A stretch of DNA of 38,043 bases from positions 1 through 38,043 of the forward strand of contig JARBAU010000066.1 in the NCBI GenBank assembly GCA_029237525.1, read 5' to 3'. The stretch's first letter is position 1, and every line of letters starts with the position of its first letter. Made by a program: the position numbers and the translations under genes. The DNA is from Nitrososphaerales archaeon (GTDB lineage Archaea; Thermoproteota; Nitrososphaeria; Nitrososphaerales; Nitrososphaeraceae). Positions 1 through 38,043 of this stretch are shown here, in pieces. A model generated the notes under the pieces. It saw only the letters and a program-made list of their open reading frames with translations. It had not been told where the DNA came from and did not search any database.

Positions 1-125
1 ATGCAGTTGGAGATTAAACTAATTGGCATTTTGGATTTGGTTAACTGCTGCTATCTCCATCTAGCTAGCAGTCATCACCACTTGGCTACTTTTTAACACG
101 GTTCACGTGAGTACTTTCGAATCCA

Positions 126-473
126 TTAGACCACTGCCGTTTCTCCTTTTTTCTTTGTTCCGATGTCAATAGCATCATTCACCGCTGAAATAAAGATCTT
201 GCCATCACCAGTTGATCCCGTGCTGACTGTACCCAGTATTGTATTGATAACTTTATCGACTTCTGAGTCGCCGACAATTATGACAAAATTAGATCTTACT
301 GAGAATTCTGATACAAACCTTGCTGTTCCCCTACCCGATTCAACAACTGCTTTTTCACCTTTTCCGCGACCTTTTGCTTCCAAGATAGTACAACCTCCAA
401 CGCCAGCTTCTTTCAAAGCCTCATTCAACTCCGTTGTCTTCTCATGTGGAATTACTGCTTCAATACGTTTCAT
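126..473 (-). CDS. P-II family nitrogen regulatory protein (GlnB/GlnK-like)
   Basis: A 115-residue P-II signalling protein, close to the usual 112. P-II trimers bind ATP/ADP and 2-oxoglutarate and control ammonium transporters or nitrogen enzymes in the cytoplasm. The family is shown by the start MKRIEAVIP, the C-terminal signature TGSTGDGKIF (residues 85-94) and the variable T-loop at about 36-55. The T-loop has no tyrosine at the position uridylylated in enterobacterial GlnB (Tyr51); the aligned stretch reads GRGTARF, so control by uridylylation is unlikely. The start ATG precedes the conserved first strand directly. No ammonium transporter gene is visible beside it, although the window begins only 125 bases beyond its stop. 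In an ammonia oxidiser it probably reports cellular nitrogen and carbon status. The family is certain; the target is unknown. Confidence 0.93.
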   Translation of the reverse strand: MKRIEAVIPHEKTTELNEALKEAGVGGCTILEAKGRGKGEKAVVESGRGTARFVSEFSVRSNFVIIVGDSEVDKVINTILGTVSTGSTGDGKIFISAVNDAIDIGTKKKGETAVV

Positions 474-995
474 GGTGTGCTATAAAAAGAGATTATGATA
501 TAAGGTTTTCAATCTTTATTGAGCGTGTAGTGGACGATCAACCGGGCGTAATGAATGGCATTAAAGTGCCTTCTGTGCCTATACTCCGTCTTTACTATAT
601 TCTTGACCGATAAAATGATGTAACTTTTTATTCCGTTAGAAGGCCAATATTAAAAGTCTATCTTAGGTCCATTCGATATTCTCGCTGGGTTTAAAAAGTT
701 AGCAACTAATAATTAAAGGTGAATATTGCTTAGGTACCAGGTAGACAATCACTTGATGATATCCAATCCTGGATGTTGTATACTTGTTATTTACCTAAAT
801 ATATTGTAAAAAAGATCCACAATCTAACCTCATAAAATGAGCTAGGGCATTAAACTCATTTTGCTAGAGAACTATATAGGCTATCTATCTAATCCCATCC
901 GTACGTCCGATTAACCTTTCTCATGATGACGATGGATACTAATTATTTCTATTAACAAACGGTATTGTTAAGTAGATATTGATGCCAGTAAATAT
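474..995. other. intergenic region without a recognisable gene
   Basis: AT-rich spacer between the starts of the P-II gene and the end of the RFC gene. I see no supported reading frame, tRNA or clear repeat. It should hold the P-II promoter, but no well-placed TATA box stands out. Confidence 0.5.
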
Positions 996-1991
996 TTATT
1001 GTTGGTCAGAGGCCTGTAAGGCTAGCTGTGCCAAAAAAGCAGTTAACTGAAGATCGGGGTGTGCTCCAGTTGCTAGACGAAAATCATACTCGGCCATCAA
1101 AACGGCAATCTTGTTTGGATTGGGCAATTTCAAAGAATAGATTTCCTGATATGCATACTTTAAGAAGTCACCATGCGATATCCCGAAAACTGTAGTTAAT
1201 TCCATTAACTTAATTCTAGATTCATTAAATTTGCCTGAAATGGCCAATCTGATAATTTCCGATACTCTGGCCTTGCCTGACATTCCCATTGCTGAATGTA
1301 CAGTCGAGATTGAGACGTGTTTTGTTGCAGCGGAGGCCTGAAGGATGTTGATAGACAATCGAAGATCACCTGAGGTAATTTCATATATTTTTGCTAGGGC
1401 CTTCTCCTCGAAACTTGTCTCTTCATTCTTACATATGATCTTCATGTGGTCAACAACATCCTTTTCAGTCAATCTAGTAAATCTAAAAATTACACACCTG
1501 CTCTGAAGTGGATCTATAATCTGAGACAGATAATTACATATGATTAAAAATCTCGTTGTTTTTGAACTGTCCTCAATAATTCTTCTCAAAGCAGTCTGGG
1601 CTTCAGGAGTCATCTCATCTGCCTCGTCTAGGATGATTAATCGATACATCTTATGTTCGTTAGACGAATCTGTGACTAGTTTGATGACTGCTGCGAATGA
1701 TTTGACTCTTTCTCTCACCATTTTGATTCCTCTCTCGTCTGATGCATTCAGTTCCAGAGTATCTTTTCGCCAATCTTCGCCAAGCAATCGCCTTGCGATG
1801 CACAAGGCGGCTGTCGTTTTGCCAACTCCTGGTGGTCCAGCAAACAGCAGGTGTGGGATAGCTTCAGGATTCTTGAGTAAATTGGAAATTCCATCAACTA
1901 TCTCGTTCTGATTAACAATTTGTTCTAAATCTTGTGGTCGGTATTTCTCTACCCACATGGTATTTCGAAGAGAATTGTTTAAGGTCGACAT
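996..1991 (-). CDS. rfcS: replication factor C small subunit (clamp loader ATPase)
   Basis: The small subunit of archaeal replication factor C, which loads the PCNA sliding clamp at primer-template junctions using ATP. At 331 residues it has the normal family length. Visible features are the N-terminal WVEKYRP motif (residues 13-19), Walker A GPPGVGKT (52-59), Walker B LIILDEAD (118-125) and the SRC arginine-finger motif (164-166), followed by the helical collar domain. The Walker A, Walker B and SRC motifs are intact, so this is an active AAA+ subunit and not the large subunit. It is divergent from the GINS-MCM pair, so the 360-base gap between them is a replisome promoter region. A purine-rich stretch (GAGGGAG) lies about 14 bases before the ATG and may act as a weak ribosome binding site. 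Confidence 0.97.
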   Translation of the reverse strand: MSTLNNSLRNTMWVEKYRPQDLEQIVNQNEIVDGISNLLKNPEAIPHLLFAGPPGVGKTTAALCIARRLLGEDWRKDTLELNASDERGIKMVRERVKSFAAVIKLVTDSSNEHKMYRLIILDEADEMTPEAQTALRRIIEDSSKTTRFLIICNYLSQIIDPLQSRCVIFRFTRLTEKDVVDHMKIICKNEETSFEEKALAKIYEITSGDLRLSINILQASAATKHVSISTVHSAMGMSGKARVSEIIRLAISGKFNESRIKLMELTTVFGISHGDFLKYAYQEIYSLKLPNPNKIAVLMAEYDFRLATGAHPDLQLTAFLAQLALQASDQQ

Positions 1992-2350
1992 AGGCCTATA
2001 ACTCCCTCAATTGAAATCTGACGGCTTATTAGGATTGCGTGTTGTTGCTTAGTAAACAATAGACCAATGCATCCTTTCATTATTTAAGGAAGTCTAAAGG
2101 TATCGGGTCTGATATGTAGCTAGCAATTACCATTGGTAAACAGCAACTATATGCAGTGCCGGGGCAGTTGAGATAATTCACTGATAAATAATTCCTAATC
2201 TATCAATAAAAGCTATTAACTTATAGGTCAACGAAAGATACAATAAAGGATATAACGAAAGCAGTCTATATCAGAGAATTGTTGATTGAATATCATCATC
2301 TTCCTGCGAAAAATGTCATTTCTAGTCAACTTATATATTTTGTTCTGTTT
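1992..2350. promoter_or_regulatory. divergent promoter region between rfcS and gins-mcm
   Basis: Non-coding spacer between two divergent replication loci. It contains a perfect 13-base palindrome, TTACCATTGGTAA, at 2127-2139, and TATA-like stretches at about 2250-2256 and 2331-2338. No origin-recognition-box family is obvious. Confidence 0.4.
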
Positions 2351-2824
2351 ATGTTGGAAGAGATTAGAGTCACATTTAGACAAGATCTAAAGTTAGATGT
2401 GGTTGGGTTTCATATTGATGCAAAGGACGGTGATATTTCAATGACTCCTAGATGGCTCGCCAAGGTGTTGAATAAAAAAGAAGTAGTAGATATTCAAGAT
2501 ATCGATGCATCTTCTTATGTATCCAGGTCATTAAATCGCGAACGAATAGCAAGACCTCATGATTTATCAGGCATTGATCCTGACTTTTATATACGAATGA
2601 AGGATTATCTTGAGGATTCTAAAGAAATTGATCGAGAAAGATTTTGTGTTTCACTTAATTCCTTCATAGCCTCAAGACTCGAAAAAATTGCGAAACTTGC
2701 AGCAGCTTCACCACTATCTCCTGAACTAAAGGATAAATTATCTGTTGAAGAATATGAGCTTTATCTTATGATGCACGACGCGTCGGACTTATTCAAGGAA
2801 TCGGTGTTAGATAAGTATGGCTGA
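2351..2824 (+). CDS. GINS complex subunit (archaeal Gins51/Gins15-like)
   Basis: Probable archaeal GINS protein, part of the CMG-like replicative helicase with MCM and a Cdc45/RecJ-like partner. From the ATG at 2351 the product is 157 residues. The evidence is a small N-terminal beta-rich part, a helical middle with a conserved basic/acidic pattern, and above all the overlap with mcm: the end of this gene overlaps the mcm start by 8 bases, an arrangement typical of archaeal gins-mcm pairs. The frame stays open upstream to a TTG at 2279, which has a TATA-like box 26 bases before it and would add 24 hydrophobic-rich residues. I prefer the ATG because the added segment does not look like a GINS N-terminus. 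The family call rests on weak sequence similarity plus strong context. Confidence 0.75.
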   Translation: MLEEIRVTFRQDLKLDVVGFHIDAKDGDISMTPRWLAKVLNKKEVVDIQDIDASSYVSRSLNRERIARPHDLSGIDPDFYIRMKDYLEDSKEIDRERFCVSLNSFIASRLEKIAKLAAASPLSPELKDKLSVEEYELYLMMHDASDLFKESVLDKYG

Positions 2825-4886
2825 GCAGCAGACGACTTCGGCACTAGCTAATGAGCTAGAAAAATTTTTGCGTTCTTTCAAAGATAGAGAGGGCGATTAC
2901 AAGTATTTTGATAAGATAAATCATATGATGTCATTAAATTCGTCTTCGATTATAGTAGATTACATAGATTTTGATATATACAGTCCAGACTTTGCAAAGC
3001 AGATAACACATAACCCAGATGAAATACTCTTGGGATTTAATCAGGCTGTTCTATCAATCTTAAGTGAAATCCATGCCGATTACGCATCAGAGATCCGTGA
3101 CAAGCTCAGAGTAAGAATTGGCAATTATACTGTTCAGAAGGGTTTAAGGGACATAAGTGCAGATGTAATTGACAAACTAATAGGAGTTTCTGGCATGGTG
3201 GTAAGATCCTCAGAAGTCAAACCCCTTGCGAGAAAAATTGGCTATCGCTGTACCAGTTGCAATACAATAGTCGAAGCTATATTGAAAGGCCTTCTTTTGA
3301 AGAAACCGGTAAAGTGCGTCAACTGTAGTGAAAGGGAATTGGAAATGGATCCCGAAAATAGTGTTTTTACTGATTTTCAAATGGTTCGCCTTCAAGAACT
3401 TCCAGAAGATTTGCCCGCTGGTCAACTACCACACTACATTGAAGTAACCGTGATGGGCGATCTGGTAGATCAATGCCGACCCGGAGATAGAATCATGCTC
3501 ACGGGCATAGTAAGGATAGAGCAGGAGCAGGTATCTCAGCAACTGAAAACAAATTTGTTTAGACTAAGGATGGAGGGTAACAATATTGAATATCTAGGGG
3601 GGAGAGCTGGCAACAAAGAAACTAGAAGCATCGAACGGATCGCCATTAGTAGTGCCGATGAAAAACAAATAATCTCCATTGCCAGTAAACCCGACGCGTA
3701 TGACAAGCTAATCGCATCGTTTGCTCCTCATGTGTATGGTCATGAGGTGATCAAAGAAGCAATACTGCTGCTGATCGTAGGATCCGTGACAAAGAAGCTT
3801 GCAGATGGATCATCTAGAAGAGGCGATATCAATGTATTTTTGGTTGGAGACCCTGGTACAGCCAAGTCCGAAATGCTGAAGTTTGCTGCAAAAATTGGAC
3901 CCAGGGGCCTTTACACTTCCGGAAGAGGCTCAACTGCTGCCGGCTTAACGGCTGCAGTCATTCGAGACAAATCCGGCATTATGATGCTCGAGGCTGGTGC
4001 CGTAGTTTTGGCAGATCAAGGGTTAGTATGCATTGATGAGTTCGACAAGATACGACCAGAAGACCGTTCAGCATTACATGAGGTCATGGAACAGCAAACA
4101 TGTTCCGTGGCCAAAGGCGGTATCGTTGCTACACTTAATGCTCGGACTTCAATTCTATCTGCAGCTAATCCCATGTATGGTAAATATGATCCGTTCAAAA
4201 ATATCACTGAAAATGTTAACTTGCCAATCCCTCTGTTGACAAGATTTGATCTTATATATGTAGTTAGAGACTCGCCTGAACAAGAGAAGGATAGTCGGAT
4301 TGCGAGTCATATACTAGAGATACATAGAGATTCTCAGCGTGCGGCCCAATCAGCGATCGATATAGACCTCTTCAGCAAATATCTTTCTTATTCCAAACAG
4401 GTAGAGCCTACTTTGAGCAGTGAAGCAATAGATATTATTCGGAATTACTACATGAAAATGCGAAACGTAGAATCTGAAGGTATGATAACTGTAACGCCTC
4501 GTCAGTTAGAAGGATTAGTAAGGCTTTCTACGGCCCGGGCCAGATTATTATTAAGAGAGAGAGTAGAAGTTGAGGATGCGGAGCGGGCGATCTATCTTGT
4601 TCAGCGAATGTTAGAAACGGCGGGAATTGATGTTAATACCGGAAGAGTAGATCTAGGTGTACTTCATGGTAAACCACATAGTGAGGTTTCCAAATTGAAG
4701 GTATTTATAGAAGTATTTAATGCCCTTTCTGGACAAGATCGAAATGAAGTTAGTGAACGGAATTTTATTGAAGAATTGATTCGAACGACCAAATTTACTG
4801 AAGATGAGGCAAAGACATACATAAAAAAGGCAATGCAGAATGGTCAGATATATGAACGTAAATCAGGTTTCTATGCCAAGGCATAA
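2817..4886 (+). CDS. mcm: replicative DNA helicase MCM
   Basis: The archaeal minichromosome maintenance helicase, a hexameric 3'-5' motor that unwinds DNA at replication forks. Its 689 residues match the usual archaeal length. The N-terminal domain carries a zinc-binding site with cysteines at about 145, 148, 167 and 170. The AAA+ core has Walker A GDPGTAKS (344-351), Walker B LVCIDEFDK (403-411), sensor-1 AANP (449-452) and an arginine-finger segment LLTRFD, where most homologues have LLSRFD. A winged-helix domain closes the C-terminus. All catalytic motifs look intact. The ATG overlaps the GINS stop by 8 bases, indicating translational coupling in a two-gene operon. Confidence 0.98.
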   Translation: MAEQQTTSALANELEKFLRSFKDREGDYKYFDKINHMMSLNSSSIIVDYIDFDIYSPDFAKQITHNPDEILLGFNQAVLSILSEIHADYASEIRDKLRVRIGNYTVQKGLRDISADVIDKLIGVSGMVVRSSEVKPLARKIGYRCTSCNTIVEAILKGLLLKKPVKCVNCSERELEMDPENSVFTDFQMVRLQELPEDLPAGQLPHYIEVTVMGDLVDQCRPGDRIMLTGIVRIEQEQVSQQLKTNLFRLRMEGNNIEYLGGRAGNKETRSIERIAISSADEKQIISIASKPDAYDKLIASFAPHVYGHEVIKEAILLLIVGSVTKKLADGSSRRGDINVFLVGDPGTAKSEMLKFAAKIGPRGLYTSGRGSTAAGLTAAVIRDKSGIMMLEAGAVVLADQGLVCIDEFDKIRPEDRSALHEVMEQQTCSVAKGGIVATLNARTSILSAANPMYGKYDPFKNITENVNLPIPLLTRFDLIYVVRDSPEQEKDSRIASHILEIHRDSQRAAQSAIDIDLFSKYLSYSKQVEPTLSSEAIDIIRNYYMKMRNVESEGMITVTPRQLEGLVRLSTARARLLLRERVEVEDAERAIYLVQRMLETAGIDVNTGRVDLGVLHGKPHSEVSKLKVFIEVFNALSGQDRNEVSERNFIEELIRTTKFTEDEAKTYIKKAMQNGQIYERKSGFYAKA

Positions 4887-5796
4887 ACAATATGGTTTTT
4901 ATTTTTTTACGATTGGATAGGCAAGGCGGTAACTGAAACAAGTCCGTGTATGAGTGGTCTCTATATTTGCAATGTGACATCCGACTATCACGGATCTTGG
5001 CGCTGTTATCTTGAATAGTTGAATCAGCATATCTGACTAAAATTAGTGGAGGAACAAGGTCTTTGATTCAATCCAATCAAGCTGGTTCCATTCGATAATT
5101 TTCAATAATGAGGCAATTTCATTGCCTGAATATAATAATAAATTTGTATTCTGGATGTTGGTTTCTTTATGGAAAGGTTAATGGCATTTTATCTCGGATA
5201 TGAAGCCATACCTGCGCAGTTAATTTAGAATAATATTATAAAGCGGCGAGTAGTAGAATAATGTAGAATTGACTATGGTAAATCTCTAGTTCTAAGGTTT
5301 GGATTTTAATCCATTTTATGACCAGTTATCAGTTGGCGTCTTAAGTTTACTATAAACACTATGTTTAAGTAGTTAAAAGTTGAAAGTGCCTTTTCGTATT
5401 ATTTATTATAAAGAGCAGTAAATGATCTCTATAGGTTTAACATAATGTGATGTACCACAGAAATTTATCATCGCTTAATACTATCCCTCTCAGAGCCACA
5501 AATACATGACAATATCTTAGACATGAGTCAGAATTCAAATTTCCAAGCAATTAGACTTGACCATAACTTCCTATTATGATATCTATCCAAAATTCTCGTA
5601 CAGAAATGTAATGATGCGGCAAATTAAAAGATTCGTTTTTCAATTATGGATTAGTTGGAGTGCACTCCGAGCCGGTTATTAAAATAATATGTAAACAATC
5701 CCTATTAATATGGTGGATGATTTTCCATTCTTGTTGAATATGATCAAACCCTTGAATCCATTTGTGTCTACTATATCGTCAATTCTATTTGCCATA
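4887..5796. other. long intergenic region between convergent genes
   Basis: About 900 bases between the convergent mcm and tiaS genes, with no reading frame I can support on either strand. It contains a tight perfect hairpin, AGGCAAT-ttc-ATTGCCT, at 5111-5127. The rest is AT-rich and featureless to my eye. Confidence 0.5.
4896..4908 (+). terminator. T-rich terminator after mcm
   Basis: Two runs of five and seven T residues begin 10 bases after the mcm stop codon, as expected for archaeal oligo-T termination. Confidence 0.5.
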
Positions 5797-7146
5797 CTAT
5801 AAAGAGGAAATCCAAGATCCATTTAATTTCGCTCTCGGGACATTAGCCAGAAGGGATTTCGTTAGATCGTATCTGTGAGAAGGTTTTGTCAGGTGCCTGT
5901 GACTTCTTGGGGATGGAATATAAAGTCCAACTTTTAGATCTCTTTCTTCAGCAATACGAATTTTCTGTCCTGTCCTGTTTCTATATCCACATGACTCACA
6001 CTGGAAGCCTTTATTTTTTCCTTCTGATTTCATTCTCCTCTTGCAACCTTCGCACACAGGATTCGATAAGCTAAACGTCTGTTCGAGTCGAATTACGGAA
6101 AGATATTCTATATTCAGGACAATCTGATGTTTAGATGTTGCGTCTCTTACTCCAAACCCTATTTCTACAGTATCCCCGATTCTGAGCATTGAAGCAATAT
6201 TCGTGATCCCTGTAGGCTCATAGACTGCCGCAGCAATACTTTCGCCACAATCATCTTCGACTTCAAATATGACATGTCCACCATGTATAATAGTTGGATT
6301 TTTGCTTATTCTGCAAACCGAGAAACCGGACATGTGAGGCTTAATTTCTCCAAAATCTAATTCATTTAGAAGATGCATATTTGTTCCTTGATTGGATCTG
6401 AAGACCATGTATCCATCTAATTCTTCTTCAGGCTTTATCATGTCTAGCGCAGATACGACAATTTCAGGGTTTTCTCCTCTTATGCCACAAAATACAGGAT
6501 CTGGTCCATGAGGAGCTACGAGCACCCGGTTATGGGTGAAGTCATAATTGTTAAAAGTATTGGGATAAGTTTTGTTGCTAATGCATATGACATTTGATGG
6601 ATCAATCTTTCGAGTCCCATTACAATTTTCTACAAGTCTATAGGAAATTGCTTCGAATGTGTGGTCTCCCCATAGTTGGGTACCTATTGCTGCCAAAGCG
6701 CCTATCAGACCTTGGCCATTTCCGTATAGAAAATATTCTATATTGACGAATTTTCGGGCTATCTTTTTGGCCTTTTCTAGGCTAAGGATATCGTACATGG
6801 CCCTTCTTCCGAATTCTTGGATCATTTCGGGGACGCTTTTACCAGCCAAAATTGCCACACCAGGATTTGCCCCTGAATCCAATGCAGAATTGATCTCCAC
6901 ATACTTCGTGACATAGTCGACTATTCTTGTATAGTTGTCCGATTTCAGGCGTAGACAAACAGCACCATTTCCCCTAGTTTTCCAAGGTACGTTAGGATTA
7001 AGTCTTATTAACAGGGGATAATCCACAAACTCGCCTAATCTGTTCTGTAATATGTGATTGACAATTTTGTATGCAATATGCGTTGTACATCTCCCATTTA
7101 GTGAATCTGTATCGTCTATACCAACATGCATTAATTTAGAGCTCAT
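5797..7146 (-). CDS. tiaS: tRNA(Ile2) 2-agmatinylcytidine synthetase TiaS
   Basis: TiaS attaches agmatine to C34 of the archaeal isoleucine tRNA with a CAU anticodon, so that it reads AUA; it uses ATP and acts in the cytosol. The 449-residue length fits the family. Signs are the N-terminal GIDDTDS motif (residues 9-15), which starts the TiaS kinase-like domain, a central OB-fold-like segment, and a C-terminal zinc ribbon with CEGC and CESC pairs. A second methionine (Met7) directly before the conserved start could also serve. The gene stands alone between convergent mcm and the winged-helix-like gene behind it. No other member of the modification pathway is adjacent. The motif set is specific, so I am confident. 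Confidence 0.95.
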   Translation of the reverse strand: MSSKLMHVGIDDTDSLNGRCTTHIAYKIVNHILQNRLGEFVDYPLLIRLNPNVPWKTRGNGAVCLRLKSDNYTRIVDYVTKYVEINSALDSGANPGVAILAGKSVPEMIQEFGRRAMYDILSLEKAKKIARKFVNIEYFLYGNGQGLIGALAAIGTQLWGDHTFEAISYRLVENCNGTRKIDPSNVICISNKTYPNTFNNYDFTHNRVLVAPHGPDPVFCGIRGENPEIVVSALDMIKPEEELDGYMVFRSNQGTNMHLLNELDFGEIKPHMSGFSVCRISKNPTIIHGGHVIFEVEDDCGESIAAAVYEPTGITNIASMLRIGDTVEIGFGVRDATSKHQIVLNIEYLSVIRLEQTFSLSNPVCEGCKRRMKSEGKNKGFQCESCGYRNRTGQKIRIAEERDLKVGLYIPSPRSHRHLTKPSHRYDLTKSLLANVPRAKLNGSWISSL

Positions 7147-7588
7147 TGAGATGTACCAATATTTAGTAACTATCTCTAAATATTAACTATTCCTAGTCCT
7201 ACAGCATTGGGATTGAAGCTAGCCAGTTTGCAAAAAATATCAAAATCAAAACAGAATCAGAGCCACATAAAGAAAAATACTACATGTCTGTTACTTTCAC
7301 TGCCAAATGTACATTCAGATATAGATTAAGTCTGAATCGCATCTATTTGAATTCACTACAATGGCATTTCAAAATGTTAAGACAATTAATCATAGTGCAA
7401 TTTTTCAGATATTAGATAGTTGAGATTTTCTAAAGAACCTTTTCACGGGTTCAAGTACGTGTGATATGCAATCTATTACACAAAGAATATGGCATAAATC
7501 TACACTTGTATTGAATCGCTAGATTAAATCATCACCTGCAAAAATCTTAATCGTCAAATGCATCTGCCGAGGCTGATTACGAAATTAC
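7147..7588. other. intergenic region upstream of tiaS
   Basis: About 440 bases of AT-rich sequence without a supported reading frame, RNA gene or repeat. It contains the tiaS promoter; a TATA-like AATATTTA lies about 35 bases before the tiaS start. Confidence 0.45.
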
Positions 7589-8179
7589 TCACGAATTTCC
7601 AATCATGTTTTCTGAATTATGCATCAATTTGCTCTTTTGAACATAGCGGTAGCTTCGTATTGTCCCTATTCGTCGCAGACTTCCCTCTCGAACCATATCA
7701 GTTAAAGAATGAGAGACGGCGGTTCTGTCATAGTTGTAGCCACGTCTAGATAACTCTTCATGAACTTGGCCCAAGGTTTTTTCTTGTTCAAAATATCCTT
7801 CATAACATAATTGCCAGATTAGCCCTCTACATGTTGCCCCTAACTGTTTAGCTTCGTTTGGACGTCCTAAATAAATCTCTGAGCCCAGTTTTTCAGTACC
7901 TATCGCCAATTTTGATTTTAAATCTGTAATCTCAGATAATGCTTCTTCTACCTTAGCTGCAAGCTCATTCGAACCAATCGATATGTCAATTCCAAAAAGC
8001 ACGTCTCGGACCACATCTTTAACCTTATCTTTACCACAAGTAATTTCTATCTCCCATTCGCCTCGCCTTAGGCGAATTTGGACATCTCCTTTTTGTGATT
8101 GCAGAGTAAGATCCTCATTAGTCATTTCATAATGTGACCTTGATATTTTCCATATCTGCTCTTTTTGTGAGATTTCCAA
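7589..8179 (-). CDS. unknown protein with C-terminal winged-helix-like domain
   Basis: A 196-residue protein I cannot name. The first 65 residues are beta-rich (alternating short hydrophobic and charged strands), residues 65-95 are helical and acidic, and the C-terminal part (about 115-180) looks like a winged helix: a helix pair, a second helix with TAVSHSLTDMVREG, then a basic beta hairpin RRIGTIRSYRYV. This suggests a DNA-binding or regulatory role, but it is inference. Translation would begin at a TTG, since no ATG or GTG lies in frame upstream. It is divergent from nurA-herA with only 67 bases between, so it may share control with that pair. It does not look like a catalytic enzyme. Confidence 0.75.
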   Translation of the reverse strand: MEISQKEQIWKISRSHYEMTNEDLTLQSQKGDVQIRLRRGEWEIEITCGKDKVKDVVRDVLFGIDISIGSNELAAKVEEALSEITDLKSKLAIGTEKLGSEIYLGRPNEAKQLGATCRGLIWQLCYEGYFEQEKTLGQVHEELSRRGYNYDRTAVSHSLTDMVREGSLRRIGTIRSYRYVQKSKLMHNSENMIGNS

Positions 8180-8246
8180 TTCCCAATCATGTTGTTCATG
8201 TTGCGCAATATTAATTAGGTACCTCTACAACATAATCTTGACCATC

Positions 8247-9269
8247 ATGAGCAATATTGTAAGCAATGATTCTTCTTGCTGCGGATTTGAAATAGGAGTC
8301 ATATCTAAAAGTGCGACCGAACATTGCTTTTCGTCTGGACTAAAACAACTTCGTAAAGGCCAGGGTATACTATTTGGAGAGGAGAAAACCAACATTCGAT
8401 CGCTAGTTAAGCAAACCAACAGATATAATCCTTATTGTGCACCAACAATAAAAACACTCGAACCAATACCAATTAAGAAAAGTATCTATGCGATTGATTC
8501 GAGTAGTGAGAAGCTCGGCGAGACAGATGACGGTCGTATATATGCTGCAAAATGTGGGATTGTTGTTGCGTCGCATAATACTCCTTTACATCATTATAGA
8601 GTGGGACCAACAATTTTCTATTTAACTAGAAATACTGTCAGAGAGGCCAATTTGGACAACTATCTCTCCAATATCGTCCTATCCGATCATGAATTAGCCA
8701 AAAGGCTAATTAGAGTGAGAACCGAGAGGTCGATTCAGTATGAGCTAGCCAGAGTAGTCCACGATTCGATAATGCTTTTAGACGGATCGCTTAATGCCTC
8801 AGTTCTAGAAAGTAGTCCAAATAATTTAAAAAATATAGTAGAATCGTGCGGCGTCAACAGAAATTTATTGATAGCCATAGCTAAAGAGACAATTGTTGGC
8901 TTTGATGAACGCATCATCTCTTGTCTAAAGGAATGTACATCTCCAGCTTACATGGACTTGGGAAACATAAATGAAACAATTGGAAATCCGTTCGGCAGGC
9001 CTATGCTCGTCAAATTTGGAAACTATTGTAGTCCAGTACTCCGAGCAGACATAGTCGATCCGGACGAAAAAATAAGTCTTGCCTTTGGTAGTATGCTAGG
9101 CAATGATTCTTCAGGCCATGGTTATCCAGAATCATTAAAATTAGCTCATCATATTTCAAAATTCAATTCGACAGAAATTGAGTGTCTTAGGGGTCATCTC
9201 CTACGTACGTACAAGCTTCAGGCTATTCAAGAGGATGACAATCGGGTGAAATTGCTAGGATCTATGTAA
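8247..9269 (+). CDS. nurA: NurA-domain nuclease
   Basis: A NurA family 5'-3' nuclease, which works with the HerA hexamer to resect DNA ends during repair. The protein is 340 residues from the ATG at 8247. Key signs are the acidic metal-binding motif YAIDSSS (residues about 72-78), a second acidic motif LLDGS in the middle, and the late acidic helix region; the immediate downstream gene is a HerA-like ATPase, separated by 2 bases. A TTG at 8238 would add three residues and lies 27 bases after a TATA-like box, so the transcript probably starts within a few bases of either codon. Mre11 and Rad50, which often accompany this pair in archaea, are not in the window. Confidence 0.88.
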   Translation: MSNIVSNDSSCCGFEIGVISKSATEHCFSSGLKQLRKGQGILFGEEKTNIRSLVKQTNRYNPYCAPTIKTLEPIPIKKSIYAIDSSSEKLGETDDGRIYAAKCGIVVASHNTPLHHYRVGPTIFYLTRNTVREANLDNYLSNIVLSDHELAKRLIRVRTERSIQYELARVVHDSIMLLDGSLNASVLESSPNNLKNIVESCGVNRNLLIAIAKETIVGFDERIISCLKECTSPAYMDLGNINETIGNPFGRPMLVKFGNYCSPVLRADIVDPDEKISLAFGSMLGNDSSGHGYPESLKLAHHISKFNSTEIECLRGHLLRTYKLQAIQEDDNRVKLLGSM

Positions 9270-9271
9270 AA

Positions 9272-10735
9272 ATGAGAATATTATCAAAGAGTAACAACGG
9301 ATTATTAATGTTGGCAATGAAAACAGAGTCTGTATCCAAAGGCGAGTACCTCCTAATCAAAGACAATAGTTCAGGCATAAAACTGATCGTTCAGGTATTT
9401 GATGAAGAATATCTTCCCTTCCAATCGCTCATCGATGATATGATAAGAGAAGAAATTGCCGCGGCATCAAGCTCGGAGTGTATTCATGATCCTTTAAATA
9501 TAGGCCTAATTTCCAATTTATTAAGAGATGCGCGAATTTATCACACAAAGATAAGAGGATGTATTGATGGCAGCGGACTCCTTACCACGGAGAGCAGCGG
9601 TCTCCCTTCACGAGTAAATTCTACCGTGAGTCTTTTGAAAATTTCTGAACTTCATGCTCTCGTTGATAAAACACGAAATTATCCTATTACCTTAGGAACA
9701 GGAGGTATAGCGAACGAAACAATATCTATTTCTGCAGAAGATCTCGATGGAAAACTGAACATTATAACTGGAAGAAAAGAATGTGGTAAATCACATCTAT
9801 CAAAATTACTTGTGAAAACATTATTAGAGCACGGAGGCTATGTAGTTGTATTTGACTTGAATGATGAGTATCAAGGACTAGCTTATAATAGCGATAGGTC
9901 TCCGTCGAATGTCTCGAGTCAAATTTTGCGAGTTGGAGTGGGACAAGCTCTGAGTTTCTCCCTAGAATATTGTGGTAAGGCAACAATCTTTAACCTGTTA
10001 AAAAATGCGCTCGATATGCCTTCAGCTTCGTTAAGGGAGTTTATGCGCATATGGGATCACCTTGAAAGCAGGAAGTCATTAAATTTGGCTAGTATTGAGA
10101 ACGCAATTAACACTTGGAACATTAATGAATTTGTGCGAGAGGCGTTGATTTCCAGATTTCATACGATTCAGACATCTAGATTGTTTTGTGATGATAAGGG
10201 AACCAGTCTGAAATTTGAGAAGGTACTATCCAGAATGAAATCCGGAGCTGCAATAATAATCAACATGGCGGAAGACCCACCAATTATAAGGAGAATGATA
10301 GTAGAATTAGCTCTAGGCAAACTTGTAGAACTGTTAGAAAAGACGCAAATTCCACCAGTCTTTCTATTTGCAGAAGAAGCACATCTGTACATTCAAGATA
10401 CTTACTGGGAAGATATAATTACAAGAATGAGGCATTTTGGAATCTATGCAACATTTATCACAAATCAGCCTGATGCGATTGATGACGGAATCTATAGACA
10501 AGTCGATAATATCTTTCTGTTTAATTTTACTAACGATAATGATTTAGACAAAATTTCGAAGGTGTCACTTGCTGACAATGACACCATTAGATCTATAGTA
10601 AAAACGCTACCTCAGAGAAGCTGCTTGGCAATTGGTAAAGCCATGTACAATCTGCCAGTTGTTGTAAGAGTAGCTTCAGTTCAAGTGATGACCCTTGGAG
10701 AAACAAGGAAATTCTTCCCAACACAACAGAATTAA
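9272..10735 (+). CDS. herA: HerA-like DNA translocase ATPase
   Basis: A HerA/FtsK superfamily ATPase, 487 residues, predicted to form a hexameric ring that pumps DNA and stimulates NurA in end resection. The N-terminal part (about 1-145) is beta-rich, consistent with the HAS barrel. Walker A is GRKECGKS (167-174), and the second nucleotide site has PVFLFAEEAH (about 362-371), the HerA-type Walker B in which glutamates replace the usual aspartate-glutamate pair. A later TRMRHFGIYATFITNQP segment holds the sensor region typical of HerA. It follows nurA by two bases and is clearly cotranscribed. It diverges from the best studied archaeal HerA but all ATPase motifs are present. Confidence 0.9.
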   Translation: MRILSKSNNGLLMLAMKTESVSKGEYLLIKDNSSGIKLIVQVFDEEYLPFQSLIDDMIREEIAAASSSECIHDPLNIGLISNLLRDARIYHTKIRGCIDGSGLLTTESSGLPSRVNSTVSLLKISELHALVDKTRNYPITLGTGGIANETISISAEDLDGKLNIITGRKECGKSHLSKLLVKTLLEHGGYVVVFDLNDEYQGLAYNSDRSPSNVSSQILRVGVGQALSFSLEYCGKATIFNLLKNALDMPSASLREFMRIWDHLESRKSLNLASIENAINTWNINEFVREALISRFHTIQTSRLFCDDKGTSLKFEKVLSRMKSGAAIIINMAEDPPIIRRMIVELALGKLVELLEKTQIPPVFLFAEEAHLYIQDTYWEDIITRMRHFGIYATFITNQPDAIDDGIYRQVDNIFLFNFTNDNDLDKISKVSLADNDTIRSIVKTLPQRSCLAIGKAMYNLPVVVRVASVQVMTLGETRKFFPTQQN

Positions 10736-10977
10736 GGCCCTAAATTGCACAATTTCCAACTCGTTAAATAGCTGAACATTTCCTTTACTAATGAAAGCGT
10801 AAAATTCTGTATATTTGTTGCAGCATAGTAATATTTAATGACCTAATTAACGCTGGACGAACTGTCGATTGAAAAACGACTGTTATTTGGAATAGCCCAG
10901 CTCACCAATATGCTACAATAGGAACATTCTTAACTTAGGCGTGTCTACATTGCAATTAGTGGTCGTGTAAGGGAATA

Positions 10978-11421
10978 ATGAGTGAAGGAACTCGTACTGA
11001 CTTGCTATTTACAAAGGTGGGTACCGTAATTTTATTAGTATCGGACATTGAAAGGTCTGTCAAATTCTACAAAGAAGTTCTTGGACTTCCGGTTAAGACA
11101 AAATCTGCTGATTGGGTGGAATTTTTTAACAGAGAAACAACATTGGCTCTCCATCCTATCAAAAAAGGCAAGAATAAGTCTATCCATAAAGAAATAAAGA
11201 CTGGAACGGCGACTTTGGTAGGCTTTATGGTTAGTGATCTAGATTCGACTGCAAAAATATTAAAAGAAAATCACGTTGAGTTTTTCAAGGAGCCTAAAAA
11301 TGAATCATTCGGCAAACACGCGATAGTCAAAGATCCTGACGGGCATTTGATATCTGTTGCCGAAATAAAATCAAAACCCTCTGAAGAATTCGATCTTTTG
11401 GGATTATTGGGTGCAGAATGA
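10978..11421 (+). CDS. VOC superfamily (glyoxalase/bleomycin-resistance-like) protein
   Basis: A 147-residue protein of the vicinal oxygen chelate superfamily. It shows two beta-alpha-beta-beta-beta modules: the first begins VILLVSDIERSVKFYKEVLG (residues 18-37) and the second VGFMVSDLDSTAKILKENH (about 81-99), ending with the hallmark DPDGHLISVAE. Metal-binding positions include the C-terminal histidine and glutamate. Members are lactoylglutathione lyases, dioxygenases, epimerases or antibiotic-binding proteins, and the substrate cannot be read from the sequence. It stands alone. A purine-rich AAGGGA lies just before the ATG as a weak ribosome binding site. The family is firm, the function open. 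Confidence 0.9.
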   Translation: MSEGTRTDLLFTKVGTVILLVSDIERSVKFYKEVLGLPVKTKSADWVEFFNRETTLALHPIKKGKNKSIHKEIKTGTATLVGFMVSDLDSTAKILKENHVEFFKEPKNESFGKHAIVKDPDGHLISVAEIKSKPSEEFDLLGLLGAE

Positions 11422-12021
11422 AAGTCGCCAAGGATTAAGAAGGCTTCACGCTTTAGCGAATTCTGTATGGATGTAGGCAGGGCTAAATAATTTTCCTAAT
11501 ATTCCAGGGGATCGAAAACAAGAAAGGAATAGTTGTAACGTATGATATCTGTTTACTCATAGATTTTTGGATTAAATCATGCGCGAGCTCTAGTATTACA
11601 TCTGACTAGACTGGTGACATTTTCATGTATACAAGATCTAGTTTCTGCCAAATCCTCTGGAACTTACAAATATTATTTTTTTGTCGCAGTTTTAATTTGT
11701 AGGAACCTGCTTTTCGGATATGCATCTTAGGTCTAATCCTGAAACAGTGTACATGCGAAACAGACTATGCGCATACATTAGGAATTGCGTCTATTGGATG
11801 ATAACAGGGCATCTACCTTTGATTATTTTTATGATTTGAATAAGTAAACATTCTTGATTCTAGATTAAAGGAGCAATGCTAAAAGTTATTAATTACAATA
11901 AAAACCAAAGTATCCCTTTATGATATGAGCATCTCTCAAGTAAGACTAAAAAATCGTCTTGGATCAGTCACTTTCGAGTTTTTCAAGTCTTTGATCGATA
12001 TTTTTCTACAAATATTAATAA
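11422..12021. other. intergenic region, no gene seen
   Basis: About 600 bases between two plus-strand genes. There is a run of seven T residues at about 11676-11682, about 255 bases after the VOC gene, and no supported reading frame on either strand. Confidence 0.45.
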
Positions 12022-13317
12022 ATGGAATATATGATGGTAAGATTATTCATTACCATGTTCCAAGGAGGAGAGTTAATCTCAAAGTTCAAAGAAATTGACT
12101 TTTCAATCATTATTCCTACTTATAACGAATCAGAAAATATTTTGAATCTGATTGACGCAATTAAATGCAATCTTCCAGACAATATCAATGCCGAAGTTAT
12201 AATCGTTGATGACAATTCTCCAGATGGTACTGGTAGTATAGTTGAGGATTATATTCGAACTTGTGAGAATCCTGGGTACTCTGGTTGTTCGTATTTGGGT
12301 TCTTCAGGGAATGAGAGTACTGCCACAGGAGATTTTGAAAGTAGAATTTTTCGATTGAGGGTAGTACATAGAAAGATCAAATTCGGTTTAATCCCTGCCA
12401 TTCTCAACGGGATATCCGCATCGACTGGAAAATATATCTTGATAATGGATGCTGATTTCTCTCATCCCCCAGAAACTATCCCGATATTGATACGCGAACT
12501 AATTCGAGATCCAGATTCGATTGTAGTAGCTTCGCGTTACATGCTTGGAAGTTCGATTAAAGGGTGGCCTTACAAAAGACGCCTTCTTAGTACTAGCGCA
12601 GTAAAAATTGCCAAACATAGCCTGAGAATAGGTAATATTAGTGACCCTATTTCTGGCTTCTTTGCAATATCTCGGAATGTTGTAGAAAACGTGAATATTG
12701 ATAGCATGGGCTACAAAATTTTGTTAGAAATATTGGTAAAGGTAAAGGGGGTAAGGGTCAAAGAAATTCCCTACACATTTGTCGATAGAAGATCTGGAAC
12801 AAGTAAACTCGACCTTTCAGTCGCCCTCGATTATATACGATCTGTTTGGCGATTGTACCGCTATGGCCAGCAATCTCGACCTAAACAAAAATCAGATACC
12901 GAAAAGCGTAGTTCAGTTCGCTTCCTTTCAAAAGTCGGCAGATTTTATACTGTAGGAGCTACTGGTCTTGTAATAAACTTCTTGATATCTTATGTCCTTT
13001 CAAATTCCATAACGAATATGTGGTACATCCATGCGACGACTGTGGGAATAGCAATTTCCGTAACTACTAACTTTGTCTTGAATAAAATTTGGACTTTTGA
13101 AGATAAGCAATTTCAACTTGGATCAACTCTGCGTCAATATGGACTCTTTGCTTCAATTAGCGCATTGGGTGCGGCTCTTCAACTTGGTCTACTTTACATT
13201 TTTGTACAATCTGGTATTCAATTCGGACTTTCCTTAATTTTTGCAGTCGCTCTCGCCTCGGCCAATAATTTCTTACTGAACAAGAAATTCACTTTTCATG
13301 AGAAAATATGGGATTAG
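12022..13317 (+). CDS. GT2 glycosyltransferase (DPM1-like) fused to a GtrA membrane domain
   Basis: A 431-residue fusion. Residues about 27-275 form a GT-A family 2 glycosyltransferase of the dolichol-phosphate mannosyltransferase type: IIIPTYNESENI at the nucleotide site, VDDNSPDGT, and the metal-binding DADFSHPP. The C-terminal 120 residues are a GtrA-like domain with four predicted membrane helices, beginning near RFYTVGATGL. It probably transfers a sugar to a polyprenyl phosphate at the membrane, for protein glycosylation or cell-surface polysaccharide. An unusual low-complexity insert of about 30 residues, rich in glycine and serine, separates the DDN and HR segments. The ATG at 12022 is followed by two more in-frame ATGs; a purine-rich AAGGAGGAG at about 12060 lies inside the frame with no start codon behind it. 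Confidence 0.9.
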   Translation: MEYMMVRLFITMFQGGELISKFKEIDFSIIIPTYNESENILNLIDAIKCNLPDNINAEVIIVDDNSPDGTGSIVEDYIRTCENPGYSGCSYLGSSGNESTATGDFESRIFRLRVVHRKIKFGLIPAILNGISASTGKYILIMDADFSHPPETIPILIRELIRDPDSIVVASRYMLGSSIKGWPYKRRLLSTSAVKIAKHSLRIGNISDPISGFFAISRNVVENVNIDSMGYKILLEILVKVKGVRVKEIPYTFVDRRSGTSKLDLSVALDYIRSVWRLYRYGQQSRPKQKSDTEKRSSVRFLSKVGRFYTVGATGLVINFLISYVLSNSITNMWYIHATTVGIAISVTTNFVLNKIWTFEDKQFQLGSTLRQYGLFASISALGAALQLGLLYIFVQSGIQFGLSLIFAVALASANNFLLNKKFTFHEKIWD

Positions 13318-13778
13318 TCATATTCGCTTCCGAATTGTATTCCCTACTGAGAATGGCAATTGAAATTCGATATGCTAATTAACTGAGTCAGATTTATGCC
13401 TAATTAAGAGTCTATCACAGAACATTGATTCGCATGATCATCTGAAAGTTCTTACTTCAGAGATAGTAAGTTCTTAATTAATCGCGATCACTAAAGAATG
13501 ATAAAATAATGTGGAATCAAACCACTGGGAAAAATTAATTTGCCTTGTTAATTCTAATTTATTGAGACAACAATGATAGAGAAGGACATTGACTCGAACA
13601 TAGATAGTACCCCTAATGAAGATTTTCCACAGACTGCGACAGATTATTTCATATTATTCTTCTACAATTCATGAATGTAAAGCCACTTCGAAGCTTAATT
13701 TATTTCAATTCAAACTTGTCTTCGTTATTTAAACTAAAATTCAATGATACCGACAAGTACTTTCGATGGCCAAAAATT
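13318..13778. other. intergenic region downstream of the glycosyltransferase
   Basis: No supported gene. A short frame of 33 codons at 13573-13674 begins with ATG but has no recognisable motif, and a small inverted repeat CTTACT-8-AGTAAG occurs at about 13451-13470. Confidence 0.4.
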
Positions 13779-13958
13779 TCAATTTTTATCTTTCATGAAC
13801 ATTATAAATGAACCCCAAAATGCCCGCTTACGTATTCCTCCGCACAAATCGCATAGCTCTGATTCTTTGCTTTCCAATCTATTTATAACAATGCCACAAT
13901 CAAGACATTTTCTCAATTTTATCACATTGTGTATTCGGAACAGAAAACCGTGGCACAT
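13779..13958 (-). CDS. small zinc-ribbon protein (59 residues)
   Basis: A short gene read directly from the minus strand. It begins MCHGFLFRIHNVI and encodes a four-cysteine zinc ribbon: KCLDCGIVINRLESKES (cysteines 18 and 21) followed by ELCDLCGG (cysteines 36 and 39), then a basic, aromatic tail. The CxxC-14-CxxC spacing is normal for a zinc ribbon. A perfect TATATATT box centred about 26 bases before the ATG fits a leaderless archaeal transcript, and an in-frame stop just upstream fixes the start. Such ribbons serve in transcription, translation or protein contacts; the role here is unknown. The opposite strand also has a 74-codon open frame, which I take to be a shadow because it has no motif and no promoter. 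Confidence 0.65.
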   Translation of the reverse strand: MCHGFLFRIHNVIKLRKCLDCGIVINRLESKESELCDLCGGIRKRAFWGSFIMFMKDKN

Positions 13959-14289
13959 AGTCGAATAGATTCATAAATAAAATATATAGGGAGTGATTCT
14001 CATAAAAATGTTTATGGGGTATGTCGAATTAATACCAAAGAGCTTTGTTAGAAAATCCAATAATAATTCGTTGCATTAGATGCCGTGACTTAAAGGCTTC
14101 TACAATCACTCAGAATGCGCTTACATCTGAGAAATAGCCAACTACTGTAAGGAACTTAGATTTCCTATTAAGGATGATATTAAATATTTCGTCATCATCA
14201 ATCAAATTATGCAATTATTTCAATGTTTACCACGTGTCTAAGAATACAAAACGTTTATTAGATTACAGCTAACTTGTGTAGATGTACTA
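13959..14289. other. divergent intergenic region before the APC permease
   Basis: Contains the promoter of the minus-strand zinc-ribbon gene and, at 14253-14259, a TATA-like TTTATTA about 33 bases before the permease start. A 29-codon frame starting at a TTG near 14047 holds one CIRC motif only; I do not call it a gene. Confidence 0.4.
13981..13988 (-). promoter_or_regulatory. TATA box of the 59-residue zinc-ribbon gene
   Basis: TATATATT centred 26-27 bases before the ATG on the minus strand, the spacing expected for a transcript that starts at the start codon. Confidence 0.6.
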
Positions 14290-16821
14290 TTGGCTTTCCG
14301 TCATTATGCCAGCGATGACGATAGCTCCTCTACATCTCGAAATCCACAACAACATCATTTAGTCCGCACGTTGGGATTGGTGGATGTCATAATGATAGGT
14401 ATAGCTGGAATGATTGGTGGAGCAATATTTGTGCTAGTTGGCCCTGCCATAGGGCTTGCAGGAAGTGCAGTAATATTAGCATTTGTTATCAATGGAATTA
14501 TCACCCTCTTTACAGCAATGGGTTACGCAGAATTGGGCTCAGCTATGCCTGAAGCAGGCGGTGGATACCTGTGGGTAAGAGAAGGTCTACCAAGACCAAA
14601 TGCCTTCATAAGTGGATGGATGGCCTGGTTTGCTCACATAGTAGCTGGTAGCTTGTATGCAGTAGGATACGGCACATTTCAGTATAGCTTATTGAAGATG
14701 TTGGGTGTAGTTGGAAACGAACCACTTTTTGGTTTTATACCTATCGACAAACTTATAGCTGTCTTGTCAATTGCTGTATTCACATACATTAACGTCAAAG
14801 GGGTTTCTGAAGCGGGAAAAGCTGGTATCATTATTACAATTATACAACTTGGAACAATTTTTGCGCTTATAGGAGCTGGTCTTTTAACTATCCACGGAAA
14901 CCCTAATTGGTATATAAATTTCACTTCTAACTTTGCACCAAATGGGATAGGAGGAATAGTTGCTGCTATGGGTCTGACATTTATTGCATTTGAAGGGTAC
15001 GAAATAATTGTACAAACTGGTGAAGAAGTGAAAAATCCCAAAAGGAACATTCCAAGAGCTATCTTCATATCGCTAACACTTGTGGTATTGCTCTACTGTT
15101 TAGTTGCGTTCGTCTCAGTCGGAGCTATATTTGACAAGAACATTCAAGGTAAAACTCCATGGCAGTTCATCGGCGAAAACGGAGATCTTGGGATAATGAA
15201 AGCAGCACAAATTTTCCTACCTTATGGCTCTTTCATTATTCTAGCTGGGGGTATAGTTTCCAGTCTGGCTGCTTTGAACGCAACCACTTACTCCTCATCT
15301 AGAGTGGCATTCGCAATGGGTAGACACTATAATCTTCCACATCAGCTGAGTACTATACATGGTAAATTCAAAACGCCGTATATCGCGACGATAATTTCAG
15401 GAGTAATAATGGCTATAATGGCTTATTCACTCCCGCTTACTCAAATTGCAGTTGCATCTGGTGTGATTTTCTTGTTGCTCTTTACCCAAGTCAATATTTC
15501 AGTTATTACAATTAGAAAAATGTACGGGGATAAGTTAGATTATGGCTTCAAGACACCTTTCTTTCCCGTTATACCTATTATTGGTGTATTTCTTAAACTA
15601 GGCTTGGCAATTTATCTGCTAATTACACAACCGATGAGTTGGGTGATAAGTTTATTGTGGATCGGTGTAGGTTTTTTCTTGTACAGAATTTACACTTTTA
15701 GGCGGGAGATAGATCACTATGCACCTCTGATTACAAGCGAGGGTGATCTTACTCGGAGAGACTTCCGGATTCTGATCCCTTATACTCCTGAGAACCCAGA
15801 TAGACTGATAAAGTATGCTATAAGAGTAGCTAAAGAGAATTCCGGCGAAATTAATATCTTGCGTACCATTACAGTTCCACATCAAACACCCCTTTCCGCA
15901 GGAGTAGCATTTACAGAATCAGCCAGGCGCGCTTTCGAGCCGTTGGAAAATATGATAGAAAAAGAAAACATCCTAAATCACTATCTAGTGAGGATATCCC
16001 ATGATGCAACAGAAGCGATATTGGCAACGATTGAGGAACAAAGAATCGATTTGATGATAACAGACTTTGAAACTTATCGAAACAATAAAGCTCTACAAAC
16101 GCTAGTGACGTGCAATGTTCTGGCCATTCTAACAGGTGGGACCAGCGATGAAGATCTTGTAATGGAGGATCCTCGAAACCTCGAGCTACAACCAGAGGTA
16201 CAGCTACCTGGATCTCTTGAGAGAGAACACTCACAAACTGCGATATCTTCACCTAGAATCAAAAGAAATTTGGTGGTCTTATACGATGGCGAGAACCACT
16301 CCGATATCGTACTCAAAACCGCTAGTTGGTTGGAGCACTCCGGTAAGTTCAAAGTGAGTGTGCTATCAATGGAGAAACGAGACGAAAGGCAGAACCATAC
16401 CAAAGCTACGAATACCAAGGAAAATATTAACGCTTTTGAGGAGGAACAATTTAATACTACAATTGGAAGAACGCCTGATTTTAAACATGACGAGATAAAG
16501 GACCTTTTAACAGATCGAGACCAACATAGACAATATCTGGAACAGATTGGAGTAGAATTTAACGAAATTTATTTATCAAAATCGACAGAAACTAACAGTC
16601 AGCAGTTTGCAAAATTGCTACTTTCTGCAATTAATGCCTCTCAACCAGATCTATTGATCACGGGGGCCAACATCGGCAGATACGATGTTTTCAACAATCA
16701 GCACTTTATTTCAATGCTGGATAAGATTAACTGCCCAACTATTATTGCAAAAAGCTTTTCAATTCCTGGAGTAAGCAGAATAAGATCACTCATAATGAAC
16801 ATATTTCAAAGACAAACCTAA
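14290..16821 (+). CDS. APC-family amino acid permease with C-terminal USP-like domains
   Basis: An 843-residue transporter. Residues about 25-470 are an amino acid-polyamine-organocation permease with roughly twelve membrane helices; the first helix has the unwound GMIGGAIF motif that binds substrate, and PEAGGGYLWVREGL follows helix 2. After the last helix a cytoplasmic region of about 360 residues carries two universal-stress-protein-like segments, beginning near RILIPYTPENPD and near NLVVLYDGENHSD. Such fusions probably sense nucleotides or stress and gate transport. The substrate may be a cationic or neutral amino acid. Translation appears to begin at a TTG; no in-frame ATG occurs until within the first helix. 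A run of seven T residues follows the stop. Confidence 0.92.
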   Translation: MAFRHYASDDDSSSTSRNPQQHHLVRTLGLVDVIMIGIAGMIGGAIFVLVGPAIGLAGSAVILAFVINGIITLFTAMGYAELGSAMPEAGGGYLWVREGLPRPNAFISGWMAWFAHIVAGSLYAVGYGTFQYSLLKMLGVVGNEPLFGFIPIDKLIAVLSIAVFTYINVKGVSEAGKAGIIITIIQLGTIFALIGAGLLTIHGNPNWYINFTSNFAPNGIGGIVAAMGLTFIAFEGYEIIVQTGEEVKNPKRNIPRAIFISLTLVVLLYCLVAFVSVGAIFDKNIQGKTPWQFIGENGDLGIMKAAQIFLPYGSFIILAGGIVSSLAALNATTYSSSRVAFAMGRHYNLPHQLSTIHGKFKTPYIATIISGVIMAIMAYSLPLTQIAVASGVIFLLLFTQVNISVITIRKMYGDKLDYGFKTPFFPVIPIIGVFLKLGLAIYLLITQPMSWVISLLWIGVGFFLYRIYTFRREIDHYAPLITSEGDLTRRDFRILIPYTPENPDRLIKYAIRVAKENSGEINILRTITVPHQTPLSAGVAFTESARRAFEPLENMIEKENILNHYLVRISHDATEAILATIEEQRIDLMITDFETYRNNKALQTLVTCNVLAILTGGTSDEDLVMEDPRNLELQPEVQLPGSLEREHSQTAISSPRIKRNLVVLYDGENHSDIVLKTASWLEHSGKFKVSVLSMEKRDERQNHTKATNTKENINAFEEEQFNTTIGRTPDFKHDEIKDLLTDRDQHRQYLEQIGVEFNEIYLSKSTETNSQQFAKLLLSAINASQPDLLITGANIGRYDVFNNQHFISMLDKINCPTIIAKSFSIPGVSRIRSLIMNIFQRQT

Positions 16822-16865
16822 GTCTGAACCGAGACAAAAGTTTTAGTAGTCGATGAAAGCCGCAC

Positions 16866-16872
16866 TTTTTTT
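16866..16872 (+). terminator. oligo-T terminator after the permease
   Basis: Seven consecutive T residues 45 bases after the permease stop codon. Confidence 0.45.
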
Positions 16873-17026
16873 CGATATTACATATGCACTGGCTGACAGG
16901 TATTAATTACAATATAATCATGTTATAATCAATGCTCTGTTAATATGTAACATAATTCGGAATATTTCAGCTTAAAAGTGCTACCATATTGCAGTTAACA
17001 ATTCATTGTACTAAATTCTGAATAGC

Positions 17027-17395
17027 TTAACTCTTCACAAATACATGTTCTTCTTTCCAGTGTCGCACAAACAAACCAACATTTTTTTCTAATCCAGATT
17101 GTGAATGAACCATAAAACAGTTCATGAATTTCACACATATCTTATTGCATTGCTTACACGAGTTTAAATATGATGAAGAGTACCCATACGCTTCACCCAC
17201 TATGCATTTCGATGAATTTCTAATCTCAGCATACCATTTGAACCACTCAATAGAGAATGGAAATGGCAAGGATTTTCTTTCATTTAAACGTCTGTACCAT
17301 ATTGGGGACAAGTCCTGTAGGGTCAGATCCTTATCATTGAGACAATGAAGTTCTACAACTCCTAAATGTGTCTGATCTACGCGTCTATCCATCAT
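17027..17395 (-). CDS. unknown 122-residue protein with a cysteine-rich core
   Basis: I do not recognise this protein. The first half is mixed, with VVELHCLNDKDLTLQDLSPI and a tryptophan-rich stretch FSIEWFKWYAEI; the second half has a CKQCNKICVKFMNC cluster (four cysteines within 14 residues), then a polar helical segment ending RHWKEEH. The cysteines and the later histidines could bind a metal. The frame begins with two consecutive ATGs and uses codons like its neighbours, and the order of predicted elements looks protein-like. No signal peptide or membrane helix is seen. It lies alone on the minus strand, convergent with the permease. Function is unknown. Confidence 0.6.
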   Translation of the reverse strand: MMDRRVDQTHLGVVELHCLNDKDLTLQDLSPIWYRRLNERKSLPFPFSIEWFKWYAEIRNSSKCIVGEAYGYSSSYLNSCKQCNKICVKFMNCFMVHSQSGLEKNVGLFVRHWKEEHVFVKS

Positions 17396-17809
17396 TTTAC
17401 CTATGCTTAAAGTATAGACACCAAAAGTTAAGAAGATATCTCTGCTAAAGTGAGTTAATTGCCCAACAAGCTTATATGATCATGTGACGCTTTTATACGT
17501 ATTTGTTATGTTTCCACTCCAAACCTTCATCACAGTTTGGGCAACTCTTGCTAAGCAATTATAGATCATATTTAAAGTTTTCATCCCCTTATTTGATTCT
17601 GCAGCATGGACGTATAAGCCAGTCCTACATCAAGGATTCCAATTAACTATGAAAGAGAAGTAAATCTATTTGAATCATATCTATATTTCCTGATTGAGTG
17701 ATGAGATTCTATTGTTAACACAACAAAACGATTTTGTTACATTGATTTTTGAACAATTATTAAATGGTTTTGAATTCTTTCTTCAAATACAACTTGGAGA
17801 TAGGATGTT
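17396..17809. other. intergenic region with a CPNC micro-frame
   Basis: Between two minus-strand genes of unknown function. On the minus strand, 17558-17493 (TTG start) encodes 21 residues containing SCPNCDEGLEWKHNKYV and then a stop, resembling the first half of a zinc ribbon. No second cysteine pair follows in that frame, so this may be a remnant or chance. Confidence 0.3.
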
Positions 17810-18190
17810 TTAGGAACCCATCATGCCAGGTATTTTTAACGGGCTCCTATATGATTTGGTAACCTTCAAACCGTGATCCGCAATAACAGTCACTGATCTT
17901 AATGACGAATTAGTCGGTGGTGAAAGCATTATCTTCTCACCAGGAGATAGTGAATTGATATTTTCTGTAGACTTATCATCGTATATTACCCTAATATGAC
18001 TCAAAGTCGATTTACCTGTATTTGTAACTGTAACCCTTGCCGTATTAAAGAGATTTTGGCTATCTTTGATTGGATCTACATCAACTGCAAAATTTTTAGT
18101 GGTCAGGGAGAATATGGAAATTAGGAGCATAACTGAAATGACAACAATCGCTACACCTATGGAGGCAAAGACGATTGCCTTTTTGTCCAA
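17810..18190 (-). CDS. membrane-anchored protein with an exposed beta domain
   Basis: A 126-residue protein with one N-terminal membrane helix (about 6-31, very hydrophobic) after a short positive MDKK start. The remainder is polar and beta-rich, with the pattern NTARVTVTNTGKSTLSHIRVIYDD and SLSPGEKIMLSPP, which resembles a CARDB/Ig-like domain found on archaeal surface proteins. It is probably anchored in the membrane with the domain outside. Translation begins at TTG because a stop lies three codons upstream and no ATG is available. A TATA-like CTAAATAG lies about 34 bases upstream. It may be surface-associated, but its partner is unknown. Confidence 0.7.
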   Translation of the reverse strand: MDKKAIVFASIGVAIVVISVMLLISIFSLTTKNFAVDVDPIKDSQNLFNTARVTVTNTGKSTLSHIRVIYDDKSTENINSLSPGEKIMLSPPTNSSLRSVTVIADHGLKVTKSYRSPLKIPGMMGS

Positions 18191-18430
18191 TTTTATTCAA
18201 CTATGATGTAGAGGAAAAAGCTATTTAGGTTTACCCATAATTCGAGACAGAAAATCAAAGTTTAGAAAAAATGAGAAGTAGTGAGGTAAAGTATCAATTC
18301 GACAGATAAGACAATTTGCTTGAACTTTCTAGCAAACTTGTTCAATTAGTGGTTTTAAATGTCTGAGTTGTGACGCTGTGGCCTTTGTATTCCTCTTCAA
18401 AATGCATTGATGAATAGATAAATACAATGA
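18191..18430. other. upstream part of a long intergenic region
   Basis: This begins a gap of 784 bases that reaches to the radical SAM start at 18975. I see no gene in this part. The section after 18430 holds a zinc-finger-like frame listed separately, and 18653-18974 contains only AT-rich spacer and the radical SAM promoter. Confidence 0.4.
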
Positions 18431-18652
18431 AGTGTTAAACATTCTATCGAACATTCTTTAGATAGCGCAAGACAAATCAGAATACGTGGTACGTCTGTAT
18501 CACACAATATAACTATACCTTGCGTAAGAGATGAATGCGAAGGAATCTTGTCATTCACGGCCAATGAGTCGAGAGTGATTCCAAATTGTATTTTGTGGTT
18601 TTGTCCTGCATGCCATGAAAAGAATATAGATGAATTGCTTCTGTTGTCTTAG
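18431..18652 (+). other. open frame for a zinc-finger-like protein without a usual start codon
   Basis: Seventy-three codons are open from just after a stop at 18430 to a TAG at 18650. The conceptual product looks like a real small zinc-finger protein: a basic segment RIRGTSVSHNITI, then PCVRDEC, then PNCILWFCPACHEKNIDELL. This gives the pattern C-x4-C followed by a later C and CPAC. There is no ATG or GTG in the frame, and the only TTG lies after the first cysteine pair. An ATG at 18427 opens another frame and stops after three codons. It could be a decayed gene, a gene with a rare start, or a sequencing frameshift. Confidence 0.4.
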
Positions 18653-18974
18653 ATCAGTCAACTAAAGTTATAAGTAAATTGCGACGAATCATTTAGCTTC
18701 AACAGTAAACCTCAACACTGAATTGAGACTCCGATATATCTATATATCATAATTAAGCTAGTCATGAGGGGATGACGTAATATTCGCTGCTCCAATCTGA
18801 GTGGAAAACTATGAGGACCTCGCGACGAACTGACCTAACATGCTGAAATACTTCTTTGTTATAAATCATTAATTCCTGTAGTATCACGTTCATGTTCATA
18901 TCTTATCACCAAAGAGTGAGTCAACCTGAAACATCAAACACATTTTAATAACCATAACCATGATTATCCGGTAT

Positions 18975-19856
18975 ATGCAAATCGTTTATGATTATCCATT
19001 GTACAGGCCTCCGTCTGAAGCCAATTCGGTGATATTTCAAGTTACAATAGGATGCTCTTACAACAAGTGCTCATTTTGTAATATGTACAGAACAAAAAAG
19101 TACGTTGAACGGCAATTGGATGAATTAAAATCAGAGATAGACCTCGTTTCTGTGGAGCAGCCTTGGACTAGGCGCATATTTTTGGCAGACGGAGACGCTC
19201 TCAATCTTCAGACTACTGTTTTATTACAAATATTGGAATACCTATATCTGAAATTCAATTATCTCGAAAGGGTATCATGTTATGCAATGCCTAGAAATAT
19301 CTTAGAGAAAAAAGATACTGAATTACAAACACTACGAGAGGCTGGGTTGTCTATGCTCTATGTTGGTATTGAGAGTGGCAATGACCTTGTGTTAAGAAAG
19401 ATTACAAAAGGAGCTTCCCAAAGGCAAATAATCCATAGCTGCAGGAAGGCAAAGGATAACGGCTTTAACTTATCATGCATGATTATTTTAGGAATTGGTG
19501 GTAGGACCTATTCTACGCAACACATTATCGATACGGTAAAAACAGTAAACGAAATTTCTCCTGACTATTTAGCAGCACTAACTTTGAATTTGGAGCAAGG
19601 CATTTATGATGAATTCATGTTCAAATATTCTAAACAATTTGAACCGTTAAATGATTTAGAATTATTGAAAGAATTACACATTCTAATAAACGGGATCAAT
19701 TCTAAGTATCCAATAACATTTAGAGCAAATCACGCATCAAATGTCTATTCAATCGGTGGGACACTTCCAGACGATAGGGAAAATCTGTTATCGTTGATTC
19801 ATGAATTGACACTTAATCCAGGGCGCTTAAGAGACAAAAGATTGAGAAGATTTTAA
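18975..19856 (+). CDS. radical SAM protein
   Basis: A radical SAM enzyme of about 293 residues. The iron-sulfur ligand motif is CSYNKCSFC (Cx3CxxC) near residue 28-36, followed by the aromatic NMYRTKKY. A glycine-rich SAM-contact segment SMLYVGIESGND lies at about 130, and the conserved tail FRANHASNVYSIGGTLPDDR occurs near the end. The C-terminal layout resembles a group of uncharacterised radical SAM proteins rather than any enzyme with a known substrate. The frame has two possible ATGs, 18960 and 18975. I chose the second because a TTTTAATA box lies 28 bases before it and only 13 before the first. It stands alone. Confidence 0.9.
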   Translation: MQIVYDYPLYRPPSEANSVIFQVTIGCSYNKCSFCNMYRTKKYVERQLDELKSEIDLVSVEQPWTRRIFLADGDALNLQTTVLLQILEYLYLKFNYLERVSCYAMPRNILEKKDTELQTLREAGLSMLYVGIESGNDLVLRKITKGASQRQIIHSCRKAKDNGFNLSCMIILGIGGRTYSTQHIIDTVKTVNEISPDYLAALTLNLEQGIYDEFMFKYSKQFEPLNDLELLKELHILINGINSKYPITFRANHASNVYSIGGTLPDDRENLLSLIHELTLNPGRLRDKRLRRF

Positions 19857-20150
19857 TACTGCGAAATAGACATGTCTGATATTTAGTAAAGTCTGTCACA
19901 ATTTGTATTCAGACACGTATTTCAGCCAATTACACTAAATCAATCATGCTATCAGCCAAATTACATCAACGTTGACTACAGTTTGCAAAAATCCTGTGCA
20001 GTTTGTTTGACCGAAGCTACGAAATGCTATCCATACAGCGACTTTCGGTTTAACAGTCAAAAAATCCTCAACAAAATTATGCATAAATCATATTTTTTGA
20101 AAAGTGGGTAGAGAAAAAGAAATTTAGGCGACAAATTATGTTCTATTATA
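19857..20150. other. intergenic region between convergent radical SAM and amoY
   Basis: No supported gene. On the minus strand, a CTTTTTC stretch at about 20111-20122 follows the amoY stop and may end its transcript. Confidence 0.35.
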
Positions 20151-20435
20151 TTACCAATGGTGCTTCTCGTCCGGGATTAGGCCAATCTGTTCACGTTCAA
20201 AGTATCTTTCGAGTTCCTGAGTCCATTTTTCCTTTGCGGCACCACCACCGAGACCCTTCCTCCTCAACCAAAATGCAATAACACTCAGCAAAAATACTGC
20301 GAACAGCATTGTTCCAAAGATGTAGACCATTACATCGTAGAACAGTGGGTCATAAGCAGGTCCAATCTGCTTCATCAAGTTTTCGAATCCGTAACTTACC
20401 ATTGCCACAATGCCTAGGATAGCGCTCATTATCAT
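20151..20435 (-). CDS. amoY: putative ammonia monooxygenase subunit AmoY
   Basis: A 94-residue membrane protein with two predicted helices (about 3-17 and 35-58) joined by a polar loop, and a positively charged then acidic C-terminal tail, ending EKHHW. It sits beside an AmoZ-like gene on the same strand, 5 to 6 kb from amoB and amoA. Archaeal AMO complexes contain, besides AmoA, B, C and X, two extra small subunits named AmoY and AmoZ, which I recall as encoded by neighbouring genes in Nitrososphaera viennensis. Assignment to AmoY is by size, topology and neighbourhood, not by a signature motif. The ATG at 20435 is chosen because a TATATA box lies 25 bases upstream; a TTG at 20444 and an ATG at 20429 are the alternatives. 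Confidence 0.62.
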   Translation of the reverse strand: MIMSAILGIVAMVSYGFENLMKQIGPAYDPLFYDVMVYIFGTMLFAVFLLSVIAFWLRRKGLGGGAAKEKWTQELERYFEREQIGLIPDEKHHW

Positions 20436-20783
20436 ATACAGCAAATAAGGTCTTCGATATATACATTTTGGTTTTGCCTTCGACAGTGATTTAGTCCGCG
20501 CAGCACGATTTCAATAGTCGTAATCTCCTAATTTCCAAAATCATGAATTTCTAATTGTTTCAAGCTCCATAACATGCTGTATGAATGAGACTTTTAGCTT
20601 ACAGCAGCCGTACCTTCCTATTAGTTTACTGTCAGTGGACTTGACCGCTTTTAATGATAGAATACTGTTGGATCTTGAATTAAGTAAAATATAAAATAAT
20701 CAATCAAAATATTGCTAATCTATAATCATATTAAAAAATGTTACAATTCAACGAAAGGATGAAATATAAAAAGGAAGTCTCGG
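20436..20783. other. spacer between amoZ and amoY
   Basis: Nearly 350 AT-rich bases with the amoY TATA box near one end and no reading frame of note. The length suggests separate transcription of amoZ and amoY. Confidence 0.4.
20458..20463 (-). promoter_or_regulatory. TATA box of amoY
   Basis: TATATA in a G-rich-flanked context, centred about 25 bases before the preferred amoY ATG, giving a leaderless mRNA. Confidence 0.5.
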
Positions 20784-21101
20784 TTACCTTGCCACTTCTC
20801 TTTTTTTACTCCTGCCCATGAGGAAGAATGCTGCTGCGACTCCACCAAATATCACCGCAATAATAACTATGAATATCACGGTTTCGTTAACGTTAGCTCC
20901 AAGCATAGGTGTCCCTGATCCATAGGCTCCTGCCTGTTTCGCATTATTTATTTTTTCTCGCGCTAGCTTTAATTGTTCTTCAATATTACCCCCAGTTGCG
21001 GAGCCATATTGAGCTTTTGCTATCTCGATTGATGGCAGCACAAACACGGAAGTTATTAGTACTGCCGTGACTGCAACGGCCACCAACGTAGGCTTGTTCA
21101 T
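20784..21101 (-). CDS. amoZ: putative ammonia monooxygenase subunit AmoZ
   Basis: A 105-residue exported or membrane protein. Residues 1-30 form a signal peptide with a cleavage site like AKA before QYGSATGG. A polar helical section follows (EEQLKLAREKINNAKQ), then one strongly hydrophobic C-terminal helix at about 75-97, ending with the basic stop signal RSKKREVAR. The body would lie on the outer side of the membrane. Gene partner and location fit AmoZ, the small subunit described in archaeal AMO along with AmoY. No catalytic residues are visible, so a structural role is likely. A TTAAATAAT box lies about 24 bases before the ATG, so it has its own promoter separate from amoY. Confidence 0.62.
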   Translation of the reverse strand: MNKPTLVAVAVTAVLITSVFVLPSIEIAKAQYGSATGGNIEEQLKLAREKINNAKQAGAYGSGTPMLGANVNETVIFIVIIAVIFGGVAAAFFLMGRSKKREVAR

Positions 21102-21120
21102 AGCAATACGACATGATTCA

Positions 21121-21129
21121 ATTATTTAA
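21121..21129 (-). promoter_or_regulatory. TATA box of amoZ
   Basis: TTAAATAAT on the minus strand, centred about 24 bases before the ATG. Confidence 0.45.
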
Positions 21130-21710
21130 CTTTTATGCACACAAAAGCAATGTTCGGCATCACTTTAGATTCACAAAAAGTTGTGTTAGATTCTAAAACG
21201 ATATTGTTCATCAAAATGAATTAAATAGGCTGCTCCTTCTTGTTATTCAATGTACAGTAGTAGTATTGATAATAAGCATTGTCCTCTCTAGGCCTTATTA
21301 ATGGGTATCAATCATTCCATCAACTTTGCTCGTTTAATATAACCAATGCAATTTTTGCTTGAATTCTAATGAATGAACTGTCATGTACCATCTACAACCA
21401 TGACAATTAACGTAATTCAATGTCAAGAATTTGGGATGCCTCTTTATGTGTATTGATTCGACGGCAACATATAATCCGGCTTATCTGATAATCAGTAACA
21501 TTGCTGATCTCTTTTCTCGCTATATTGATTACATTGCTTGATGATCTCTGAAACTCAAGCGTAGAAATCAGGGTACAGGGGCTATGGGATTATCCTGAAG
21601 TTACGTCTTTATACGTTCAAATAATTTCTAGGAATACAAGCAGATGTTCGCAGCCATATCGTAATAACTAAGCTAGCATGTCATGGGAAGACAGATAAAT
21701 TTAAGTAACC

Positions 21711-21718
21711 TTTAAAAG
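21711..21718 (+). promoter_or_regulatory. TATA box of the rps15 operon
   Basis: TTTAAAAG centred about 27 bases before the rps15 ATG, giving a transcript that begins at the start codon. Confidence 0.6.
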
Positions 21719-21741
21719 ATAACTCTCGCTCTGAACTAATA

Positions 21742-22191
21742 ATGTCGAGAATGCATTCACATACTCATGGGAAGTCGCATAGTGTTCGTCCAGTTTCTAT
21801 AAATGTTCCCAGTTGGCTGACGTATGATTACGCTCAGGTATCGTCTCTAATTCTTCAACTATCAAAAGAAGGACTATTACCTAGCGAAATTGGAGTTCGA
21901 TTACGTGATCAACATGGTATACCGTTGGCAAAACCAATCATAGGCAAATCCGTTACAAAGGTGCTAAACGATAATGGAGTCGTGCGCGAAATGCCTGAAG
22001 ATTTGGATCAGTTGGTGAAAAAAGCGTTGGGCCTGCAAAAGCATCTGCGATCACATAATACCGATCATAGGAATGTTCGCTCACTCGAATTGATAGAGTC
22101 GAAAATACACAGACTCTCAAGGTACTATAAGGAAAAAGGAAAACTTCAAAAAAATTGGAAGTATGCGACTGTTATCGCACAGCTTGAATAA
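21742..22191 (+). CDS. rps15: 30S ribosomal protein S15
   Basis: Ribosomal protein uS15 in its archaeal/eukaryotic form (149 residues, longer than bacterial S15). The N-terminal archaeal extension contains MSRMHSHTHGKSHS; the S15 helical core includes KALGLQKHLRSHNTDHRN and the conserved RLSRYYKEKGKLQKNWKY at the end. It binds 16S rRNA in the small subunit. It is the first gene of a tight operon with the Cdc45/RecJ-like gene 11 bases after it, then pcc1 and serS. Ribosomal protein S15 beside a RecJ-like gene and Pcc1 is a recurrent archaeal arrangement. A good TATA box sits 27 bases before the ATG. Confidence 0.97.
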   Translation: MSRMHSHTHGKSHSVRPVSINVPSWLTYDYAQVSSLILQLSKEGLLPSEIGVRLRDQHGIPLAKPIIGKSVTKVLNDNGVVREMPEDLDQLVKKALGLQKHLRSHNTDHRNVRSLELIESKIHRLSRYYKEKGKLQKNWKYATVIAQLE

Positions 22192-22202
22192 TAAAAATTG
22201 GT

Positions 22203-23636
22203 ATGGGTAAGAAGAATCTTTATGATCGACTAGCACAATTTAACGAGAGAATAGAATCTGCAGTCGAAAATGAGAATAATATTGCTCTTGTTAGTTCTTT
22301 GAATGCAGATGGAATGTGTGCCAGTGGGATTGCTTCTGTGTACATATTTAGGCTTGGTGGCAAATGCTCTGTCCGTACTGTTAGCGAATTAACTCCAGAA
22401 ACTTTAGCTGAACTTGAATCGTCTGGTTACGATTTATTCCTAATTATGGACTTTGGTAATACTACAGCTAGTAAATTGCGAAATTCGCTTGGGACTAAAT
22501 GGCTTCTCATAGATCATGAAAGTATCGTAGACGGTGGTGAGGAAAATCCTCTCAAAGATCAAAATGATAGTTTGACAAGTTATGGAGTTGACGCCGAGAG
22601 GGAGATTTCATCAGGAGGACTTGTTTATCTCCTTGCTCTAGAAGCTAGCAATAAGAATAAAGATCTCTCCAAACTTGCAGTTGTTTCCGCTTTGGCAGAA
22701 AAACAAGATGTCGGTGAAAAAAAATCACTTGTAGGACTTAATTCTGAAATAGCCAAGTCCTCGGTGTCGATAGGGGCTCTTTCAGTCAAGTCGGGTTTGC
22801 TGCTAGCTGGAGAAACAATGCCGATTCATGAAGCGATAGCTGGTAATCTGAGCCCTTATATAGATGGCTTGACTTGGAATTATGAAAATTCATATTCACT
22901 GGTAAAAAAAACTGGCCTTCAGATGAGAAATTTGAATGGACAGTGGCGTCGACTCACCGATCTAGATCATGAAGAACAGGGAATTTTGGCTGAAGCGATT
23001 ATAAAGTTCATAGTAACTAACGCTAGCAGCACACTGCCAGTTGCAGATGACCTAACAGGATCTGTATATAGCCTAAGGGAGGATCCACAAACTTCACTTC
23101 GAGACGCCAGACAATATGTTGAATTGCTCAATGCATGTGGATCCTCTAATAAGGGTGGAATAGGTGTGGGAATATGCATGGGTGATAGAAACGCCATATT
23201 GGAAGAAGGTGAGAGAATATTCTCGGCATACAAGACATCCTTGCAGCAGATAATTTCTAGAATTTTTTCAGAAAAGTGGCGCTTTAACGACTATGGAGAG
23301 TGCTTGTTCGTTGTTGGAGAGGGAGCCGTTCATGAAACCATGATTAATCCAGTATGTTCATTTCTGGTTGGGTGTCTAACATTGAACAACAAACTCTTAC
23401 TGGTAAGAACAATTACTAGAGACAATTCGCGCTACAAGTTCAGCATGATCAGAGGTTTCAGGTCTAAATTTCCACCCATTCTAGGGGATCTTCTGAAAAG
23501 CTGCTCTGAATCCATAGGAAGTGTTGTTACCTCGGGGCGACTTAATTCAGCCACATGCGAGATTCCGCTAACGAACCTAGATGAATTTATGGTATCAATT
23601 AGATCAAGGATTAGGTATACAAGATTTGAAGGCTAA
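22203..23636 (+). CDS. DHH-family RecJ/Cdc45-like replication protein, active site altered
   Basis: A 477-residue protein of the archaeal RecJ/GAN/Cdc45 family, whose members join GINS and MCM at the fork or act as single-strand exonucleases. The N-terminal DHH-type domain is recognisable, but motif I, normally HxDxDG, reads SLNADG (residues 32-37), so the histidine and first aspartate are lost; motif II keeps its aspartate in IMDFGN (83), and the DHH motif reads DHE (104-106). Nuclease activity is therefore doubtful, and a structural Cdc45-like role is more likely. The C-terminal DHHA1-like part keeps a glycine-rich KGGIGVGICMGDR. The protein lies between rps15 and pcc1 and overlaps the pcc1 start by 11 bases. 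Confidence 0.85.
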   Translation: MGKKNLYDRLAQFNERIESAVENENNIALVSSLNADGMCASGIASVYIFRLGGKCSVRTVSELTPETLAELESSGYDLFLIMDFGNTTASKLRNSLGTKWLLIDHESIVDGGEENPLKDQNDSLTSYGVDAEREISSGGLVYLLALEASNKNKDLSKLAVVSALAEKQDVGEKKSLVGLNSEIAKSSVSIGALSVKSGLLLAGETMPIHEAIAGNLSPYIDGLTWNYENSYSLVKKTGLQMRNLNGQWRRLTDLDHEEQGILAEAIIKFIVTNASSTLPVADDLTGSVYSLREDPQTSLRDARQYVELLNACGSSNKGGIGVGICMGDRNAILEEGERIFSAYKTSLQQIISRIFSEKWRFNDYGECLFVVGEGAVHETMINPVCSFLVGCLTLNNKLLLVRTITRDNSRYKFSMIRGFRSKFPPILGDLLKSCSESIGSVVTSGRLNSATCEIPLTNLDEFMVSIRSRIRYTRFEG

Positions 23637-23880
23637 TGTTGAAATTCATGTCCATTTGGAGCTCCGGTTTGAAACAAAATCAGAGTTATCTGCAGTTATG
23701 AATTCATTAATTCCAGATAATATTGGCTGTCCTGAAGGATTAGTAGTGACAATGTATGACAAGCATAGTTGTCTGATATTTGATATGATATGTAGGAAAG
23801 GAATTTACGTTATTATGAGCACTGTCGACGAAATTCTTAGGCATGTTATAATGGCAAAACAGGTTCTTGTCGATGCTTGA
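23626..23880 (+). CDS. pcc1: KEOPS complex subunit Pcc1
   Basis: A protein of about 84 residues resembling Pcc1, the dimerising subunit of the KEOPS complex that makes the t6A modification of tRNAs reading ANN codons. It shows the small alpha-beta fold: an N-terminal strand EIHVHLELRF, a helix with VMNSLIPDN (the typical LKPDN-like motif), middle strands, and the C-terminal helix TVDEILRHVIMAKQVL. The start is most likely the TTG at 23626, overlapping the RecJ-like gene; an ATG at 23581 would add 15 residues and overlap far more. It in turn overlaps serS by about 8 bases. Translational coupling across rps15, RecJ-like, pcc1 and serS links tRNA modification, charging and replication. Confidence 0.82.
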   Translation: MKANVEIHVHLELRFETKSELSAVMNSLIPDNIGCPEGLVVTMYDKHSCLIFDMICRKGIYVIMSTVDEILRHVIMAKQVLVDA

Positions 23881-25141
23881 TACTAAACTTCTAAAGAATC
23901 CAAGCCTATTAAAAGAAATGATCGACAGTAGGAATTTACAATTTCCGTTAGAGGAATTGTTACGACTAGATTCAAAAAGGAGAGATGTTAATGTCAAGGT
24001 TGATGAATTTAGGCACAAGAAAAATGTGCTAGCAGATCAGATCTCAACTCGAAGGAAAATAGATGATGATGCCGCTGAACTGAAACTAGTGATAAAGGAG
24101 ACAAATGACAATCTGAGTAGACTGGAAGAGGAAAAAAACGATCTTGATATGAGATTTAAACGATTAATGATGATGTTGCCAAATTTAGTATCACCTTCAA
24201 CACCTTTCGGAAAATCTGAGTCTGACAACTTGTTCATGAGATCTAATGGATTAATACGACATCCAAATTTTAAACTCAAAGACCATGTTGATTTAGGTAC
24301 ATCGCTTCACCTAATTGATTTGGAAAGGGCAGCCAAGATTGCAGGTGCCAGATTTTATTTCCTGAAAAATAGTCTTGTCCTGTTGAACCAAGCACTAATA
24401 CGCATGGCTCTTGATTTCTTGTCAAACAAATCTTATACGCTATTGCAACCACCATATATGATTCGAAAAGATGCTATGGAAGGCGCAGTTATGCTAGGAG
24501 ATTTCGAACAGGTGATCTACAAGATTGAGGAAGAAGATCTTTTCATGATAGCCACGTCTGAACATGCTTTGGCTTCGATGCATATGAAAGAAATCTTGGA
24601 AGGCGATAAGCTTCCGATAAGGTATGGGGCAGTTAGTCCTTGCTTCAGAAAGGAAGCTGGGGCACATGGTAAGGACATGAAAGGAATATTCCGGGTTCAT
24701 CAATTTGAAAAGGTCGAACAATTCGTTTACACACGTCCAGAAGATTCTGAAAAGCAACATGATATCATGTTATCCCTTACCGAGGAATTCTATGAGGAAT
24801 TAGGAATTCCCACTCGGACTATGTTACTCTGTTCTGGTGATTTAGGAAAGACTTCCGCAAAAACATTTGACCTTGAAGCGTGGATGCCGGGCCAAAGTGC
24901 TTATCGTGAGATAGTCTCCTGTTCCAACTGCACAGATTATCAAGCTAGAGCACTTCAAATTCGATTCCGAGATAAGCCTAATGAAGAAACAAGACTTGTT
25001 CACACACTAAATAGCACTTTAATTGCAACAGAACGATGTATGGTTGCAATAATGGAGAATTATCAGACTAGTAGAGGCACGATTGAAATACCTAGCGCCC
25101 TCAGAAAATATATGAACGATCGCAAAGAAATTGAGTCGTAA
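23873..25141 (+). CDS. serS: seryl-tRNA synthetase
   Basis: Seryl-tRNA synthetase (about 422 residues), of the common type rather than the rare methanogen form. It charges tRNA-Ser, and supplies the serylated tRNA used for selenocysteine in organisms that have it. The N-terminal long coiled-coil arm that contacts the variable loop spans roughly 25-100. The class II catalytic core follows, with motif 2 in CFRKEAGAHGKDMKGIFRVH and motif 3 in TLIATERCMVAIMENYQ, where the normal GRT is replaced by TER. The ATG at 23873 is preferred to a TTG six bases upstream. It is the last gene of the rps15 operon and is convergent with amoB. Confidence 0.96.
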   Translation: MLDTKLLKNPSLLKEMIDSRNLQFPLEELLRLDSKRRDVNVKVDEFRHKKNVLADQISTRRKIDDDAAELKLVIKETNDNLSRLEEEKNDLDMRFKRLMMMLPNLVSPSTPFGKSESDNLFMRSNGLIRHPNFKLKDHVDLGTSLHLIDLERAAKIAGARFYFLKNSLVLLNQALIRMALDFLSNKSYTLLQPPYMIRKDAMEGAVMLGDFEQVIYKIEEEDLFMIATSEHALASMHMKEILEGDKLPIRYGAVSPCFRKEAGAHGKDMKGIFRVHQFEKVEQFVYTRPEDSEKQHDIMLSLTEEFYEELGIPTRTMLLCSGDLGKTSAKTFDLEAWMPGQSAYREIVSCSNCTDYQARALQIRFRDKPNEETRLVHTLNSTLIATERCMVAIMENYQTSRGTIEIPSALRKYMNDRKEIES

Positions 25142-25219
25142 ATTCACGACGTCGAGATCTAATAGTCCCGGGTGAATCTAGAACATCGGTTTGATATGCT
25201 GTACTCTGACCAAATAAGG

Positions 25220-25237
25220 AAAATGAAAATAAAAAAT
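25220..25237 (-). terminator. T-rich terminator after amoB
   Basis: On the minus strand the bases just after the amoB stop read ATTTTTTATTTTCATTTT, a strong oligo-T stretch. Minus-strand transcripts of amoB would end before reaching serS. Confidence 0.55.
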
Positions 25238-25253
25238 TAGGAAGTTGTGGTTA

Positions 25254-25811
25254 TCAGATGACTTGCCAGGGTCGTGTAGCGAAGGTGACACCTAATCCAG
25301 CGCCAATTAAAATCACTTGGTAGGCAACATTGCCCCATGGAACAGGCTTCAGTATTACTGGACCTGTTACCTGTACGGTTTGACCCGGACCTAGACCTGG
25401 ACCTATGTGTTCGATATTCAACTGAGTATGAACATGGTAGGTACCAGGTTCCAATGCCTTTACTGTTATTGAGTATGGAATACTTGCTCCCGCGGGTATA
25501 TCAAATATGTTTCCTGGAGGATCTCTGGAAATAAACTCCCATCTTGTTCCGGCGTTTGTTGAATCGCTAAATAAGGACAACCATGCCCTTAACGGTCGAT
25601 TAACTAAGCTTTGAAGTGTTCCAGTGACTGTAAGAGTATCTCCTGTTTTCATAGTTTGAGTCGAAAACGATTCGTCGCCTATCCTTACGAATCTACTTTG
25701 TAGTTGGGCTTGAACTCCGTGGGCATGTGCCATAGGGAAGTAAGCAAGTATCGTAGACAACACAGTTGCTGCAACGAGAGACGTCACTATATACGTCTTG
25801 CACTTAATCAT
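25254..25811 (-). CDS. amoB: ammonia monooxygenase subunit B
   Basis: The archaeal AmoB subunit, 185 residues, a single cupredoxin domain far shorter than bacterial AmoB. A signal peptide (about 1-30) ends in AHA, leaving His as the new N-terminal residue before GVQAQLQ; this histidine and the two in the later YHVHTQ form the copper site known from pMMO/AMO. A C-terminal membrane helix lies in NVAYQVILIGAGLGVTF. The domain faces outside the cell, where ammonia is oxidised. It has its own TATA box (about 39 bases upstream, giving a short leader) and lies opposite to the amoX-amoA pair, so it is transcribed independently. No bacterial-type second cupredoxin domain is present, as expected for archaea. 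Confidence 0.98.
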   Translation of the reverse strand: MIKCKTYIVTSLVAATVLSTILAYFPMAHAHGVQAQLQSRFVRIGDESFSTQTMKTGDTLTVTGTLQSLVNRPLRAWLSLFSDSTNAGTRWEFISRDPPGNIFDIPAGASIPYSITVKALEPGTYHVHTQLNIEHIGPGLGPGQTVQVTGPVILKPVPWGNVAYQVILIGAGLGVTFATRPWQVI

Positions 25812-25845
25812 GCCTTTGTATCTAGCGATACCAGAAGACTCAAAG

Positions 25846-25854
25846 ATATATATT
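25846..25854 (-). promoter_or_regulatory. TATA box of amoB
   Basis: AATATATAT on the minus strand about 35-43 bases before the amoB ATG, implying a leader of roughly a dozen bases. Confidence 0.5.
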
Positions 25855-26244
25855 TTGCTGTCCAGCGCTCTAGTTTTGATCCGTAATCTATACCATAGTG
25901 CATCATTTGTGGAAATTTTCTATTCTGGATCTAATTAGATAGAATATGTGAAACTGATTTATCCATGTCTTAGGTTTGGAAAATCTGACGTGCGGCATTT
26001 TGACACGAACAATTATCTTCTGTCAAGTGTAAAAGTGTGAATCTGTGTATAAGTGAATACGCTTGTGTTTGAATAGATTAGATACCTCTGGTTTTATCTA
26101 ATACAATGTGAAAAGTATTCTGGACTAATAGAACGGCTGCTCTTAGAATAAAATCTTCTGTAGAATGTGTTACTAATTCGATGATATAATCCGGATTTTA
26201 GTTAAAAGAATGCATTTCACCTGGTCAAAAGTGTAATAGCAAAA
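25855..26244. other. divergent intergenic region between amoB and amoX
   Basis: About 390 bases between two divergent ammonia monooxygenase promoters. No gene or clear inverted repeat was found. It is the natural place for any shared regulator site. Confidence 0.4.
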
Positions 26245-26252
26245 TTTAAAAA
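26245..26252 (+). promoter_or_regulatory. TATA box of amoX
   Basis: TTTAAAAA centred about 28 bases before the amoX ATG. Confidence 0.5.
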
Positions 26253-26276
26253 GGAATTGTCTGATTACTAGATCAA

Positions 26277-26567
26277 ATGACATTACCGAAGGGATGGGGC
26301 ACAGGTGGAAGAAGAGGCGAAAGTAGAGACGATATTGAGAAGATGATTGGACGCAGAGTCGAAAATATGACTGGCATATATGTCCTAGGATTTGCGTTGT
26401 GTTGGGTAGCGACTGCTGGAGGTGTGTATGTTGGTGTTACTGTATATCCATGGGCATATCCTTTACCTAGCGGCTTGTATGCTTTGTCTGTCTTGACCGT
26501 AATTGAGGCTTTAGGATTCTTCTTTATAATGAAGATTACTCGCGAAAAGCTTGGATATTCATATTGA
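26277..26567 (+). CDS. amoX: ammonia monooxygenase-associated subunit AmoX
   Basis: AmoX, a 96-residue membrane protein found only in archaeal ammonia oxidisers and counted as part of the AMO complex. It has two hydrophobic helices (about 37-57 and 63-84), beginning near GIYVLGFALCWVATAGGVYV, and a glycine- and arginine-rich N-terminus, LPKGWGTGGRRGESR. The order amoX then amoA on the same strand, with amoB divergent, fits the Nitrososphaerales type. A TATA box lies 28 bases before the ATG, and the gap of 176 bases to amoA contains a separate promoter. Its exact function within the complex is not established by sequence alone. Confidence 0.95.
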   Translation: MTLPKGWGTGGRRGESRDDIEKMIGRRVENMTGIYVLGFALCWVATAGGVYVGVTVYPWAYPLPSGLYALSVLTVIEALGFFFIMKITREKLGYSY

Positions 26568-26712
26568 AGTAGAAATTTCATAGCTTGATAGGCACTTCAG
26601 CTGCCACTTTTTTTACCAGTAAAATTTTCTTTGAATTTTAATGTAATCCAGATGATTGTTCTCTAAACACAAAAATTAAGTTACATTCGTTATACTCTTG
26701 ATACTCATAAAT

Positions 26713-26720
26713 TTTATATA
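26713..26720 (+). promoter_or_regulatory. TATA box of amoA
   Basis: TTTATATA centred about 27 bases before the amoA ATG, in a spacer of 176 bases after amoX. It implies a leaderless amoA transcript. Confidence 0.6.
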
Positions 26721-26743
26721 CTACCTATCAGAGTACGTTACTA

Positions 26744-27394
26744 ATGGTCTGGCTTCGACGCACAACGCACTATCTGTTCATAGTAGTAGTTGCTGTAAAC
26801 AGTACACTATTGACTATTAACGCTGGAGACTATATCTTCTACACCGACTGGGCATGGACTTCATTCGTGGTATTTTCTATCTCTCAATCGACAATGCTTG
26901 TGGTGGGGGCAATATACTATATGCTGTTTACAGGTGTGCCAGGTACGGCTACTTATTATGCAACCATCATGACGATATATACGTGGGTTGCAAAAGGCGC
27001 CTGGTTTGCATTAGGCTACCCATACGACTTCGTTACGGTACCTGTCTGGATACCTTCGGCAATGTTATTGGACCTGACTTATTGGGCGACGAGAAGGAAT
27101 AAACACGCTGCGATCATAATAGGTGGAACATTGGTAGGTCTTTCTCTCCCGATGTTCAACATGATAAACCTTCTGTTGATCAGAGATCCTTTGGAAGTGG
27201 CCTTCAAGTATCCACGTCCGACATTACCGCCCTACATGACTCCCATAGAACCTCAGGTAGGTAAGTTTTACAACAGTCCTGTAGCCTTAGGAGCAGGTGC
27301 AGGAGCAGTGCTATCCGTTCCAATAGCGGCATTGGGCGCTAAACTAAACACGTGGACATACAGATGGATGGCCGCGTGGAGCAAATGGGACTAG
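26744..27394 (+). CDS. amoA: ammonia monooxygenase subunit A
   Basis: The archaeal AmoA subunit, 216 residues, full length. It is a polytopic membrane protein with five or so predicted helices, starting MVWLRRTTHYLFIVVVAVN and ending in the conserved TYRWMAAWSKW. The segments STLLTINAGDYIFYTDWAW and GTATYYATIMTIYTWVAKGAW are the regions used to classify ammonia-oxidising archaea. AMO oxidises ammonia to hydroxylamine, the first step of nitrification, in the cytoplasmic membrane. It has its own TATA box and a T-rich terminator. No amoC lies in this window; in Nitrososphaerales amoC copies are typically elsewhere, so the complex must be assembled from unlinked genes. Confidence 0.99.
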   Translation: MVWLRRTTHYLFIVVVAVNSTLLTINAGDYIFYTDWAWTSFVVFSISQSTMLVVGAIYYMLFTGVPGTATYYATIMTIYTWVAKGAWFALGYPYDFVTVPVWIPSAMLLDLTYWATRRNKHAAIIIGGTLVGLSLPMFNMINLLLIRDPLEVAFKYPRPTLPPYMTPIEPQVGKFYNSPVALGAGAGAVLSVPIAALGAKLNTWTYRWMAAWSKWD

Positions 27395-27403
27395 GTCTCC
27401 TAA

Positions 27404-27430
27404 TTTTCTTTTTTGTAATTGTATATTTTT
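27404..27430 (+). terminator. T-rich terminator after amoA
   Basis: Runs TTTT, TTTTTT and TTTTT follow within 35 bases of the amoA stop. Confidence 0.55.
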
Positions 27431-27688
27431 GTATAAGTCTGACGAATAACAATTAAGCCCAATTTCAGGTATTTGAAGTGTATTAGCTGAAGTACAATTT
27501 AAACAGCGAAGTAAACTTGTTCAGTAATTTCTAAATGTTAAAGTCGACTGCGAAGACGAACTAGATCCTTTAATACAGGATTAAATTTGGGTTTGGATCT
27601 CCTACGATAGCAAGATTTCCAGAACACCTCAATTCACTTGTGAACCTTATATGCTGAAGGTTCAGAAATTGAGATAAATGATCATCGG

Positions 27689-30608
<2,920 letters not shown>

Positions 30609-30663
30609 CACTTTAAATTTGATTTTTTCCTGCTTTTAATGGTTTAGTATTGTACCGCCAGAT

Positions 30664-30810
30664 TCATCCGCCACCTGTAACAGCATCGTACAAGCAGCAT
30701 TCGCAGCTATCGAGTTCACCACAATAGGGACATGCGCACATACAAGCTTCCATCGAGTTTCCACAGTATTCACATAATGTTCCATCGGCACTAGATCCTC
30801 CCTCTGTCAT
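30664..30810 (-). CDS. 48-residue cysteine-rich protein upstream of korAB
   Basis: A short gene found by reading the minus strand. It encodes 48 residues with nine cysteines in three groups: LCEYCG, ACMCACPYCG and SCECCL. The CxxC spacings suit one or two zinc or iron-sulfur sites. It starts with ATG, with a good ribosome binding site (AAGGAGC) eight bases before, and ends with GGG before TGA. It lies 55 bases before korA on the same strand, so cotranscription with the ferredoxin-linked korAB pair is likely, although korA also has a possible own promoter. A redox role or metal storage is possible but not shown. I do not recognise the family. Confidence 0.68.
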   Translation of the reverse strand: MTEGGSSADGTLCEYCGNSMEACMCACPYCGELDSCECCLYDAVTGGG

Positions 30811-30818
30811 TTGGATTT

Positions 30819-30825
30819 GCTCCTT
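30819..30825 (-). promoter_or_regulatory. ribosome binding site of the cysteine-rich gene
   Basis: AAGGAGC, eight bases before the ATG; one of the few clear Shine-Dalgarno sites in a window where most genes appear leaderless. Confidence 0.6.
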
Positions 30826-30952
30826 CTATCATGTGCAGTTACTGTTAATATACATTTCAAGGATGACGTAAGGCTACGTTATGTCGACTCATTGAATTGA
30901 TCTTATAACTTAATATTCTAGTCAATTTGCTCTGGTTTGAAAGACTAATCTC

Positions 30953-30958
30953 TATATA
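30953..30958 (+). promoter_or_regulatory. TATA box of pdxS-pdxT
   Basis: TATATA centred 25 bases before the pdxS ATG. Confidence 0.55.
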
Positions 30959-30980
30959 AGTGTCTTAAGAATTCTTTCAC

Positions 30981-31937
30981 ATGGTAATATCTGTTGCTCA
31001 GCAAGAATCGAGGGCATCTAGATCCTTAGAAATTAGAAAGTTAACGATCGACCGTGGAACAACCCTTCTTAAAAGAGGTTTTGCTCGTATGCAAAAACAC
31101 GGCGTAATTATGGATATAACTAATGTTGAACAGGCTCGGATAGCGGAAGAGGCTGGTGCTGTAGCAGTTATGGTTCTAGACAAGCTACCGTACGACATAC
31201 GAAAAATGGGTGGTGTCGCGAGAACTGCTAGTGTAAATGTGATCCGTGAGATAATCGATAATACTACTATCCCAATTATGGCAAAATGTAGAATTGGCCA
31301 TGTCTCTGAAGCTCAGCTTCTCCAAGGCATTGGTGTAGATATGATAGATGAAAGTGAAGTGCTTACGCCAGCAGATGAACAACGACATATATGGAAATGG
31401 GACTTCACTACGCCATTCGTTAACGGTGCAAAGAATCTAGGTGAAGCACTACGTAGGATCGAGGAGGGTTGCGCTATGATTAGAACCAAAGGTGAACCAG
31501 GTACTGGCAATGTTTCAGAAGCTGTTTCACACATAAAATTGGTGAATTACGAAATTCGTAAACTTCATGCCTTGTGTGGTGACAAGCAAGAATTGATAAG
31601 AGTAGCAAGAGAAATGAGGGCATCATTCTCTCTGGTCGAGGAAGTTTCTCGTCTTGGTAAGTTGCCAGTCGTTAATTTCGCTGCTGGTGGTATATCAACT
31701 CCTGCAGATGCCGCTTTTCTCATGAATTTAGGATGCGATGGTGTGTTTGTCGGATCCGGTGTCTTTAAAGCCAACGACGCCTCCCAAAGGGCAAGAGCTA
31801 TAGTGCTTGCAACATCGCACTTTAATAGTCCTGAAATAGTTGCCGAAGCACAAAATATGATTGACGAAAACAAGTCGATGCTCGGGCTAGATACAAAAAA
31901 TCTCGAGTTAAGAATGCAAGAAAGAGGACCGATTTGA
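30981..31937 (+). CDS. pdxS: pyridoxal 5'-phosphate synthase lyase subunit PdxS
   Basis: PdxS (318 residues), the synthase subunit that makes pyridoxal 5'-phosphate from ribose 5-phosphate, glyceraldehyde 3-phosphate and ammonia; it forms a 12-mer of TIM barrels. The catalytic aspartate is in [12 protein letters not shown] (residue about 44), the first Schiff-base lysine in IMAKCRIGH (about 101), where many homologues have a small residue instead of cysteine, and the second lysine in [11 protein letters not shown] (about 169). Phosphate-binding segments and the [16 protein letters not shown] motif are intact. It forms an operon with pdxT, whose start overlaps its stop by four bases. The start fits a leaderless transcript from the TATA box. 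Confidence 0.98.
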
Positions 31938-32545
31938 GGAATTCGGTTAATATCGGGGTTTTGGGACTTCAGGGAGATATCGAAGAAAATATCATCTGCA
32001 CCAAGTCAGCAATGAAGAAAGCTAGATTAAATGGAGAGATAAAGGCAGTTCGTTATTCTGAAGACATTGAAAAGCTAGATGCAATGATAATTCCAGGAGG
32101 CGAGAGTACTGTAATGAGCTCACTTATTTCTGCGAAAGTCTTTCAATCTATCAAGACAAGAATTTCTGAAGGTATGCCAGTTCTGGGTGTATGCGCAGGA
32201 ATGATTTTGCTTTCTAAAGGGGCTTATGATAGAGTCGTAGGTGAGAGAAAACAAAATTTATTGTCAGCTTTGGATATTACCGTTGAAAGGAATGCCTTTG
32301 GTAGACAAAACGATTCGTTCGAAACCTATTTGAATATACCTCTAATTGGTAAAAGTAAAATTAGGGCTATTTTTATAAGAGCTCCAGTAGTAAAGGAAAT
32401 AGGTAAAGAAGTTGAAGTAGTAGCTAAGTTTGAGGACAAGATTGTTGCTGTAAAGCAGAATAACATTATTGGTACCTCCTTTCATCCTGAGCTAGGTGAT
32501 GACAAATTATTTTTGTTGTTTGTAAAGAGAGCATTTAAGATTTAA
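31934..32545 (+). CDS. pdxT: pyridoxal 5'-phosphate synthase glutaminase subunit PdxT
   Basis: PdxT (203 residues), the glutaminase that supplies ammonia to PdxS. It has the N-terminal [13 protein letters not shown], the IIPGGEST loop (about 52-59), the nucleophile cysteine in VLGVCAGM (about 79) and the triad histidine and glutamate in SFHPELG near the C-terminus. The catalytic triad is complete. It begins with TTG in the ATTTGA overlap with the pdxS stop, so it is translationally coupled. In an ammonia-oxidising organism, the use of glutamine-derived ammonia for the vitamin is ordinary. A tRNA-Leu gene converges on it 37 bases after its stop. Confidence 0.97.
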
Positions 32546-32581
32546 TCCTTATGTGAGGATATGTGAAAATCAATTCAAATA

Positions 32582-32699
32582 TGCGGGGGGTGGGATTCGA
32601 ACCCACGAACCGCTAAAGGACGGGATAACCCATTGTAAGATCTTAAGTCCCGCGTCTCCAATTATTGGATAATATTTGGCCGGGCTCTACAACCCCCGC
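32582..32699 (-). tRNA. tRNA-Leu (TAA) with two predicted introns
   Basis: A leucine tRNA gene, 118 bases. The acceptor halves are GCGGGGG and CCCCCGC with discriminator A; the T-arm GTGGG-TTCGAAT-CCCAC is canonical, and a long variable arm fits leucine. The anticodon loop CTTAAG gives anticodon TAA between stem halves CGGGA and TCCCG. Removing 15 bases (32627-32641) after position 37 closes the anticodon stem: a canonical intron. The D-stem still does not close until a second 18-base insertion (32655-32672), next to position 25, is removed, which leaves GTA to pair with TAC. Spliced length would be 85. No CCA is encoded. Confidence 0.88.
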
Positions 32700-32765
32700 A
32701 TCGTATCTCAAATAACTAAGAACACGTAATTAAAACCTTGAGTTGACTATTGTCATTGATAATCT

Positions 32766-32818
32766 GATGTTATCTATCTATTCCGCAGAATCTTGTAGTG
32801 CTATCACAAGATAACATC
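32766..32818. repeat. nested inverted repeats between the two tRNA genes
   Basis: GATGTTATCT (32766-32775) pairs perfectly with AGATAACATC (32809-32818). A second perfect pair, ATCTTGT (32790-32796) and ACAAGAT (32806-32812), shares part of the right arm, so the two hairpins exclude each other. Confidence 0.55.
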
Positions 32819-32982
32819 TACAGGGTAAAACGTGATTCTTCCATCTGAAATTTTACAAATGAAAATCGTACATTCTAATTTACGATGCTACTTGATATAG
32901 CCTTTCGGTTGTAATTGGACAAGTAATCCAAGCAGAGGATAACAACCTTAATGAAGCCCCGATGTCATGTAGAATTCTTAAT

Positions 32983-33056
32983 GCCTTGGTAGCTCAGCCT
33001 GGTAGAGCGTTGCCTTGGTAAGGCAAAGGTCCCGGGTCCAAATCCCGGCCAAGGCT
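32983..33056 (+). tRNA. tRNA-Thr (GGT)
   Basis: A 74-base threonine tRNA without intron. Acceptor stem GCCTTGG with CCAAGGC, D-arm AGCTCAGCCTGGTAGAGCG, anticodon stem TTGCC and GGCAA around loop TTGGTAA (anticodon GGT), T-stem CCGGG and CCCGG. The T-loop reads TCCAAAT, so the near-invariant U at position 55 is C. The CCA end is not encoded. Confidence 0.95.
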
Positions 33057-33996
33057 TTCATGTTCGATTGCGTAGTTTTTACAATTGGATAGGCAATGTT
33101 TCATTTTTCATTAGATATAGGATTGGCACTGATCTTAAAAATATATGGTCGACAACCATTTTATTGAATGAACTCTCGAGTAATTTTCGTATAGGTCTGA
33201 ATGGCTATTATCTTTTTTCATTGCCTTTCGCAACTTTGTCTTGTAATCAAGATCACGTAGAATATTTGTGTATTAGTATTGGGTAATCATTCGAACCTCT
33301 TTTCGCTTAAACCTGCAGATATCTTTGTTAACGTTATCACAATTCGGAATATCATTCCTGCTATTGCATGAATATCTCTTGGTATTAAGACGAAAAATAC
33401 TCAACTCTTACACAGATCATATGTTACTAGCAAAGATACATTAATAAAAAAAACAAATGGTTGTAACATCAATCCTTGAAGTGACCACAGATATCAAATA
33501 TTACCTTGTAGGACAGCTTTGTATAAAATTAACGAATTTTTTTCTGTAGGTATTAAATACAGAACTCGCAAGAATAATAGAGAAACCTTCTCGCCAAACC
33601 AAGCTACAAGCTATGGATAGGTGTGATAGAACGAACAATAAAAACGACTCAAAGTTTTTGTTAAGATTTCTATATCAAATTTTTTAGATATTAAGATTCT
33701 ACGTAAAACTTCAGACTATTCTAGAACGGTATTGAATCCCAGATAGAATAATAATTGCAGTGTATGTAACGTATCAGCAAGTTCCAGAACACTATAGAAT
33801 AGGAATTAGTTGGATATGAGGTTTAGTTCAAACCAATTCAAAACTATGTGTTTAAGTCGTATTAGAATAATCAAAGGAAGTTATTGCTAATTGAGTTGAT
33901 AGACATTCACTGTGTAATTTGACTTGGATAGCAAGATACATTCCTAGTGCATACTGGCTTCTATTACGGAGCATCTCGTTTATTACTATGGTTACA
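33057..33996. other. long intergenic region, no supported gene
   Basis: About 940 AT-rich bases between tRNA-Thr and the CBS gene. A 72-codon open frame starting with TTG at 33068 directly after the tRNA has no motif, promoter or ribosome binding site, so I do not call it. Nothing else convincing on either strand. Confidence 0.5.
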
Positions 33997-34458
33997 TTAC
34001 GTACTTACATTATCTACATCTTTCAGAGACTCTATTATTCTTGCATTGACTTCGTCCATATCCAGATTATTTTTTAAATATCCTACGAAATTGCTCGGAG
34101 TGATTATACCTACAGGCTTGTTTGACTCATTGTCCTGTACTACTAACAAATGTCTGACATTATTTTGTAACATTATATCAGCTGCGACATCTATTTGTGA
34201 ATCGGCTTCAATAGTTACTATAGCAGATGACATAATGTGCTGAACAGGAGTGAGCTTACTACTAGCATCATGTACGCAGATTCTCCAAACTAAATCCCGT
34301 TCGGTTACTATTCCGATTGCGCTCCCATTTTCATCAGTTACAATTAACGAGCTAATTCTTTTGTCACTCATCTTTTTTGCAGCTTCCTGAGCACTGGAAG
34401 ATGACTTTATGGTCTCTAACTTTTGAGTCATCAGATCTGCGATCGAAGGTGTCGCCAT
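33997..34458 (-). CDS. CBS-domain protein
   Basis: A 153-residue protein made of two CBS motifs, a small module that binds adenosine nucleotides and often acts as an energy sensor. The first begins near MTQKLETIKSSSSAQEAAKKM (10-30) and runs to VTERDLVWRI; the second begins at VQHIMSSAIVTIEADSQIDV (about 72-91) and ends PSNFVGYL. No catalytic domain is attached, so it may bind a partner or a small ligand. The start is supported by a TTTATATA box about 29 bases upstream. It stands alone in a gene-poor stretch. Many such proteins occur in ammonia-oxidising archaea, and the target is unknown. Confidence 0.93.
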   Translation of the reverse strand: MATPSIADLMTQKLETIKSSSSAQEAAKKMSDKRISSLIVTDENGSAIGIVTERDLVWRICVHDASSKLTPVQHIMSSAIVTIEADSQIDVAADIMLQNNVRHLLVVQDNESNKPVGIITPSNFVGYLKNNLDMDEVNARIIESLKDVDNVST

Positions 34459-34784
34459 TCTTCAGATTCAGTGAAGTTGTATCTATATAAATATTCGCTA
34501 TTGGCCACATTAAATTGAATTCAATTTGAGCATATTGTTACGTTCAATCAATTCTTCTTTATTCTAGTAATATATCTAAACTTCCAAAATATTGGTGTAT
34601 GACTGTTCTGGAGGCTTTTTCCGACTTAGGCAATTAATGGCAAAACCACTATCGAAGAAGCAATAAATCTGATTGAAAATTTGATTAAATGATGTTGATA
34701 CTTCAATATTTGAAACATTTCCATATCAAGTCTAAAAAACTGGAACGATATGTATTCCGATAATAGCTATTCTTATATCTAACC
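34459..34784. other. divergent intergenic region
   Basis: Holds the promoter of the CBS gene and the region before the DUF5679 gene. No other gene seen. Confidence 0.4.
34484..34491 (-). promoter_or_regulatory. TATA box of the CBS gene
   Basis: TTTATATA on the minus strand about 29 bases before the ATG. Confidence 0.5.
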
Positions 34785-35036
34785 ATGCGGAAACATTATA
34801 AATTGGTAATCGAGGCATACTGCGTGAAATGTAAATCTAAAAGAAACATGAAAGATGACAAGCAAATAACGATGAAAAATGGTCGGCAAGCCATTACGGG
34901 GATATGTACTACATGTGGTACAAAAATGTTCAAAATAGGAGGCGGAAGCGCCAAAGTTGCCGCGAAAGTAAAGCCCGCTAGCAAAAAGTCGGTGAGAAAG
35001 ACCACTAAAACGAAAGCAAAGACCAAGAGGAAATAG
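34785..35036 (+). CDS. DUF5679 zinc-ribbon protein with a lysine-rich tail
   Basis: An 83-residue protein. Residues 8-52 form a zinc ribbon of the DUF5679 type: AYCVKCKSKRNM with the first cysteine pair and GICTTCGTKMFKIGG with the second, around a MKNGRQAITG core. The last 30 residues are almost wholly lysine, arginine, alanine, serine and threonine, like the tails of histone H1 or nucleoid proteins. This suggests binding to nucleic acid, but is inference; many copies of the ribbon alone occur in archaea. The start is an ATG, and a TATA-like TTATATC lies too close (about 12 bases) to be a standard promoter for this ATG. A hairpin and T-run follow the stop. Confidence 0.88.
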   Translation: MRKHYKLVIEAYCVKCKSKRNMKDDKQITMKNGRQAITGICTTCGTKMFKIGGGSAKVAAKVKPASKKSVRKTTKTKAKTKRK

Positions 35037-35057
35037 AAATGTTACATTTTTGCTTTA

Positions 35058-35095
35058 GATCGAACTTGGCTCGATCATTCTAACCTATTTTTAAA
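35058..35095 (+). terminator. hairpin and T-run after the DUF5679 gene
   Basis: GATCGA (35058-35063) and TCGATC (35071-35076) form a perfect six-base stem with a seven-base loop, followed by TTTTT near 35090. This resembles a terminator, though archaea often use T-runs alone. Confidence 0.4.
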
Positions 35096-35337
35096 TCTTT
35101 ACGAATTATACATTATTGACTATAGAGTTTAATTAAATTGTCTTTTTCAAGCTTAAACAAATGACTTTTGAGACTCAAGATTAATTGGGCAGTTAATTCA
35201 AACTTGTTATTTTTTGGGCAAGCAATCAACATACATCATAACACTACACCAATAATTAAAATCTAAGATGATTGTCACTTAAGTCAGATCAAGCTCTCTA
35301 GCGACTATATCTGTTCACAATAGTACTGATCAATTTC
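35096..35337. other. intergenic region before the 154-residue gene
   Basis: AT-rich spacer with no further gene; the next feature is a strong ribosome binding site at 35338. Confidence 0.35.
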
Positions 35338-35344
35338 AAGGAGG
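35338..35344 (+). promoter_or_regulatory. Shine-Dalgarno site before a TTG start
   Basis: AAGGAGG, 11 bases before the TTG at 35356; it supports translation of the unknown 154-residue gene despite the unusual start codon. Confidence 0.6.
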
Positions 35345-35355
35345 ATAAAATCTAA

Positions 35356-35820
35356 TTGGACTGCCCTAACGGGATTTACAAAACGTACAGAATAACGATT
35401 TACTTTGAATCCGACCAAGGACCATTACAACTTGACCAGGCAATTTCTAGTATGATGGAAACAAATAATTCTATTATGGCAAATCGAATTCTAAATATCG
35501 AAGCTGAACAACAAGTACTTTTGGACGATGGGACATATGTTAACACCGAGTGTGAATTGAGCCGAATTGAAAACAAGACTCGAACCAGCGAGATACGACT
35601 TTTCCAAAGGGAATGCTCGACCAATAATCAACATAGCCCTAATGTCATTTCTCGAACTCGAAGTCTGACGCATGGGTCTGAACCAAACGTCCTTCTCGCA
35701 CCGGATAAACTGTTTGAACCCGTACCAGAATCAAAATATTCGTCGTCTTTATCGAACCAATTGAGACAGATTGTAAAAGACAATATAAAACAGACTTCGA
35801 TGCTGGAATATCTCGGATAG
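35356..35820 (+). CDS. unknown 154-residue protein
   Basis: I do not recognise this protein. The N-terminal 85 residues look like a compact alpha-beta fold: strand YRITIYFES, helix LDQAISSMM, then several strands ending SEIRLFQRE. The rest is polar and low in hydrophobics, rich in serine, asparagine and proline, with one predicted C-terminal helix (SSSLSNQLRQIVKDNI). It has no membrane helix or signal peptide. Translation should start at TTG 35356, because a perfect Shine-Dalgarno site lies 11 bases before and no ATG precedes it in the frame. It lies alone and its role is unknown. Confidence 0.65.
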   Translation: MDCPNGIYKTYRITIYFESDQGPLQLDQAISSMMETNNSIMANRILNIEAEQQVLLDDGTYVNTECELSRIENKTRTSEIRLFQRECSTNNQHSPNVISRTRSLTHGSEPNVLLAPDKLFEPVPESKYSSSLSNQLRQIVKDNIKQTSMLEYLG

Positions 35821-36110
35821 TCCATCTCAATTATGAGTTTCGGATGATCGGAATCAGTTCCTAATACCTACGCCTCTTAACCTCTCACCTATTGAATTGT
35901 ATTGCTAAACAAAAAGATTTGCCCATGACAACAAGTTCTATCAACTGAGTTAGCAGATAAAAAGGACTTCTATTTTCTATTAGATCTGACACATGCATTA
36001 GATAGGAATGTGACCGAGGCAATCGAAAATATAGAATAACATATGACTACAATTCATCAAAGTTTTTCAGATGAATATGTATATATGAGTTCTTGTATGG
36101 CAGAATCCCA

Positions 36111-36293
36111 ATGTTGGCCCAAGGTAACAGAGATATAGGTATTGATCTAATGAATTCTATGCCAAGTCATGGAGATTATGACGAAAGTACAAACTGTTGG
36201 TACTGCTCATATTGGATGACTAAAGAAGAATGGTTAGATATTCATGATTATTCTCCCAGTGAAGTTGCATCAAGATATCAAGATCCCGAATGA
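36111..36293 (+). CDS. small CxxC protein (60 residues)
   Basis: A 60-residue protein, acidic, with a single CWYCSYWMTKEEW motif (cysteines near 29 and 32), tyrosines and tryptophans around it, and a C-terminal helix SPSEVASRYQDPE. One CxxC pair alone could bind metal as a dimer or act in redox. The ATG at 36111 is chosen since a TGTATATA box lies about 27 bases upstream; a TTG at 36093 would add six residues. No family is recognised. It stands alone between unknown genes and the CDF transporter. Confidence 0.6.
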   Translation: MLAQGNRDIGIDLMNSMPSHGDYDESTNCWYCSYWMTKEEWLDIHDYSPSEVASRYQDPE

Positions 36294-36493
36294 TTGTAAT
36301 TTTTATCACTGTTTGTCTCCAGTATTAGGAACTGACACTATGCTATAGCTGATACCTCACGGATATAACACAATAGCAGAGCAAAAGTGAAAGCTTTGGG
36401 ACCGCATTATTATTGGACGGTGGCTTAAGTCTGGGAAAGCCCATAGGAATGATGCACCCTACACTCATAGATTTCTATAATAGATAGATCTAT
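36294..36493. other. spacer between convergent genes
   Basis: Contains no supported reading frame. I looked for a structured RNA in the GC-richer stretch at about 36395-36450 and found no closed fold I could support. Confidence 0.3.
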
Positions 36494-38032
36494 TCATGGC
36501 TCTGTATGTACTATAACCCTAGACGCTCCAGTCTGCTTAATGATAAAATCTTGCACCGTCGTAGCAATTTTATGTGCATCTTCAATCGTAGTCACGACAT
36601 TATCGTGAAATGTTTCAATCCTTACTGTCAAAGTTATGTGGATATCATGATTCATATCTATGACGCCTATATCTTTACAATCAATAACTCCGGAAACTGA
36701 AATAGCTGTTCTACGGATATTTTCTAAATACATTGTATTCGCTTGCTTCTCCACCCCCATTGTCGTATCTTTCACGATTTCGGATTCTATGTGTGTAGTA
36801 ATATTCCGTATCTCAGGGACTTCATATTTAATTCGCCTCTCGAACTCGTCCACTATTTTATGTGCAGCCTTCAGTTCCAATGTGTTGTTCATTTGTACGT
36901 CCAGGTAAAGGTGTAGTAGAATTTGCTTATTCCTGTTGGTAGTTGTATTCACATCACGAAGGTTGTCCTTAGCTGACCCACAATGATTGTCATAATCTGA
37001 GTCAAGAATTCTCGAAAAGTAAATGGAGTGAATATTGGTAATACCCTCAGTTTCAGCTGCGATTAACCTTATCCTATCGCTAATCGTCTCATTGCGAGAT
37101 TCAATCGCATCAACATGAACTAGAACATCTGAATTAGGAAACGATTCTCTGATCTTGTTTTCTACCTGGGTTGCTACCCTGTGTGCAGTTTGATGAGTAC
37201 AAGTTCTGGGGACTTCAATATGCATGTCAACAAAGTCCTTTGTCCCTATTCGTCTGACACGAATATCATGCGCACTATTTACTCCTTCTAATCCAGATAT
37301 TGACTCTACTATACGCTGATACACACCTTTGGGAGCTTTGTCTAGTAATATGTCCAGCGTTCTTCTTCCCAACCCTAATGAGGTATATATTATCATTCCA
37401 GCTACAGTAAGCGCAACATAGGCATCAATATTTTCTATCGGATATATTGATTCTAGAATCAGGCCGATGATAACAATCCCTGAAGAGAACATATCTGCTT
37501 TGAAATGGATCGCGTCAGCTTCTAAAGCCTGACTGCCGAATTTTCTTGCGGTTCTGCTTAATGTCCGATATCTGATATAATCCACACACAAGGATATGAT
37601 CATGATTCCAAATGAGAATATTGTTATCTCAGGTTCCACTGTTTTAAAGAAAATCCGTTCAAAAGCCTCATAGCACACCCACGTCGCTGTAGCAAATAGA
37701 AGACCAATCTGGACAAAACTTGAAATACTTTCAAATTTCGCATATCCGTAGGTGTACTTTATGTCGGGAGGCCTAGCAACCATACTGATGGCATATAATG
37801 TCATTATAGCTGCGACTATGTCAAGTCCGGAGTGCATTGCCTCGGTTAAAATGCTAAGACTGTTTGTAGAAATGCCTACTAGAAATTTCAAAACAGTCAA
37901 TCCTATAGAGAATAAAATCGAAATTAGCGCTACCTTGAATTTGATGTGAGATATATCGCGTTCAGTACCTGAGACGTCTAATTTCTCAAGGTTGTCCTCG
38001 TGACTCTCCTGATACTTGTCGCCATTAACCAC
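36494..38032 (-). CDS. cation diffusion facilitator family transporter with extra C-terminal repeats
   Basis: A CDF/ZT-dimer metal transporter, 512 residues, much longer than the usual 300. Residues about 30-240 contain six membrane helices with the HSGLD (about 68) and HFKAD (about 175) metal-site motifs, so it probably exports zinc, iron, manganese or another divalent cation. The long cytoplasmic tail holds three ZT-dimer-like units: VDMHIEVPRTCTHQTAHRV, LHLYLDVQMNNTLELKAAHK and ITLTVRIETFHDNVVTTIED. The present start is a GTG at 38032, but the frame stays open to the window end at 38043, so the true N-terminus may lie outside. It is convergent with the small CxxC gene. Confidence 0.93.
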   Translation of the reverse strand: MVNGDKYQESHEDNLEKLDVSGTERDISHIKFKVALISILFSIGLTVLKFLVGISTNSLSILTEAMHSGLDIVAAIMTLYAISMVARPPDIKYTYGYAKFESISSFVQIGLLFATATWVCYEAFERIFFKTVEPEITIFSFGIMIISLCVDYIRYRTLSRTARKFGSQALEADAIHFKADMFSSGIVIIGLILESIYPIENIDAYVALTVAGMIIYTSLGLGRRTLDILLDKAPKGVYQRIVESISGLEGVNSAHDIRVRRIGTKDFVDMHIEVPRTCTHQTAHRVATQVENKIRESFPNSDVLVHVDAIESRNETISDRIRLIAAETEGITNIHSIYFSRILDSDYDNHCGSAKDNLRDVNTTTNRNKQILLHLYLDVQMNNTLELKAAHKIVDEFERRIKYEVPEIRNITTHIESEIVKDTTMGVEKQANTMYLENIRRTAISVSGVIDCKDIGVIDMNHDIHITLTVRIETFHDNVVTTIEDAHKIATTVQDFIIKQTGASRVIVHTEP

Positions 38033-38043
38033 AATTAGAGTAA

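Follow-up and report, generated by a model that had tools for sequence, protein, structure and literature searches.

A cysteine-rich microprotein of 48 residues is encoded directly in front of korAB in the 38,043-nucleotide stretch of Nitrososphaerales DNA analysed here (the window), and its gene is kept before korAB in nearly all ammonia-oxidizing archaea as well as in other deep archaeal branches. The ammonia-oxidizing archaea are abundant organisms that live with oxygen; KorAB is a core enzyme of their carbon metabolism, and enzymes of its type are usually oxygen-sensitive. Gene order and co-inheritance make it very likely that the microprotein serves KorAB, and its cysteine motif suggests that it is likely to bind metal. 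The best reading, which we hold tentatively and with a little less than even confidence, is a metal-binding accessory factor that would serve the [4Fe-4S] cluster of KorB, in its assembly or its protection.

The gene occupies positions 30664-30810 on the minus strand (ATG at 30810, TGA at 30666-30664) and was assigned from its sequence, its homologues and the selection acting on it. Its 48-codon frame translates to MTEGGSSADGTLCEYCGNSMEACMCACPYCGELDSCECCLYDAVTGGG, and it is present as a single copy in the 3.7-Mb draft genome of the window. Two signals on the same minus strand were read from the sequence: a Shine-Dalgarno AGGAG (30820-30824) situated 9 nt 5' of the ATG, confirming the good ribosome binding site claimed in an earlier note on this DNA, and a TATA-like element, TATATTA (30846-30852), which is a possible promoter of the small gene, korA and korB. 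A scan for bacterial-type promoters and terminators gave nothing above chance, as expected because the host is an archaeon.

Searching with the 48 residues returned homologues at E <= 3e-13 in 60 of the 70 family genomes, and profile searches recovered the small gene from the majority of genomes in families f1, f2 and f3; among the named carriers are Nitrososphaera, Nitrosocosmicus, Nitrosopumilus and Nitrosothermus. When the window is compared with the closest member of its genus, the conserved core shows 17 synonymous changes and 1 nonsynonymous change, and the median dN/dS of about 0.10 over 234 usable pairs indicates strong purifying selection. Variation reaches the third position in 35 of 35 codons, the first in 17 and the second in 15. 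The codons of Cys 13, 16, 23, 25, 27, 30, 36 and 38 alternate between TGT and TGC with zero replacements in 50 sequences, so that these cysteines are preserved under substitution, and Cys39 is Ala in four of the 50. We are near certain that the frame is a real gene because of its phylum-wide conservation, its dN/dS of about 0.1 and its fixed position before korA, and the suspicion of a hidden short gene was thus borne out; a non-functional frame, for which its shortness and the lack of an annotated family would speak, is contradicted by the same three observations and can be practically dismissed. Two drafts (L104:5983-6123 and genome G011) carry an in-frame TGA inside the small gene, which reflects either an assembly error or a pseudogene.

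The nine cysteines counted earlier are present (13, 16, 23, 25, 27, 30, 36, 38 and 39), but the ninth is not essential: Nitrosopumilaceae and many of the distant homologues have Ala in place of C39. The conserved design, with the spacing CxxC-x6-CxCxCxxC-x5-CxC, consists of two C-x-x-C...C-x-C modules and an invariant C-terminal T-G-G. Module 1 (C13-x-x-C16-G-x6-C23-x-C25; 30736-30774, minus strand) has cysteines that are invariant in alignments A1, A2 and A3, and module 2 (C27-P-Y-C30-G-x4-C36-x-C38-C39; 30694-30732, minus strand) ends in the cysteine that is unconserved outside part of the family. In the C-terminal tail, T45-G-G-(G) (30667-30678, minus strand), the T-G-G is invariant in the phylum-wide alignment A2, and the phylum-wide consensus reads C-x-x-C-(G)-N-x-I-D-x-C-x-C-x-C-P-Y-C-G-x-x-x-x-C-x-C-(A/C)-...-A-T-G-G at the C-terminus. 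Its halves resemble two copies of a single C-x-x-C...C-x-C unit, and the eight cysteines could therefore form two four-Cys metal sites. In the members examined the chain stops at most one residue past the T-G-G, suggesting a docking tail that probably binds a partner. The window protein is strongly acidic and contains neither Lys nor Arg, and it is therefore invisible to ordinary tryptic proteomics, which may help to explain why it has been overlooked. An AlphaFold2 model built with 50 homologues was poor (mean pLDDT 61).

The stop codon of the small gene lies 52 nt 5' of the GTG of korA (28644-30611, minus strand; GTG at 30611, alternative ATG at 30608), which encodes the alpha subunit, a gamma-alpha fusion, of a 2-oxoacid:ferredoxin oxidoreductase (OFOR). 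KorA matches POR and POR_N in Pfam and the archaeal equivalog NF041170 above its cut-off (E 4e-256, 851 bits). Overlapping korA by 11 nt, korB (27689-28654, minus strand) encodes the beta subunit with its TPP domain, matches the archaeal equivalog NF041171 above its cut-off (E 7e-133, 442 bits) and carries four [4Fe-4S] cysteines (17, 20, 51 and 200) in conserved columns. By both equivalogs and the four cluster cysteines, KorAB of the window is a two-subunit OFOR of the same type as StOFOR1/2. The KorA and KorB columns were compared between enzymes with and without the small gene: a KorA loop between YPITP and QxEDE (approximately residues 276-310 of window KorA, gene 28644-30611) is short in 46 of 46 rows with the small gene, and loops of at least 38 residues are confined to KorA lacking it (19 rows). 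We rejected loop length as a feature that separates the two groups: the counts are mutually exclusive, but they lose significance when the tree is taken into account.

In 55 of the 57 named loci the small gene immediately precedes korA and shares its strand; of the other two, L066 stops just behind the small gene, and L094 has only a partial KorA match, which starts further downstream. Phylum-wide, the same arrangement was found in 105 of 108 genomes at a median distance of 61 nt (maximum 280), and the three exceptions are all family f46, which is without KorA of this type and carries the small gene beside PTH2 and TruD. Distant homologues also lie just upstream of korA in families f4, f6, f9, f10, f12, f20, f25, f27, f55, f77 and f78. 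Full-length korA is present twice in each of three genomes (G332, G089 and G095), and the small gene stands beside one copy only, so that the linkage expected of a dedicated KorAB accessory gene is seen both across lineages and among paralogous copies. On the KorA tree the small-gene label needs 9 changes, compared with 27 in shuffles, and the linkage tracks the KorA lineage rather than the organism. Bearers from different families group together on this tree, which suggests that a cassette of the small gene and korAB was transferred between lineages. The link to KorAB put forward in the earlier note is therefore supported by the conserved same-strand position and by co-inheritance with one korAB copy.

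The small gene is missing before the native korAB copy of f4 and before korAB in f36, f41, f44, f51, f66 and f82, as well as from three f25 genomes and the reduced genus g30 of f2; its absence from genome G175 is uninformative, as the contig ends 196 nt upstream of korA. Because many two-subunit KorAB enzymes occur without the small gene, KorAB chemistry does not always need it. Its absence from relatives that have korAB, named earlier as evidence against the gene, is refuted for ammonia oxidizers and holds for some non-ammonia-oxidizing relatives and the one reduced genus. At L223, in genome G442 (family f31), a 57-residue YHS/TRASH-like Cys protein is encoded 19 bp upstream of korA, in the place of the small gene; the G442 korA copy sits within a small-gene clade of the KorA tree, as if the small gene had been replaced by another small metal protein. 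On the other side of the small gene, the window contains divergent pdxS (SNZ) and pdxT (SNO) at 30953-32545. We rejected them as a functional partner, since they hold that position in only part of the Nitrososphaeraceae. The element TATATAAG about 20 nt before the pdxS ATG suggests leaderless transcription.

The family is absent from Pfam and NCBIfam, and searches of Pfam, NCBIfam and the PDB with the protein and with profiles gave no significant match. The best Pfam matches were zinc ribbons (Zn_ribbon_3, best E 3e-4, from one distant member), and HVO_2753-like PF07754 (HVO_2753_ZBP) was matched by 1 of 17 members with E 0.76, missing the gathering score. The window protein does fall within the CPxCG motif class (fewer than 100 residues, two Cys/His patterns 7-40 residues apart, at least one of them CPxCG-like; PMC2253796), with C13EYCG and C27PYCG about 10 residues apart. 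The small zinc-finger u-proteins of archaea in this class (Brz, HVO_0758, HVO_2753) are, like the window protein, shorter than 70 residues and often unannotated, and have two C(P)XCG-like patterns within 7-40 residues; Brz is also encoded directly upstream of its functional partner. Unlike them, the window protein has extra C-x-C pairs, eight invariant cysteines, the C-terminal TGG and the tie to korAB. Of 14 Haloferax C(P)XCG proteins that were tested, five contained no zinc (PMC11241148). Known two-subunit OFORs are described as alpha and beta only, unlike the window locus with its third gene, and a search of the papers available found neither a dedicated third gene product of this kind for these enzymes nor a description of the small gene in ammonia oxidizers.

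We propose that the microprotein is a dedicated accessory factor of two-subunit KorAB. The eight invariant cysteines would make up two four-Cys modules with probably one metal apiece (zinc or perhaps an Fe-S cluster), and these metals would fold a chain that is otherwise poorly structured. With the TGG tail probably docking on its partner, the microprotein would most likely bind KorAB close to KorB's one [4Fe-4S] cluster, which lies near the surface, and help to insert or shield it; assembly or shielding of this cluster is the best single candidate mechanism. The only cluster of StOFOR from Sulfolobus is close to the surface of a large pocket thought to bind ferredoxin (PMC5020499). In D. africanus PFOR an extra C-terminal domain, domain VII, lies over the proximal [4Fe-4S] cluster and makes the enzyme stable to oxygen (PMC5020499); the likeness is an analogy only, as domain VII is a covalent C-terminal extension with a disulfide and the microprotein a separate Cys-rich protein. 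In f10 (G242 and G305) the Cys domain is fused to a NifU domain (PF01106, above the Pfam cut-off) and still lies directly before korA. NifU acts in Fe-S assembly, and the fusion, which is confined to this one family and absent from the window protein, points to Fe-S chemistry. Another small, uncharacterised protein encoded next to its enzyme, Aq_1163, co-purifies with Aquifex OGOR (PMC10052474); it is likened here by its small size and gene position, and its enzyme is bacterial and five-subunit whereas KorAB of the window has two subunits.

Against a dedicated KorAB role, the small gene of f46 is not associated with a KorAB of this type, and the Nitrosopumilaceae have paralogues outside the korAB locus, next to Lrp/AsnC regulators. 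Of the metal-binding KorAB partner suggested in the earlier note, the link to KorAB stands as supported; translation, metal binding, physical contact with KorAB and the role at the cluster are what we infer. A broader proposal, which we regard as possible but doubtful, is that two-subunit archaeal OFORs have an undescribed third component, an ancient phylum-wide microprotein that would install or shield the [4Fe-4S] cluster through its two four-Cys metal modules and docking TGG tail, and that would have helped an anaerobic-type enzyme to work in aerobic ammonia oxidizers. Conserved, co-inherited and so far missed, the microprotein provides a testable lead on how the KorB cluster is built or kept intact, and it is a candidate for the missing component of active recombinant KorAB.

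Among the alternatives, the microprotein could be a small zinc-finger regulator of korAB transcription or translation encoded beside its target. Brz of Halobacterium provides the precedent, as this small zinc-finger protein, whose gene directly precedes bop and points the same way, is required for bop mRNA (PMC2253796). The loose CPxCG-related motif and the Lrp/AsnC neighbours of the Nitrosopumilaceae paralogues are in keeping with such a role. However, the small gene stays co-linear with a single enzyme in deep lineages and after apparent transfers, the acidic chain, lacking Lys and Arg, is unlike a DNA- or RNA-binding protein, and the fusion partner is NifU rather than a DNA-binding domain; these points argue against a regulator, which we consider unlikely but possible. 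The gene-order evidence for the accessory factor would equally suit a third KorAB subunit that binds zinc and is purely structural, with no role at the cluster, and the short KorA loops of the bearers look as if a longer loop could substitute for the microprotein. Yet the loop pattern amounts to about one independent contrast with the KorA tree taken into account, and the NifU fusion indicates Fe-S chemistry; we consider this subunit unlikely too and rank it after the regulator.

An Fe-S electron-transfer subunit replacing the ferredoxin-like delta subunit that two-subunit enzymes lack is ranked below both and appears improbable. Eight conserved cysteines are the number needed for two [4Fe-4S] clusters, the gene adjoins that of a ferredoxin-dependent enzyme, and four-subunit relatives have a 2[4Fe-4S] delta subunit. 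However, the cysteine spacing differs from the CxxCxxCxxxCP cluster motif, which is absent from the window protein, the CPYCG knuckles look like zinc knuckles, and a ferredoxin profile search gave zero match even at E 10, which places the protein outside the 2[4Fe-4S] ferredoxins and OFOR delta subunits. Moreover, at five loci in families f4, f12 and f20 the small gene is itself directly preceded by a true 2[4Fe-4S] ferredoxin gene, whose product has two four-Cys cluster motifs, and the carrier role is therefore filled there. The earlier suggestion of a small electron carrier is thus weakened, and that of a metal store is unlikely because the cysteines are fixed in number and spacing and the gene goes with a single enzyme.

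The Nitrosopumilaceae paralogues away from korAB (L217:4690-4839, L218:4803-4955, L219:4596-4757 and L220:4845-4997) follow the pattern YTxCxxCHNPLPHCHCxCPYCGxRDxCECALFDAATGG, and genes for Lrp/AsnC-family regulators flank them in every locus looked at. A third paralogue type, without the TGG tail, was seen at L221 and L220. A further homologue, CDDCKNPIENCTCVCPFCGERDKCECGLKLSNDDSAATGG, is encoded on a putative viral contig from a viral collection (L271:4971-5144; IMGVR_UViG_3300006308_000188), near the contig end and on the strand opposite to the adjoining genes.
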